From Polynucleobacter sp. AP-Ainpum-60-G11 (GTDB lineage: Bacteria > Pseudomonadota > Gammaproteobacteria > Burkholderiales > Burkholderiaceae), in assembly GCF_018688375.1 (NCBI RefSeq), contig NZ_CP061318.1, forward strand, positions 1,240,001 through 1,304,000: a stretch of DNA of 64,000 nt. The letters run 5' to 3'. A program made the translations under genes and the position numbers. Shown one piece after another: positions 1 through 64,000 of this stretch (position 1 is the first letter of the stretch; every line of letters starts with the position of its first letter). The notes under the pieces are model-generated. The model was not told where the DNA came from. It saw nothing but the letters and a program-made list of their open reading frames with translations, and did no database searches.

Positions 1-1382
1 CAAAAGTGATTGGAGGCGCCTTAAATGGTGAAGGCGTTCTGGTGATATTGGCTCAGGCTGTTGGTGTTGAAAGCGTACTGTCACAAATCATTAACTTAGT
101 AGAGGAAGCGCAAATCCAAAAGGCACCAATTCAAAAGTTGGTTGATCAGGTGAGCGCAATTTTTGTCCCCGCCGTAATTGTTCTTGCGCTCATCACTGGC
201 ATCGGCAACTGGCTTTACTTAGACTCCATCTCTATCGCCATCTTACGTGCCGTATCAGTCCTAGTCATTGCTTGTCCTTGCGCACTTGGTTTAGCTACAC
301 CAGCGGCAATCATGGCCGGCACTGGCATCGCCGCCCGCTTTGGCATTCTGATCAAAGACCCCCAAGTATTAGAGCTTGCTCATAAACTCAATATCGTTGC
401 CTTTGATAAGACCGGCACATTAACCATTGGTAAGCCACGCATGCTTGCCCTTATTCCATTTGATAATTCACCTGCTGACACTAATCAAATCCTCGCTACC
501 GCTGCGGGCTTGCAATTGGGAAGCGAGCATCCTTTAGCTAAAGCGCTTTTGGGTGCATCTAAGGATGAAGGGATCCCACCAATTACTACCTCATCGAGCA
601 AAGGCTTGCCTGGTATTGGAATTGAGGGTGTACCCAGTGCAGGTCCTTTTATGGGTCAAACACTTCGCCTGCAAAGCGTAGCTTCTCTCGAGGGAAGCTC
701 TCAGCGCGATATTGTTTTGCAAAAAGCACAGGCTTGTTTTGAGCATGGTCAAACTGTTTCCGTTTTAATGAATGTAAGTGGTGAAGGTAGCGAAGTGTCA
801 TCACCAATTGCTGTGATTGCCTTTGGGGATGAGCTGAAGCCAAATGCTCAATCAGCAGTCGATGCACTTCATGCATTACATATTCGGACAGTCATGCTGT
901 CTGGTGATAATTTGGCTGCGGCTACCCGCGTTGGAAAAACTATCGGCATTGATAAAGTCTTTGCGCAAATCATGCCGAGCAATAAAGCAGAAATCATCCA
1001 TAGCTTACAGATTGGCCCTGAAGGTCAGAAACAATTTGTGGCAATGGTTGGCGATGGTATTAACGATGCACCAGCGCTTGCGATGGCGGATGTTGGCATG
1101 GCGATGTCCACTGGGACTGATGTCGCAATGCAAGCCGCTGGCATCACCTTAATGCGAGGTGATCCTGCTTTGGTGGCAGATGCAATTGACATCTCCAAAA
1201 AGACTTGGAATAAGATTCGTCAAAATTTATTTTGGGCATTTGCATTTAATACGATTGGTATACCGCTGGCAGCCTTGGGTTACCTATCCCCGATGCTTGC
1301 CGGAAGTGCCATGGCTCTCTCTAGCTTCTGCGTCTTGAGTAACGCCCTACTTCTCAAGCGCTGGCATCCTCAGCGTTCTTAA
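1..1382 (+). CDS. copA: Copper-translocating P-type ATPase, C-terminal part (5' truncated by window)
   Basis: This is a P1B-type ATPase that exports Cu(I) across the inner membrane. The frame is open to the window edge, so the metal-binding N-terminus and first membrane helices lie upstream. Counting from the GTG codon at base 6, the ion-binding CPC motif is at residues 90-92, the phosphorylated aspartate sits in DKTGT at 134-138, the nucleotide-binding HP dipeptide is at 174-175, and the hinge motif GDGINDAP follows. The MALSS motif near the C-terminus is the Cu(I)-type helix 8 signature. The helix 7 position that is usually Tyr-Asn reads Phe-Asn here. The family assignment is firm. Copper rather than silver is inferred from CPC and MxxSS. 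The convergent lipoprotein gene begins one base after its stop. Confidence 0.93.
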
Positions 1383-1383
1383 A

Positions 1384-2190
1384 CTATTTAGAATTCTTGC
1401 GAACTAGCTCAATATCGCCGTAGAGAGCACGTGTCTCTGATTTAGTGTTATCTGTATCGGTGAGAAGTGCAATGCCAATAATATTGCCTGGCGCCTCTCC
1501 ATAGGCTAGCTTGTAGTCTGCAGCGAGATCTCGCTCATGCTTTTTCCACTCACCCAAACCATCCCAACCAGAGTCAACCACAATCATCTTCACGCGAGAC
1601 GTATGTGCGTTGTTTAAAACCGTATTCACGGGATTTTTGCCTGACCAGATATACATCACGGTGGCATAAGGCATCTCTTGGCCGCTAATTAAACTAGCCA
1701 TCTCAAAGGTGAGCTTTTCTTTTAAAGGAAGCTTTGATTTATTGCCGTCAAACGCCACCAAAATACGGAGTGGTGCATCGTCATTCTGACTCTCCGCATT
1801 GTCTGCCTGAGGAATGGCACCTACCGCCTTCCACTCCCACTGAAGCATCAAGTTTTGTGCTGAGCGGGGGCGAAGTTTGACTGCAAGACCGGAAGCTGAT
1901 GTTTTGGAATTGGCCGCCAGGACTGTGCGACCCTGATACTTCTCCAGTCGGTAAATCGTATTCTTCTTATAAGGCGCTATTCGATAGAAATGCCAACCAT
2001 CCGGCATGCCATCTCGCGGCTTCTCTGCAGAGAATTTCGGTAAATCCTCCTGCGCCGGTAATTGATCAGCATTAAATGCTTGACCAGCCTCATTCTCAAG
2101 GGAGTTCCCGGTTAAGCCCGCACAGCCCGCTAAAGCCATAGCCAGTGCAGTCAAGAGCAACAGGGATCGAAGGCGCTTATTTATAGGCAT
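1384..2190 (-). CDS. DUF3047 family lipoprotein
   Basis: This is a protein of about 268 residues with a lipoprotein signal: MPINKRLRS, a hydrophobic stretch, then the lipobox LAGC, so lipid anchoring at that cysteine is expected. The body matches my recollection of DUF3047, with a WEWKAVG strand, an acidic DDAP segment, the MYIWSG motif and a closing GDIELVR. The function is unknown. The reading frame is open to an ATG at 2253, but the extra 21 residues precede the signal peptide and would overlap the start of the divergent gene, so I chose the ATG at 2190. The divergent glycosyltransferase starts 47 bases away, so the two promoters must share that space or lie inside the coding regions. Confidence 0.75.
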   Translation of the reverse strand: MPINKRLRSLLLLTALAMALAGCAGLTGNSLENEAGQAFNADQLPAQEDLPKFSAEKPRDGMPDGWHFYRIAPYKKNTIYRLEKYQGRTVLAANSKTSASGLAVKLRPRSAQNLMLQWEWKAVGAIPQADNAESQNDDAPLRILVAFDGNKSKLPLKEKLTFEMASLISGQEMPYATVMYIWSGKNPVNTVLNNAHTSRVKMIVVDSGWDGLGEWKKHERDLAADYKLAYGEAPGNIIGIALLTDTDNTKSETRALYGDIELVRKNSK

Positions 2191-2237
2191 CACTTGAATT
2201 GTCCCAAAGAATGGAGCGCTAAGTCTAAAATCATTGC

Positions 2238-3734
2238 ATGCGCCAACAATCACCCTCTAGCTGGGCTGCTATCAGCATCTGTATTGCTGCATTAGTGCAT
2301 TTAGCTCTTGGCTTCTCGGTTGAGTTTTCCGTGGATGAGGCCCACTATGCCCTCTACGCTAAACATCTCGCTTGGAGTTATTTTGACCACCCACCACTAG
2401 TGGGTTGGATTCAGTGGCCATTGGTTTTATTGACCTCATCCGAGGGAATCATTCGCCTAATCCCAGAATTGCTTTGGGTGCTATCTACTTTCTTGGTATA
2501 CCAAGTAGCTGTAGAAATTCACCACCTCTTGCAGGGGCGCAATGCGGGCTACTTAACCACCACACTGCCGTCTGCCAATCTCTGTGGATTGATGGCAGTT
2601 TTAACTATCGTTGTTGCCCCATTACCCCATGTTTTAGCAATCGGTCTTTTGCCCGATACGCTCCTTACCCCCTTAAGTCTTGGCTTGATGTTGATGGCTT
2701 TACGCTGGACTCGAAGAGATCACTTCTCCTTGGCCGACTGGATCGTGACTGGTTTGATACTGGGCTTAGCAGGTCTTAGCAAGTACACCGCAGCGTTTAC
2801 CGCATTTGCCCTGCTCTTTGTTTTCTTGGCCTCACCCAAGAAGGCCTGGATCACCAAAGTCGGTTTTTGGATAGCCGCGGTCATCGCTTTGCTAGTGATT
2901 AGTCCTGTCCTGTATTGGAACTGGATCAATGACTGGATCTCATTCAAATATCAAATTGCGCATGGCAGTGGTGGCGCCTGGGCTTGGCGCAGAGTGGCAG
3001 CCTTTGTGGGCATTCAGATTGTGAGCTTTGGGCCCTTAGTGCTTTTAGGCGTCTACATCTTTCTTAAATATTGTCTTCATTCGCAAAAGTTGGTTCTGAT
3101 TGCGCTCTTGAGCTTCTTTGCAATTCCTTTCACAATTTTTGCTGCGCTCTCTGGAGGAGGTAGTCTGCCTCACTGGACCACTCCGGCCTGGTTTTGCCTG
3201 GCCCCATTCGCCGGCATTGGCCTAGCTAAAGCGTGGGCTATGCAACATCGCATAACCATTCGCATCCTATCTATTGCGCAGATAGTCATTTGCTTGCTAG
3301 GTTTTGGTTTTGTTTTGGCAGGAGGCATCAGCACTGCCGCTATCAAATCCAACCCAATTGCTGACCTCTATGGCTGGAAGCTTGCAGGCCAGAAAGCAGC
3401 CCAACTAGCGCAAGCCACCAAAGTAAACGGTATTGCGGTACAAAACTGGACTTTGGGGAGCAGAGCTGCCTGGTATGCCAGCCCATTACCTACTTTTGTA
3501 TTGGATCAAAGGCAAGATCAGTTTGACCTCTGGTTTGGGCAATTACCAGCCGGTGCAAGTGTCTTGTTAATCAACTGGTCTGGCATGGCATTTAAGCCAC
3601 CCACCGAAGGGAATACAGCCTTTGAGCGATGCGAACCCTTAGACAGCTTAGAAATCATCCGATTTGGGCAGGTTTTATCTAAATTTGACTATAGCCTCTG
3701 CCGGAACTGGCGGGATGCCGGCGCAGCGCGTTAA
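2238..3734 (+). CDS. GT39/ArnT-like membrane glycosyltransferase
   Basis: This is a 498-residue polytopic membrane protein of the PMT/ArnT superfamily, which transfers a sugar from a polyprenyl-phosphate donor to a periplasmic acceptor. The first periplasmic loop carries the acidic DE pair (residues 33-34, in VDEAHY) used as catalytic residues in this family, followed by YFDHPPLVGW at 48-57. About ten further hydrophobic segments follow, and a soluble C-terminal region of roughly 130 residues ends the protein. It heads a plus-strand run with a flippase-like protein, a GT9 protein and a PAP2 phosphatase, which suggests modification of lipid A, core or another envelope glycan. The acceptor and sugar cannot be told from sequence. 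Confidence 0.85.
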   Translation: MRQQSPSSWAAISICIAALVHLALGFSVEFSVDEAHYALYAKHLAWSYFDHPPLVGWIQWPLVLLTSSEGIIRLIPELLWVLSTFLVYQVAVEIHHLLQGRNAGYLTTTLPSANLCGLMAVLTIVVAPLPHVLAIGLLPDTLLTPLSLGLMLMALRWTRRDHFSLADWIVTGLILGLAGLSKYTAAFTAFALLFVFLASPKKAWITKVGFWIAAVIALLVISPVLYWNWINDWISFKYQIAHGSGGAWAWRRVAAFVGIQIVSFGPLVLLGVYIFLKYCLHSQKLVLIALLSFFAIPFTIFAALSGGGSLPHWTTPAWFCLAPFAGIGLAKAWAMQHRITIRILSIAQIVICLLGFGFVLAGGISTAAIKSNPIADLYGWKLAGQKAAQLAQATKVNGIAVQNWTLGSRAAWYASPLPTFVLDQRQDQFDLWFGQLPAGASVLLINWSGMAFKPPTEGNTAFERCEPLDSLEIIRFGQVLSKFDYSLCRNWRDAGAAR

Positions 3735-3781
3735 TTCCCCAATTCAAGACCTTAGGCTCTCTAGGCATTATCCTTACGCCT

Positions 3782-4825
3782 ATGAGTTCACAACCCCAAG
3801 CCACCCCAAAAGCCACACCTGGGTGGAAAGCAATCCTCAAACGGGCTTGGCCCACAATTCGGATTTTGCTGTCGGTCGCCCTCCTCTGGAAAGCCACCAG
3901 CGGAATCGATTGGCACGCCATTTTAGATTCTGAAATTCGGATGCAACCTTGGTGGTTTTTAGCAGCAGGGCTGACCATGCTCTCAGCATTTATTTGCGGT
4001 GGACTGCGCTGGGGATTTTTAATGCGCAAAGTAGGGTTTCAAGGAAGCCTCACCAATTTTGTAGCACTCTATTTTGCTGGGGGACTTATTAATCAAGGCT
4101 TACCCAGCACGCTGGGTGGCGATAGCTATCGCGCTATAACTGCAACCCATTTAAATAGCAGCGGCAAACTCACTGAAGCAAAGGAGCTCGATGAAGAGCT
4201 GCATCACTCAGTTGACTTGGAACATGCCACGCCAAAACTGCGACTGAGTTTTTCTATGGTTTTAGTGGATCGCCTACTCGGCTTAGCGGGGAACAACTTA
4301 CTAGGTGGACTTGGCCTCATTTTGGGTGGCGCAACTTTAGCTACTTGGGGATCCGATTTAGGTTATGCCGTAACCGGCATTATGATTTTTGCTGGCTTAC
4401 TTATAGCCGCAATTTTGGCTTGGGGTCCTAGCTGCAACTTGCTGCAAAAATTACTAGACCGCCTCAAAATGAATCACGCCCTGCCTGGTATTAAGCTAGC
4501 TTTTTCTTGGCCCATGAATGTGGCACAAGCAGCATTTGCAATTGGGATTCATTCGCTCACCATTTTGACGCTACTTTTCTGCCTCAAGGCCTATGGAGTG
4601 GATGCGCCAATTGAAGCACTCATGATTGGTCTGCCTGCACTGAGCCTCCTACTAATGCTGCCAATCAGCATCTCTGGCTGGGGCTTGCGCGAGGCCACTC
4701 TCTCCTCTGTGCTGGCATTGTGGGGTGTAAGCCCTTCTATGACGGTACTAGCATCTATTAGCTACGGCGCCATCACCGTCTTATCAGTATTGCCTGGCGC
4801 TTACTTTTTATTAAAACGGAAATAA
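3782..4825 (+). CDS. YbhN/AglD-type flippase-like membrane protein
   Basis: This 347-residue integral membrane protein belongs to the lysylphosphatidylglycerol synthase transmembrane-region family (UPF0104, YbhN/AglD type). The family hallmark is present: GLINQGLPSTLGGDSYRA around residues 101-118, then VDRLLGL at 162-168. Between them is a hydrophilic insert of about 35 residues, rich in Glu and His. There is no cytoplasmic aminoacyltransferase domain, so lysyl transfer is not expected. Proteins of this type are proposed to move or modify lipid-linked substrates, but mechanisms are poorly established. Its place between two glycosyltransferases and a PAP2 phosphatase fits a role in handling a lipid-linked sugar, which is inference. 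Confidence 0.8.
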   Translation: MSSQPQATPKATPGWKAILKRAWPTIRILLSVALLWKATSGIDWHAILDSEIRMQPWWFLAAGLTMLSAFICGGLRWGFLMRKVGFQGSLTNFVALYFAGGLINQGLPSTLGGDSYRAITATHLNSSGKLTEAKELDEELHHSVDLEHATPKLRLSFSMVLVDRLLGLAGNNLLGGLGLILGGATLATWGSDLGYAVTGIMIFAGLLIAAILAWGPSCNLLQKLLDRLKMNHALPGIKLAFSWPMNVAQAAFAIGIHSLTILTLLFCLKAYGVDAPIEALMIGLPALSLLLMLPISISGWGLREATLSSVLALWGVSPSMTVLASISYGAITVLSVLPGAYFLLKRK

Positions 4826-4843
4826 TTCTTTTAGAGTCCCACT

Positions 4844-6103
4844 ATGAGTATTAGTGTCAACACCATGCGTGCCATCGACCATTGGGTTGGTGTACCTCTC
4901 TGCGCGGTAGCAAGCCCATTAGTAGCTCTAATTGATAGCGTCAAAAATATCTTTAGTCATGGGACAGATGAGCCACGCAAATTACTTTTTATTGAGTTAT
5001 CTGAAATGGGAAGCGCAATCTTGGTTGACCCAGCTATGCGTAACGCACAAGCTCGTGGCGCTGAATTATTTTTCCTAATCTTTAAAAGCAATCGTGCCAG
5101 CCTGACTTTATTAAATACCGTTAAGCCTGAGAATATCTTTACAATTGACTCTTCAAGCCTAGGCGGCTTAATTAAAGACACGCTCAAATTTTTACTGCTA
5201 GCCCGCAAGCATCGCATCGATACCGTCATTGATTTGGAATTGTTTTCCCGCTTTACCGCTCTATTGACTGGTCTTTGTGGCGCACGTCGTCGCGTGGGCT
5301 ATCACATCTTTCACGGTGAAGGCTTATGGCGTGGATTTATGCTGACTCGCAAAGTCCACTACAACCCGCATATCCACATTACTAAGAATTTTCTTTCTCT
5401 CATTCATGCAGCATTTGCTAAAGAGATTGAGGTGCCATTTAGCAAAATTCATATTGCAGACTCTGAAGTTCGTTTAGAGCAAGCGGCAATTGATCCTGCG
5501 GTATTAAATAAAGTTCGCGAGCGCATTGAGAAGCTTAGTGAGAGTTTTGGCATACGATACAAACAAGGTGCACAACGCCTAATTTTGGTTAACCCCAATG
5601 CAAGTGACTTATTGCCACAAAGACGTTGGGCACAACAGCGCTTCTCTGAACTCATTCAGGGATTAAATCAACATTACCCTAATGACCTCATTCTGATTAC
5701 TGGCTCTCCTGCTGAATTTGAGTATGTTGAAAAAGTACGCTCAGTTGCTAATGTTAAAAATGCTCTGAACTTTGCAGGCCAAGTCAGTTTCGCAGAATTA
5801 CCACCGCTTTACACGCTATCGGATGTGATGGTTACCAACGATTCTGGACCTGGTCACTTCTCGGCAGTTACTCCTCTGCGCACAGTGGTTTTATTCGGTC
5901 CTGAAACTCCAGCGCTCTATGGTTCCGTTGGCAAATCCATTGCAATCACAGCTAATCTTGCATGCTCACCTTGTGTCAGCGCTGCCAATCATCGCAAGAC
6001 TCCATGCCACGACAATGTCTGTATGCAAGCCATTACAGTTTCTCAAGTGCTAGAGAAGATGTTGCATCAACTCAATGAAGCCGATCAAGAGCGAGCGCGT
6101 TAA
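4844..6103 (+). CDS. Glycosyltransferase family 9 (heptosyltransferase-like)
   Basis: This 419-residue protein has the two-domain GT-B organisation of ADP-heptose:LPS heptosyltransferases (GT9, WaaF/WaaC/RfaQ group). The C-terminal donor-binding signature TNDSGPGH is at residues 331-338, followed by LFGPETP. A late cysteine group (C374, C377, C388, C393) is common in this branch. The N-terminal signature normally reads K-x-x-x-x-G-D, but here it is ELSEMGSA (51-58), and about 45 residues precede it. It is therefore a divergent GT9 member and not a clear WaaC or WaaF. It starts 18 bases after the flippase-like gene and ends 5 bases before the PAP2 gene, consistent with one transcript. The acceptor is unknown. 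Confidence 0.85.
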   Translation: MSISVNTMRAIDHWVGVPLCAVASPLVALIDSVKNIFSHGTDEPRKLLFIELSEMGSAILVDPAMRNAQARGAELFFLIFKSNRASLTLLNTVKPENIFTIDSSSLGGLIKDTLKFLLLARKHRIDTVIDLELFSRFTALLTGLCGARRRVGYHIFHGEGLWRGFMLTRKVHYNPHIHITKNFLSLIHAAFAKEIEVPFSKIHIADSEVRLEQAAIDPAVLNKVRERIEKLSESFGIRYKQGAQRLILVNPNASDLLPQRRWAQQRFSELIQGLNQHYPNDLILITGSPAEFEYVEKVRSVANVKNALNFAGQVSFAELPPLYTLSDVMVTNDSGPGHFSAVTPLRTVVLFGPETPALYGSVGKSIAITANLACSPCVSAANHRKTPCHDNVCMQAITVSQVLEKMLHQLNEADQERAR

Positions 6104-6108
6104 TTCGC

Positions 6109-6906
6109 ATGACGGAGCAGCGCAAATCAGTTTTGGCAATTGCATCAATTTGGGTTTGGTGTATTCCGCTGCTACCCCTTGGTTTAGCAATCGCTATTTA
6201 CTTTGGTGAATTACAAACCCCGACTTTTTTATTCATCAATCGTTACACCCAGATACTGCCGGATACCCTATGGGCATGGCTTACTTTCATTGGCAATGGT
6301 TGGGGTATTTTTGCACTGTGTTTTCCACTCTTGCTGCTCGCCCCTAGATTGCTGAGCGCCGGACTATTGGCATCTCTGATTGGCGGCACTATTAGTCAAA
6401 TTATTAAACCTTTCTTGGCACTTCCTCGCCCTGCTGGAGTATTGGCCTTAGAGGATTTTTATCGCATTGGTGAGCCTTTGTTACATAGAGCTATGCCCTC
6501 CGGACATACGCTCACTGCTTTTGCAGTGGTTTCTGGAATTTACTTCGCTAGCGATCGAGATAAAAGAAACTCTCTGTGGTGGATATTCATCATCGCTGGT
6601 TTTGCTGGCATCTCTCGAAACGCGCTGGGCGCTCACTGGCTCACTGATGTTCTAGCAGGTTGCGCTATTGGAATATGGTCGGGCATGCTGGGGGCTTTAG
6701 TGGTTCGGTTTATTCCTGATGGTCAGCTATCCCCCAATAAAATCGGGCCTCGCTTGCTGGCCTTGGGAGGTCTTGCGACGATCTATGTCTTACTAACTCA
6801 AACTTTAGACTCCGAGTTAAATCAGTCCTTGCAATATGCTTGCGCAGCATTAATCAGCATCACTCTGGCTTTATTTATTAAAGCGCAAAAACCCAGGGCT
6901 ATCTAA
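6109..6906 (+). CDS. PAP2-family membrane phosphatase
   Basis: This 265-residue membrane protein has all three PAP2 phosphatase motifs: K100-x6-R107-P108, PSGH at 130-133 with the catalytic histidine, and SR169-170-x5-H176-x3-D180. Several hydrophobic helices surround them. Members of this family hydrolyse lipid phosphates such as undecaprenyl pyrophosphate, phosphatidylglycerol phosphate or lipid A phosphates on the periplasmic side. Given the upstream glycosyltransferases, recycling of a polyprenyl carrier or lipid A dephosphorylation are the likeliest roles. Sequence alone does not separate BacA-independent UppP activity from LpxE-like activity. The gene starts 5 bases after the GT9 stop, and rlmJ follows after 2 bases. 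Confidence 0.87.
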   Translation: MTEQRKSVLAIASIWVWCIPLLPLGLAIAIYFGELQTPTFLFINRYTQILPDTLWAWLTFIGNGWGIFALCFPLLLLAPRLLSAGLLASLIGGTISQIIKPFLALPRPAGVLALEDFYRIGEPLLHRAMPSGHTLTAFAVVSGIYFASDRDKRNSLWWIFIIAGFAGISRNALGAHWLTDVLAGCAIGIWSGMLGALVVRFIPDGQLSPNKIGPRLLALGGLATIYVLLTQTLDSELNQSLQYACAALISITLALFIKAQKPRAI

Positions 6907-6908
6907 AG

Positions 6909-7775
6909 ATGTTTAGCTATCGTCATGCTTTTCATGCTGGCAGCCATGCCGATATTCTGAAGCATCTCGTGATGATTCATTTGGTCGAATATCTTCAAGA
7001 AAAGCCCGGTGCACTCACTATTGTTGACACGCATGCTGGTGCCGGTATCTATAGCCTGATTGACGGGTTTGCGGCGGTCAGCAAAGAAGCAGATCAAGGT
7101 ATTTATCACCTTGCCAAATTTGCGGAAAATAATTCCGTAAGTTCTGGTATTGATCATTATTTAGATTGCATTCGAGCGGAGAATGCTGACGATGAGATCA
7201 CGATCTATCCCGGCTCCCCATTTATTTTGGCACGCTTACTCAGAACACAAGATCGCTTAAAGCTCTTTGAGCTACATCCCAAAGAAATTGATATCTTGCG
7301 CCACAATATCAGCGAGCTCAAACAATCTAAGCAGATTGATATCTATGCGGAAGATAGCTTTGCAAGATTAAAGGGATTGATGCCGCCACCCAGTAGGCGT
7401 GGACTCGTTTTGATTGACCCCTCTTACGAAGATAAGCAAGACTATCGTTATCTTGAAACGACTATGGAGGAAGCGCTACAACGCTTCGCCACTGGATGTT
7501 ATGCAATCTGGTACCCATGCCTCTCCAGACGAGAATCAGCAGCCCTACCCGATCATATGAAAAAGATTGCTGCGGCTCATAAACGCTCGTGGTTACATGT
7601 TGAGCTACGAGTTGAGAATGCCCCTAAAGACCGTCGACTACAGGCTAGCGGTATGTTCATCATCAATCCACCATGGACTCTAGAAAAGCAGTTAGCCGAA
7701 AGTCTGCCTATTCTTGTCAAGGCATTAGGACAAGATGGTGGCGCTGGATTTGTACTAAAGAGTTTTGAGGCTTAA
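6909..7775 (+). CDS. rlmJ: 23S rRNA (adenine2030-N6)-methyltransferase
   Basis: This 288-residue SAM-dependent enzyme methylates N6 of A2030 in 23S rRNA. The N-terminus MFSYRHAFHAGSHADILKH is the typical RlmJ opening. The cofactor-binding strand is IVDTHAGAG at residues 38-46. The catalytic motif is DPSYE at 170-174, where the Escherichia coli enzyme has DPPYE, so the second proline is a serine. The length is close to the E. coli protein (280). It starts 2 bases after the PAP2 stop and is probably cotranscribed, although functionally unrelated. Its 3' end overlaps the convergent SOUL gene by 4 bases, leaving no room for a dedicated terminator between them. Confidence 0.93.
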   Translation: MFSYRHAFHAGSHADILKHLVMIHLVEYLQEKPGALTIVDTHAGAGIYSLIDGFAAVSKEADQGIYHLAKFAENNSVSSGIDHYLDCIRAENADDEITIYPGSPFILARLLRTQDRLKLFELHPKEIDILRHNISELKQSKQIDIYAEDSFARLKGLMPPPSRRGLVLIDPSYEDKQDYRYLETTMEEALQRFATGCYAIWYPCLSRRESAALPDHMKKIAAAHKRSWLHVELRVENAPKDRRLQASGMFIINPPWTLEKQLAESLPILVKALGQDGGAGFVLKSFEA

Positions 7776-8407
7776 TCCAAGACTTGGATCATCACCTCAT
7801 TACGACGCATAAAAGGCAATGTCCAGGGCGGGTTGTAGCGAGCGAACTGAGGCTCACCGCTTGGCTTTAAATTCTTCAGCTTGATCCAGTCCCGCAATGC
7901 TTGAGTTTTTTCTTCTACTTTCTCTTGATTATAAAAACCAGAGAAAGTAATTACTGCCCTTTTCTCTGCGGGCACTTCTCTTATTTTGACTCTTGGATCT
8001 ACTGGTTTTGGCAAGCTCGCCAATGTGTATTCTGCAGGCATCACAAAAGATACCGTCCATTGATTGCCCGCATTTTCAGAAGGATTGCTGTTCTCAATTC
8101 CTACAGGGGCAGTCATTGCAATCTTTGCACTCTTATTCTGATCGCTAGACTCAATGCCTACAGGTGCAGTCATAGAAATTTTTTCAGATACCTGATTTTT
8201 TCCAAAGATATAGGCTGCAATCAAACGAAACCCTTGATTAGAGGCAGCATCTAAATCACCATCTACTTTGACCTCCGCCACAATCAGTGGCGCATAGGCA
8301 CGCAATTCAAATGGCTCAGATTTCTCGAGAAGGGTGAACTTTGGTTCTTCGGTTGCCATTGCAGCGCTCGCAATCAATATGCTGGTGAGGAATACTAAAA
8401 CTCGCAA
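7772..8407 (-). CDS. SOUL-family haem-binding protein, exported
   Basis: This is a 211-residue protein with a Sec signal peptide (cleavage likely after AMA, residues 16-18) and a SOUL/HBP fold. Family markers are FELRAYAPLIVAEV, LIAAYIFGKN, KIxMTAPV, VSFVMPAEYTL and the late W-x-L-P-F-MRRNEV segment. SOUL proteins bind haem or porphyrins in eukaryotes. Bacterial roles are not well defined, and a periplasmic location is inferred here. Residues 76-94 and 95-113 form an imperfect tandem repeat, each unit opening with KI(S/A)MTAPVGIE. Similar duplication may exist in other bacterial members. The gene is 24 bases downstream of ldcA on the same strand. Confidence 0.85.
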   Translation of the reverse strand: MRVLVFLTSILIASAAMATEEPKFTLLEKSEPFELRAYAPLIVAEVKVDGDLDAASNQGFRLIAAYIFGKNQVSEKISMTAPVGIESSDQNKSAKIAMTAPVGIENSNPSENAGNQWTVSFVMPAEYTLASLPKPVDPRVKIREVPAEKRAVITFSGFYNQEKVEEKTQALRDWIKLKNLKPSGEPQFARYNPPWTLPFMRRNEVMIQVLD

Positions 8408-8431
8408 GGAGATGTCCTTAATTTGAAATAA

Positions 8432-9376
8432 CTACCACTGAGACTGAATAGTAAATCCTGACACATCATATTGAATGTGCGCTTGCGCACCTACTGGCAA
8501 AGTCAGCTTCTCGGCTTGGTGGCCGAATGGTAAACCAGTCAGTACAGGGATGTTGTCAGGAAGACGCTGACGAATAGCCTCAATCGCACTTTCCAGTGTG
8601 TAACCACGATCATTGTCATATAGACGATAGGCTGAGAACCCACCTAAGAGGATGGCGCTTTGATTGGCCAATATGCCTGAATCCAATAATTGCATCAGCA
8701 TGCGCTCAACCCGGTAAGGATGCTCATTGACATCCTCTAGAAATAGAATGCCGCCTTGGGTTTGCTCTTTGCTAGGTAAGTAAGGTGTTCCAACTAAGCC
8801 TGCGAGTACTGTAAGGTTACCGCCCCAGAGCAATCCCGAAATTTGGCCAGCGGCAGAATTTTTTAAGAAAGCTTGATTGGTTTTAATGGTGCAATCTAAT
8901 TTACGCTCATGAATAGCTTGTTGGAAATGCGTCCACATCAATGCATTGGGAGTAATTCCCTCGCCCTGCTCACCCTGACAAGCAAAATCAAAATTGAGCA
9001 TAGGGCCTGCCAAAGTGACTGCGCCAGTCTTTGCCAATAAACCCAATTGAAAGACTGTGAAATCGCTGTGTCCACAAATCTGTAGACCATTCTTGATAGG
9101 TTTGGCAATCGCACTCCACTGAATATCTGGGAGCAAGCGATGTAAGCCATAGCCACCCCGCATAGCGACAACAGCAATCTCAGGAGAGAGATTAGCGAGT
9201 TGATTGATCTCGGTTAAACGCTCAGCATCAGATCCAGCAAAACGTTGTTCGACTCGATCAACACAGGCAGTATTGAGAACTTCAATACCCTGCTTCTTCA
9301 GCCACTCGATTCCAGCCAATGGACTGCGACTATCCAGACTAGCCCCTGAAGGAGCAATCAAATGAATTTGCTTCAA
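8432..9376 (-). CDS. ldcA: Murein LD-carboxypeptidase (peptidase S66)
   Basis: This 314-residue enzyme removes the terminal D-alanine from L,D-tetrapeptides during cytoplasmic murein recycling. The S66 Ser-Glu-His triad is recognisable: S104 in GHSDFT, E214 in LFLEDVNEHP and H286 in FGHQAEKLTLPVG. RGGYG at 73-77 is the other family motif. The start is a TTG at 9376 that overlaps the tadA stop (TTGA) and is preceded by a good Shine-Dalgarno sequence, AAGGAG, five bases upstream. Expression is therefore probably coupled to tadA. Confidence 0.92.
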   Translation of the reverse strand: MKQIHLIAPSGASLDSRSPLAGIEWLKKQGIEVLNTACVDRVEQRFAGSDAERLTEINQLANLSPEIAVVAMRGGYGLHRLLPDIQWSAIAKPIKNGLQICGHSDFTVFQLGLLAKTGAVTLAGPMLNFDFACQGEQGEGITPNALMWTHFQQAIHERKLDCTIKTNQAFLKNSAAGQISGLLWGGNLTVLAGLVGTPYLPSKEQTQGGILFLEDVNEHPYRVERMLMQLLDSGILANQSAILLGGFSAYRLYDNDRGYTLESAIEAIRQRLPDNIPVLTGLPFGHQAEKLTLPVGAQAHIQYDVSGFTIQSQW

Positions 9377-9828
9377 CGCCGCTCCTTAAAAAAATCGCGC
9401 AGTATTTGTCCGCACTCTTCGCTCATGATGCCACCTTCAACTACTGTCTGGTGATTAATCTGCTTTTCTGAGAATACATTGAGCACACTCCCTGCGGCCC
9501 CCGTTTTAGGGTCGGTAGTGCCAAATACAACGCGATCTACTCTGGCATGCAGCATTGCTCCTGCGCACATAGTGCAGGGCTCCAATGTTACATACAAGGT
9601 TGTACCAGGTAGGCGGTAATTAGACTCATCCGAGGCGGCAGCACGCAATGCCATCATCTCAGCGTGAGCGCTAGGATCGCTATTAGTAATTGGCTGATTA
9701 AAGCCTGTAGAAATCACTTGGCCATCACGCACCAATACAGCACCAACCGGCACTTCACCAGCAGCGGCAGCGAGCTTGGCTTGATCCAAAGCTTGCTGCA
9801 TAAATTGGCGATCAAGCTCTGCTTGCAT
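9373..9828 (-). CDS. tadA: tRNA-specific adenosine deaminase
   Basis: This 151-residue zinc deaminase converts A34 to inosine in tRNA-Arg(ACG). The motif H55-A-E57 supplies a zinc ligand and the proton-shuttling glutamate, and P84-C85-x2-C88 supplies the remaining zinc ligands. FSEKQ and the C-terminal LRDFFKERR helix are typical of TadA rather than of other CDA-fold enzymes. It overlaps ldcA by 4 bases and sits 8 bases downstream of queD. The neighbours queD and queE also serve modification of a tRNA wobble base, so the grouping has functional sense. Confidence 0.94.
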   Translation of the reverse strand: MQAELDRQFMQQALDQAKLAAAAGEVPVGAVLVRDGQVISTGFNQPITNSDPSAHAEMMALRAAASDESNYRLPGTTLYVTLEPCTMCAGAMLHARVDRVVFGTTDPKTGAAGSVLNVFSEKQINHQTVVEGGIMSEECGQILRDFFKERR

Positions 9829-9836
9829 ATTGCTTT

Positions 9837-10301
9837 TTATGAGTGAGAAACGTCAGCCCAGCAATTGGGGGTTTCATAAAGACGAATGGATGCTAGCTTG
9901 AGTCGACCATCAAACGCTTTTTCAAAAACTGGCTGCAATACCCTAAAGGCGGCACTAGCCAAGTTTTCAACAGTAGGTACATGCTCCATGACTACCGTCT
10001 TGTGATTCGGAATGGAATTTAAATACTCTACCAATCCAGCATCCTCTTTAGCTACCAAAAAAGCGTGATCCCAAGGCTCCACTACATATTGATTCGTGAG
10101 GCGCTTGATATCCCCAAAATCCAAGACCATGCCATCGTCTGCTTTACCAGGATGATCCGCAATCACACCTGTCAGGGTGACTTCAATAGCATAACGATGG
10201 CCATGCAGGTGACGGCATTGCCCATCATGATTTGGAATACGGTGACCTGAATCAAACTCTAGTCGACGGGTAATGGAAATGGCTTCTTGCTTGGCAGTCA
10301 T
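9837..10301 (-). CDS. queD: 6-carboxy-5,6,7,8-tetrahydropterin synthase
   Basis: This 154-residue protein of the PTPS/QueD fold converts 7,8-dihydroneopterin triphosphate to 6-carboxytetrahydropterin in queuosine (preQ0) synthesis. Zinc ligands by homology are H20 (in FDSGH), H33 and H35. The catalytic cysteine C29 stands in the C-x3-HGH motif. The C-terminal half carries EHVPTVENLA and the closing RLYETPNCWADV, where the glutamate binds the pterin. The gene lies 41 bases downstream of queE on the same strand. queC and queF are not in the window. Confidence 0.93.
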   Translation of the reverse strand: MTAKQEAISITRRLEFDSGHRIPNHDGQCRHLHGHRYAIEVTLTGVIADHPGKADDGMVLDFGDIKRLTNQYVVEPWDHAFLVAKEDAGLVEYLNSIPNHKTVVMEHVPTVENLASAAFRVLQPVFEKAFDGRLKLASIRLYETPNCWADVSHS

Positions 10302-10342
10302 GGTTACTTTTCTAAATACTTAAATATCGCTTGGTAGAAATA

Positions 10343-10996
10343 CTATCGAATACCGATCATTTTATGGGTCTGAATACTCAAACGCCATAAAGGTCGCTTT
10401 TGACACAGCCGAACTGCCAATGCAAGGTTTTCTTGGAGGCTTGGACCGTCCATGGCCTGCAAGAAACGATTGCGGTAATCCATCTTCTCAAATCGGGCTA
10501 GTAAGGTCTCAATGGAACTATGACCTTGCTGAGGGATCACCAGCTTAATTTCATCGGCTTGCAAAACAATCAGCTCAGATCCAGCCTTAGGGCTGACGCA
10601 CACCCAATCAACGCCTTTAGGGACCTTGATCGTGCCGTTGGTCTCAATGGCAATAGCAAAGCCTTTGGCATGTAAGGCATCAATTAAATCCGCATCGAGT
10701 TGCAGTAGTGGCTCACCGCCCGTGAAAACAACATAACGCTGCTGTGGTCCTGCTGAGGTACTACTCCAAACCTCTTCAATAGTGTCAGCTAATAGCGCAG
10801 CAGTTTCAAACTTCCCACCGCCTACGCCATCACTACCAATAAAGTCGGTATCGCAAAATTGGCAAACCGCTGAAGCACGATCTTCTTCGCGACCACTCCA
10901 CAGATTGCAGCCAGCAAAGCGGCAAAATACGGCTGCACGACCTGCGTGAGCACCCTCACCCTGAAGGGTTGGAAAAAGTTCTTTTACGGTATACAT
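10343..10996 (-). CDS. queE: 7-carboxy-7-deazaguanine synthase (radical SAM)
   Basis: This 217-residue radical SAM enzyme performs the ring contraction from 6-carboxytetrahydropterin to 7-carboxy-7-deazaguanine, using the QueD product. The [4Fe-4S] cysteines are C30, C45 and C48, that is CX14CX2C in place of the canonical CX3CX2C. This insertion is known from the Burkholderia-type QueE. The N-terminal VKELFPTLQGEGAHAGR and the TGGEPLLQLD segment are typical. The neighbouring queD catalyses the preceding step. The ATG at 10996 directly opens the conserved N-terminus, so the start is secure. Confidence 0.93.
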   Translation of the reverse strand: MYTVKELFPTLQGEGAHAGRAAVFCRFAGCNLWSGREEDRASAVCQFCDTDFIGSDGVGGGKFETAALLADTIEEVWSSTSAGPQQRYVVFTGGEPLLQLDADLIDALHAKGFAIAIETNGTIKVPKGVDWVCVSPKAGSELIVLQADEIKLVIPQQGHSSIETLLARFEKMDYRNRFLQAMDGPSLQENLALAVRLCQKRPLWRLSIQTHKMIGIR

Positions 10997-11024
10997 AGCT
11001 ATGTGCTGATTTTAAGCGCTTTGC

Positions 11025-11753
11025 TTACTTCCAGGACACAAGCTCCCACTCTAAGTAGTCTTCCCAAAGGGCATCACTCCAGAACATGCCTCCCCATAAA
11101 TAGCGCCCATAGCCACGCCGGATAACCCAACGGCCGACTTCCGGGGCAAACCAAACATCTTCCTGACGATAGTTGGCTACTCGAGAAAAATCATTGCTAG
11201 TGAAGAAAGGCGCCTCATTCTGATACTTCAGGACTGGGAATTGCCCCGCGGGCACGCTGACACCCTCCCACTGAAGAGCCGTTACATTTAATCCCCAGTA
11301 GTAGTCATTATCGGGATAGCCCACGACTTGATAGCGGTCGCGATAGAAACCAGACCAGCCTGGGACGAGTTGCTCGGGCCACAAGGGAATCGGCTTCAAA
11401 AACTTCTGAGGGGGATTCCAGTGGGGATCCTGTAAGACATAACCCCAAGGTTGCTGGATTTCATCGGGGAGTCGCCCGGCTTTTAGTCCACTACGCTCAA
11501 TCCGAACCTGAGGCCCAATAGAAGCGACTCTCTCGGTAACAATATCCACCAACTCTTGGTTAAAGACATTGCGCACGTTGTAGACCCACTGCTGACCCAC
11601 TTGTGGCGCCCTTACCTTGGGAGGATTAATAGGTTGAGGTAAAGGCGTTGAAGTTGGATATGGCTGCGAAGCAATACAAGCCACCAACAAAGCTGGCGAC
11701 AGAAGTAAAAGGAGCCTACGTACAGTATTTATTTGTAAGAACTCAATTGCCAT
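11025..11753 (-). CDS. Predicted lipoprotein, paralogue of the next upstream gene
   Basis: This is a 242-residue protein I cannot assign to a named family. It has a Sec-type lipoprotein signal ending in the lipobox LVAC with C26 as the lipidated residue. The mature part is Trp- and Tyr-rich, probably beta-structured, and contains PQVGQQWVY, a D-I-V-TERV segment and VWFAPEVGRWV. The same landmarks appear in the same order in the protein encoded just upstream, so the two arose by tandem duplication. Its start overlaps the end of that paralogue by 25 bases, indicating cotranslation. An outer-membrane or periplasmic site is inferred. Confidence 0.6.
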   Translation of the reverse strand: MAIEFLQINTVRRLLLLLSPALLVACIASQPYPTSTPLPQPINPPKVRAPQVGQQWVYNVRNVFNQELVDIVTERVASIGPQVRIERSGLKAGRLPDEIQQPWGYVLQDPHWNPPQKFLKPIPLWPEQLVPGWSGFYRDRYQVVGYPDNDYYWGLNVTALQWEGVSVPAGQFPVLKYQNEAPFFTSNDFSRVANYRQEDVWFAPEVGRWVIRRGYGRYLWGGMFWSDALWEDYLEWELVSWK

Positions 11754-12427
11754 TGGTAGCTACCCTCTAGAATCACCGCACCAATTTGTCCCTGTATTTG
11801 ATAAGAGCCAGATGCCTCACGTGCAACCCAGCGACCGATCTGCGGAGCAAACCAAACTGTTTCTTTACGAATGCAATCGACCTTGTTGGGATCTTCACTC
11901 TCGTAATTAATCAGAGTCTGAAAACGGAGTGCTACAAACTCTCCAGCAGGAACAGTAATTTTTTCCCAGCCTTGCACGCTCATATATTCTTGCCAGTTCA
12001 TTCGCGAGTCTGAGTAACCAGCAATGCTGTACTTGGTATTGAACTGTTTTGCCCAGGTAGTCGATAGCTGCTCAGGCCAAAGCGGCAAAGATGGGCTGAA
12101 GTTTAGCAAGCGCGACCACTGTGTGTCTGTAGAAACCATGCCCCATGAAGTCTGAATTTCACTAGGTAAGCGAAAGCCATCAGCCGTCATGCGATCAATC
12201 ACAATCGTGGAGCCAATATTAGAAACACGCTCAGTAATCACATCCAGGGTTTTGCCATCAAAGATATTTTTCTTGATATAAGTCCACTCTTGCCCAATTT
12301 GTGGGGGGCGAACCACCGGCAGTGGTTTTGGTTGAGCAACCGGAATGCCATGCTCATATGAGAGACCACCACAGGCAACTGGAGCTAAAGCGGCAGAAAC
12401 GATAAAAGTACGACGAGATAAGTTCAT
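11729..12427 (-). CDS. Predicted Tat-exported (lipo)protein, paralogue of the downstream gene
   Basis: This is a protein of about 232 residues without a family name I recognise. The N-terminus MNLSRRTFIV followed by a short hydrophobic run looks like a twin-arginine signal, and the cysteine at residue 19 (PVAC) could be a lipidation site, although the lipobox is imperfect. The mature part matches the downstream protein: PQIGQEWTY, LDVITERVSNIG and VWFAPQIGRWVAR. A GTG at 12439 would add four residues. I prefer the ATG at 12427 because it gives a standard Tat n-region. The two paralogues seem to use different export routes, which is inferred from the signals alone. Confidence 0.6.
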   Translation of the reverse strand: MNLSRRTFIVSAALAPVACGGLSYEHGIPVAQPKPLPVVRPPQIGQEWTYIKKNIFDGKTLDVITERVSNIGSTIVIDRMTADGFRLPSEIQTSWGMVSTDTQWSRLLNFSPSLPLWPEQLSTTWAKQFNTKYSIAGYSDSRMNWQEYMSVQGWEKITVPAGEFVALRFQTLINYESEDPNKVDCIRKETVWFAPQIGRWVAREASGSYQIQGQIGAVILEGSYQWQLSSYK

Positions 12428-12483
12428 ATTGCTACCCACGGTAATTTAAATAAATGAGTTGGATAAATAAAGTTTACGGTTAT

Positions 12484-14379
12484 TTAATTATGCTTCAGTG
12501 CTTTAGCTATTTTATTGCGCCCCACTGAGGCTTTTGGAATGCCGGACATATCAAACCACTGATGAGCATCTTCTTCAAAGCCTACGCCATGCATAAAGTT
12601 GTAAATTGCTTTTTTAAGGCCCACGCCAAGAAGATCGTGATCGACACCAGAGGGATCAAGAAAAGCAACATCATTCTTGGCAAAGCTAATGGGGGGTAAT
12701 GGCACAAGCTCAATGCCATAGGCTGCCGGATCAAGCCCAACTGGAGAGTGCACCGTACAAGTAAATCGATGGAAGAAGCCACTCTGGATGCAGCCATTTT
12801 CAAAAAGCTGACGAACGTATTCCAGTGAGTCAACAGTCTCTTGGACGGTTTGCGTAGGGAAGCCGTACATGAGATAGGCATGCACGAGTATTCCTGCATC
12901 CGAGAATCCTTTAGTCACTTGAGCCACTTGCTCTACTGAAACGCCTTTTTTCATGAGATCAAGAAGCCTGTCAGAGGCAACTTCCAGTCCGCCGGACATG
13001 GCAATGCACCCGCTTTGCGCTAACAACTCACATAGCTCAGGTGTAAAGGTCTTCTCGAAGCGAATATTGCCCCACCAAGAAATCACCACCTTACGACGTA
13101 TTAATTCTTCGGCAAGGGCTTTTAGAATTTTTGGGGGCGCCGCTTCATCTACAAAATGAAATCCACTCTGCCCAGTCTCAGCAACGATGGCTTCAATGCG
13201 ATCAACCAATAGACTTGCAGAAGCAGTTTCATAACGAGAGATGTAATCTAAGCTGACATCACAGAAGCTACATTTTTTCCAATAGCAGCCATGAGCAACC
13301 GTGAGCTTATTCCATCGACCATCACTCCACAGGCGATGCATGGGGTTAAGCATATCCAGCAGCGATAAATAAGAATTGAGTGGTAGACCATCCCAGGTGG
13401 CAGTACCAACTTCCTCAAAAGGAATGTCCGGCTCTTGCCAATTGATATAACGAACTTTATTGCTAGCGGTTCGGATAAATGTACGAACGAGTCTTTCCAC
13501 AGAGCGTTTGCCATTCAAATGTTCCAACAGAGCCAGTAGAGGTCGCTCACCAGAATCTAGGGTGATGAAGTCTACAAAATCAAATATGCGCGGATCGGTC
13601 AGCTCACGTAACTCCGTGTTCACGTAGCCACCACCGAGACCAATTTTGATAGCGGGGTAATCTTGCTTGATAGTTTGAGCAATTCGTAATGCGGCGTACA
13701 TTGCCCCAGGGAATGGTACTGAGAGCAATACCAAGCCAGGTTGATGCTTTTCGATCGAAGACCTTGTCAGCTCCTGTAAATGCACATCCATTAATGTAGG
13801 ACTTGCAGCCAGAGCGTCCGCTAAAGGTGTAAAGGTAGGCTGACTACCTGCCAGAGACTCTGCATAGCGAACAAACTCAAAACGCTCGTCTACAGCATCC
13901 CGCAATACGTCGGATAAATCATTGAGATAGAGAGTGGCTAAATGACGCGCTCGATCCTGAGAACCGAGTGCACCAAATGCCCATGCTAATGAATCACCGC
14001 CCTCTTCTTCATCGTAAGCATCTAGAGATGCAAATCGCGGACCTTCAGGCAACAAAGCACGGCTGTTGATTCGGTGAGCCAGAGTGCTGTCACGCCCTTG
14101 CAAAAATGCAATCGCTAGAGCAATGGTGCTTTGATAATCTGTAAAGTAATCCAGGAAGAAGTTGACGCTCGCACTGCGATTTTCTTCAGGAAGCTGTAAT
14201 GCTTGCTCTTGAATTTCTTGCAAACCAGATGGAGTGAAAAAACCTAGGACCAAGGCTAATGCTAAATCCACTTGAACTGCATCGAAACCTCGTGAGCGCA
14301 GAAAGCCAGTCAGATAAGCGGTTGATGGATACGGCGTATTGAGCTGCGTCATCGGCGGAATGAGACTGAGGATCTTCAT
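12484..14379 (-). CDS. B12-binding-type radical SAM protein with CX4CX2C motif
   Basis: This 631-residue protein has the layout of cobalamin-binding-domain radical SAM enzymes. An N-terminal Rossmann-like part (MKILSLIPP, then residues 210-290 with GLGGGYVN and LDSGERPLL) is split by an insert of roughly 160 residues, and a radical SAM barrel follows. The cluster cysteines are C365, C370 and C373, giving CX4CX2C in place of CX3CX2C. Later barrel strands include WWGNIRFEKTFTPEL, GGLEVASDRLL and YLMYGFPTQT. I see no DxHxxG cobalamin-ligand motif, so base-off B12 binding is doubtful. The start codon overlaps the stop of the ferritin-like gene by 4 bases (ATGA), implying coupled translation. The substrate is unknown. 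Confidence 0.75.
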   Translation of the reverse strand: MKILSLIPPMTQLNTPYPSTAYLTGFLRSRGFDAVQVDLALALVLGFFTPSGLQEIQEQALQLPEENRSASVNFFLDYFTDYQSTIALAIAFLQGRDSTLAHRINSRALLPEGPRFASLDAYDEEEGGDSLAWAFGALGSQDRARHLATLYLNDLSDVLRDAVDERFEFVRYAESLAGSQPTFTPLADALAASPTLMDVHLQELTRSSIEKHQPGLVLLSVPFPGAMYAALRIAQTIKQDYPAIKIGLGGGYVNTELRELTDPRIFDFVDFITLDSGERPLLALLEHLNGKRSVERLVRTFIRTASNKVRYINWQEPDIPFEEVGTATWDGLPLNSYLSLLDMLNPMHRLWSDGRWNKLTVAHGCYWKKCSFCDVSLDYISRYETASASLLVDRIEAIVAETGQSGFHFVDEAAPPKILKALAEELIRRKVVISWWGNIRFEKTFTPELCELLAQSGCIAMSGGLEVASDRLLDLMKKGVSVEQVAQVTKGFSDAGILVHAYLMYGFPTQTVQETVDSLEYVRQLFENGCIQSGFFHRFTCTVHSPVGLDPAAYGIELVPLPPISFAKNDVAFLDPSGVDHDLLGVGLKKAIYNFMHGVGFEEDAHQWFDMSGIPKASVGRNKIAKALKHN

Positions 14380-15200
14380 GCCGCTTGGGTCCGTTTCTCA
14401 CTCAGAGATTCCAATATCTCCAATTCCTCAGAAGTAAAGCCAGCTTGCTCACGCGCATCAAAATTAAACGGCCCCCTCAAAGTGGGCGCACGGTATTTTT
14501 CGGCCAACTCTCGATAAGTCGCAATTGGGGATAAGCCCTTGTTGGCACATAAGAAGTTGAACCACCTATTGCCCACAAGCACATGACCAATCTCATCATG
14601 GAGAATGATCTCTAGAATTTCTACAGCACGCTCATCTTTGATTTGTTTAAACCGATCCCGAATCTCTGGAACTGCATCAAGCCCTCTTGCTTCCATAGTT
14701 CGTGGGACTAGAGCCATGCGAGCAATCACCGAATCTGTCGTTCTCTCAACCATCTCCCACAAACTATTGTGGGCCGGGAAGTCCCCATAACTAAATCCAA
14801 AGGTCTTTAAATGGGCATTAATCAAGCTAAAGTGATATGACTCCTCTTTTGCGACCCTAAGCCAATCTTCGTAATACGCCTGAGGCATATTCGGAAAACG
14901 CCATATTGCATCTAAAGCTAAATTCATGGCATTAAATTCAATATGTGCCAAGGAATGCCAAAGAATAGCCCTCCCCTCAACCGTATCCATTTTTCTTTTA
15001 GGAACAAACTTTGGTGCAACTAAATCTGGATTAGCTGGTCGGCCTGGAAGCCGGATATCCCGACTATCGAGGCTAGAGGAAATATTGAGTGCAATTTTCT
15101 TAGTCTGATAGTCATCAAACAAGCTAGCTAGCTGACTAACCTTAGATTGCACATCGGTGTCTGCCAGTATTGCGAGGGCGGCTTCTCGTAATTCAAGCAT
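14376..15200 (-). CDS. DUF455 ferritin-like protein
   Basis: This 274-residue, largely helical protein fits the DUF455 ferritin-like family. Candidate diiron ligands are E88 (in AHIEFNA), the E120-x2-H123 motif (EESYH) and E203-x2-H206 (DEIGH), the two ExxH pairs expected for a four-helix diiron protein. DUF455 members are remote relatives of diiron hydroxylases such as MiaE, but no reaction is established. It overlaps the radical SAM gene downstream by 4 bases and follows the GltB-like gene by 18 bases, so the three are probably cotranscribed. Action on the same substrate as the radical SAM enzyme is a plausible inference. Confidence 0.75.
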   Translation of the reverse strand: MLELREAALAILADTDVQSKVSQLASLFDDYQTKKIALNISSSLDSRDIRLPGRPANPDLVAPKFVPKRKMDTVEGRAILWHSLAHIEFNAMNLALDAIWRFPNMPQAYYEDWLRVAKEESYHFSLINAHLKTFGFSYGDFPAHNSLWEMVERTTDSVIARMALVPRTMEARGLDAVPEIRDRFKQIKDERAVEILEIILHDEIGHVLVGNRWFNFLCANKGLSPIATYRELAEKYRAPTLRGPFNFDAREQAGFTSEELEILESLSEKRTQAA

Positions 15201-15218
15201 GGTGACAGAGATGAGACC

Positions 15219-16829
15219 TCATGGGGTTGATACCGGGGCTAAGCCAAATCTACTCGTTTGAGCCCTATTCCAGTACTCCACATACTCCTGAGGTAAATCT
15301 TTTCGCAGAGAAGCGTCAGACCCTGGCAATAACACTCCAGGACTCAGGGTTGTGAGCTGAGATGCTAACGAACTTATCTTTCCAGAACTATCTCTGGACA
15401 AAAGATAATCAGGTGTAATTTCAGAGGGATACATTAGACCTGCAGATCCAATTAGATCCGCTAAAGATGCAACCGTATTCTGATGGAATGCAAACACTCG
15501 CTCAGCTTTATCAGGAACAACCAATGCTCTCTGGCGAATCAAGTCCTGAGTTGCAACACCTGTAGGACATTTATCCGTATGACATGTTCGTGACTGAATA
15601 CAGCCCAATGCAAACATAAACCCTCTTGCAGAATTACACCAATCAGCCCCTAATGCAATGGCACGAATAATGTCATAGCCAGAAATAATTTTTCCAGACG
15701 CTCCAATTGAAATATCGCTGCGCTTATTGATTCCAACTAAAGTATTGTGAACTAGCCTTAGGCCATCACGAAGTGGCATCCCCACATGATCTGTAAATTC
15801 AACAGGGGCAGCACCAGTACCACCCTCACTTCCGTCAACCACAATAAAGTCAGGACAAATACCAGTCTCTAGCATTGCCTTGGCAATCCCAAAAAACTCC
15901 CAGGGCTGACCGACGCATAACTTAAAGCCAATTGGCTTGCCGCCACTCAGCTTACGCAAACGCGCAATAAATTGCATCAACTCCACAGGAGAGGAAAATT
16001 CAGCATGATGGGCTGGAGAGACACAGTCCTCACCAATCGGCACGCCTCTAGTGGCAGCAATTTCAGCAGTCACTTTAGCGCCAGGTAGTACGCCGCCATG
16101 GCCTGGCTTGGCACCCTGAGATAGCTTGATTTCCACCATCTTGATTTGCGGATCGACTACCTGAGCGGTAAATTTTTCCTCAGAAAATCGACCATTCTCA
16201 GTACGACAACCAAAATAACCAGATCCTATCTCCCAAATAATATCGCCACCAAACTCACGATGGTATGAGGAAATTGAACCTTCACCGGTGTCGTGAGCAA
16301 AACCACCGAGCTTTGCTCCCCTATTAAGAGCCCTAATGGCATTTGGTGAGAGCGATCCAAAGCTCATCGCAGAAATATTAAATACCGATAAAGAATAAGG
16401 CTGAAGGCAGCTTGGACCGCCGACTTGAATGCGAAATTGACTTGGGTCTGGATGGCATGGAGAATTTGAGTGCCCTAACCACTCACCCTCAGGACCATAC
16501 ATCGACTTAATTGAACCAAATCCCCGCTTATCATTGTCTTTTTTGGAGCGGCTATAAACCATAGCTCGTTGATTTCTTGAAAAAGGGATCTTCTCCTCAT
16601 CATCCTCCAAGAAATATTGACGTATCTCAGGGCGGATATATTCAAGCAAAAACCGAAAATGCCCTATCAAAGGGTAATTGCGCAAAATTGAATGTCGCTT
16701 CTGAATTGAATCTTTTAGACCAATCAAAAATAATAGAGAAAAGAATATAGCTAAATATGGGCTATACGAAAAAGATAGGGGGGCAAGTATGCCAGTTGAG
16801 AGCCAAAAAAAGTATCTGGAATAATGCAT
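15219..16829 (-). CDS. FMN-binding glutamate-synthase-domain (GltB-like) protein, membrane anchored
   Basis: This 536-residue protein carries the central and FMN-binding domains of glutamate synthase without the glutaminase domain. Seen are AMSFGSLSPNA (154-164), KPGHGGVLPGAKV (241-253), the flavin-binding DGSEGGTGAAP (332-342) and the [3Fe-4S] cysteines C410, C416 and C421. The first 40 residues form one or two hydrophobic segments, which suggests attachment to the cytoplasmic membrane. Standalone proteins of this kind occur widely, and their natural electron partner and substrate are mostly unknown. A perfect Shine-Dalgarno sequence (AGGAGGT, six bases before the ATG) supports the start. 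Whether it makes glutamate from free ammonia is untested. Confidence 0.85.
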   Translation of the reverse strand: MHYSRYFFWLSTGILAPLSFSYSPYLAIFFSLLFLIGLKDSIQKRHSILRNYPLIGHFRFLLEYIRPEIRQYFLEDDEEKIPFSRNQRAMVYSRSKKDNDKRGFGSIKSMYGPEGEWLGHSNSPCHPDPSQFRIQVGGPSCLQPYSLSVFNISAMSFGSLSPNAIRALNRGAKLGGFAHDTGEGSISSYHREFGGDIIWEIGSGYFGCRTENGRFSEEKFTAQVVDPQIKMVEIKLSQGAKPGHGGVLPGAKVTAEIAATRGVPIGEDCVSPAHHAEFSSPVELMQFIARLRKLSGGKPIGFKLCVGQPWEFFGIAKAMLETGICPDFIVVDGSEGGTGAAPVEFTDHVGMPLRDGLRLVHNTLVGINKRSDISIGASGKIISGYDIIRAIALGADWCNSARGFMFALGCIQSRTCHTDKCPTGVATQDLIRQRALVVPDKAERVFAFHQNTVASLADLIGSAGLMYPSEITPDYLLSRDSSGKISSLASQLTTLSPGVLLPGSDASLRKDLPQEYVEYWNRAQTSRFGLAPVSTP

Positions 16830-16835
16830 TTAAAG

Positions 16836-16842
16836 ACCTCCT
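16836..16842 (-). promoter_or_regulatory. Strong Shine-Dalgarno sequence of the GltB-like gene
   Basis: On the minus strand the bases read AGGAGGT, six bases before the ATG at 16829. This is the best ribosome-binding site in this part of the window and fixes the start of the gene. Confidence 0.8.
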
Positions 16843-16873
16843 GCTTAGGCTTTGATTACCAATATTAAGAAGT

Positions 16874-16893
16874 TAGATTTCTATTTAAATCTA
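16874..16893. promoter_or_regulatory. Perfect inverted repeat upstream of the GltB-like gene
   Basis: TAGATTT and AAATCTA flank a six-base spacer, giving a 20-base dyad about 45 bases upstream of the GltB-like start, in the short gap after guaA. It could be an operator for a dimeric regulator of the downstream genes. It is AT-rich, so chance is not excluded. Confidence 0.3.
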
Positions 16894-16930
16894 CAGCAAG
16901 AAGTACAAAAGCAATAGGCTGATTGCGACC

Positions 16931-18538
16931 TTATTCCCACTCAATAGTTGCCGGAGGTTTTCCGCTGATGTCGTAGACCACGCGATTGATGCCGCGCACT
17001 TCGTTAATGATGCGATTAGATACCTTGCCTAGCAAGTCATGTGGCAAGTGAGCCCAGTGCGCGGTCATAAAGTCTTGTGTTTGAACGGCTCTGAGCGCAA
17101 CAACATACTCATAAGTTCTACCGTCACCCATTACACCGACGGATTTCACTGGCAAGAACACTGCGAAGGCTTGGCTGGTGAGGTCATACCAGGATTTTTG
17201 GCTTGCTTCATCAATCGTATTGCGCAACTCCTCAATGAAGATCGCGTCAGCACGTTGGAGCAAGTCGGCAAATTCTGATTTCACTTCACCTAAGATGCGC
17301 ACTCCAAGGCCAGGCCCTGGGAATGGATGGCGATAGACCATCTCCCGTGGCAGACCCAAAGCAACACCAAGTTCACGCACCTCATCTTTAAACAATTCAC
17401 GCAATGGCTCAAGCAGCTTGAGATGCATATCTTCAGGCAGACCACCCACATTGTGGTGACTCTTAATCGTATGCGCGCCCTTCTTGCCCTTACCAGCAGA
17501 CTCAATCACGTCTGGGTAGATGGTTCCTTGAGCAAGCCACTTGGCATTTTGAATCTTGCCAGACTCGGCTTGAAAAATATCAACGAATTCTTTACCAATG
17601 ATTTTGCGCTTAGCTTCTGGGTCAGCAACACCAGCAAGCTCAGACATAAATTTGTCTTTAGCATCCACTCGAATCACTTTGACGCCGAGATTACGAGCAA
17701 ACATCTCCATCACCATGTCGCCTTCGTTTAAACGAAGTAGGCCATGATCAACAAATACGCAAGTGAGTTGTTCACCAATCGCACGATGGATTAATGCCGC
17801 AGCCACGCTAGAGTCAACGCCGCCAGATAAACCAAGAATGACTTCTTCATCGCCAACTTGTTTGCGAATATGCTCAACCGCTTCGCTGATGTAATCACCC
17901 ATGACCCAGTCCGGTTTGCACTGACAGATCTCATGGACAAAGCGAGCCAAGATGGCCTCACCTTGCAAGGTATGCGTTACTTCAGGGTGAAATTGGAATG
18001 CATAGAAACGACGCTCTTCATCAGCCATCCCAGCAATTGGGCAAGACTCTGTTGAAGCCATTAACTTAAATGCAGGTGGCATTGTCGTTACTGAATCGCC
18101 ATGACTCATCCACACCTTCAAAATACCGTGACCTTCGCTGGTAGAAAAGTCTTGTATGCCTTTAAGCAAATTGGTGTGGCCATGGGCACGCACTTCTGAG
18201 TAACCAAACTCACGAGCTTTACCCAAAGACTCAGCAGAAGCAACGGCACCACCGAGTTGGGTTGCCATAGTTTGCATGCCGTAGCAAATACCTAAAACGG
18301 GAACGCCTAATTCAAAAACGATTTGTGGCGCACGAGGACTTCCCTCTTCAGTAACAGAGCTTGGTCCACCTGAAAGAATGATTCCTTTGCCACCCTGCTC
18401 TTGAATAAATTTGCGAATGAACTCTGGATCGCAATCGTAGGGGTGGATCTCAGAATAGACGCGGGCATCACGCACGCGCCTGGCAATTAATTGGGTGACT
18501 TGTGAACCAAAGTCGAGAATCAGTATTTTGTCGTGCAC
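16931..18538 (-). CDS. guaA: GMP synthase (glutamine-hydrolysing)
   Basis: This 535-residue enzyme aminates XMP to GMP with glutamine and ATP. An N-terminal class I amidotransferase domain has the nucleophile C85 in GICYGMQ and the His-Glu pair in FQFHPEVTH. The ATP pyrophosphatase loop GLSGGVDSS follows, and the C-terminal dimerisation domain ends in the conserved PPATIEWE. It lies 12 bases after guaB, the enzyme making XMP, so the two steps from IMP to GMP form an operon. Nothing unusual is seen. Confidence 0.97.
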
Positions 18539-18550
18539 GAAGGAGTAGCC

Positions 18551-20026
<1,476 letters not shown>

Positions 20027-20043
20027 CTAGTCGCAAAAACCGA

Positions 20044-20397
20044 TTATAGCCTCCTAGCCTTTCTTTTAGCTGCGGCAGCTTGGAATTTGGCATCCTGGTT
20101 CTGGTTAGCCTTCTTGCGGCGGACAGCCTTGGGGTCTACCAAGAGGGGTGAATACAACTCCAGACGATCACCCTCATAAATTGGGCTATCCCAGTCCTTG
20201 CGCTTGCCAAAGACGCCAAAACAGCCTTTTCTGGCAAGGCTGGGATCTTCCGGGCTTTGGGCTATTCCAGCCTTAATGAGAGCTAGACCCACGGTGGGAG
20301 CCTCGGATGGCAAAAAATGGACTGTGAAGGGGCTCAGTTTGGGCTCACCTAAGCGAGCATCGCAAATCAAAATCTCCATAGACTGACTAGCCATAGA
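20044..20397 (-). CDS. rnfH: RnfH/RatB family protein
   Basis: This small beta-grasp (ubiquitin-like) protein of about 117 residues belongs to the RnfH/RatB (UPF0125) family, with MEILICDAR at the start of the fold, then GIFGKR-like VFGKRKDW and GDRLELYSPLLVDPKAVRR. A basic C-terminal tail follows. The function is uncertain; the gene habitually accompanies ratA. The frame is open to 20463, but that would place 66 bases inside ratA. I chose the ATG at 20397, which overlaps the ratA stop (ATGGCTAG); the ATG at 20382 is an alternative. Confidence 0.82.
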   Translation of the reverse strand, partial: SMASQSMEILICDARLGEPKLSPFTVHFLPSEAPTVGLALIKAGIAQSPEDPSLARKGCFGVFGKRKDWDSPIYEGDRLELYSPLLVDPKAVRRKKANQNQDAKFQAAAAKRKARRL

Positions 20398-20818
20398 GGT
20401 CTTCTGCTCGCTTGACGAAACAATCCACAAAGGTACCTGCAATATGGCCGAATACTGGGCCAATGATCTTATCTAGGATGACATTCTTAAACTCCCAGTG
20501 GAGCTTGAATTCCACCTTACAAGCATCTTCTTTAAGCGGGATGAAGTTCCACTGCCCAGAAAAATGCTTGAATGGGCCATCCACAAAGACCATATCAATG
20601 GTTTCAGGGCGGTGATTGATGTTTCGAGTATGAAAGTATTGATTAATACCCTTGAAGTGGATATTGATTTTGGCATCCAAAACCGTCTCGGTTTGTTCAA
20701 AAATTTCCACCCCGCCACACCACGGCAGGAACTCAGGGTATCGCGCAACGTCGGTGACTAAGCCATACATGCGGTCGGCTGATTGGCCAATTAAAACGGT
20801 CTTGTAGACGTCTGCCAT
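20387..20818 (-). CDS. ratA: RatA/COQ10-type START-domain protein
   Basis: This 143-residue protein has the START/polyketide-cyclase fold of the RatA-Coq10 family, with RMYGLVTDVARYPEFLPWC near the N-terminus, a GPFKHFSGQW strand pair and a final amphipathic helix. In E. coli RatA was reported to block 70S assembly, whereas Coq10 homologues bind ubiquinone, so both roles are possible. It overlaps the rnfH homologue downstream. It diverges from smpB with only 26 bases between start codons, a pairing seen in many proteobacteria. Confidence 0.88.
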   Translation of the reverse strand: MADVYKTVLIGQSADRMYGLVTDVARYPEFLPWCGGVEIFEQTETVLDAKINIHFKGINQYFHTRNINHRPETIDMVFVDGPFKHFSGQWNFIPLKEDACKVEFKLHWEFKNVILDKIIGPVFGHIAGTFVDCFVKRAEDLYG

Positions 20819-20844
20819 AATCGATCTTGAGAAGCTAAATAAAT

Positions 20845-21297
20845 ATGAGTATCGTCGATAACAAAAAAGCCTTCTTCGATTATTTTATCGAGGAACGGTT
20901 CGAGGCAGGGCTGGTTCTGGAGGGCTGGGAAGTAAAAGCCATCCGCGCTGGTCGAGTCCACATTAAAGAAGCGTATGTTGTCATCCGTCGGGCGGAGCTA
21001 TTCCTGATCGGCTGTCACATAACCCCGCTACTTTCAGCTTCAACCCATATCGTTCCAGACAGCACCCGCACCCGCAAGCTTCTGCTCAATGCCATTGAGA
21101 TTAAAAAGCTGATTGGTAAGGTTGAGCAAAAGGGCTACACCCTCGTTCCACTGAACCTGCATTTCTCGAAAGGCAATGTGAAGTGCGAGATTGGGCTTGC
21201 TAGAGGTAAGAAGCAGCATGACAAACGTGCCGCGACCAAAGAACGTGAATGGGAAGTTCAAAAAGGTCGTATTGCTCGAGGCGACCTTAACGCCTAA
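20845..21297 (+). CDS. smpB: SsrA-binding protein
   Basis: This 150-residue RNA-binding protein partners tmRNA in trans-translation and rescues stalled ribosomes. Seen are the opening [20 protein letters not shown], the core [21 protein letters not shown], and the basic C-terminal tail with KKQHDKR followed by the [15 protein letters not shown] helix that mimics the mRNA path. The length is normal. The tmRNA gene itself is not in this window. Only 26 bases separate it from divergent ratA. Confidence 0.96.
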
Positions 21298-21324
21298 TTC
21301 CGGAGTAGGTTTCTTAGTCATTAA

Positions 21325-21361
21325 TGCACCAATAAAGTGCATAGAGCACCAAGCTGCTCCA
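21325..21361. promoter_or_regulatory. Possible NtrC-type site upstream of the Anbu unit
   Basis: TGCACC-N5-AGTGCA at 21325-21341 differs by one base from the NtrC consensus TGCACC-N5-GGTGCA. A poorer copy starts 20 bases later, two helical turns on. It lies about 63-79 bases upstream of the ATP-grasp start. I could not find a sigma-54 -24/-12 promoter downstream, so this is tentative. Confidence 0.3.
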
Positions 21362-21403
21362 TCCGTTAGTTTTTGAAACACCCAAAGGCGTTAGTTTGTA
21401 ACT

Positions 21404-22816
21404 ATGAAATTGCCTTTTGATGAAATGCTCGACGCCAGCGGAAAAGCGCGTCCCCATTACCAAGTTTTCCATAACTGGCTTAAACAGCAGAGTGACACCC
21501 TCATGGGCTTAAAACGCGCTGAGGCTGATCTCATATTCCGGCGAGTGGGGATTACCTTCGCCGTCTACGGAGATGATCTGGGATCTGAGAGAACCATCCC
21601 TTTCGATCAAGTGCCCCGCATCTTTACCGCCAAAGAATGGGAGCAATTAGAGGCTGGCTTACGTCAACGGGTCAAAGCACTCAATCGCTTTATTTACGAC
21701 GTCTATCACGAAGAAGAAATTATCAAGGCCGGGATCATTCCTGCCGAGCAGATTTATAACAACGCGCAATATCGCCCAGAGATGCGCAACGTCAACGTGC
21801 CGCGAGATATCTATGCACAGATTGCCGGGATCGATATTGTGCGTGCAGGCGAAGGTGAGTTCTATGTTCTAGAAGATAACTTGCGTGTTCCATCTGGGGT
21901 TTCTTATATGGTTGAAGACCGCAAGATGATGATGCGACTCTTCCCCGACCTGTTTCAGAAATATCGAGTTGCGCCGGTAGAGCACTATCCGGATTTTTTA
22001 TTGGAGTGCTTAAAGTCAGTCAAACCTGATGATGTCAAAAAACCGAATGTTGTAGTACTGACTCCAGGCATGTACAACTCAGCTTATTTTGAACACAGCT
22101 ACCTCGCTCAACAAATGGGTGTTGAGTTGGTGGAAGGTAAAGATTTGTTTGTGAAGAACGAGCAAGTCTTTATGCGCACCACTCAGGGACCTGAGCGTGT
22201 AGATGTCATTTACCGCCGCGTCGATGATGACTTCTTGGATCCTCTCGCATTCCGCTCTGACTCCACTTTAGGAGTTGCAGGCTTATTGTCCGCACATCGC
22301 GCAGGTAATGTGACTTTAGCCAATGCCATTGGTACCGGTATTGCTGATGACAAATCGATCTACCCTTATGTACCGGACATGATTGAGTTCTATTTGGGTG
22401 AAAAACCCATTCTGAATAATGTGCCGACTTTCCAATGCCGTAAGCCAGATGATCTTGCCTATACCTTGGCTAACTTAGACAAGTTGGTAGTGAAGTTAAC
22501 CCATGGTGCTGGCGGCTATGGCATGTTGGTTGGACCAGCATCCACTAAAGCTGAGATTGAAGAATTCCGCGGTCATCTAATTGCCAATCCAGATAAATAT
22601 ATTGCCCAACCAACACTCGCACTTTCTACCTGCCCAACTTTTGTTGAGTCCGGCGTTGCGCCACGCCACATTGATTTGCGACCATTTGTGTTGTCAGGAA
22701 AAACAATCAAGATGGTTCCAGGCGGCCTTACTCGTGTTGCCCTCAAAGAAGGTTCTTTAGTCGTGAACTCCTCACAGGGTGGTGGCACTAAAGATACCTG
22801 GGTTCTAGAAGAATAA
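21404..22816 (+). CDS. Circularly permuted type 2 ATP-grasp protein
   Basis: This 470-residue protein belongs to the circularly permuted ATP-grasp type 2 family. Landmarks are LEDNLRVPSGVSYMVEDR near residues 156-173, VIYRRVDDDFLDPL at 268-281 and the phosphate-binding loop KLTHGAGGYGMLVGP at 364-378. ATP-grasp enzymes activate a carboxylate as acyl phosphate and join it to an amine, so peptide or amide bond formation is expected, but the substrate is not known. It is the first gene of a four-gene unit with an alpha-E protein, a transglutaminase and Anbu. The same set recurs in many proteobacteria. It starts about 106 bases after smpB, enough for its own promoter. Confidence 0.87.
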   Translation: MKLPFDEMLDASGKARPHYQVFHNWLKQQSDTLMGLKRAEADLIFRRVGITFAVYGDDLGSERTIPFDQVPRIFTAKEWEQLEAGLRQRVKALNRFIYDVYHEEEIIKAGIIPAEQIYNNAQYRPEMRNVNVPRDIYAQIAGIDIVRAGEGEFYVLEDNLRVPSGVSYMVEDRKMMMRLFPDLFQKYRVAPVEHYPDFLLECLKSVKPDDVKKPNVVVLTPGMYNSAYFEHSYLAQQMGVELVEGKDLFVKNEQVFMRTTQGPERVDVIYRRVDDDFLDPLAFRSDSTLGVAGLLSAHRAGNVTLANAIGTGIADDKSIYPYVPDMIEFYLGEKPILNNVPTFQCRKPDDLAYTLANLDKLVVKLTHGAGGYGMLVGPASTKAEIEEFRGHLIANPDKYIAQPTLALSTCPTFVESGVAPRHIDLRPFVLSGKTIKMVPGGLTRVALKEGSLVVNSSQGGGTKDTWVLEE

Positions 22817-22831
22817 AAGGGATAAATCAAT

Positions 22832-23839
22832 ATGTTGAGTCGTACCGCTGATTGCCTGTATTGGATGGCCCGCTATACAGAGCGCGCAGAAAATACTGCC
22901 CGTATGTTGGATGTCAACCACCAAACCTCACTCCTTCCGCAACCTGCAGAGTTTTTAGAGCAAAGCTGGAAGAAGTTACTCACCATCTCCAAGCTTGAAG
23001 AATCTTTCCTCATGAAGCACGATGCAGTCACTCGAGAGAATGTTTTGGATTTCATGATTTATGAAACTAGCAATCCCTCTAGCATCGTGTCCTGCTTATT
23101 TGCAGCCCGCGAGAATGCCCGCGTTATTCGGGGAAAAATTACTTCCGAAGCGTGGGAAACCCAAAACACCACTTGGCTAGAATTGCAACGCATTCTGGAA
23201 GCTCGCAATCAAGCTGACCCCAGCAGATTGCTTGATTGGGTCAAGCATCGCTGCCATCTATTTAGAGGCGTCATGCATGGCACCATGCTCAAGAATGAAG
23301 CCTTCTACTTTATGAATGTCGGCACCCTGCTGGAGAGAGCTGACAACACTGCCCGTATTTTAGAAACTAAATATGAAGGTCAGGCAGCATTGAAGGTATT
23401 GCGTACTGATAAAAAAGGTAAGGCAGTTGATGGCGAGGTTGCGGAAGTGATTGAGGGGGCTGATGGTGATTTCTTTGACTTTTATCACTGGGCCGCTCTA
23501 CTGAGATCAGTCTCCGCTTTTGAGATCTATCGTCAAATCTACTCCGATCAGGTCACACCAAAGCAGGTAGCGCAACTCTTGATATTCAACAAGCAAATGC
23601 CACGCTCACTGGTGTGCTGTGTTAATGAACTGATTCCCTTGATTGCAGAAATGAAAAATCAGGAATCAAAAGAAATTGAGCGCCTGCTTGGAAAGCTCAA
23701 AGCAAATTTAGACTACTCGGATATTGATGAGGTCTTTTCACAAGGCTTAGAGGAATTTATTGAAGAGTTCTTGGAGCGAATCAATCACATTGCTGATGAA
23801 TTCAGTAACGCCTACCTTATTCCATTAGCCGTAGCTTAA
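22832..23839 (+). CDS. Alpha-E domain protein
   Basis: This 335-residue, almost entirely helical protein is of the alpha-E family. The conserved opening MLSRTADCLYWMARYTERAE is present, and the pattern NVGTLLERADNTARILETKY repeats the same type of helix in the middle. A hydrophilic Lys/Gly/Asp/Glu-rich loop lies at about residues 190-212. No catalytic motif is known for this family, and it is always found with ATP-grasp and transglutaminase partners, so a scaffold or substrate-binding role is likely. It starts 15 bases after the ATP-grasp stop. Confidence 0.87.
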   Translation: MLSRTADCLYWMARYTERAENTARMLDVNHQTSLLPQPAEFLEQSWKKLLTISKLEESFLMKHDAVTRENVLDFMIYETSNPSSIVSCLFAARENARVIRGKITSEAWETQNTTWLELQRILEARNQADPSRLLDWVKHRCHLFRGVMHGTMLKNEAFYFMNVGTLLERADNTARILETKYEGQAALKVLRTDKKGKAVDGEVAEVIEGADGDFFDFYHWAALLRSVSAFEIYRQIYSDQVTPKQVAQLLIFNKQMPRSLVCCVNELIPLIAEMKNQESKEIERLLGKLKANLDYSDIDEVFSQGLEEFIEEFLERINHIADEFSNAYLIPLAVA

Positions 23840-23847
23840 AGATCCTT

Positions 23848-24645
23848 ATGCACCTCAAGATTCGTCACCGCACAGAGTACCGCTATGAAACGCCGGTTCG
23901 CTACTCCATCCAGGAGTTACGACTCACACCTCCCGATGTCGCTGGTCAAACTATTGAAAAGTGGAAAGTGAGTACGCCTATTAAGGCAAGCACCTCGCTA
24001 GATGCTTTTGGCAATCTCTATAGTGTTTTTGTGCAAGAGAGTTCATATACCTCAATGATGATTGAGGCTGAGGGTGATGTTCATACTCAAGATGCTTTTG
24101 AGTTTATTGATAACCCCAAGGCCGTCTCCCCCTATCACCTCCTACAGCAAACCAATTTGACTGAGCCCACAGCTGAAATGCTGGAGTACTTTGCAGCCTC
24201 TCTGCCGAAGACAAACTCAGTTGATGAGGTTTTAGAATTGGCTGCCGCTGTGCAGGGAACTATTCTGTATTTCCCGGGACAAACTAATTCAGCAACCACC
24301 GCCGCACAATCTTTTGCCATGAAATCCGGAGTTTGCCAAGATCATGCTCACATCATGCTTGGCCTGTGTCGCGCCTCAGGCATTCCGGCGCGTTACGTCA
24401 GCGGCTATTTCTTTGCCGAAGACTCACCCAATTTGGCAAGCCATGCCTGGATTGATTTTTGTGCAGATATCGATAAAGGGCTTTGGCTTAGCATTGATAT
24501 CACCAATGCCTGTTTTACTGATGCGCGCCACGTTCGCCTAGCGATTGGCAGGGATTACTACTCGGCAGCGCCCGTTAAGGGGGTTCGCTCCGGCGGAGTC
24601 GGTGAAGAGTTAAGCGCCAGTATCTCGATAAGCCAAGTCAATTAA
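23848..24645 (+). CDS. Transglutaminase-like cysteine peptidase
   Basis: This 265-residue protein has an N-terminal bacterial transglutaminase-associated domain (MHLKIRHRTEYRYETPV, then LTPPD) and a transglutaminase-like catalytic domain. The triad is C163 (SGVCQDHAH), H199 (ASHAWIDF) and D217 (SIDITN). Prokaryotic members of this fold are mostly cysteine proteases or amidases rather than cross-linking enzymes. No signal peptide is present, so it acts in the cytoplasm. It begins 8 bases after the alpha-E gene. Together with the ATP-grasp protein it implies making and breaking of an amide bond. Confidence 0.88.
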   Translation: MHLKIRHRTEYRYETPVRYSIQELRLTPPDVAGQTIEKWKVSTPIKASTSLDAFGNLYSVFVQESSYTSMMIEAEGDVHTQDAFEFIDNPKAVSPYHLLQQTNLTEPTAEMLEYFAASLPKTNSVDEVLELAAAVQGTILYFPGQTNSATTAAQSFAMKSGVCQDHAHIMLGLCRASGIPARYVSGYFFAEDSPNLASHAWIDFCADIDKGLWLSIDITNACFTDARHVRLAIGRDYYSAAPVKGVRSGGVGEELSASISISQVN

Positions 24646-24707
24646 ATCAGCCCTCAGCAAATGCCAAGTAAGAGATAATTCAAAGAAATAATTAAAGGGG
24701 CTGCAGG

Positions 24708-25589
24708 ATGACGTATTGCGTTGGGCTTTGCCTAAAGGATGGCTTGGTGTTTTTATCGGATACCCGTACCAATGCGGGTGTTGACCAGATCGGGACCTTC
24801 CGAAAGATGTCCTTATTCCAAAAGGATAAAGATCGGTTTTTTACCCTCATGAGCGCTGGCAATCTTGCCATTACTCAGGCCGTGAAAGAGATTCTGCTGC
24901 AAGGACAACTCCTAAACGGAAAAAATCTGTGGAATGTCGAAAGCACCCATGATGCAGCTGTCGTGATTGGCGATGCCATTAAGCAGGTTTATGACCGAGA
25001 CCACAAAGCACTAGAAAAGGCGGGCATTGATTTCAACTGCAATCTGATCTTTGGTGGGCAGATTAAGGGTGAACGCCCAAGACTCTTTAACATTTACTCA
25101 GCTGGTAACTTTATTGAAGCTACGCCTGAGACTTGTTACTTCCAGATTGGGGAATCTAAATACGGCAAGCCAATCCTAGACAGAGTGATTAGCTTTGATA
25201 CCCCACTCAATTTAGCTACCAAGTGCGCCCTCATTTCGATGGACTCGACACTCAACAGTAATATCTCTGTTGGCCTACCGCTTGACCTGATGGTCTATGA
25301 AAAGAACTCACTGCAAGCAAGTAAGTTAGTGACTATGGATGAATCTAACCCCTACTTCCAAATGATTCACCAACTGTGGGGCGAGAAATTACGCGCTGCA
25401 TTTAATTCCATTGCAGAACCTAGCTGGTCAGGAGCAACGCCATCACGATCGATTGCATCCCCTGCCAAGAAGATGGGTGCGGTGCCCATCCATCGCAATA
25501 GCAAGGTCGTAAAAGAGGTGCTTGCACCAGTTAAGGCGACGGCTAAAGCTAGTCCAAAGAAGAAAGTGGCTGCAAAAACTAAGCGTTAA
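24708..25589 (+). CDS. anbu: Anbu proteasome-like Ntn hydrolase with basic tail
   Basis: This 293-residue protein is the ancestral beta subunit homologue (Anbu) of the 20S proteasome family. After removal of Met1 the N-terminal residue is threonine, the expected nucleophile. D18 and K33 (numbered with Met) match the conserved proteasome catalytic residues. The fold core ends near residue 235, which is about the usual full length. Residues 241-293 add a Ser/Ala/Pro/Lys-rich tail ending in KKKVAAKTKR, not needed for the fold. Anbu forms open-ring assemblies in studied species, and its substrate is unknown. It sits 62 bases after the transglutaminase gene and is followed by a strong terminator. 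Confidence 0.88.
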   Translation: MTYCVGLCLKDGLVFLSDTRTNAGVDQIGTFRKMSLFQKDKDRFFTLMSAGNLAITQAVKEILLQGQLLNGKNLWNVESTHDAAVVIGDAIKQVYDRDHKALEKAGIDFNCNLIFGGQIKGERPRLFNIYSAGNFIEATPETCYFQIGESKYGKPILDRVISFDTPLNLATKCALISMDSTLNSNISVGLPLDLMVYEKNSLQASKLVTMDESNPYFQMIHQLWGEKLRAAFNSIAEPSWSGATPSRSIASPAKKMGAVPIHRNSKVVKEVLAPVKATAKASPKKKVAAKTKR

Positions 25590-25610
25590 TTGAAGTGGTG
25601 ATCAAAAGAT

Positions 25611-25639
25611 AAAAGGCCTAGATTTCTCTAGGCCTTTTT
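25611..25639. terminator. Bidirectional intrinsic terminator between Anbu and ppsA
   Basis: A perfect 12-base-pair stem (AAAAGGCCTAGA pairing with TCTAGGCCTTTT) encloses a four-base loop and is followed by T. The A and T ends give U-tracts in both directions, so it can end both the plus-strand Anbu transcript and the minus-strand ppsA transcript. Confidence 0.9.
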
Positions 25640-25669
25640 CACATCTCACTAGTGATTAGCGGGGTCAGC

Positions 25670-28072
25670 TTAGGCTTCTTTCTTGCCCAACATTTCCCAT
25701 GTAGCAACTACGCTATCTGGGTTGAGAGAGATAGAGGTAATGCCCTTGGCAACTAACCAACGCGCAAAGTCTGGGTGGTCTGAAGGGCCTTGACCGCAAA
25801 TACCAACATATTTGTTTTGCTTACGGCAAGCCTCAATGGAACGAGCAATCATGAATTCCACCGCAGGATCGCGCTCATCAAAATCAATTGCCAGCAATTC
25901 CATACCGGAGTCACGATCTAGGCCCAGCGTTAACTGAGTCATATCGTTTGAACCGATTGAGAATCCATCGAAATGCTCGAGGAATTGATCGGCCAAAATG
26001 GCATTGGAAGGAATCTCGCACATCATGATGAGACGCAAGCCGTTGACGCCACGCTTGAGACCAAACTTCGCCATCATGTCGATCACGCGTTCGGCCTGCT
26101 TAATAGTACGAACAAACGGCACCATAATCTCGACGTTATCTAGACCCATGTCTTCACGAACACGCTTCATTGCAGCGCACTCTAAGGCAAAGGCTTCGCC
26201 GAAATCAGCTGATACATAACGGGATGCGCCACGGAAACCGAGCATTGGATTCTCTTCATCCGGCTCATAGCGTGAACCGCCGATGAGCTTCTTGTACTCG
26301 TTTGACTTAAAGTCAGATAAACGAACGATCACGGGCTTTGGATAGAAAGCAGCAGCAATCGTTGCGACACCCTCAACCAATTTATCTTCATAGAACTGAC
26401 GTGGGCTTGCATAACCGCGAGCAACACTCTCTACAGCGCGCTTGAGATCAGAATCAATATTTGGGTATTCCAACACGGCACGTGGGTGCACACCAATATA
26501 GTTATTAATGATGAACTCGAGACGGGCTAAACCAACACCCGCATTTGGAATTTGGCAGAAATCAAAGGCCAACTGAGGATTACCAATGTTCATGGTGATC
26601 TTGACTGGGATCTCTGGCAATACGCCACGAGAAACCTCTGTTACTTCAGTTTCAATCAAGCCATCATAAATATGACCTTCGTCGCCTTCAGCACAAGAAA
26701 CTGTCACCATCATGCCGTCTTGCAAATGTTCAGTTGCATCACCGCAACCTACTACCGCAGGAACACCTAACTCACGAGCAATAATCGCTGCGTGACAAGT
26801 ACGGCCACCACGATTAGTCACAATCGCGGAAGCGCGCTTCATTACTGGCTCCCAGTTAGGATCGGTCATATCAGCAACCAATACATCACCTGGCTGAACA
26901 CGATCCATCTCGCTTGGATCACGAATCACACGAACCGGGCCTGCACCAATCTTTTGACCAATTGCTCGACCTTTAGCCAGAACTTTAGATGTGCCCTTCA
27001 GCTTGTAACGCATCTCTACTTGTCCAGCTGCTTGACTCTTCACTGTCTCTGGACGCGCTTGCAAAATATAGATACGGCCATCTTGACCATCCTTGCCCCA
27101 CTCGATATCCATTGGACGACCGTAGTGCTTCTCAATAATCACGGCATATTTAGCTAGCTCAGTAATGTCAGCATCTTCCAAGGAAAAACGATTGCGCTTT
27201 TCTGGAGCCACATCCACAGTCATCACCTTCTCAGCAGAACCAGCTGGGGCGAATTGCATCTGAATCAACTTGGAACCCAGGGAGCGGCGAATAATCGCCT
27301 TCTTATCTTGTGCCAAAGTCGTTTTGAATACATAAAACTCATCCGGGTTTACTGCACCCTGCACTACTGTCTCACCCAAGCCATAGCTAGAAGTGATGAA
27401 TACGACATCTTCAAAGCCAGATTCAGTGTCTAAAGTAAACATCACACCAGCCGCACCCAGGTCAGAGCGAACCATGCGCTGAATACCAGCAGATAGGGCT
27501 ACTTCAGCATGAGCAAAGCCTTTGTGAACGCGGTAAGAAATCGCACGATCGTTATACAAGGATGCAAACACTTCACGAATCTTCTTCAGAACATCATCAA
27601 TACCCTCAACGTTCAAGAAAGTTTCTTGTTGTCCAGCAAATGAAGCATCAGGTAAATCTTCAGCGGTTGCAGAGGATCGCACTGCAAAAGAGCCTTTGCC
27701 AGAATCATCTAATTTTTTAAATGCTGTACGAATCTCTTCATCCAGACGCGCTTGAAATGGCGCTGTTTCAATCCAGCCACGAATTTCTTTACCAGCTTCA
27801 GCTAGAGCACGTACATCATCAATGTTGAGATTTTCCAAACGCTTCTGAATGCGCTCAGTCAAATTGTTGTGCTCAAGAAAATCGCGGAACGCCAATGAAG
27901 TAGTTGCAAATCCAGTCGGTACGCGCACACCCGTGGAAGACAACTGAGAAATCATTTCACCAAGTGAGGCATTTTTACCGCCGACTGACTCAACATCAGT
28001 CATTCGGAGCTGCTCAAAAGGCAAAACATAGGCATTTGCTACATCGCTACTTTGTTGCTGTTGGTTGGACAT
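25670..28072 (-). CDS. ppsA: Phosphoenolpyruvate synthase
   Basis: This 800-residue enzyme makes phosphoenolpyruvate from pyruvate, ATP and water for gluconeogenesis. The order is an N-terminal nucleotide-binding domain ([30 protein letters not shown]), a central phosphohistidine domain with GGRTCHAAI where H427 carries the phosphate, and a C-terminal PEP-utilising barrel with [17 protein letters not shown] and the late catalytic cysteine in [10 protein letters not shown]425, two residues before the histidine, is the site expected to be phosphorylated by the regulator encoded divergently at 28179. The length agrees with the E. coli enzyme (792). Confidence 0.97.
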
Positions 28073-28136
28073 AAAATACTCTCTAAAGATAAGGAAACTG
28101 GTCGAGCGGCCGAATACAATACGGCATACTTCATTA

Positions 28137-28151
28137 ACTACATATTGTAGT
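28137..28151. promoter_or_regulatory. Perfect palindrome in the ppsA-ppsR divergent region
   Basis: ACTACA and TGTAGT flank the spacer TAT, 28 bases upstream of the ppsR start. It lies in a 106-base divergent region and could be an operator acting on one or both genes. No matching regulator is encoded nearby. Confidence 0.3.
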
Positions 28152-28178
28152 GCTGACCACGACTTTTAGGCCAACCGC

Positions 28179-29006
28179 ATGAGCACCCAAACTCGTATTG
28201 TTTTTATCGTTTCCGATGGCACCGGCATTACCGCCGAGAACTTCAGCCAATCGATTTTGGCCCAATTTGAGGCCACTTTTAAGCACATTCGGGTGCCATT
28301 TGTAGATAGCCCTGAAAAAGCCCATGATGCGGTTTCCAGCATCAATCAGGCTGCTGTTAAATACGAGGTTCAGCCTATCGTTTTCACCACTTTGGTGAAT
28401 CCAGAACTGAATAAGATTGTCGGTAAGGCTAATGGCTTGATTCTGGACATGTTTCAGACCTTCGTAGCCCCCTTGGAGCAGGCTTTAGGCGTCAAATCAA
28501 CCCACGCCATGAACCGCTTGCACCACAATGCGGATACCGAAGCCTACAAAAACCGTATCGAGGCTATCAATTACTCTCTAGCCCACGATGATGGCCAATC
28601 CAATAAAAATCTAGCCGAAGCTGATGTCATTCTGGTGGGCATATCCAGGGTAGGTAAAACGCCAACCAGTCTTTACTTGGCAATGCAATATGGCATGAAA
28701 GCAGCCAACTACCCCCTCATTCCGGAAGATTTTGAACGTGGGCAGCTACCAAAGGATTTAATCCCTTATCGCAACAAGATTTTTGGTTTGATGATCGACG
28801 CCGAACGCCTGTCAGAGATTCGCAATGAACGACGTCCAGGTAGCAACTATGCCAAGCTAGAAAACTGCCGCTACGAGATTAATGAAGCCACCGCCATGAT
28901 GAAAAAGGAATCGATTCCTTGGGTGGCAACAACCAGCAAATCCATTGAAGAGATCGCTACTACCGTATTGCAATCTATCAAGTCAGATAAAACAATCTTG
29001 GGCTAG
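28179..29006 (+). CDS. ppsR: PEP synthase regulatory protein (kinase/pyrophosphorylase)
   Basis: This 275-residue DUF299 protein inactivates PEP synthase by ADP-dependent phosphorylation of the threonine near its catalytic histidine and restores it by phosphate-dependent removal. Seen are FIVSDGTGITAEN at the N-terminus, HDDG at 136-139 and the P-loop-like GISRVGKT at 154-161 followed by PTSLYLA. It is transcribed away from ppsA, its target, with 106 bases between the starts. The pairing makes PEP synthase the target rather than pyruvate phosphate dikinase. Confidence 0.95.
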   Translation: MSTQTRIVFIVSDGTGITAENFSQSILAQFEATFKHIRVPFVDSPEKAHDAVSSINQAAVKYEVQPIVFTTLVNPELNKIVGKANGLILDMFQTFVAPLEQALGVKSTHAMNRLHHNADTEAYKNRIEAINYSLAHDDGQSNKNLAEADVILVGISRVGKTPTSLYLAMQYGMKAANYPLIPEDFERGQLPKDLIPYRNKIFGLMIDAERLSEIRNERRPGSNYAKLENCRYEINEATAMMKKESIPWVATTSKSIEEIATTVLQSIKSDKTILG

Positions 29007-29037
29007 CCTTTTATTGACTTTGCTTAGCCTGATTTTG

Positions 29038-29862
29038 TTAACTACGGCGTACTCGAACCGTTTCAAATAAACAGATTGCCGCTGCTGTAGAAACATTCAG
29101 GGATTCAACTCTTGGATCAATCGGAATGGATACGCCCTTGGCTTGAACCATGAGGTCTTCAGAGACTCCCTGCCCTTCACTTCCCATCACCCAGGCAACC
29201 GGATGGATCAATACATTGGGTATATTGAAGAGATCTAACTCACCGTCAGCAGTCGCAGCTAGCAAAGGTGCTGTTACCGCGCTCAATACCTGCGGGGCTG
29301 ACCATCCCTCGTAAAGATCGAGCAAGCGATGAGCGCCCATGCCAGCACGCAATACTTTGCTTGACCACAGGTGAGCGCAACCCGCTAATGCAATCACTTG
29401 AGTAAAGCCAGCTGCAGCTGCAGTACGCAAAATAGAGCCGACATTACCGGCATCCTGAATGCGATCCAAAATAATGACATCACCAGAAATCGTCGCAACC
29501 GACTTTTGCGGATTTAATGCAGATTCAGGGAGATCTAGCAAGCCTGCAATCTGCGGGGCATTCACCAAATCAGATAGCAAATCCCATAAACCTTTATCTA
29601 ATTGATAAACGCGAGTCTCGGGACAAATTTCGACATGATCGTATACAGTCTGTGCAATCTCTGGATTTTGCAAACCCAATTCCGAGGTAATTAAGGTCTT
29701 AAGCGCTGGGTTGCCTACCCAAGTTTGGACCAAATGAATGCCTTCTAGTAAAGCTTGGCCACATGCAAATCTCGCCTTCTGACCTTTAGGGCCAGTAGCT
29801 TGCAATTGACGTATCTCCTTAAATAAGGAGTTGTCCTTTGAGCTGATAAATTCCATTTTCAT
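29038..29862 (-). CDS. TrmH/SpoU-family RNA 2'-O-methyltransferase
   Basis: This 274-residue SPOUT methyltransferase has the three knot motifs: DAGNVGSILRTAAAAGF, WVMGSEGQGVSED and PIDPRVESLNVSTAAAICLFE. An N-terminal substrate-binding domain precedes them, with the opening ISSKDNSLFKEIRQL. It most resembles RlmB/TsnR-like rRNA methyltransferases, but the exact nucleotide cannot be assigned. It is the last gene of the rpsB-to-rnhB run, 8 bases after rnhB. The ATG at 29856 is an alternative start two codons later. It converges on ppsR with a 31-base gap. Confidence 0.87.
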   Translation of the reverse strand: MKMEFISSKDNSLFKEIRQLQATGPKGQKARFACGQALLEGIHLVQTWVGNPALKTLITSELGLQNPEIAQTVYDHVEICPETRVYQLDKGLWDLLSDLVNAPQIAGLLDLPESALNPQKSVATISGDVIILDRIQDAGNVGSILRTAAAAGFTQVIALAGCAHLWSSKVLRAGMGAHRLLDLYEGWSAPQVLSAVTAPLLAATADGELDLFNIPNVLIHPVAWVMGSEGQGVSEDLMVQAKGVSIPIDPRVESLNVSTAAAICLFETVRVRRS

Positions 29863-29870
29863 AGCTGGGA

Positions 29871-30464
29871 TTATCGACTATGCAGAGCTAAGACATTGCG
29901 AACCGGTGAGAAGCTACGACGATGCTCAGGGCAAGCGCCAAACTCTTTAAGTGCAGCAAAGTGCGCTTCTGTCGGGTAGCCCATATGCTGAGCAAAGCCA
30001 TACTGCGGATGCAATTCATGTAAGGCCATCATTTGACGATCACGCGTGACTTTAGCCAAGATTGATGCCGCTGAAATCGCCGGCTCTTTGGTATCACCCT
30101 TCACAATCGCTTCTGCTGAGATTGGAAGCTCGGGACAGCGATTCCCATCAATCAAGGCTTTGTCTGGCCAAGTACCTAAACGCGTAGTGAGATCTTCAAT
30201 TGCTCGGCGCATTGCCAGCATCGTTGCTTGCAAAATATTGATCTCATCAATCTCTGCCGGGCTAGCCTCACCAATACCCCAAGCTTTAGCCTTGAGCTGA
30301 ATTTGCTCAAACAGAAACTCGCGTCTGGCGGCCGATAACTTCTTAGAATCTTTTAATCCAGCAATAGGATTCATGGGATCGAGAACAACTGCACCAGCAA
30401 CTACCGCTCCAGCCAATGGACCACGCCCTGCCTCATCAACACCACACACCCAAATCACACTCAC
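29871..30464 (-). CDS. rnhB: Ribonuclease HII
   Basis: This 197-residue endonuclease removes ribonucleotides and RNA primers from RNA-DNA hybrids. The acidic metal-binding residues are D10 and E11 in [11 protein letters not shown]106 in LIDGN and D124 in KGD. The [10 protein letters not shown] helix and the closing HRRSF are typical of RNase HII rather than HIII. The start is GTG, overlapping the lpxB stop by 4 bases (GTGA), so translation is coupled. lpxA-lpxB-rnhB is a conserved order in proteobacteria. Confidence 0.95.
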
Positions 30465-31663
30465 ACGGTAGTCCGATTTTTAGCGGCATTAATCGTTTGC
30501 GCCACAGCCTGCGCAACCAATAAACCAGTTGGTCTACGCAAGGTCTCATGCATTTCTGCAAATCGTGTTTTTAGATGGGCAACTTTTCCGGGATTATTTA
30601 ACCAAACCAATAAGGCATCAGCCAATTTGCTTGGAGTTGCATCATCCTGCAAAAGCTCAGGGACAACGAACTTACCGCAGAGGATGTTCGGCAAACCCAC
30701 ATAAGGTAAGTAGCCCTGTCGCTTCATAATCTGCGCAGTCAACCAAGGCACCTTATAGGAAATCACCATAGGCTTTTTCCAAAGTGCAGCCTGCAACGTT
30801 GCAGTACCGCTGGCAATCAGCACAACATCAGCAGCCTCAAGCACTGTATCAGCCTCACCATCAATCAGATAAATTTTGAGACCAGGATTGCTTGCTGCTG
30901 TACTTTTAAGTAAAAGCTCAAGCGGTGCGCGCAGGCGCGGAGTTGCAACCGGAATCACAAAATGGAGTGGCTGTCCCGGCATGCGCTTCACAAGCTCAGC
31001 CATAGTTTCAAAAAAGACGGGGGCGATCAACTCAATTTCTGAACCACGGCTACCTGGCAGCACAGAAACAACAATTCCATTTAGGGTATTGGGTGTCAGG
31101 TTTAAGACTGTCTCTATTCTTTGCTTGGCAGTCGCTGGATTTGGCTCAAGCGGAATCTCGCTCGCTAGTGGGTGCCCAACATAAGTTGAATTGATACCAG
31201 CACGCTCATAAATCTCAGTTTCAAAAGGAAAGATGCAGAGCATACGTTCCACTGCTTGCTTGATCTTGGTAATACGCCCTGCTCTCCAAGCCCAAATTGA
31301 AGGAGAAACAAAATGCAAGGTTGGAATACCTGCTTTGCGTAATGCCAACTCAACACCTAAATTAAAATCTGGTGCATCAATGCCGAGATACACATCAGGG
31401 CGATCTTCACCCAGTAAATTGGCGATGAGTTCCTTACGTAACTTCAGAATAGCTGGCAACTGCTTGATTGCCTCTACGTAACCACGAACACTTAAGGTCT
31501 CCATTGGCCAATCTGAGTGCAGACCTTGTTCCTGCATACGTGGGCCACCGATGCCGTAGACCTCCAGCTTTGAGGTATCGGGAATCTGCTTCAGTGCACT
31601 CAATACTGGTGCTGCCAGCAAGTCACCCGAAGGCTCTCCGGCAACACAAGCAAGTTTAGACAC
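30461..31663 (-). CDS. lpxB: Lipid-A-disaccharide synthase
   Basis: This GT19 enzyme of about 400 residues condenses UDP-2,3-diacylglucosamine with lipid X to make the lipid A disaccharide at the inner face of the cytoplasmic membrane. The N-terminus [17 protein letters not shown], then [18 protein letters not shown] and GSRGSEI are diagnostic. I placed the start at the GTG of 31663, ten bases after the lpxA stop with GGTAGAG upstream. An in-frame ATG at 31714 would add 17 residues and overlap lpxA by 41 bases. rnhB is coupled downstream. Confidence 0.94.
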
Positions 31664-31673
31664 TCGATGTACT

Positions 31674-32471
31674 CTACCGAATAATGCCGCGCGTAGAGGC
31701 GGCAATAAAGTCATGGAATTCTGTCAGCTTTTCTGCGGTAGCGGCATCAGATGCGCTAGCCAGAGCCATCTTCTGAATCTCCATCTTAGCTTCTTCAAAA
31801 CTGAGTCCATCTTTGTAGAGAACTTTGTATGCCTGACGCAATGCAGAAATAGTCTCACTTGAGAAACCGCGACGCTTCAAACCTTCCACATTAATACCGT
31901 GTGGAGAGGCCTTATCTCCAGCCGCAATCACAAATGGCGGAATATCTTGCACCAATGCAGAAGCGCCGCCCAACATAGCATGTTGACCAATTCGAACAAA
32001 TTGATGAACGCCTGACATGCCGCCCATAATCGCCCAATCGCTCACCTTCACGTGTCCAGCAATTTGAGCATTGCTAGAGAAAATCGTGCTGTTTCCAATT
32101 TGGCAATCATGTGCAATGTGTACATAAGCCATGATCCAGTTATCATTACCAATGCGAGTAATACCCTCATCCTGAGATGTTCCAGTATGAATAGTCGTGA
32201 ACTCGCGAATCGTATTGCGATCGCCAATAATTAATTGAGTAGGCTCTCCACGGTATTTCATATCTTGAGGAGCACCCCCGATTGCAGCAAAGTGAGCAAA
32301 GTTATTTTCTTTACCGATTGTGGTGTAGCCCTCGATCACAGTATGTGAGCCAATCTTGCTACCAGCGCCAATTTTGACATTAGGTCCAATGACAGAATAT
32401 GGGCCAATCTCTACGTCGCTAGCGATCTCAGCTTTGCTATCAACTACCGCAGATGCATGAATCCGAGTCAT
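31674..32471 (-). CDS. lpxA: UDP-N-acetylglucosamine acyltransferase
   Basis: This protein of 265 residues is a left-handed beta-helix acyltransferase that starts lipid A synthesis by transferring a 3-hydroxyacyl chain from acyl carrier protein. Hexapeptide repeats begin at [13 protein letters not shown]. The catalytic histidine by homology is in IAHDCQIGN, and [13 protein letters not shown] marks the C-terminal helical domain. The start chosen is the ATG that shares one base with the fabZ stop (TAATG). The longer frame to 32498 would run back into fabZ. It lies between fabZ and lpxB as in most Gram-negatives. Confidence 0.96.
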
Positions 32472-32920
32472 TACGCGCCTTTCGTACGAACAGCACAAGT
32501 AATATTTGCTTCAGCAGCTAATTCGCCATCGACCGTAGCCTGCACTTGAAACTTGTAGATACCAGCACGTTCACGCTCTAACTTAGCTGTCATGATCAAT
32601 TGATCACCAGGCAATACTGGCTTCTTAAAGCGGGCACCATCGATGCCGGCAAAGTAGTAAATCGCGTTCTCTTCTCTTACTTCAGAGAAAGTCAGCAATG
32701 CTGCAGTTTGAGCAAGCGCCTCGATAATCAAAACACCAGGCATGACTGGAAAATCTGGAAAATGCCCCTGAAAGAATGGCTCATTCATGGTGACATTCTT
32801 GAGTGCTGTAATGCTTTGACGAGGCTCAATCTCCAATACTCGATCAACCAATAAAAATGGATAGCGATGAGGTAACAGCTTCAAAATTTGATTGATGTCG
32901 ATAGCGATGGGTTTGCTCAT
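32471..32920 (-). CDS. fabZ: 3-hydroxyacyl-ACP dehydratase
   Basis: This 149-residue hotdog-fold enzyme dehydrates 3-hydroxyacyl-ACP in fatty acid elongation. Catalytic H53 (FQGHFP) and E67 (IIEALAQ) are present with the usual spacing. It competes with LpxA and LpxD for hydroxyacyl-ACP, and the genes lpxD-fabZ-lpxA-lpxB lie together here. Its stop overlaps the lpxA start by one base. The start is 48 bases after lpxD. Confidence 0.97.
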
Positions 32921-32968
32921 ATGTTTACCTGCTGAATAAAAGTTTCTAGTGTTTTATTTGGTGATGAT

Positions 32969-34024
32969 TTATTTGGATTTATCTAATAATCGTAAGCGTT
33001 GGCGTATTTTATCGAGGCCGCGCAGAATCGCTGCATTTTTCTCCCAAGCGCTATGGAGCATTGAGGGGTAAACACCCGTGAAGTGCTGGCCTGGCTCGTT
33101 AATGGAGCGAATGATTGAGGTATTACCAGACACAGTAGTTCTGTCAGCAATACTGAGGTGACCCGCAAAGTTAGCAGCGCCGCCAATAATGCAGAAGTTT
33201 CCAATCTTGGTGCTGCCTGAGATTGCTGCACATCCAGCAATGACACAGCAATTGCCAACCACTACGTTGTGCGCAATTTGAACTTGGTTATCAATCTTTG
33301 TGCCGTTACCAATAACGGTATCACTCATGGCGCCACGATCAATAGTGGTTGACGCACCAATCTCCACGTCATCACCAATAAGCACGGCCCCAGTTTGCGG
33401 AATCTTGACCCACTCACCACCAGTAGCCGAAAAATCAGGCGCAAACCCAAAACCATCTGCACCAATTACAGCACCACAATGAATGATGCAGCGTTCTCCA
33501 ATCTTGGTTTCGGAGTAAAGAGATACATTGGCGTAAATCAAGGTGTCGCTGCCAATAGTGGAATTTCTGGCGACTGAAGTGTTACCCAATACAGTAACTC
33601 GCTCACCCAATGTCACACCCGGACCGATTTGTACAAATGGTCCTATGTGACATGAAGCAGGGATAACTACAGAAGGATCAATGGCAGCACTAGGGTGGAC
33701 TCCAGGCATATACATTGGTGCTGAGACCTTAGCAAAGTGCTGAGCCATTCTGGCAAAAGTCGCGTAGGGGTTCTTAGAAACAAAATACACCCGTCCTACT
33801 GAATTACTGCCAGGATTTGCCTGAAGAAAATCCGCATCCGCCTGACTAACAATTAAGCCACCAGCAGCACTATCACTAGCCTGTTGCCGGTACAGCGGAT
33901 TAGAGAGAAATGAGATTTGGCTTGACTGAGCGCGCTCGAGAGGAGCGAGACCCTGAAGCGCGAGGGAGCCATCCCCCACCAAGCTTACTTGAAACTGTTC
34001 GGCCAGCTCGATGGCGGTGGGCAT
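32969..34024 (-). CDS. lpxD: UDP-3-O-(3-hydroxyacyl)glucosamine N-acyltransferase
   Basis: This 351-residue enzyme adds the second acyl chain in lipid A synthesis. It has an N-terminal uridine-binding domain ([23 protein letters not shown]), a left-handed beta helix with [13 protein letters not shown] and a C-terminal helix. The catalytic histidine by homology is in [10 protein letters not shown]. The length is near that of other betaproteobacterial LpxD. It follows the skp gene after 5 bases on the same strand, linking outer-membrane protein and lipid A biogenesis in one transcript. Confidence 0.96.
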
Positions 34025-34029
34025 AAAAC

Positions 34030-34557
34030 TTACTTGAGACTATTCAAAGCCTTGATGACATCATCAGTTACGTCAACCTTAGGATTTGCATAGGCTGGAT
34101 CTTGAATAATGACATCAATTTTTCGTTGTTCAGCAATAAGCTTGAGTGCTTGATTTGCTTTTTCAGCAATCTTGGCGCGCTCTTCAAAGTTACGCTGATT
34201 GAGATCTTCTGTGTACTCGCGTTGCTTACGTTGCAATTCACGATCTTGATCTGACAACTCTCGTTGACGACGAACACGATCTGCCTCAGACATTACGGCA
34301 GAATCACGATCTAATTTTTCAGCAGCAGACTTAATTTTTTGAGCGCTGTCACGGATTTCGTTCTGACGCTTCATAAATTCATTTTGTAATTTAGTTTGGC
34401 TTGCTTTGGCCATATTGGACTCGTTGAATACCTTTTCAACGTTTACAGCAGCAACCCGAGTTCCAGCATCTTGCGCAAATGCTTGCGGCAAGGCAATCAG
34501 CGAATAAGCGGCAATTAAGCCGTATTGAATCCATTTAGAAGATTGATTGAGCTTCAT
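34030..34557 (-). CDS. skp: OmpH/Skp-family periplasmic chaperone
   Basis: This protein of about 175 residues has a Sec signal peptide ending AFA before [11 protein letters not shown] and a long, charged helical hairpin that forms the tentacles of the Skp trimer. It shields unfolded outer-membrane proteins in the periplasm before delivery to BamA. The start is taken at the ATG of 34557, which has AAGGAAAG six bases upstream; the TTG or ATG six codons earlier lacks this. It sits between bamA and lpxD, the usual order. Confidence 0.92.
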
Positions 34558-34575
34558 GAAACTTTCCTTAAACAA

Positions 34576-36924
34576 TTAAAACGCTGTACCCACTTGGAAC
34601 TGCAAACGCTGCACGTTATCCGTTGGCAAAGATTTGATCGGAATGCCGTAACTGAATTTCAGCGGACCCAAGGGTGATATCCATGATAAACCTAAGCCAT
34701 AAGAATATCGCAAGACGAGGTTGATATTCTCGTTATAGACATTACCGCCGTCTACGAAACCAAATACCCGCAAGGTTTTATCAACTCCAGATCCAGGAAC
34801 CGGCACGGTGTACTCGACATTATTAACAATTTTAGACTGTCCGCCCGTTGGCTGATAACGCCCAATGAAAGAGTTGTAATAAGTAGGGCCAAGGGAACCA
34901 GGGGAATAACCACGAACCGATCCAATACCGCCTACATAGTAGTTCTTGGTAATTGGAAATGGATTATTGCCATAAGCCTCGCCATAACCAACTTCTCCGT
35001 TATAGGATAGGATGTTGCCCTTTGAAAATGAATGATACTTTTGGTACTGACCAAAAACACGATAAAAGGTCATATTTCCAACCGGCGTGCCTACCTCAGC
35101 ATTTAGTTGCTCTAAAGATCCGGTAGACGGGATTAATGCACTGTCTCTGCCATCCCTTGACCAGCCTACTGTTATTGGCACGTTGTAAGTAGTTAAGGTT
35201 GCAGGATATCCAGGTGCGGCTATGCCATAGCTCTGGGCATAATTTAAGTAAGGCGTAGGAGTGTTGTTGGTGGTCTGAATCTGGAATACCTCAATACCAG
35301 TTCCAAAGAAGACTCTATCTACTTCGGTGTAAGGAACACCAAATTTGATGTTTGAACCAACCGACTTAATTTGATAATCCGGATCGCCAACGTAATACAA
35401 CGGCTTGGAAGATCGATAGAACAAATCGGTATAACGACTAATTCCATCTTCTGTAAAGTACGGGTCGTAATTGGACAAGGCCAAACTTTGATTGATTTTA
35501 CCGAGGGAGAAATTCAAGCCTACTGCTGTACCAGTACCGAAGGCATTTTCTTGGTTAATACCGGCAGAGAGAATCAATTTTTCAGTAGAGGAGAAACCCG
35601 CGCCAAGAGTGACTGCACCAGTTGGCTTCTCAGTAACCTTCACGTTCACATCAACCTGATCTGGGGATCCTGGGACGTCTTGCGTCGACACATCAGTCTC
35701 AGTAAAGTAACCCAAACGACCTAAACGTTTTTTGGACAGATCAATCTTTTCGCTATCGAACCATGAGCTTTCAAACTGCCGCATTTCACGACGAATCACC
35801 ATATCGCGAGTCTTAGCATTGCCAGTAACGTTCACTTGGCGAACGTAGACGCGACGACCTGGATCTACAACGAGTGTTAAATCAACCTCACTCAAGTCAC
35901 GACGAATATCTGGTTGTGGATTAATGGTTGCAAACGCATAGCCATAGGAACCCAGAATTTCTGCAATCGCTTTGGTGCTCTCAGTCAGCTTGGCTGATGA
36001 AAAGGTATCGCCCGGCTTGAGGCTAACTAACTGAATCAACTCAGCCTCTTTGCCCAATAAGTCACCAGCTAAACGAACATCCTTAACGGTAAATTTATTA
36101 CCTTCACGAATACTGATCGTGAGATAGATACCTTTTTTATCTGGAGTAATAGAAACCTGAGTTGACTCAATGACAAACTCAAGATAACCGCGATTAAGGT
36201 AGTAAGAGCGAATGTTCTCTAAGTCGGCAGTGAGTTTTTGCTTGGAATACAGATTATCTTTGCTATACCAAGATAACCAACCACCAGTCTTCAGTTGCAT
36301 CTCGCTTTTAAGGGTTCCCTCGCTAAAAACGTTGTTGCCAATGAAATTAATCTCTTGAATCTTGGCTACAGGGCCTTCATCAATATTGAAATAGATGGCT
36401 ACTTGGTTACGTTCCACTGGCGTAACAGTCGCAACTACCTCAGCCGCATACATGCCCTTACCAACGTATTGACGCTTGAGCTCTTGCTCTGCTTTATCAA
36501 TCAAAGCTTTGTCATAGAAGCGGGCTTCAGCTACACCCACGGCTTTTAAGGATTTACGCACTACCTCTTGGTCAAACTCTTTCATCCCAGTGAATTCAAT
36601 TCGGGAGATAGTTGGACGCTCTTCAACGATGACAATTAAGACATTACCTTGTGCCTGAATCTGCACATCTCTAAAAAAGCCGGTACTGTACAGAGCTTTG
36701 ATAGCTTCGGCACTCTTCTCTTCAGTAAAGCTATCACCCACTTGAACTGGGAGATAGCTAAACACCGTACCAGGCTCTACTCGCTGCAAACCCTCAATTC
36801 GAATGTCTTTGATAACAAAGGGGTCGGCAGCTTGCGCATTGACACAAAATCCAACAGCAACAATCAGAAGGACTTGAGCGGCAAATCGGGTTACGGAGCG
36901 AAAAGAAGGGATCAAAAAATTCAA
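34576..36924 (-). CDS. bamA: Outer membrane protein assembly factor BamA
   Basis: This 782-residue Omp85 protein is the core insertase for outer-membrane beta-barrels. A signal peptide ends near NAQA, five POTRA domains follow (about residues 33-430, beginning FVIKDIRIEGLQRVEPG), and the C-terminal 16-strand barrel contains the VRGY segment of loop 6 (VRGF in E. coli) and ends in a phenylalanine. The start appears to be TTG, overlapping the rseP stop (TTGA), with no clear ribosome-binding site. No ATG lies in the signal-peptide region, so translation probably depends on coupling to rseP. Confidence 0.96.
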   Translation of the reverse strand: MNFLIPSFRSVTRFAAQVLLIVAVGFCVNAQAADPFVIKDIRIEGLQRVEPGTVFSYLPVQVGDSFTEEKSAEAIKALYSTGFFRDVQIQAQGNVLIVIVEERPTISRIEFTGMKEFDQEVVRKSLKAVGVAEARFYDKALIDKAEQELKRQYVGKGMYAAEVVATVTPVERNQVAIYFNIDEGPVAKIQEINFIGNNVFSEGTLKSEMQLKTGGWLSWYSKDNLYSKQKLTADLENIRSYYLNRGYLEFVIESTQVSITPDKKGIYLTISIREGNKFTVKDVRLAGDLLGKEAELIQLVSLKPGDTFSSAKLTESTKAIAEILGSYGYAFATINPQPDIRRDLSEVDLTLVVDPGRRVYVRQVNVTGNAKTRDMVIRREMRQFESSWFDSEKIDLSKKRLGRLGYFTETDVSTQDVPGSPDQVDVNVKVTEKPTGAVTLGAGFSSTEKLILSAGINQENAFGTGTAVGLNFSLGKINQSLALSNYDPYFTEDGISRYTDLFYRSSKPLYYVGDPDYQIKSVGSNIKFGVPYTEVDRVFFGTGIEVFQIQTTNNTPTPYLNYAQSYGIAAPGYPATLTTYNVPITVGWSRDGRDSALIPSTGSLEQLNAEVGTPVGNMTFYRVFGQYQKYHSFSKGNILSYNGEVGYGEAYGNNPFPITKNYYVGGIGSVRGYSPGSLGPTYYNSFIGRYQPTGGQSKIVNNVEYTVPVPGSGVDKTLRVFGFVDGGNVYNENINLVLRYSYGLGLSWISPLGPLKFSYGIPIKSLPTDNVQRLQFQVGTAF

Positions 36925-38054
36925 GGTGAAAGGTAGCGTTGCAAATCGTTAAACAAGGCTAGCAAGGAAATCGATATCAACAGCAAAAAACCCACTTTTT
37001 GGAGCTTTTCCTGAAGAGGTACTGCAATTCGCTTACCAGCAACCAACTCCCATGCATCATACAGGAGCTGACCCCCATCTAGCATTGGTAAAGGCACTAA
37101 ATTCAAGAGGCCAATACTGATGCTCATGAGGGCTAAAAAGGCTACAAATGGCTGCCAACCCACCTGAGCAGACTTCCCAGCCATATCCGCAATACTCAGC
37201 GGGCCGCCAAGCTGCTTTAGGGTTGTTTTGCCGGTAAATAAGCCCAACATCAGCCGAGTAGAGACTTTGCTTATCAAATACACCCGCTGAGTAGCAAAGC
37301 CCAGGGCATCTATAGGCCCCAATTTGAGCTCTTTCCATTCAGATGATGGGGTCATCTGGGGAAGCAAGCCCAGCGCCTGAAATGGATCTGATTCAGGCGC
37401 AATGAGAGGTAAATCACTTTGCTTAAAAGATTGAACATGGCGGGCACCAGAAGCATCCTGGATCTCTAAGGCAAAGCCCTGCTCTCCAGTTAAAGCATCC
37501 AAGAGAAGCCAACGCAAGGCATTCCAACTGGGGACTGAATCAAATTCTTCGAGAATCGGGGTGCCCTTGTGCTCGGCTGACAGAGATTGCCAGCCTATGA
37601 CCTGATCGCCTGCAGCAATACCCAACTTTGCAGCAATGGATTGCTCAGGCGGGGCTTGAAGTCGGGCTGGTAGTTGAGGCACGCCAGAGACATAGATCAC
37701 CGAGAACAAAATTACTGCCAACAGGAAATTGGCAAATGGTCCAGCAGCGACGATTGTTGATCGTTGCCATAAGGGTTTCACATCGAACGATTGCGAGCGA
37801 TCTTCTGCTGAAATTTTTTGTTCACCATCTCGGCCATCCAATAACTTGACATAACCACCCAAGGGAATAGAGGCCAGAACCCATTCAGTTCCGTTGTTGG
37901 CGCGAAAAGTAAAAAGCGGCTTGCCAAAACCTAAAGCAAAACGAAGTACTTTGACGCCACATAAACGGGCCGCTAAAAAATGGCCATACTCATGAAAGCT
38001 GACGAGCACACCTAATGTCACTAAGAATGCAGCAAGAGTAATTAAAGCCTGCAA
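36921..38054 (-). CDS. rseP: Site-2 protease RseP with a single PDZ domain
   Basis: This 377-residue intramembrane zinc metalloprotease performs the second cut of anti-sigma factors. H21-E22-x2-H25 in the first helix and D326 in PLPMLDGGQ form the active site. PDZ-N is recognisable at about 128-232 (IAAKLGIAAGDQVIGW, then VPSWNALRWLL). The second PDZ domain of the E. coli protein (450 residues) is absent: residues 225-250 continue directly into the region that follows PDZ-C. Regulation of substrate access may therefore differ. It overlaps bamA by 4 bases and follows dxr by 12. Confidence 0.94.
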   Translation of the reverse strand: MQALITLAAFLVTLGVLVSFHEYGHFLAARLCGVKVLRFALGFGKPLFTFRANNGTEWVLASIPLGGYVKLLDGRDGEQKISAEDRSQSFDVKPLWQRSTIVAAGPFANFLLAVILFSVIYVSGVPQLPARLQAPPEQSIAAKLGIAAGDQVIGWQSLSAEHKGTPILEEFDSVPSWNALRWLLLDALTGEQGFALEIQDASGARHVQSFKQSDLPLIAPESDPFQALGLLPQMTPSSEWKELKLGPIDALGFATQRVYLISKVSTRLMLGLFTGKTTLKQLGGPLSIADMAGKSAQVGWQPFVAFLALMSISIGLLNLVPLPMLDGGQLLYDAWELVAGKRIAVPLQEKLQKVGFLLLISISLLALFNDLQRYLSP

Positions 38055-38066
38055 AAATCCACCAAT

Positions 38067-39257
38067 CTATCTTTTAATATCGCGAATGAATTGATTCGCA
38101 GTGTGACGGGCTCGAGCATCGGCCTCCAGAATGACTTCAAGAGAACTTGCAACAACGGGTGACAGAGTATTTAAGCAGTGCCCAACTACGTCTGGAATAC
38201 TTAAGTAAGGCAAGCCTTCATCCAAAAAAGCTGCAACAGCAATTTCGTTCGCAGCATTTAAGACCGTTGGAGCGGTACCCCCTGCTTTTGCAGCCGCAAA
38301 GGCTAAGCTCAAACAAGGAAATTGAGCAAAATTTGGTTCCGCGAAGCTAAGGCCGGTCAACTGCGTCAGATTCAAGGGGGCAACACCGGCATCAATGCGC
38401 TCAGGCCAGGCCAAACCATAAGCAATGGGTGTACGCATATCAGGTTGCCCCATTTGCGCTAGCACTGAGCCATCACGATAGCGGACCATCGAATGCACCA
38501 CACTCTGCGGATGAATCAATACCTTGATTTTTTCTAGCGGCAGACCAAATAACCAAAAAGCTTCAATTACTTCAAGACCTTTATTCATCATGGTTGCCGA
38601 ATCAACCGAAATCTTTCTGCCCATCACCCAGTTAGGATGAGCACAAGCTTGCTCGGGAGTAATGTCCGCCAAATCCGCAAGCAGCCTATCTCGAAATGGT
38701 CCGCCTGAGGCAGTCAACCACAATTCTTCAACACCTAAATGGTCTGATGGATTTTGTGTGTAGCGATTAGGTAAACATTGAAAAATGGCATTGTGCTCGC
38801 TATCGATAGGTAGCAGTTCGCCACCACCGACTTTCATGGCCTGCATAAATAAATTGCCCGACATTACGAGGGCTTCTTTATTAGCCAGTAATACGCGCTT
38901 ACCCGCTTGTGCCGCGGCTAGTGCTGGAACGAGACCGGCAGCACCAACAATTGCGGCCATCACGGTATCGCAATCAGATTCAGTGATAGCACTTACTAAA
39001 GCCTCGGGCCCATAGAGGACTTCAGTAGCAACCTTCTTTTCTTGCAGCAGTCGACTCAGTTGAGCAGCACCATCGGCATTGGCCACTACTGCAATAGTCG
39101 GCTTAAACTCAATACATTGATCGGCTAGACGCTCAATTTGTTTTGCAGCAGTTAGAGCAACTACGTTGAAGCGCTCAGGATGTGCTCGGATCACATCTAG
39201 GGTATTGACACCAATGGATCCTGTAGAGCCTAGGATGGCAACTTGCTGTACAGACAT
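38067..39257 (-). CDS. dxr: 1-deoxy-D-xylulose 5-phosphate reductoisomerase
   Basis: This 396-residue NADPH-dependent enzyme makes 2-C-methylerythritol 4-phosphate in the non-mevalonate isoprenoid pathway. GSTGSIGVNTLDVI binds NADPH. The metal-binding and catalytic region includes LLPIDSEHNAIFQCL and the LIHPQSVVHSMVRYRDGS loop. The ATG at 39257 shares a base with the cdsA stop (TGATG), and the codon before it is TTG. Its product feeds undecaprenyl synthesis by UppS, encoded two genes upstream. Confidence 0.97.
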   Translation of the reverse strand: MSVQQVAILGSTGSIGVNTLDVIRAHPERFNVVALTAAKQIERLADQCIEFKPTIAVVANADGAAQLSRLLQEKKVATEVLYGPEALVSAITESDCDTVMAAIVGAAGLVPALAAAQAGKRVLLANKEALVMSGNLFMQAMKVGGGELLPIDSEHNAIFQCLPNRYTQNPSDHLGVEELWLTASGGPFRDRLLADLADITPEQACAHPNWVMGRKISVDSATMMNKGLEVIEAFWLFGLPLEKIKVLIHPQSVVHSMVRYRDGSVLAQMGQPDMRTPIAYGLAWPERIDAGVAPLNLTQLTGLSFAEPNFAQFPCLSLAFAAAKAGGTAPTVLNAANEIAVAAFLDEGLPYLSIPDVVGHCLNTLSPVVASSLEVILEADARARHTANQFIRDIKR

Positions 39258-40084
39258 CAAACTAATCCGGCTAGCAAAGCGGCAATCGGCATTGTTGGAA
39301 TGAGCGCGTCAACGCGATCCAGGACGCCACCATGGCCAGGTAGCAAATGACTGCTGTCTTTGACGCCAGCCAAGCGCTTAAATTGAGACTCAAATAAATC
39401 TCCAAAGACACTGAATGCTGTCAATACTGTCACCATCAAGAACATCGGCACCCATCCAAATCGAATAGCCCAGGCACCAAATAAGGTATCAGCTAGAGGT
39501 AAATACATGACACACCAGAATGCGTAGAGATAGCAAAGCACGAGACCGCCTAGCGCACCCTCAATAGACTTCCCCGGACTAATATTCACGGCTAACTTAT
39601 GTTTGCCAAAAGCCTTACCAACAAAATACGCACCAATATCAGCAACCCAAACTAGAGCCATGCTGCTTAATAAAAAGACTAAGCCAAGTTCACGCAGAAA
39701 TACTAATGCGAACCAAGTGGCTGGAAGAATGATCAAACCCAGAATGCTGTAGAAGGGCTTGAATTTTTGGAGAGAAAGATTCATACCCTTTGCCAAAATA
39801 AATGGCGCCAGAAAGAACCAAAACAAAACCGACATCGTAAGCAAAGAAAACTGCCAGGAGATTGCCTGCGTACCCAGTAAAAATAAAATAATGGCCAAGC
39901 AGAAAGTGGCGTAGAGCCATGCAGCCTTTTTTGCTTGCGGTGCAATCATGCGACTCCACTCCCATGCAGCAGAAACTAATGCAATTAGAAAAAATCCGCC
40001 CAAGTAGATCGGCGGCAATAAAAACAAAATGGGCAATAGCACCGCCATCAAAATAGTGGCAGTAATGATTCGAGTTTTTAGCAT
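39257..40084 (-). CDS. cdsA: Phosphatidate cytidylyltransferase
   Basis: This 275-residue membrane enzyme makes CDP-diacylglycerol from phosphatidate and CTP, the branch point of phospholipid synthesis. About seven to eight hydrophobic helices are seen. The signature region runs from DIGAYF-like VADIGAYFVGKAFGKHKL to SPGKSIEGALGG, and the C-terminal consensus FESQFKRLAGVKDSSHLLPGHGG has the conserved aspartates and lysine. It lies 17 bases after uppS, and dxr is coupled downstream by a TGATG overlap. Confidence 0.96.
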   Translation of the reverse strand: MLKTRIITATILMAVLLPILFLLPPIYLGGFFLIALVSAAWEWSRMIAPQAKKAAWLYATFCLAIILFLLGTQAISWQFSLLTMSVLFWFFLAPFILAKGMNLSLQKFKPFYSILGLIILPATWFALVFLRELGLVFLLSSMALVWVADIGAYFVGKAFGKHKLAVNISPGKSIEGALGGLVLCYLYAFWCVMYLPLADTLFGAWAIRFGWVPMFLMVTVLTAFSVFGDLFESQFKRLAGVKDSSHLLPGHGGVLDRVDALIPTMPIAALLAGLV

Positions 40085-40101
40085 AAGGGGATTTGAAATG
40101 C

Positions 40102-40875
40102 TTAGACAGCGTCGCTCAAGGGCTCGGAAGCCAGCTGAGCACTCGTGCGCCCAAAGCGACGCTCGCGCTGACTAAACCAGTCAAACGCTTTGTGTAGTTC
40201 GGCTTCATCAAAATCAGGCCAAAGCGTGTCCGTAAAATAGAGCTCCGTATAGGCTAATTGCCATAGCAAGAAATTACTGACGCGCTGCTCGCCACCGGTA
40301 CGAATAAACAAATCCGGCTCTGGCGCATAGGCCATCGATAAATGGGGTTGCAACAACTCTTCGGATACTTGCTCTGGCGTTAAGCCGGGGTTAGCAGCCA
40401 AACATTGACGCATCGCCTGCAAGATATCCCAACGTCCACCATAGTTAGCTGCAATCGTAAACGTCAGCCCTTTGCAGTCTGCTGTTTTTTCTTCAGAGAA
40501 TTGCACCATCTCCTGAATCGCAGAATCAAAGCGACTGAGATCACCAATCAGACGCAAGGAAATATCGTTTTCAGCGAGACGAGAGACTTCGCTTTTTAAT
40601 GACTTTAGAAACAATTTCATTAAGAAGCCCACCTCTTCCGGTGGGCGACGCCAATTTTCAGAGCTAAAGGCAAATACCGTAAGGTATTCAACGCCGAGAC
40701 GGCGGCACTCTTGAACAATCTTTCGTACTGCGCCTAATCCCTCAGAGTGCCCCGCTACTCGAGGCATGAAACGCTTACTGGCCCAACGACCGTTACCATC
40801 CATGATGATGGCAACATGGCGAGGGATAGCGCTAACCTCTGGAACAACTAAGGTTGAGCTAGTGTGCTGAGTCAT
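40102..40875 (-). CDS. uppS: Undecaprenyl diphosphate synthase (cis-prenyltransferase)
   Basis: This 257-residue enzyme adds isopentenyl units to farnesyl diphosphate to build the C55 carrier for peptidoglycan and LPS. The magnesium-binding D26 stands in [10 protein letters not shown], and [13 protein letters not shown] and the late [20 protein letters not shown] segments are all conserved. The preceding gene is frr and the following is cdsA, as in most proteobacteria. The gap to frr is 30 bases. Confidence 0.97.
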
Positions 40876-40905
40876 AAAACAAATAATAAGAAATAGATCT
40901 GACGA

Positions 40906-41466
40906 TTAAACCGTCATGATCTCTTTTTCTTTTTCAGACACCAGCTTATCGATCTCGATCACCGTGCGATCAGTCATCTTCTGAATATCATCAGTCGCAC
41001 GACGCTCGTCATCCTCGGAAATTTCTTTATCTTTAGTGAGGCGTTTGAGGTGCTCATTCGCGTCGCGGCGTAAATTACGTACGGCTATTTTGGCATCCTC
41101 ACCCTCATTCTTAACCACCTTAGTGAGGTCACGACGACGCTCCTCTGTCAAAGCAGGCATTGGTACGCGGATCACAGTGCCTTGCGAGGCTGGATTGAGA
41201 CCCAAATCTGAGTCACGAATCGCTTTCTCAATTGCGCCAACCATCGTCTTTTCGAATGGCTGCACGTTAATGGTTCTAGCGTCCGCCAAACCTAAGCTAG
41301 CCACTTGGCTTAATGGCGTTGGATTACCGTAGTAATCCACTTGAATGTGTTCCAAAATTCCTGGGTTAGCACGGCCAGAACGAATCTTGGCCAAATTGGA
41401 TTTCAAAGCCTCAAGGGACTTCTGCATCTTTTGATCGGTAGTGGTTTTAATTTCTGCTGCGGACAT
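40906..41466 (-). CDS. frr: Ribosome recycling factor
   Basis: This 186-residue protein splits post-termination ribosomes with EF-G. It shows the RRF pattern: [25 protein letters not shown], then [14 protein letters not shown] and the helical C-terminus with [17 protein letters not shown] chose the ATG at 41466, preceded by AGGAGG six bases upstream; a TTG immediately before it is also in frame. pyrH ends 11 bases upstream. Confidence 0.97.
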
Positions 41467-41477
41467 CAAGCCTCCTA

Positions 41478-42218
<741 letters not shown>

Positions 42219-42268
42219 TTACTTGCTTAGCTTATTGATCTTTAAGTACTTTTTAATATCTTGCCCAA

Positions 42269-42298
42269 ATTATAAAGGGCTTGGCACAGATCAAACAA
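42269..42298 (-). promoter_or_regulatory. Probable pyrH promoter
   Basis: A perfect minus-strand TATAAT lies at 42274-42269, about 80 bases upstream of pyrH. A TTGTTT at 42298-42293 is 18 bases upstream and matches the -35 consensus weakly. It begins just where the rpsB-tsf terminator ends, which would restart transcription for pyrH-frr. Confidence 0.4.
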
Positions 42299-42332
42299 AA
42301 GGGCATAGAAACCGAGATTTCCATGCCCTTTT
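42297..42332 (-). terminator. Intrinsic terminator after rpsB-tsf
   Basis: AAAAGGGCAT pairs with ATGCCCTTTT, with further GAAA/TTTC pairing inside after one mismatch. On the minus strand the stem is followed by TTTTGTTT. It lies about 45 bases after the tsf stop. Confidence 0.85.
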
Positions 42333-42377
42333 GGGTATGACAGCCTTACTGGGCAAGCCCAGCAGTTTTGGAGCTAA

Positions 42378-43256
42378 TTAAGCGCCTTTAGCAGCGGCAA
42401 CCTGAGCAGCAACTTCTGCTGCAAAGTCGTCTTGACGCTTCTCAATGCCCTCGCCCACAACAAACATGGTGAAACCCTTGATTGTGGTGTTGGCGGCCTT
42501 GAGCATTTGCTCAACAGTTTGCTTATCGTTTTTAACGAAAGTTTGGTTCAACAAAGAAACCTCTTTGAGGTACTTCTGAATAGAACCTTCAACCATCTTC
42601 TCAACGATTTCTGGTGGCTTGCCAGACTCAGCAGCCTTTTGAACGGCAACGCTACGCTCAACAGCAATAGCTTCAGCAGGAACATCAGCCATCGACAAAG
42701 CCACTGGCTTCATTGCAGCAATGTGCATTGCTACGTCCTTAGCTGCAGTCTCGTCACCCTCGAACTCAACCATCACACCAATACGAGTACCGTGAAGGTA
42801 AGAAACCAACTTGTTGCCACCAGCAAAACGCTTGAAGCGACGCGGCATGATGTTCTCGCCGATCTTACCGATCAAGGCGCTACGAACTTCATCAACAGTT
42901 TGACCATTCATTGGCAATGCAAGTAATGCAGCAACGTCAGCTGGATTCTTTTCAGAAATCAGATTTGCGCAGGCTTGTGTAAATGCCAAGAAATCATCAT
43001 TCTTTGAAACGAAGTCAGTCTCACAGTTCACTTCAAGCAATGAACCTGTAGTACCATTAATGGCTGAAGCAACAATACCTTCAGCAGTAACGCGTGAAGC
43101 AGCTTTGCCAGCCTTGCTACCGAGCTTTACACGCAAAATTTCTTCTGCACGAGCCATATCGCCATCAGCTTCAGTCAATGCTTTTTTGCACTCCATCATC
43201 GGAGCATCAGTCTTGGCGCGTAACTCGCCAACCATTGCAGCGGTAATAGCGGCCAT
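42378..43256 (-). CDS. tsf: Elongation factor Ts
   Basis: This 292-residue factor exchanges GDP for GTP on EF-Tu. The N-terminal UBA-like domain contains [24 protein letters not shown], followed by VRVTAEG-like [10 protein letters not shown] and the core [12 protein letters not shown]. The length is normal for betaproteobacteria. Its ATG shares one base with the rpsB stop (TAATG), so translation follows directly from rpsB; many bacteria have a spacer of 100 bases or more here. A terminator follows. Confidence 0.97.
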
Positions 43257-44005
43257 TATTCAGCTTTCCCTTCTTCAACAAACTCTTCTTCGCCTTCTTT
43301 AACGGCAGTCAAGATTTCTTGAACAGAGTTTGATTTACCTTCGAGGATTGCGTCAGCAATGCCACGAGCGTAGAGAAGAACAGCTTTGCTGGAGTCATCG
43401 TTACCAGGGATGATGTAATCAACACCTTCTGGTGAGTGGTTGGTATCCACAACGGCAATCACAGGAATACCAAGCTTGTTCGCTTCAGTAATAGCAATCT
43501 TGTGATAACCAACGTCCACTACGAAAATCGCATCAGGAACGCCGTTCAAATCTTGAATACCGCCAAGCGCTTTTTGTAACTTGTCGAGATCACGGTCATT
43601 AGTCAAAGCTTCTTTCTTAGAAAGCTTTTCCCAATCGCCAGCTTCTTTAGCAACTGCCATATCCTTCAAACGCTTGAGGGAACCTTTAACAGTTTTGAAG
43701 TTAGTGAGCGTGCCGCCCAACCAACGGCTGTCGATGTAAGGCATACCAGCACGAGCAGCTTCTTCAGCAATGATCTCGCGTGATTGACGCTTAGTACCAA
43801 CGAATAAGATGGTTCCACGGTTAGCAGCAACTTGTTTTGCAAATTTCAGGGCGTCCTGAAACATTGGCAATGTTTTTTCTAAGTTGATGATGTGAATTTT
43901 GTTGCGATGGCCGAAAATATAAGGGGCCATTCTTGGGGACCAGAAACGGGTTTGGTGACCAAAATGGCAACCGGCTTCCAGCATTTGACGCATAGTTACT
44001 GACAT
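43256..44005 (-). CDS. rpsB: 30S ribosomal protein S2
   Basis: This 249-residue ribosomal protein binds the back of the small subunit head-body junction. [35 protein letters not shown] and [19 protein letters not shown] are diagnostic. The start is the ATG at 44005 with AGGAG upstream; the longer frame to 44077 encodes a nonconserved leader peptide and is rejected. tsf is joined by a one-base overlap. The acidic C-terminal tail is common in this class. Confidence 0.97.
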
Positions 44006-44284
44006 AACTTCTCCTAAGGGTTGGTTTCTGAGATTGAGTCCTAGCTGCGCTAAAAAGCGCCACCCTGGAAGGCTCAACCCGCGATTTCAGCTCAAAATTG
44101 ACCTGAGAACAAAATTATAGCTTAAATATCAATGGTCTAGCCAGCTTTACCCCATCCCGTAAGTTGGAGGACCAAGCAAGAAACGGATCCACCCAGACCT
44201 TAGAGCCCCAGCAAACCCATACTTTGCCTAAGTTTTGAGCATTGGAGTACTGCCAAAAACTGCCAAGTCGTTGATAATCAAGGC
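44006..44284. promoter_or_regulatory. Divergent rpsB/map intergenic region with rpsB promoter and leader hairpin
   Basis: This 279-base gap is the longest in the window. On the minus strand a perfect TATAAT at 44119-44114 lies about 110 bases upstream of rpsB without a clear -35. The leader contains a GCGCT-TTTT-AGCGC hairpin (44047-44060). In E. coli, S2 represses its own operon through the rpsB leader, so an analogous role is possible here but unproven. On the map side I see only a direct repeat ACTGCCAA at 44249 and 44259. Confidence 0.4.
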
Positions 44285-45121
44285 ATGAATAGTGTATTTA
44301 CTGCCGAAAAAGACATCCAAGGGATGCGCGAAGCTGGACGCTTAGCCAGCGAAGTTCTTGATCACGTGGCTCCACATGTCAAAGCTGGTGTGAGTACGGC
44401 TGAATTGGACCGTATCTGCCATGAATACATGCGTGATGTCCAAAAGACGATTCCAGCCCCCTTGAACTACCAGCCCCCAGGCTACCCACCCTTTCCAGCA
44501 TCCATCTGCACCTCTGTGAATGATGTGATTTGCCATGGCATTCCTGGCGAGAAGATCCTAAAAACCGGTGATGTCGTTAACCTCGATATCACTGTTATTA
44601 CACCTGATGGCTACTACGGTGACACCAGCCGCATGTTTATGGTTGGTGAAGTTTCGGTGCTTGCAAAGCGTCTCACGCAAATTACTTTTGAATGCATGTG
44701 GCTTGGCATCGCCCAAGTGAAGCCGGGGGCTTCACTAGGTGATATTGGCCACGTCATTCAAACCCATGCTGAAAATGCTGGCTACTCCGTTGTTCGCGAA
44801 TATTGCGGTCACGGCATCGGCAAAGTGTTCCATCAAGATCCACAGATTCTTCACTATGGCCGCCCAGGCACTGGTGAGAAATTAAAAGAAGGCATGACCT
44901 TCACCATCGAGCCGATGATTAATGCGGGCAAGCGAGATATTCGAACAATGCCTGATCAATGGACTGTAAAGACTAAAGATCGTAGTCTCTCTGCGCAATG
45001 GGAACACACGCTCTTGGTAACCGCTACTGGGGTTGAGGTATTAACTTGGTCAGAAGGTAGCAATCCGATTCCTGATTGCGTTAAAGGACTATCCTTTAGG
45101 CCAAGTCTAGCAAGCGCATAA
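44285..45121 (+). CDS. map: Methionine aminopeptidase type I
   Basis: This 278-residue M24 metallopeptidase removes the initiator methionine from nascent proteins. The metal ligands of the family are recognisable: the aspartate in NLDITVI, the aspartate in YYGDTSRMF, the histidine in EYCGHGIGKVFHQDP, the glutamate in FTIEPMIN and the final glutamate in QWEHTLLVT. It is divergent from rpsB, as in many proteobacteria, and glnD follows after 4 bases. Confidence 0.96.
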   Translation: MNSVFTAEKDIQGMREAGRLASEVLDHVAPHVKAGVSTAELDRICHEYMRDVQKTIPAPLNYQPPGYPPFPASICTSVNDVICHGIPGEKILKTGDVVNLDITVITPDGYYGDTSRMFMVGEVSVLAKRLTQITFECMWLGIAQVKPGASLGDIGHVIQTHAENAGYSVVREYCGHGIGKVFHQDPQILHYGRPGTGEKLKEGMTFTIEPMINAGKRDIRTMPDQWTVKTKDRSLSAQWEHTLLVTATGVEVLTWSEGSNPIPDCVKGLSFRPSLASA

Positions 45122-45125
45122 ATTC

Positions 45126-47723
45126 ATGAATAAGCCCCGGGCAGCCAGCAATATTACTGATGCAGCTAGCCTGCGTGCAGCACGCGAAGTTGCATACGAC
45201 GAGTTCAGAAAAACACAGTCCGTAGGTAAGTTAACCAAACAGCTCACCAAGATGAGCGATCAAATACTCGCCCATCTCTGGAATAACTGCGGCTTAAATA
45301 ATCAAGCCAGCTTAATTGCTGTTGGCGGCTATGGAAGGAATGCTTTATTCCCCCATTCTGATATTGATATTCTCATTCTGCTCCCAGCCGAAGAAAAACA
45401 AGCACTCGCTTTATCAAAACAAGTTGAACAATTTATTGCCAGCTGCTGGGATATGGGTCTGGAGATAGGCTCTTCAGTACGTAACACTTTGGAGTGCATG
45501 TCTGAATCCGAGCAAGATGTCACTGTACGCACATCACTCTTAGAGGCGCGATTCCTGTGTGGAAATAAACAACTATTTAAAGACTTTGAAAAAGCCTTTG
45601 AAGCCGCCATGGATCCAAAGGCATTCTTTCAGGCTAAGCAGGCAGAACAAATTCAGCGCCACTACAAATACCAAGATACGCCCTACTCTTTAGAACCTAA
45701 TTGCAAAGAGAGTCCCGGTGGATTACGTGACCTTCAGGTGATTTCTTGGGTCAGCAAAGCAGCACACCTAGGCAATACATTTAAAGACCTCAGTCTTGAG
45801 GGGTTGGTAACTCAACGCGAGTTAACTGAACTCAATCGTAATCAGCGTTTTTTAGAAACCTTACGTGCCAATCTGCATCTACTGGCTAAGCGCAGACAAG
45901 ATGTATTAGCCTTTGATTTGCAAGCACCGCTTGCAGCAGCTATGGGCATGAAAGAAGAATCCTCTAGATTAGCCAGTGAAGCAATCATGCGTCGCTACTA
46001 TTGGGCAGCTAAAGCAGTCAATCAATTAAACGACGTACTTCTGCAAAATATTGAAGCACTCCTCTTCCCTCAAGAATCTAAAACCACGCACGCCATTGCT
46101 GGTGAGGGTAATGAATGCTTTATTGAGCGTCAAGGCGTCTTGGATATCACCGACCCACAACTATTTCAGAAACACCCAGAACAAATTCTGCGGACCTTCT
46201 TGGTATTTGCGCAAATAGCCAATGTCAAGAGCTTATCTGCAACCATCTTCAGAGCACTTTACAACGCCCGCCAGAAGATGGACAGCAAATGGCGTAAGGA
46301 TCCCGTAAACCGCGCACTCTTTATTGAGATATTAAAAGAGCCCGAGGGAGTGAGTCGCGCCTTTCAACTCATGAACCGTACTAGTGTGCTTGGTCGCTAC
46401 TTACCTGCTTTCAGAAAAATTGTTGGTCAGATGCAGCACGACTTGTTTCACGTCTATACAGTTGATCAGCACATTCTCATGGTGCTGCGTAATGTGCGCC
46501 GATTTATGGTGGTTGAGCATACGCATGAATTTCCCTTCTGCAGCAGCCTGATTGCCCATTTTGAAAAGCCCTGGCTCTTAGTCATCGCGGCGCTCTTTCA
46601 TGACATTGCTAAAGGTCGCGGTGGTGATCACTCGGAACTTGGCAAAGCCGATATGCGCAAGTTTGCAAAAGACCATGGACTAAATAAAGCCGATACTGAG
46701 TTATTGGTTTGGCTGGTTGCAGAGCACCTAAACATGAGCCAAGTTGCTCAGAAACAAGATATTACTGACCCTGAGGTGGTTCAAGCTTTCGCTAAAAAGG
46801 TGGGTGATGAACGCCATCTCACGGCGCTATATTTATTAACGGTTGCCGATGTCCGTGGAACCAGCCCCAAGGTATGGAATGCCTGGAAAGGCAAGCTATT
46901 GGAAGACCTTTATCGCGTTACCTTACGTGTATTGGGTGGCGCAAAGCCAGACGCCTCCTCCGAGCTCGCGCAGCATCAAGAAGAATCCCGTGCCAAGCTG
47001 CGCCTCTACGCCATTGAAGATGCTGCTTATGAAAATCTCTGGAAGCAATTAGATGTTGCCTTCTTCTTACGCCAAGACGCCGCTGACATCGCCTGGTTAA
47101 CACGCCATCTATTTAACAAGGTTGATAGCGAAACCCCAGTTGTACGTGCCCGACTCTCACCAGTTGGCGAGGGCTTACAAATTGCAGTCTATGTTAAAGA
47201 CCAAGAAGATCTCTTCGCCAGAATTTGTGCCTATTTTGAACGTCATGGATTCTCGATTTGGGATGCCCGCATCCACACGACAAAGCATGGCTATGCGCTT
47301 GATACATTCCAGATCTCAGGCAGTAATTTAGTTGATGAGGGAGGCAGTTACCGTGACCTGATTCAGCTGGTTGAATATGAGCTGACGTCTGCATTACAAA
47401 ATAATGATCCCTTGCCATCACCGAGTATGGGAAGACTCTCAAGACAGTCTCGAACCTTCCCTATTCAGCCACGCGTGCATATGATTCCAGATGAACGTGG
47501 CCACTACTATGCGCTCTCACTATCGGCAAGTGATCGCACTGGCTTGCTCTATGCCATCTCCAGGGTATTGGCTAAGCATCAGGTTTCATTACATACAGCT
47601 CGCATTAATACATTGGGCGAACGCGTTGAAGACGTATTCCTCTTAGATGCGGCGAACTTGAGCAAGAACCCCAAACTGCAGATCTTGTTAGAGACAGACT
47701 TATTAGAGGCGTTGGGAGCCTAA
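45126..47723 (+). CDS. glnD: PII uridylyltransferase / uridylyl-removing enzyme
   Basis: This 865-residue sensor of glutamine status adds UMP to PII proteins and removes it, and so controls nitrogen assimilation. The nucleotidyltransferase motif is GGYGRNALFPHSDIDILIL (67-85). The HD hydrolase domain has H492-D493 in FHDIAKGRGGDHSELG, and two C-terminal ACT domains (about 690-865) contain YVKDQEDLFARIC and SASDRTGLLYAIS. All domains are complete, so both activities are expected. It starts 4 bases after map and converges on leuD with a 7-base gap. Confidence 0.96.
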   Translation: MNKPRAASNITDAASLRAAREVAYDEFRKTQSVGKLTKQLTKMSDQILAHLWNNCGLNNQASLIAVGGYGRNALFPHSDIDILILLPAEEKQALALSKQVEQFIASCWDMGLEIGSSVRNTLECMSESEQDVTVRTSLLEARFLCGNKQLFKDFEKAFEAAMDPKAFFQAKQAEQIQRHYKYQDTPYSLEPNCKESPGGLRDLQVISWVSKAAHLGNTFKDLSLEGLVTQRELTELNRNQRFLETLRANLHLLAKRRQDVLAFDLQAPLAAAMGMKEESSRLASEAIMRRYYWAAKAVNQLNDVLLQNIEALLFPQESKTTHAIAGEGNECFIERQGVLDITDPQLFQKHPEQILRTFLVFAQIANVKSLSATIFRALYNARQKMDSKWRKDPVNRALFIEILKEPEGVSRAFQLMNRTSVLGRYLPAFRKIVGQMQHDLFHVYTVDQHILMVLRNVRRFMVVEHTHEFPFCSSLIAHFEKPWLLVIAALFHDIAKGRGGDHSELGKADMRKFAKDHGLNKADTELLVWLVAEHLNMSQVAQKQDITDPEVVQAFAKKVGDERHLTALYLLTVADVRGTSPKVWNAWKGKLLEDLYRVTLRVLGGAKPDASSELAQHQEESRAKLRLYAIEDAAYENLWKQLDVAFFLRQDAADIAWLTRHLFNKVDSETPVVRARLSPVGEGLQIAVYVKDQEDLFARICAYFERHGFSIWDARIHTTKHGYALDTFQISGSNLVDEGGSYRDLIQLVEYELTSALQNNDPLPSPSMGRLSRQSRTFPIQPRVHMIPDERGHYYALSLSASDRTGLLYAISRVLAKHQVSLHTARINTLGERVEDVFLLDAANLSKNPKLQILLETDLLEALGA

Positions 47724-47730
47724 TTAAGCT

Positions 47731-48375
47731 CTAAGCAGTCAATCTATCAACAGTCTTTCTGGCGACATCTTTAACCCAAGGCTGCTTCTCCCAGTGACTC
47801 TGAGCAAATGAATCGATTTGCGACTTGTATTTCAGGGTAAGGCCAATCACATCCAAACCTTCTAGGAACATACGGTGATGTCTGGCTGACATCGTAAATT
47901 TCAATTCGTGCTGCTGGGTGCGCACCGTCAGATTCTCAATGTCGATATCAATAGGAATTGGCGCGCCCTCATCATCCGCTTCTTTCATCAAGGACTGCAC
48001 CTGGTCTTCAGATAGAACAATCAATAGCAAGCCGTTACCCATCGCGTTTGAGTAAAAGATCTCCGCAAAGCTGGAAGCAATTACCGCCTTAAATCCAAAC
48101 TGCTGCATTCCCCAAACAGCATGCTCACGACTAGATCCACAACCGTAGTTAGGGCCTGCGATCAATACATCAGTTGATGCATATGCTGACTGATTTAAAA
48201 AGAAGTCGGGTTTTGATTTTCCATTTTCATCAAAGCGAAGGTCGTAAAACAAACCTGCCGCCAAGCCAGATTTATCGATGCCGCGCAAAAACTGCTTTGG
48301 CATCACTTGATCAGTATCAAAATTAGCAATTCGCAATGCGGCAGCATGTCCCTGAATTGTTGATTGCTTATGCAT
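47731..48375 (-). CDS. leuD: 3-isopropylmalate dehydratase small subunit
   Basis: This 214-residue small subunit of isopropylmalate isomerase works with LeuC in leucine synthesis. ALRIANFDTDQVMPKQFLR and the swivel motif LIAGPNYGCGSSREHAVWG are diagnostic. The chosen ATG at 48375 overlaps the leuC stop by 8 bases (ATGCATAA). An upstream extension to 48402 would be nonconserved. leuB, usually next, is not in the window. It converges on glnD. Confidence 0.96.
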   Translation of the reverse strand: MHKQSTIQGHAAALRIANFDTDQVMPKQFLRGIDKSGLAAGLFYDLRFDENGKSKPDFFLNQSAYASTDVLIAGPNYGCGSSREHAVWGMQQFGFKAVIASSFAEIFYSNAMGNGLLLIVLSEDQVQSLMKEADDEGAPIPIDIDIENLTVRTQQHELKFTMSARHHRMFLEGLDVIGLTLKYKSQIDSFAQSHWEKQPWVKDVARKTVDRLTA

Positions 48376-49789
48376 TTTCAGTTCCTTGTAATTTACGTAC
48401 ATCCGTAATCTTGCCTATGACTGCAGCAGCAGCAGCCATTGCAGGACTCATCAAATGGGTAATTGCACCTCTGCCTTGACGCCCTTCAAAGTTACGATTA
48501 GTTGTGGAGGCGCAGCGCGTCCCCGAAGTCAGAACATCATCATTCATAGCAAGGCACATAGAACAACCAGGTTTGCGCCATTCAAAACCAGCCGCAATTA
48601 ATTTATCGGCAATCCCCTCCCGCTCAGCCTGCGCTTTAACGGCGCCAGATCCAGGCACAACCATTGCCCGAACACCAGCAGCCACTTTTCGATTACCGAT
48701 TACAGCAACCACGTTACGCAAGTCTTCAATACGTCCGTTAGTACAAGAGCCAATAAAGACATGCTCAATTGGGGTGCCTTCCAACGCTTGACCATCAGTT
48801 AACTTGGTGTATTTCAAGGCCTGCTCAAGACTTAAGCGGTCAACTAGGTCTTTAATCGAGTCTTTAGTTGGGATGCTGGCGTTGATGGCAATTGCTTGAT
48901 CGGGGCTTGTGCCCCAAGTAACAAAAGGTGTCATATCAGTTGCATCAAATACATGCTCTTTTTCAAACGGAGCATCTGTATCAGAATACAAACTTGCCCA
49001 ATGCGCTAAGGCGCGATCTTTAATCTCACCCACAATATCAGGCGAGCGTGCCAATACATAATCAATAGTTGTTTTATCAGGAGCAATCAAGGCACCACGT
49101 GCACCAGCCTCTACTGCCATATTGCATAAAGTAAAGCGCGCCTCAGTACTTAAATCCTCCAGCGCAGATCCGCAGAACTCTACTACGTAGCCAATTGCAC
49201 CTTTGGCGCCAATTTGGCTGATGATATTTAGAATCATATCTTTGGATGTTGTGCCAACTGGTAATACTCCATTGATCTGGATACGCATATTTTTAGCCAA
49301 GCGATATACCAAAGTTTGCGTTGCTAAAACATGTTCAACCTCTGAAGTCCCGATACCAAAACCTAGGGCGCCTAATGCACCATAAGTTGTCGTGTGACTA
49401 TCTCCACAAATAATCACCATGCCCGGGCGAACCATGCCATGCTCAGGTGACACTACATGCTCAATTCCCTGCAATGCATCATCAGTATCGAACAAAGGAA
49501 TATTGTGCTTTACGCAATTTTTCTTCAGATTTGAGGCTTGCAATGAAGAGGCCGGATCGGCAATCCGTCTAGGCGCTTCGTTATGGGTGGGAATGATGTG
49601 ACTAACAACGGAGACATTCTGCCCCGGAATCAGCACTCCGCGATCCTTCTCATTCAAGCCCGCAAATGCTTGTGGGCTGGTGTATTCATTCATCAAATGT
49701 AAATCGCAGAAAAGCAGTACATTCTCTTCATCTAACTTCACCACTGTATGAGAATCTACTAATTTTTGATATAGAGTTTTCGAGCTCAT
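48368..49789 (-). CDS. leuC: 3-isopropylmalate dehydratase large subunit
   Basis: This 473-residue aconitase-family subunit carries the [4Fe-4S] cluster. The cysteine ligands are in GSCTNGRIEDL and in CSMCLAMNDD; VSPEHGMVRPGM and CGDSHTTTYGALG are also conserved. The start is the ATG at 49789, which overlaps the stop of the upstream hydrolase (TGATG); a TTG one codon earlier is in frame. LeuD overlaps downstream, so the three genes are translationally linked. Confidence 0.96.
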   Translation of the reverse strand: MSSKTLYQKLVDSHTVVKLDEENVLLFCDLHLMNEYTSPQAFAGLNEKDRGVLIPGQNVSVVSHIIPTHNEAPRRIADPASSLQASNLKKNCVKHNIPLFDTDDALQGIEHVVSPEHGMVRPGMVIICGDSHTTTYGALGALGFGIGTSEVEHVLATQTLVYRLAKNMRIQINGVLPVGTTSKDMILNIISQIGAKGAIGYVVEFCGSALEDLSTEARFTLCNMAVEAGARGALIAPDKTTIDYVLARSPDIVGEIKDRALAHWASLYSDTDAPFEKEHVFDATDMTPFVTWGTSPDQAIAINASIPTKDSIKDLVDRLSLEQALKYTKLTDGQALEGTPIEHVFIGSCTNGRIEDLRNVVAVIGNRKVAAGVRAMVVPGSGAVKAQAEREGIADKLIAAGFEWRKPGCSMCLAMNDDVLTSGTRCASTTNRNFEGRQGRGAITHLMSPAMAAAAAVIGKITDVRKLQGTENA

Positions 49790-50688
49790 CAACTATCCTG
49801 ATGTAAAAATGTTGCGACCTTTTCCAAGAGCATATCCGGAGCCTCTTCCGGAAGATAATGCCCACAAGGCAAGGTCTCGCCAATAACGTTTCGACAAATT
49901 GCTTGCCACTCCTCAAGCGGCTTGAAACATTTGTTTACAACTCCATCTGCACCCCAAAGCACCATTGTTGGCATCTCCAATTTCTTGCCAGCAGCGATAT
50001 CTTCGCGATCATGAATCAAATCTATTCCAGCTGCAGCTCGGTAATCCTCGCACATGCCATGAGCAGCCCCAGGCAAAGCAACACAACGCATATATTCAGC
50101 TAAAGCCAAGGGATCAAATGGCTTTAAGCCTGCAAAACGTCTGCCCATGACATCTCGAAGATAGCCGGCAGGATCAGCTTCAATCAGGCGCTCTGGTAAG
50201 GGTGAAGGCTGTATCAAAAAGAACCAATGCCAATAGGCCTTAGCAAACGCTTCAGTAGTTTTTTCATACATAGAAAGGGTTGGGGCAATATCGAGCATGA
50301 TCAATTTGTTTACTGCGTCAGCATGATCCATTGCCAAACGATGAGCCACTCGTGCACCACGGTCGTGAGCTAGCACATCAAAACGATCAAATCCGAGCTG
50401 ATTCATCACCTCCACTTGATCTTGTGCCATTACTCTTTTTGAGTAATTACTGTGGTCGACATCACCTTGAGGTTTAGAGGAATCGCCATAGCCACGCAGA
50501 TCTGTCATCACCAAGGTATGGCTCTTCATCAGTGCCGGCGCAAGCTTATGCCAAATGGCATGGGTTTGGGGGTGCCCATGCAATAGCAATAATGGAGATC
50601 CACTACCACCTATATGGCCTGCAATTTGAATCCCATTGACCTCAAATACGCGAGGCTCAAAGTCCGGAAATAATTGATTAATCGACAC
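49789..50688 (-). CDS. Alpha/beta hydrolase, haloacetate (fluoroacetate) dehalogenase-like
   Basis: This is a 299-residue alpha/beta hydrolase. It has the nucleophile D109 in AHDRGARVAHR, the acid D133 and the base H277 in CGHYLPEEAP. R110 and R113 match the carboxylate-binding arginines, and H154, W155 and Y216 match the halide pocket of fluoroacetate dehalogenase, as I recall for the Rhodopseudomonas palustris enzyme (D110, R111, R114, D134, H155, W156, Y219, H280). Hydrolysis of a 2-halocarboxylate is therefore predicted, but an unrelated ester or epoxide substrate cannot be excluded. No signal peptide is seen. Its stop overlaps the leuC start, an unexpected partner. Confidence 0.82.
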   Translation of the reverse strand: MSINQLFPDFEPRVFEVNGIQIAGHIGGSGSPLLLLHGHPQTHAIWHKLAPALMKSHTLVMTDLRGYGDSSKPQGDVDHSNYSKRVMAQDQVEVMNQLGFDRFDVLAHDRGARVAHRLAMDHADAVNKLIMLDIAPTLSMYEKTTEAFAKAYWHWFFLIQPSPLPERLIEADPAGYLRDVMGRRFAGLKPFDPLALAEYMRCVALPGAAHGMCEDYRAAAGIDLIHDREDIAAGKKLEMPTMVLWGADGVVNKCFKPLEEWQAICRNVIGETLPCGHYLPEEAPDMLLEKVATFLHQDS

Positions 50689-50763
50689 TTATCACCCCTC
50701 AGTTAGTCAGCGCCAATGCCGCGCTCTTTAATCAGCCTTGTCTAAACTCTAGAGCAAGTTGAT

Positions 50764-52788
<2,025 letters not shown>

Positions 52789-53865
52789 TTAGCTAAAAAG
52801 TCTACTAGCAGCAGAAGATCCGGCAGGAACACCGCTTCTCTCAAGGTTTTCATATAAACCATCAAGATGCTGACGAATGCTTTGAATTGAAATTTCAGAT
52901 AAGTTGATGCCATTGTCATCAACTAAGCGCCCATGAGCAGCTTCTGCAATCTCAAGCCCTTCGGCAAGCATGCGCTCAAATGCTTTTTCATCAAATGAAA
53001 TTAAGGGCAACTCTAAAAGTAAAGTCAGTTGCTGAACCGGCTTGCCGGGGTTTAGGTCGGTACTACTAAAAATTGGTGCTCGATTACTGAAGTAATCATA
53101 AGTCCGGCCACTACGTGACAAAATGAATCCACGTTGACTCATCAGCGAATCCAGCTTAGTCCAAGCACAAGCCTCATCAAATAGCACATTGATACTCAAT
53201 TGAATATCACTCTCAGCTGCCATCGCATCCAAATCTTTTGCCTTCTCTAGCATCGTGCTAACACTTGGCATATCAATTTGAGCACCTAGCGTTAAAGCTA
53301 GTGCCTGAGCCCTAGAACAAAAATCAGACAACTCAAGCACGCCTATCGGCCCACGTCGACTGGCTAACTGAATCGCCAATTGAAGCTCTGAATAGGTGGA
53401 ATCCGCCTCAAGCAAGCCCCATTGTTCGGAAGAATCCTGATCTACGTTTAAACCTTCGCACATCCAGCGGGCTGAGGATGGGGTAGATAAATCATCCCAA
53501 GAATGCATTTCTTTCAGAATTTCTGATCCCGTAATCGGCTGGGAGAAGCGAAGGGTAATTACGCAATCAATTCTTGGATCAATCGCAAAGCCTACCAGGT
53601 CAGCCTTTGCTGGCAAGGCTGCTTCCTTAAAGCTGGGCTCAACTTGCTGGCCAGGATTGGGGTCAGCAAAACCAGCTCCAAAAGTGGGTTCACGAACAAC
53701 ACGTTCAGCGAGGTAGTCTTCCGCTTCAGCTCTTGCCTTACGAAGTGCACGAGCGTACTTCACATTCAGAATGGCTACTGCAATCAGAATCAATAGACCA
53801 ATAACAGCCAAAGCAAACTGCAAGTCAGACAAACCTAGCATTGTCATGAGTTGCTCTAGATTCAC
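52789..53865 (-). CDS. zipA: ZipA-like cell division protein
   Basis: This 358-residue protein has one N-terminal membrane helix (about residues 13-33), a short charged linker and a large C-terminal domain resembling the FtsZ-binding domain of ZipA, with RSGRTYDYFSNRAPIFSSTDLNPG in its middle. It would tether FtsZ to the membrane at division. Sequence similarity to E. coli ZipA is low, so the assignment rests mostly on architecture and on its position between smc and ligA, as in other Burkholderiales. The start is GTG immediately after the smc stop, with GGAGG eight bases upstream. Confidence 0.8.
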   Translation of the reverse strand: MNLEQLMTMLGLSDLQFALAVIGLLILIAVAILNVKYARALRKARAEAEDYLAERVVREPTFGAGFADPNPGQQVEPSFKEAALPAKADLVGFAIDPRIDCVITLRFSQPITGSEILKEMHSWDDLSTPSSARWMCEGLNVDQDSSEQWGLLEADSTYSELQLAIQLASRRGPIGVLELSDFCSRAQALALTLGAQIDMPSVSTMLEKAKDLDAMAAESDIQLSINVLFDEACAWTKLDSLMSQRGFILSRSGRTYDYFSNRAPIFSSTDLNPGKPVQQLTLLLELPLISFDEKAFERMLAEGLEIAEAAHGRLVDDNGINLSEISIQSIRQHLDGLYENLERSGVPAGSSAASRLFS

Positions 53866-56800
53866 TTAAGCCGCCTCCACCATAGAAACTGCAGAAGAAA
53901 TATCCACCGCCACGATACGAGATACACCCTGCTCTTGCATGGTTACGCCAATCAACTGATGCGCGATTTCCATAGTGATCTTGTTATGTGAGATGAATAC
54001 AAATTGAGTCTTACTAGACATTTTGGCAACCATCTGCGCATAACGCAAGGTGTTCGCGTCATCTAATGGGGCATCAACCTCATCTAGCAAGCAGAATGGG
54101 GCTGGATTGAGAAGGAATAAGGAGAAGACCAGGGCAATCGCAGTCAATGCCTTTTCGCCACCAGAGAGCAAATAGATTGAGCTATTTTTCTTGCCTGGAG
54201 GCTGGGCCATCACCTGAACGCCCGCATCCAAGATCTCTTCACCAGTCATCACCAACTCTGCATGACCTCCACCGAATAGCTCAGGGAATAGTTTTCCAAA
54301 ATGGGTGTTGACTTGATCAAAGGTGCCTTGCAAGAGATCGCGAGTTTCTGCATCAATCTTCGCAATCGCATCAGTCAATGTCTGCATCGCTTCATTTAAG
54401 TCCGCTGATTGCGCATCCAAGAACTGCTTGCGCTCACGTGAGCTGGAGAGCTCATCCAAAGCAGCCATATTGACTGGACCTAGAGATTGAATTTCTGTAT
54501 TCAGACGGTTTACTTCAGTTTGCAAAGCGCCAACTTTGAGATCTGGACTGAAGCTAGCTTCTAATGCAGTTAAATCTGCTTCAGCATCTGATAACAAGGT
54601 TGCAAATTGCTCGAAATTCAAACGGGCAGCTTGTTCACGCAACTGCAAGTCAACCACTTTGTCACGCATCGGCTGAAGACTACGCTCAATCTGTAAGCGC
54701 ACTTCATCAGCTTCACGTAGTTGATGTAGCAAGGCATCTTGTTCGGTGCGGGCATTAGCAAGTGCAGCCTCACGAGCACTGCGGGCTAACAATAGGCCCT
54801 GCAATTTATCTTGCGCCTCTTCATCGCTCAGAGTTTCAAGCTCTTGCTCAGAGCTAGCCTGCTTATCCTGAATCTCCATGATCTGCACACGCGCAGTACT
54901 TTGATCACGCTGCAGGTCAGCAATACGTTGCTGTAATGAGCGGGTTGCAAATGCAGCCTCTTGAGCTGACATCTCGGATGAGCGCAAGGATTCACGTAGA
55001 CGATCACGCTCTTGAGTAGCTAACTCGAGTTTTTCTTGGGCAACAGCAAGATTCTCTTGTAGACCTTGTTTAGATTCTTCAGACTGAGTGAGTTCCTCTG
55101 CAGATTGCTCTTGAGTTTGAGTTAGCTGCTCCATTTGCTGACGCAACTCACTTAACTCACCCTGAATTTGCTCGGCACGCTGACTGTACTTTTCTTCGGC
55201 CTGAGTTAATTGCATTCTCTCCACTTCAAAGCCATGAACTTCTTGCACAGCCTGCTCTGCAGCAATACGGGTTTGCTCAGCGGCTTGATGAGCAGCTTGA
55301 TAATTAGCAACAGATTGATCTAACTCACCTTGCAACTCGCTTTGAATTAGCTTTTGTGCGCGCAATTGCTTTTCGAGACCTTCCATCTCTTGAGCGCGTG
55401 CCAACATACCAGCCTGCTCAGAGTCTGCTGCGTATAACTGCACACCGACACGACTAACCAAATGGCCTTGCTGCGTAACGAAAGCACCGCCAGCAGGTAA
55501 CTTCTCGCGGCGATGCAGTGCATCTTCCAAGCTATTAGCGATATAGATATTGTCTAACCACTCCTGCAATACGGCAGCAACGCGTGGTGCACCAGCACTT
55601 TGAACACGAGTTAACAACGGTGTGAAATCCGCCGGCACAGTAGTATGCGCAGGAGAAATATCCTCCGTTAATAAAATTGCTAAACGGCTTGGAGGTGCAT
55701 CATTTGCCAAAGCTAAAGTCTCTTGGACACTCTTCGCCGTAACTGCAGCCAAGCGCTCACGCAATACGGATTCCAAAGCAGCTTCCCAGCCACTTTCCAC
55801 TTTAAGTTCTTGCCAGAGACGCTTGCTCTCTTTTAAACCTTTACTCTCAAGCCATGGGCCAATTTTGCCTTGGGCTTGAACGCTGGCCTGCAAGGCAGTC
55901 AGCGCAGTTAATTTAGCTTCAGTTTGAGCCAATTCTTGGTTGGCTGATTGGATCTGCTGTTGCGCAGTACTACGAGCCTCATCAGCAGCGGGAACGCGCT
56001 GTTGTGCCTCGCCTGCTTTCTGTCTTGCTTCATCAACCTTGCGCTGAGCCATTGCATGGCGATCAATTGCCATCTGCAATGCTTCAGCATCCGGTCTACG
56101 CATACCAGCAAGTTCCGCCTCAAGACGACTATCGCGTCCTTTAAGCTCTTCTACCTGAGTGGTAATTGCTTTAACGCGCTCACCTAAGCTGGCTAAGCGC
56201 TGATCAATCGTAGCTAAGTTCTCACGGGCGTCATTGAGTTCACGTGAATGGATTTGATAGGCCTCTTCGCGAGCTGGCATTTGCTCTTGCAAGCCAGATA
56301 ATTCCGCTATTAACGTTTGTTCTTTTTCTGCAGCCAGACTGAGTTCTTGCTCTGCAGTGCGTTGAGCTTGCGCAGCATCTGTTTCTTGCACAGTCCAGCG
56401 CTGTAATTGAGCTAGTAAATCTTGAGATTGTTGCTGGAGACGTTGACGCGCTTCTTGCACATAACGAATCTGTGACTCTACTTGACTGACATCAGCATTA
56501 GTTTGATACAAGTCACCCTGCGCTTGAGAAACTTTATCCTGCAATACATATTGCTCGGTACGCATGGTCTCGAGCTCAGTTTCAGCATGACGCATTTTTG
56601 CAGTCTGCTCTTCTAAATTCACCTGCGTGTCACGAATGCCATTGGCATGACGCTCTTGCTCTTTACCGGCTTCCGTCTGACGTACGAACCAGAGTAACTG
56701 TTGCTGAGACTTCATCTCGGCAGAAAGTTCAGCATGGCGCTCAGCTACAGTAGCCTGCTTTTCTAAACGGGTAAGTTGTTGATCAAGCTCGCGCAAGATA

Positions 56801-57387
56801 TCTTCTACGCGGACTAAATTTTCTTTGGTATCTTCAAGTCGAGAGGCAGTTTCTTTGCGACGCTCTTTGTATTTAGAAACACCCGCAGCCTCTTCCAAGA
56901 AAACACGTAGTTCTTCTGGCTTAGCTTCCAAGATGCGATTGATCGTGCCCTGCCCGATGATCGCGTACCCTCTTGGGCCCATACCCGTGCCCAAAAAGAT
57001 ATCTTGAATGTCTTTGCGGCGCACTACTTGATTGTTGACGTAATAACTTGAATTGCCATCACGAGTTAAGACGCGCTTCACACCCAATTCAGTAAAAGCA
57101 CTCCACTGCCCTTGTGCGCGGCCATCTGAATTATCAAAAATGAGTTCCACACTGGCGCGACCAGAAGGTTTACGCAAACCAGAGCCATTAAAAATGACGT
57201 CTTGCATGGATTCGCCACGCAACTCACTGGCACGAGATTCACCTAAAACCCAGCGAACCGCATCAATAATGTTCGACTTTCCGCAACCGTTAGGACCCAC
57301 AACACCGATCAATTGACCTGGCATTTCAAATTGGGTCGGATCGACAAATGACTTAAAGCCGGAAAGTTTGATGGATTTCAGTTGCAC
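53866..57387 (-). CDS. smc: Chromosome segregation protein SMC
   Basis: This 1173-residue ATPase organises and segregates the chromosome. The Walker A motif is GPNGCGKSN at 31-39, the ABC signature LSGGE is at 1074-1078 and the Walker B acidic pair is D1102-E1103. Two long Gln/Glu-rich coiled coils flank a hinge at about residues 500-690 (GKIGPWLESKGLKE, VGVQLYAADSEQAG). All domains are complete. ScpA and ScpB are not encoded in the window. zipA follows without a gap. Confidence 0.97.
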   Translation of the reverse strand: MQLKSIKLSGFKSFVDPTQFEMPGQLIGVVGPNGCGKSNIIDAVRWVLGESRASELRGESMQDVIFNGSGLRKPSGRASVELIFDNSDGRAQGQWSAFTELGVKRVLTRDGNSSYYVNNQVVRRKDIQDIFLGTGMGPRGYAIIGQGTINRILEAKPEELRVFLEEAAGVSKYKERRKETASRLEDTKENLVRVEDILRELDQQLTRLEKQATVAERHAELSAEMKSQQQLLWFVRQTEAGKEQERHANGIRDTQVNLEEQTAKMRHAETELETMRTEQYVLQDKVSQAQGDLYQTNADVSQVESQIRYVQEARQRLQQQSQDLLAQLQRWTVQETDAAQAQRTAEQELSLAAEKEQTLIAELSGLQEQMPAREEAYQIHSRELNDARENLATIDQRLASLGERVKAITTQVEELKGRDSRLEAELAGMRRPDAEALQMAIDRHAMAQRKVDEARQKAGEAQQRVPAADEARSTAQQQIQSANQELAQTEAKLTALTALQASVQAQGKIGPWLESKGLKESKRLWQELKVESGWEAALESVLRERLAAVTAKSVQETLALANDAPPSRLAILLTEDISPAHTTVPADFTPLLTRVQSAGAPRVAAVLQEWLDNIYIANSLEDALHRREKLPAGGAFVTQQGHLVSRVGVQLYAADSEQAGMLARAQEMEGLEKQLRAQKLIQSELQGELDQSVANYQAAHQAAEQTRIAAEQAVQEVHGFEVERMQLTQAEEKYSQRAEQIQGELSELRQQMEQLTQTQEQSAEELTQSEESKQGLQENLAVAQEKLELATQERDRLRESLRSSEMSAQEAAFATRSLQQRIADLQRDQSTARVQIMEIQDKQASSEQELETLSDEEAQDKLQGLLLARSAREAALANARTEQDALLHQLREADEVRLQIERSLQPMRDKVVDLQLREQAARLNFEQFATLLSDAEADLTALEASFSPDLKVGALQTEVNRLNTEIQSLGPVNMAALDELSSSRERKQFLDAQSADLNEAMQTLTDAIAKIDAETRDLLQGTFDQVNTHFGKLFPELFGGGHAELVMTGEEILDAGVQVMAQPPGKKNSSIYLLSGGEKALTAIALVFSLFLLNPAPFCLLDEVDAPLDDANTLRYAQMVAKMSSKTQFVFISHNKITMEIAHQLIGVTMQEQGVSRIVAVDISSAVSMVEAA

Positions 57388-57498
57388 GGCGTACTTTGCA
57401 GGGAAAAAAGGGGTTCAAATAAGGGGGTAAAAATTATTACTAAAGTGGGAAGATGATAGCAAGCTTAGGTCTCCCCACACGGGTTTTTGCCCCACCGA

Positions 57499-57504
57499 TA
57501 TAAT
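57499..57504 (+). promoter_or_regulatory. Possible -10 element for dapD
   Basis: A perfect TATAAT lies 58 bases upstream of the dapD start in the 174-base divergent smc/dapD gap. I see no convincing -35 hexamer at the right distance, so this is only a candidate. Confidence 0.35.
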
Positions 57505-57561
57505 GATTAATCTACTTCCAGGGTCAAAACCCCTTAACAATCTGATAGTTAACTGAAAAGC

Positions 57562-58389
57562 ATGAGCCAATCACCACAAAGCATCATCGAACAAGCCTGG
57601 GAAAACCGCGCAAACCTATCTCCTGAGGCCGTTTCTGGAGAAATCCGTAACGCCGTGAACGCCGTGCTCGAAGGCCTCAATACCGGCAGTATTCGGGTGG
57701 CTGAGCGCCGTAGCGTCGGTAAATGGGAGGTGAACCAGTGGGTAAAGAAGGCGGTTTTGCTCTCTTTCCGCTTAGAAGACAATAAACCCATGGGCGCTGG
57801 TGGCTATACCCAGTTCTACGACAAGGTACCGAGCAAGTTTGAGCACTACACTGCTGAAGACTTCGCTAATGGCGGTTTCCGCGTAGTTCCCCCTGCAATG
57901 GCTCGCCGTGGCTCATTTATTGGTAAAAATGCCGTTTTAATGCCTTCTTACGTCAATATTGGCGCTTATGTCGGCGAGGGCACCATGGTCGATACCTGGG
58001 CAACCGTAGGTTCCTGCGCTCAAATCGGTAAAAACGTGCACCTTTCTGGTGGCGTTGGTATTGGTGGTGTTTTAGAGCCAATCCAAGCTGGCCCAGTCAT
58101 TATTGAAGACAACTGCTTTATCGGCGCCCGTTCTGAAGTGGTTGAAGGTGTAGTTATTGAAGAAAACGCCGTTCTCTCGATGGGTGTCTACATTGGTCAA
58201 AGCACCAAAATCTACGACCGCGAAACTGGTGAAATCCATTACGGCCGTGTACCTGCAGGTTCTGTTGTGGTTCCCGGTTCATTGCCTTCTGCTTGCGGCA
58301 AGTACAGCCTATACGCTGCGATTATCGTGAAGAAGGTCGATGCGCAAACTAGAGCGAAGACTGCCATTAACGAACTCCTGCGTGATTAA
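57562..58389 (+). CDS. dapD: 2,3,4,5-tetrahydropyridine-2,6-dicarboxylate N-succinyltransferase
   Basis: This 275-residue enzyme transfers succinyl from succinyl-CoA to tetrahydrodipicolinate in the lysine and meso-diaminopimelate pathway. It has an N-terminal helical domain ([17 protein letters not shown]), a left-handed beta helix with [25 protein letters not shown], and a C-terminal [25 protein letters not shown]. dapE, the desuccinylase acting two steps later, follows after 9 bases. It diverges from smc. Confidence 0.97.
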
Positions 58390-58398
58390 TCTGAATTT

Positions 58399-59550
58399 AT
58401 GAGCGCTACCCTCGAGCTAACTGAAGCCCTGATCTCTTGCCGCTCGGTAACTCCTGCGGATGGAGGCTGTCAGGAGCTCATCGCTCATCGCCTACAAGCG
58501 ATCGGCTTTCATACTGAGAGCGTGGTGAGTGGTCCCGAGAATTTTCAGGTCACGAATCTTTGGGCAATCAAAAAGGGTACTGCCGGTGATCAAGGCGAAG
58601 TCTTGATGTTTGCTGGTCACACCGATGTAGTGCCAACTGGTCCGCTCGATAAATGGACCAATGATCCATTTACCCCAACTATTCGCGATGGCATGCTCTA
58701 CGGTCGTGGCGCCGCGGATATGAAAACCTCACTCGCAGCGTTTGTTGTTGCTACCGAAGAATTCGTAATCACCCACCCCAATCACAAAGGCTCGATTGCC
58801 TTCTTGATTACGAGCGATGAAGAAGGTCCGGCTAATGATGGCACTGTCATCATGTGCGAACGCTTACAAAAACACGGTCAGCGTCTAGATTACTGCGTGA
58901 TTGGCGAACCAACATCAGTTAATCAACTCGGTGACATGATTAAGAATGGTCGCCGCGGATCACTCTCAGGCAAGCTGAGGGTAAAAGGAATTCAGGCGCA
59001 TATCGCCTATCCTCACCTTGGCAAGAATCCGATTCACATTTCAGCACCCGCAATTCAAGCGCTGGTTGAAACTGAGTGGGATAAAGGTAATCAGTATTTT
59101 CAGCCTACCAGTTTTCAGATTTCCAATATTCATGCAGGTACTGGAGCAAATAACGTTATTCCTGGCGAACTAGCAATTGACTTCAATTTCCGCTTTTCAA
59201 CTGAAAGTAAGCCAGAGGAATTACGTAGTCGTCTAGAAGGAATTCTTACTGCTGCAGGCCTCGACTTTGAAATTGATTGGGTTTTGGGTGGCAGTCCATT
59301 CATCACTGGTGATGGCGCACTTGCTGGCGCTCTTCGCAAAGCCATTAAAGATGAAACCAAAATCGATACAGAACTCTCTACTACCGGCGGCACTAGTGAT
59401 GGACGCTTCATTGCCAAGATCTGCAAAGAGGTCGTTGAGTTTGGCCCACTGAATGCAACCAGTCACAAAATTGATGAGTGCGTAATTGTGGATGATGTTG
59501 TGCCACTCAAGAATATCTTCCGCAAGACCCTCGAGCAACTCGTTGCTTAA
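58399..59550 (+). CDS. dapE: Succinyl-diaminopimelate desuccinylase
   Basis: This 383-residue M20 metalloenzyme removes succinate from N-succinyl-L,L-diaminopimelate. The dizinc ligands fall in [11 protein letters not shown] (His), YGRGAADMK (Asp), [11 protein letters not shown] (Glu pair), the GEPTS segment and the C-terminal SHKIDECV (His). A dimerisation lid domain is inserted after [12 protein letters not shown]. It lies 9 bases after dapD, forming a short diaminopimelate operon. prmB follows after 37 bases. Confidence 0.96.
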
Positions 59551-59587
59551 GTCCACTTAGTCATTTCACTCGAATCTCAATTTCCTC

Positions 59588-60484
59588 ATGGACCCTTCGC
59601 CCCAGCAATCCCTAACACTTGATCAATGCATCGATCGCATTGCACAACGACTAGAGGCTGCAGATTTGCATTACGGTCATGGCGCTATCGATGCGCAGAG
59701 CGAAGCCCTGTGGATTGCCAGCAAACAATTAGACCTCAGCCCTACCGATGCACTGGATCACTTAGAGCAAGTATTGAGTGCTGAGCAAATTGCTAAGGCA
59801 TTTGAGGTTACAGAAACCCGTATCTCCACGCGCAAGCCTTTAGCTTATCTTTTGGGTGAAGCCTGGCTGATGGGTGTGCCATTTTTCTCAAGTGAACAAA
59901 GTATTGTTCCGCGCTCATGGATAGCTGAGCTCATCGTAGATGGCTCACTCGAGCCTTGGTTACCAGCCGATGGCAAAGCACTTGACCTATGTACTGGTAA
60001 TGGCTCTCTAGCAATTTTGTTAGCCTTGGCCTGTCCTGATATTCGCGTGAGTGCTTGTGACATTAGCCTGCCTGCATTAGCAGTGGCATCACGCAATCTC
60101 GATCGTCATAGTCTTACTTCGCAGATAGAACTCTTTGAGGGCGATCTCTGGGAAGCATTGCCAGAACCGCATGAAGATAATCTTTTTGATCTGATTATTT
60201 GCAATCCGCCTTACGTAAATGCCGATTCTATGAATGCATTGCCTGCTGAATACCATGCAGAACCTGCTCTCGCATTGGCTGGGGGTGATGACGGCATGGA
60301 TCTTATTCGCAAGATTATTGCAGGCGCTCCCGACTACCTCTCTGAGCGTGGCGCCATTCTGATTGAGATTGGTAACGAGTATGAGCACTTTAAAAAAGCG
60401 TTTCCACAGATCCCCGTCATTTGGATGGAAGTATCTGCAGGTGACGAGCAAGTCTTGCTCATTCAAGCAGAAGACTTACGCTAA
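59588..60484 (+). CDS. prmB: Ribosomal protein uL3 glutamine methyltransferase
   Basis: This 298-residue class I methyltransferase modifies a glutamine of ribosomal protein L3. The SAM-binding loop is CTGNGSLA (135-142), and the glutamine-binding NPPY is at 206-209, followed by VNADSMNALPAEYHAEPALALAGG, which favours PrmB over PrmC. About 90 N-terminal residues form the substrate-recognition helical domain. It is convergent with radA, with 12 bases between the stops. Confidence 0.93.
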   Translation: MDPSPQQSLTLDQCIDRIAQRLEAADLHYGHGAIDAQSEALWIASKQLDLSPTDALDHLEQVLSAEQIAKAFEVTETRISTRKPLAYLLGEAWLMGVPFFSSEQSIVPRSWIAELIVDGSLEPWLPADGKALDLCTGNGSLAILLALACPDIRVSACDISLPALAVASRNLDRHSLTSQIELFEGDLWEALPEPHEDNLFDLIICNPPYVNADSMNALPAEYHAEPALALAGGDDGMDLIRKIIAGAPDYLSERGAILIEIGNEYEHFKKAFPQIPVIWMEVSAGDEQVLLIQAEDLR

Positions 60485-60496
60485 ATTTTTATTGCT

Positions 60497-61861
60497 TTAA
60501 CTGAGTTCTGCAGCAGCAGAAATAGCCTGATCAATGCGCTCTACAGGTATCACCCTTAAACCTGGAATCTTTGCCTTAGGCATATTGGCTTTTGGAATAA
60601 TTGCTACAGTGAAGCCTAGCTTAGCCGCTTCTTTCAAGCGCTCCTGACCTCGTGGGCATGGACGAATTTCTCCGGCCAAACCAACCTCTCCAAATACGAT
60701 CAACTCTTTAGGTAGCGCTTTATTACGAATTGAAGACTGAATTGCCAACAACACTGCTAAGTCAGCAGCCGGCTCTGAGATCTTCACACCGCCTACTGCA
60801 TTTAAGAAGACGTCTTGATCAAAGCAAGCTACACCTGCGTGACGATGTAAAACCGCCAAAAGCATCGCTAAACGCGCCTGTTCTAAACCCACCGCCAAGC
60901 GGCGTGGATTTGGGATGTGGGCCGTATCGACCAGAGCCTGAATTTCTACCAAGAGCGGGCGACTACCTTCTTGGGTCACTAACACACAGGCACCTGGCAC
61001 CATCTCAGCATGCTGGGATAGGAAAATAGCTGAAGGATTAGCAACACCACGCAACCCTTTTTCAGTCATAGCAAAGACGCCGAGCTCATTGACTGCGCCA
61101 AAACGGTTTTTAATCGAGCGCACCAATCTAAATGAAGAATGGGTATCACCTTCAAAGTACAGAACGGTATCAACAATGTGTTCGAGTACGCGGGGACCAG
61201 CCAAGTGACCATCTTTAGTAACGTGACCCACCATCAAGACACAAATACCGCTAGATTTAGCTGCCCTAGTGAGTTGCGCAGCACACTCTCGTACTTGGGC
61301 AACTGACCCTGGCGCTGAACTCAATACCTCTGAATATAAGGTCTGAATAGAATCCACCACCAAGACCTGTGGCTTCACAGTATCCATGATGGATAAGAGT
61401 TTTTCTAATTGAATTTCTGCAAGCACTTCTAATTGAGGCGCATCGAGTGCAATGCGTTTTGCACGTAATGCGATTTGCGCAGCAGACTCCTCACCACTAC
61501 TGTAAAGAACGTTCATACCTGCAGCACTCATCTCAGCTAGTGCTTGCAATAACAAAGTGGATTTGCCAATACCAGGATCGCCGCCCAAAAGCACAACCCC
61601 ACCAGGAACTAAGCCGCCACCCAATACGCGATCAAACTCTTCAACCCCAGTACTAAAGCGAGGAAGGTCTTCGGCTGAAATAGCAGAAAGCTTTTGACGC
61701 GGTAGTGATTGCGCTAAACCCTGAAAGCGTGTGTTTGAGCTCACCTCAGGCAAGCCCTCCTCAAGCGTGTTCCACGCCTGACAGGAAGGGCACTGTCCTT
61801 GCCACTTAGCAGAAGTTCCACCGCATGACTGGCAGATATAAATTGTTTTAATCTTGGCCAA
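60497..61861 (-). CDS. radA: DNA repair protein RadA/Sms
   Basis: This 454-residue RecA-like protein helps process recombination intermediates and branch migration. The N-terminal zinc finger has C10, C13, C24 and C27. Walker A is GDPGIGKS at 94-101, the RadA-specific KNRFGAVNE motif is present, and a Lon-protease-like domain with inactive catalytic site closes the protein (GEVGLAGEIRPCPRGQERLKEA). It follows a small exported protein by 5 bases. Confidence 0.96.
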   Translation of the reverse strand: MAKIKTIYICQSCGGTSAKWQGQCPSCQAWNTLEEGLPEVSSNTRFQGLAQSLPRQKLSAISAEDLPRFSTGVEEFDRVLGGGLVPGGVVLLGGDPGIGKSTLLLQALAEMSAAGMNVLYSSGEESAAQIALRAKRIALDAPQLEVLAEIQLEKLLSIMDTVKPQVLVVDSIQTLYSEVLSSAPGSVAQVRECAAQLTRAAKSSGICVLMVGHVTKDGHLAGPRVLEHIVDTVLYFEGDTHSSFRLVRSIKNRFGAVNELGVFAMTEKGLRGVANPSAIFLSQHAEMVPGACVLVTQEGSRPLLVEIQALVDTAHIPNPRRLAVGLEQARLAMLLAVLHRHAGVACFDQDVFLNAVGGVKISEPAADLAVLLAIQSSIRNKALPKELIVFGEVGLAGEIRPCPRGQERLKEAAKLGFTVAIIPKANMPKAKIPGLRVIPVERIDQAISAAAELS

Positions 61862-61866
61862 AGTAA

Positions 61867-62376
61867 TTAATCGAGCTGAGTGCCCGCTTTGTTTTCTTGA
61901 GCACGCTTAGGGGCGTCTTTACGGCGCTGCTCCACATCGGCTGCACGAGCAGCAGCCGCCTTTTGCTTCTCTTCAAATTCTTTTTGATTAGCTGCGCGCT
62001 CGGCTGCTTTTTCAGCAGAGGCGCGTTCAGCAATCTTAGTGGCATCGCGTTGATCTTTAATGCTCGCGCGCAACTTGCGCTGCACTTCATGTAATTCCAC
62101 TTCTTGCACGCGAATCGGATCAATCTCTTTGCGGTACTCGGCACGAGAGTCTTTTAGGCAGCTATTCACCCAATACTTTTGATAACACTCGGAGTTCGTT
62201 TTATCCCAACGATATTTAGCCCACTCACGCTGCAACTCCAGATCACGCTCAATTTTATCGAGCTGCTCTAACTGCGCCTCTTCTGCAGGCGTAGCAAGAA
62301 CCAAACTACTGAAGGCGCAAGCCAACAGAAATGCTCCGGTAGAAAACAGCGAGCGAAAGGAGAACGGCTTTATCAA
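61867..62376 (-). CDS. Exported coiled-coil protein of unknown function
   Basis: This is a 169-residue protein I do not recognise. It has a Sec-type signal peptide (about residues 1-28, ending VLATPA) and then a highly charged helix rich in Glu, Lys, Ala and Arg, which runs as a probable coiled coil to the C-terminus. Two cysteines, in [16 protein letters not shown], are near residues 64 and 73 and could form a disulfide in the periplasm. Its start overlaps the kup stop by 4 bases (ATGA), and radA follows after 5 bases, so it is expressed with both. No enzymatic motif is visible. Confidence 0.65.
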
Positions 62377-64000
62377 ATCTCTACTTTCGCACCGAGCTCA
62401 ACTAAACGATTGGTCGGAATCTTAAAGAAATCTGAAGGCTTGGCGGCATTTTGCATCATCCAACCAAACAACTTCTCTCTCCACAGCGCCATCCCAGGAT
62501 TGGCCGACGGAACAATGGTGTCGCGGGACACAAAGAAAGAAGTATCCATGACATTAAATTCAATGTTCTCTTGTTTTTGCAGTAACTCTAAAACTTTATT
62601 GATATCAGGGGACTCTTTAAAGCCATGTACAGCCCTTACTAAGTACACGCCACCACCGAGATCCTTCATCGTAATACGCTGACTATCATTTACGTAAGGA
62701 ACATCCCAAGTGCTTAACTTAATAAAAAAGATACGCTCATGCATCACTCGGTTGTGCTTTAGGTTGTGGAGCATTGCGACCGGAACATAGTCCACATGGG
62801 CCGTCAAAAAGATAGCGGTCCCTTCAACACGATGTGGTGGATGCGCTAGCAGTCCACTCACAAAGGCTTGCAATGGAATGGAGCCCTCCTCCACTTTCGC
62901 ACGCAAGAGTTTGCGACCTCGATACCAGGTAATCAAGCAAGTAAAAATAATTAAGCCCAGAAACAGCGGGTACCAACCACCATCTTTAATTTTGATTAGG
63001 TTTGCAGTCCAGAAAGCAAAATCTAAGATAAAGAAAGTAATCGACAAGCCCAGCACCAAGAAGATATTCATCTTCCATTCGCGATACATGACTACCCCCA
63101 ATAAGATGGCGGTAATCATCATGGTTGAGGTCACTGAAATACCATATGCTGCGGCTAGATTGACTGACTCTCTAAATTCAATAATAGTCACTACGACCAT
63201 AAACAAAAGTGCCCAGTTCACTACCGGAATATAAATCTGTCCTTGCTCTGAATCAGAGGTATGCATGATCGTCATGCGCGGCATAAATCCAAGCAAGATT
63301 GCCTGGCTTACTAAAGAGTACGCCCCAGAAATGACTGCCTGAGAAGCGATCACTGTAGCTGCAGTCGCTAAGCCCACTACTGGCCACAGAGCCCACTCAG
63401 GAACCATTAAATAAAATGGATTGGAGACTGCTTCTGGGTTTGATAACAAGAGTGCACCCTGACCAAGATAATTGATCAAGAGCGCCGGCAAAACCACGAT
63501 GAGCCAAGCGTAGCGCACGGGACTTCTACCAAAGTGACCCATATCCAAATACAAAGCTTCAACCCCAGTAACCACCAACACTACAGCGCCCATCACAATA
63601 TAGGCAGTAGTGGGATGATCAACAATAAAGTTAACCGCATACATTGGATTGATTGCGCCAATGATTTGTGGCGCTGCGCCGATATTAATTGCCCCAAGTA
63701 CTGCCAGCGTAACAAACCAAGTCAAAGTGACTGGGCCAAAGAGATTACCAACAGCTGCAGTACCGTATTTTTGGATTAAAAATAAAGCCACCAAAATTAC
63801 TAGAGAGATCGGGATAATAAATTTATGCAAACCTGGTGCTGCAATCTCAATACCCTCGACAGCAGATAAAACTGAAATCGCTGGAGTAATTACGGACTCA
63901 CCAAGTAGCATGCATGCGCCAAGCATACCCAAAATCATGAGAAAGAAATATTTTTTAGACTTGCTATCAAAAGAACGTAGCGCTAAGGCCATGAGTGATA
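62373..64000 (-). CDS. kup: KUP-family potassium uptake protein, 5' truncated by window
   Basis: This is a proton-coupled potassium transporter of the KUP/HAK/KT family. The visible 542 codons contain most of the membrane helices ([43 protein letters not shown]) and the cytoplasmic C-terminal domain. The frame continues through the window edge, and the codons before the internal ATG at 63992 read Ser-Leu, consistent with the family motif before MALALR. About 80 N-terminal residues are therefore missing. The 3' end overlaps the small coiled-coil gene. Confidence 0.95.

Follow-up and report, generated by a model that had tools for sequence, protein, structure and literature searches.

Gene content and layout of the operon

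The window, a stretch of 64,000 nucleotides from the genome of the freshwater bacterium Polynucleobacter sp. AP-Ainpum-60-G11, contains four intact plus-strand genes, which encode an ATP-grasp protein, an alpha-E protein, a transglutaminase-like protein (TG) and Anbu. These genes and the elements around them are as follows:

21324..21342, no strand assigned: predicted NtrC-type operator ATGCAC-N7-GTGCAT, 78 bp before the ATP-grasp start; core (21326-21340) fits GCACY-N5-RGTGC at 10/10
21346..21360, plus: second, weaker half-site GCACCAAGCTGC, 8/10, 20 bp downstream of the first; in most genus regions displayed
21404..22816, plus: circularly permuted ATP-grasp (CP_ATPgrasp_2), 470 aa; ORF, Pfam, PDB 3n6x match, alignment
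22832..23839, plus: Alpha-E, 335 aa; ORF, Pfam, alignment
22832..23257, plus: Alpha-E repeat 1, residues 1-142 in the widest alignment (1-111 at the default setting); hhalign of the halves
23285..23785, plus: Alpha-E repeat 2, residues 152-318 in the widest alignment (152-286 at the default setting); hhalign of the halves
23848..24645, plus: transglutaminase-like protein, 265 aa, C163/H199/D217; ORF, Pfam, alignment
24708..25589, plus: Anbu, 293 aa, mature T1/D17/K32; ORF, match to solved Anbu chains
25428..25586, plus: C-terminal tail of Anbu, rich in Lys and Ala; of its 53 residues 14 are K or R and 1 is D or E
25611..25638, no strand assigned: terminator-like hairpin of 12 pairs that separates Anbu from convergent ppsA; called from the consensus alone, with the hit given for the minus strand

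The family assignments are clear for the first three genes: Pfam places them in CP_ATPgrasp_2 (E 1e-166), Alpha-E (E 1e-97), and, for TG, Bact_transglu_N (4e-19) with Transglut_core (1e-17). The fourth gene is 0.2 bits short of the Pfam proteasome cut-off, and its product aligns with solved Anbu chains along 230-240 residues, 5loy being the best match (E 9e-84). Known Anbu proteins assemble into a dodecameric open ring via the C-terminal helix; the sequence of the window protein follows the solved chains to about residue 240. With all four families, the Cys-His-Asp set of TG and the Anbu residues present, and with the order, the strand and the short gaps (15, 8 and 62 bp) of the family, the locus belongs to the Anbu operons already described in the literature, as the initial annotation had it. 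The same four families make up the operons of Pseudomonas putida (PP_2685-2688), P. aeruginosa and Yersinia bercovieri, from which the window operon differs in having no sigma-54 promoter upstream, in the NtrC of its genus, which is mostly loop-altered, and in the Lys-rich tail of Anbu.

The catalytic residues claimed from the first reading of the sequence are indeed in place, and the numbering given for TG is right; for Anbu, Thr1, Asp17 and Lys32(33) are named in PMC6376114. All columns that are at least 95% identical in family alignments rich in sequences from this genus are kept in the window (159 in ATP-grasp, 37 in alpha-E, 30 in TG and 47 in Anbu, from 117, 118, 82 and 127 rows, respectively). 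None of the four N-termini resembles a signal peptide, as judged by hydropathy alone (over 12 residues the first strand of Anbu peaks at 1.7, the other three stay below 0.5), which agrees with the cytoplasmic location proposed earlier.

The ATP-grasp protein has a full-length relative in 3n6x (E 6e-216), a putative glutathionylspermidine synthase whose name is putative on the entry itself. Alpha-E, present in one copy in this genome, is a tandem duplication, as seen by aligning its two halves with hhalign; single-sequence and profile searches against solved structures found no credible relative of it. An ATP-grasp~alpha-E fusion, which is common in relatives, was not found in this genome.

The neighbours offer no hint of the substrate: when order-level loci were searched for a further conserved partner, the most widespread neighbour family reached 5/73. 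We rejected a functional tie to the neighbour SmpB, and alongside it one to the ubiquitin-fold RnfH protein (20044-20463, minus strand); smpB lies beside the operon in most genus regions and in 0/73 order-level regions, so we take this adjacency as shared gene order only.

Predicted NtrC operator and the nitrogen regulator

Regulation is the aspect that the initial annotation missed. The pattern GCACY-N5-RGTGC, which we take to be the NtrC consensus, has eight matches in this genome, and the same pattern read backwards has one. Four of the eight lie outside ORFs: two before glnA, which leads into ntrBC, one before an ammonium-transporter gene (and also before a divergent 120-aa ORF of the Rap1a family), and one before the Anbu operon. 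At the level of sequence, the operon has a perfect predicted NtrC-type site in common with glnA and the ammonium-transporter gene, which suggests that it is switched together with them by the regulator of nitrogen shortage; it is this site that is new here. Across the genus, the operator stands at -77 to -81 in 54/61 upstream regions (44 at 10/10 and 10 at 9/10). A like site is found at -65 to -69 in 17/20 cases (one at 10/10, sixteen at 9/10) before a sister cluster that consists of an ATP-grasp~alpha-E fusion and a large transglutaminase of about 1100 aa; this cluster shares the ATP-grasp and alpha-E families and nitrogen-type control with the window operon, and differs in having the large TG and no Anbu.

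The best sigma-54 (-24/-12) promoter score in the 250 bp upstream is 10.0 of 15.5, so the operon is not a classical sigma-54 member; no sigma-70 consensus promoter was found on the plus strand between 21200 and 25800. Moreover, rpoN was not found in the genomes that hold 41/54 of the operator sites of the genus. Relatives in the order frequently bear sigma-54 promoters at the operon instead. In a first set of 53 upstreams, 30 score at least 14 of 15.5 (shuffles 0.47) and 7 have 10/10 NtrC sites (shuffles 0.17); in a second set of 70, 44 score at least 13 (4.2 expected from 1058 upstreams of other genes), none attains 15, and 11 have 10/10 NtrC sites (0.7 expected), all these shuffle and Fisher figures taking no account of genome relatedness.

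NtrC itself is found above the family cut-off in 76/81 genus genomes, with an identical recognition helix in all 46 whole ORFs read. Its sigma-54 contact loop, however, is altered in 38/47 of the proteins read, by substitutions that give GAFPGA, GAFQGA, GAFANA, GAVPNA or AQFGNT, and therefore nitrogen control of the operon seems to have been rewired in Polynucleobacter. The loop is changed in 15 genomes that have rpoN and intact in 0/23 genomes that lack it, so the loop probably changed before rpoN was lost. There is a parallel in Caulobacter and Rhodobacter capsulatus, where, according to PMC10274813, an NtrC that lacks GAFTGA runs nitrogen genes without the sigma-54 loop. In both cases, on our reading, a regulator of nitrogen genes does without the standard loop; there, however, the loop is deleted, whereas in Polynucleobacter, a betaproteobacterial genus, it is substituted.

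Published expression data link related operons to nitrogen. The P. putida operon is induced by nitrogen limitation and has been assigned to NtrB/NtrC. PP_2686-2688 rise 11-15x in the wild type under nitrogen limitation, and still 14-20x in an rpoN mutant, which means that their induction does not strictly depend on sigma-54; PP_2685, Anbu itself, rises only 1.1x in the wild type (PMC7801951, Table 2). Another study of nitrogen-limited P. putida has PP_2685 up 11.1x (PMC3325844), and the log2 changes of PP_2685 and PP_2688 on nitrate versus ammonium are 4.44 and 3.99 (PMC8050072). In B. cenocepacia, expression of the Anbu-less cluster I35_5080-83, tabulated as ATP-grasp, alpha-E, TG and large TG, falls 6-9x when ntrC is mutated (PMC5491218).

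Core and optional members

Within the 81 genomes of the genus, ATP-grasp and alpha-E occur together in the same 61 and are missing from the same 20. The other two genes are lost separately: Anbu is kept and TG missing from the operon in four genomes (G154, G155, G176, G204), and another (G164) retains ATP-grasp and alpha-E and has lost the operon TG and Anbu. Beyond the genus, Anbu is missing in 44/112 genomes of the phylum that have alpha-E, 6/81 genomes of the order have alpha-E and no Anbu, and 11/73 order loci have Anbu with no partner within 6.5 kb. From these gene patterns, the core pair is ATP-grasp and alpha-E, with TG and Anbu as optional members; joint retention and loss, put forward as a check for all four genes, holds in the genus for the pair and fails for TG and Anbu.

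Possible function of the operon

We lean towards reading the operon as an amide-bond module of nitrogen limitation under NtrC, with ATP-grasp and alpha-E as its core. Nitrogen shortage would cause NtrC to act, by activation or repression, at the tandem sites before the operon, in Polynucleobacter presumably without sigma-54; ATP-grasp, with the two-repeat alpha-E as partner subunit, would activate a carboxylate with ATP and create an amide linkage on a protein side chain or small peptide, which TG and Anbu may then trim, transfer or release. ATP-grasp frees phosphate from ATP, according to PMC6376114, and this may be plain ATP hydrolysis. Points against the proposal include the P. putida rpoN mutant, which still induces the partners, the 1.1x change of PP_2685, and the argument in PMC5666114 (section 14) that the binding of inhibitors lowers the probability of peptide synthesis.

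Several other readings need to be weighed. The operator might be that of a different regulator which reads a similar palindrome, and this would make the nitrogen link in the genus a mere resemblance; most of the sites come from genomes in which no rpoN turned up, but the near-universal NtrC with its constant recognition helix, and the same kind of site before glnA, make this quite improbable. Bulk proteolysis is a better, if still unlikely, candidate: an uncapped, self-compartmentalising Anbu, raised in nitrogen shortage, would recycle proteins, with the other three feeding or tagging substrates. The predicted nitrogen control and the 11.1x rise of PP_2685 suit this idea. So does PMC5666114, which dates the naming of Anbu to 2008, describes the binding of proteasome inhibitors by Thr1 of the protein, and comes down on the side of degradation (sections 13-14). 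Yet Anbu is the dispensable member, clusters without it retain a like nitrogen site, and purified Anbu proteins, for which the initial annotation expected peptidase activity, were inactive on the peptide substrates tried (PMC6376114; PMC5666114, section 13, likewise finds no activity).

The initial annotation itself favoured a cytoplasmic cycle that makes and breaks an amide bond, which we read as one four-part machine in need of all four proteins. The four-gene order is common, the whole operon is missing at once from 20/81 genus genomes, and in one (G165) all four genes are broken together; these points speak for the idea. The obligate cycle does not fit the separate absences of TG, or of TG and Anbu, the variable gene order and TG type among order loci, the solitary Anbu genes, or the inactivity of Anbu in assays, and PMC6376114 reports that no specific complex of Anbu with its partners was detected; we find it rather improbable. 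That annotation rightly called the substrate and joint function unsettled in known systems.

A bolder extension of the amide-bond reading is possible, though we hold it tentatively: the Polynucleobacter NtrC would be a sigma-54-independent DNA-binding switch, no longer a sigma-54 activator, with operators kept at glnA, the ammonium transporter and the two types of ATP-grasp/alpha-E cluster. In that case the amide-bond system would rank with glutamine synthetase as one of the few core outputs left to a reduced nitrogen regulon, its product a nitrogen-storing or nitrogen-sparing amide, and Anbu a specific amidase or transferase rather than a general protease.

The role of Anbu and its partners in the cell is a long-standing question, to which this analysis contributes a condition under which to seek the function of the operon, nitrogen limitation, and a core to purify, ATP-grasp with alpha-E rather than Anbu. 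The genus provides a natural series of genomes for such work, with four genes, without TG, or without TG and Anbu, and with or without rpoN. The evidence also suggests that nitrogen control has outlived a change of promoter type, and the change of the NtrC loop by substitution within one genus would itself be of interest for the rewiring of regulators.

The operon and its published relatives

The Anbu operon lies in a host genome of 1,906,556 bases on one contig. Open reading frames confirm the four plus-strand genes that the initial annotation had placed there; they are separated by gaps of 15, 8 and 62 bp.

21404-22816, plus strand: ATP-grasp (CP_ATPgrasp_2, 1e-166)
22832-23839, plus strand: alpha-E (Alpha-E, 1e-97)
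23848-24645, plus strand: transglutaminase, TG (Bact_transglu_N and Transglut_core)
24708-25589, plus strand: Anbu (alignment with solved Anbu sequences)
Between Anbu and ppsA: terminator-like hairpin of 12 pairs

The Anbu protein misses the Pfam proteasome cut-off by 0.2 bits, aligns with five distinct sequences of solved structures (best 9e-84), and has its closest relatives, among named matches, in Polynucleobacter. The catalytic residues proposed at the outset are in place: the TG triad C163/H199/D217 as numbered, and the Anbu Thr nucleophile, with T1, D17 and K32 present after Met removal. Scored by column in four genus-rich family alignments, ATP-grasp included (117, 118, 82 and 127 rows), the window's proteins retain every column that is at least 95% identical. 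Past its last helix, Anbu carries a Lys/Ala-rich tail of 53 residues (window 25428-25586), similar in kind across the main Polynucleobacter group; tailed Anbu proteins of related Burkholderiales have Ala/Pro/Gln-rich tails instead. Directly upstream of the operon (20044-21297) are genes for the ubiquitin-fold protein RnfH, a RatA-like protein and SmpB; smpB next to an Anbu cluster was not seen in the order-level loci.

The four-gene association was already known, as the initial annotation stated: PMC5666114 and PMC6376114 describe it and credit Valas and Bourne 2008 and Iyer 2009. According to PMC6376114, Anbu from Yersinia, Hyphomicrobium and Pseudomonas is inactive on three AMC substrates, a specific complex of Anbu with its partners was not found, and ATP-grasp frees phosphate with no stimulation by Anbu. 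PMC5666114 reports binding of epoxomicin and MG132 to Thr1 of P. aeruginosa Anbu and no cleavage of standard substrates; it leaves the function open, with a preference for degradation over peptide synthesis. PMC3597751 ties DUF403/404/407 to urea domains in marine metagenomes. The literature searched yielded no paper on Polynucleobacter and Anbu together, and its sole match for Polynucleobacter and NtrC concerns, in the part available, a Zwartia species.

A probable core pair with accessory genes

Among 81 genomes of the genus, ATP-grasp and alpha-E occur in identical sets of 61; 5 of the 20 genomes without this pair are less than 90% complete. Anbu is present in 59, being absent from G164, while the contig of G169 ends before its position. 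The operon TG is absent from G164, G154, G155, G176 and G204, although each of these genomes has weaker matches to TG at other positions. In the order sample (150 genomes, some incomplete) Anbu was found in 76 and alpha-E in 81, both in 75 and neither in 68; one genome (G084) has Anbu without alpha-E, and six have alpha-E without Anbu (G003, G067, G103, G111, G125 and G110, a partial match). The phylum sample (200 genomes, likewise including incomplete ones) gave 69 with Anbu, 112 with alpha-E, 68 with both and 87 with neither, with 44 having alpha-E without Anbu and one (G319) the reverse. Fisher tests of such co-occurrence ignore the relatedness of genomes. Anbu is seldom found without alpha-E, and from the patterns at the three levels we therefore conclude that ATP-grasp and alpha-E very probably form the core, with TG and Anbu as optional accessories. 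The single four-part unit first proposed, with a survey of joint retention and loss as its check, is thus borne out in part: the core pair shares the same 61 genomes and all four genes are broken in G165, but TG and Anbu also go missing separately.

Several loci show further variation. The decay of the whole operon in the 1.55-Mb genome of G165 (L163) has left the operator intact; G171 has a single stop within the operon TG (L133) and another within ntrC (L365); and G210 holds two near-alike operon copies about 22 kb apart (L150, L151). In the 73 order-level loci, all retrieved by their Anbu gene, the arrangements include the classical order, the order ATP-grasp-alpha-E-Anbu-large TG, divergent pairs and, in 11 loci, an Anbu gene that lacks any partner within 6.5 kb. 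Five loci (L183, L221, L226, L236, L238) encode, near the Anbu cluster, a protein of some 420 residues without a Pfam match, and another five (L203, L206, L210, L214, L220; Pfam on L206) have a RelA/SpoT family gene near the operon.

Duplication within alpha-E and a possible chemistry

The two halves of alpha-E align to each other with an hhalign E of 2.9e-18 (probability 99%), or 5.7e-18 with disjoint rows; the best of 20 column permutations reached 0.049, and half-against-half controls gave 0.4 for ATP-grasp, 0.014 for Anbu and 0.6 for TG. Single halves from different species match in blastp at up to 2e-19 across 139 residues, and both repeats contain the helix E-R-A-[ED]-N-T-A-R. In the few literature passages on the family that were covered, no mention of this duplication was found. 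Two repeats with paired acidic/Arg helices would suit a ligase subunit with a holding or activating role. When nitrogen is short, ATP-grasp and alpha-E might make an amide, on which TG and Anbu would act later; we put this chemistry forward tentatively, as a rather doubtful one. What the sequences show is intact conserved residues, the core pair, the optional TG and Anbu, and the nitrogen-type operator.

The nitrogen-type operator and its probable regulator

The window has one match, at 21326-21340, to GCACYN5RGTGC, the NtrC consensus; 29 of 100 shuffled windows also contain one, and therefore the window by itself is no proof of an NtrC site. The whole genome has eight matches, against one for the reversed pattern. 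Four are within ORFs; the others comprise two before glnA, one at an ammonium transporter and one at the Anbu operon. The transporter site is 36 bp upstream of its ORF (PF00909, 5e-91) and also upstream of a divergent ORF that encodes a Rap1a family protein of 120 aa. Before glnA (L064), 52 bp separate the tandem NtrC sites, and the region also holds a degraded sigma-54-like element scoring 12.5 of 15.5.

In the genus set of 61 regions from 60 genomes (60 loci and the window), an NtrC-type site precedes the ATP-grasp start by 77-81 bp in 54 (44 matching at 10/10, 10 at 9/10), and 41 of these belong to genomes without detected rpoN. The seven regions without it are those of G172 (contig cut), G164, G176, G154, G204, G155 and G179. 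Across 51 distinct versions C2-A3-C4 and G12-T13-G14-C15 are invariant and the spacer varies, an invariance due partly to selection, because only versions scoring 9 of 10 or better were picked. Downstream by 20 bp there is a second half-site. The Anbu-less cluster found in part of the genus, with an ATP-grasp~alpha-E fusion and a large TG, carries an NtrC-type site between -65 and -69 in 17 of 20 cases (one 10/10, sixteen 9/10); G181 scores 8, and G190 and G176 have none.

G000:C1:1059484-1060911, minus strand: ntrC of the window's own genome (genus ntrC: loci L241-L247, L334-L373)

NtrC exceeds the family cut-off in 76 of the 81 genomes; rpoN was detected in 32, including the window's, and not found in 49. 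The NtrC sequence was read in 47 genomes (24 of 32 with rpoN, 23 of 49 without). The loop whose role in sigma-54 contact is described in PMC10274813 is intact (GAFTGA or GSFTGA) in nine, every one with rpoN, and altered (GAFPGA, GAFQGA, GAFANA, GAVPNA or AQFGNT) in 38, namely 15 with rpoN and all 23 without (Fisher p 0.0016, ignoring relatedness). All 46 whole ORFs share the phospho-acceptor Asp and the helix sequence GIGRNTITRKL; they were located by a motif in that helix, which missed only the broken ORF of G171. In 11 of 37 changed-loop proteins the Walker B Asp is replaced by Gly. Of two genomes with intact loops, G179 has a sigma-54 promoter (15.0) 60 bp before ATP-grasp, and G210 a best score of 10.5, i.e. 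none, with an NtrC site of 9/10; the window's genome has the loop GAFPGA, rpoN, and no such promoter at the operon.

Outside the genus, the regions upstream of ATP-grasp were scored against the sigma-54 promoter consensus, with weights of our own (maximum 15.5). Of 53 order regions, which come from 52 of the 73 loci, 30 score at least 14 (shuffle mean 0.47) and seven have a perfect NtrC site (0.17). In a second named set, mostly Burkholderiales and possibly overlapping the first in species (80 loci, 70 usable), 44 score at least 13 against 4.2 expected, 21 at least 14 against 0.5, and none at least 15 against 0.1, and 11 have a perfect NtrC site against 0.7, the expectation coming from 1058 upstreams of other genes at the same loci.

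In published expression data, wild-type P. putida under nitrogen limitation raises PP_2686-2688 11-15x and PP_2685 (Anbu) only 1.1x; the three partners rise 14-20x all the same in the rpoN mutant (PMC7801951), evidence against a strict requirement for sigma-54 in that species. Other studies report 11.1x for PP_2685 and 6.6-7.1x for PP_2686/7 (PMC3325844), and log2 values of 4.44 and 3.99 for PP_2685 and PP_2688 (PMC8050072). I35_5080-83 are 6-9x lower in a B. cenocepacia ntrC mutant (PMC5491218), and the COG of the proteasome-type protease is among those listed in a sigma-54 survey from 2025 (PMC12316311). Nitrogen control of the Anbu operon is therefore not new as such. We hold it highly likely for this operon, with action of NtrC at its promoter predicted from the sites themselves, and we read the genus data as suggesting that Polynucleobacter has retained nitrogen control through a change of promoter type.
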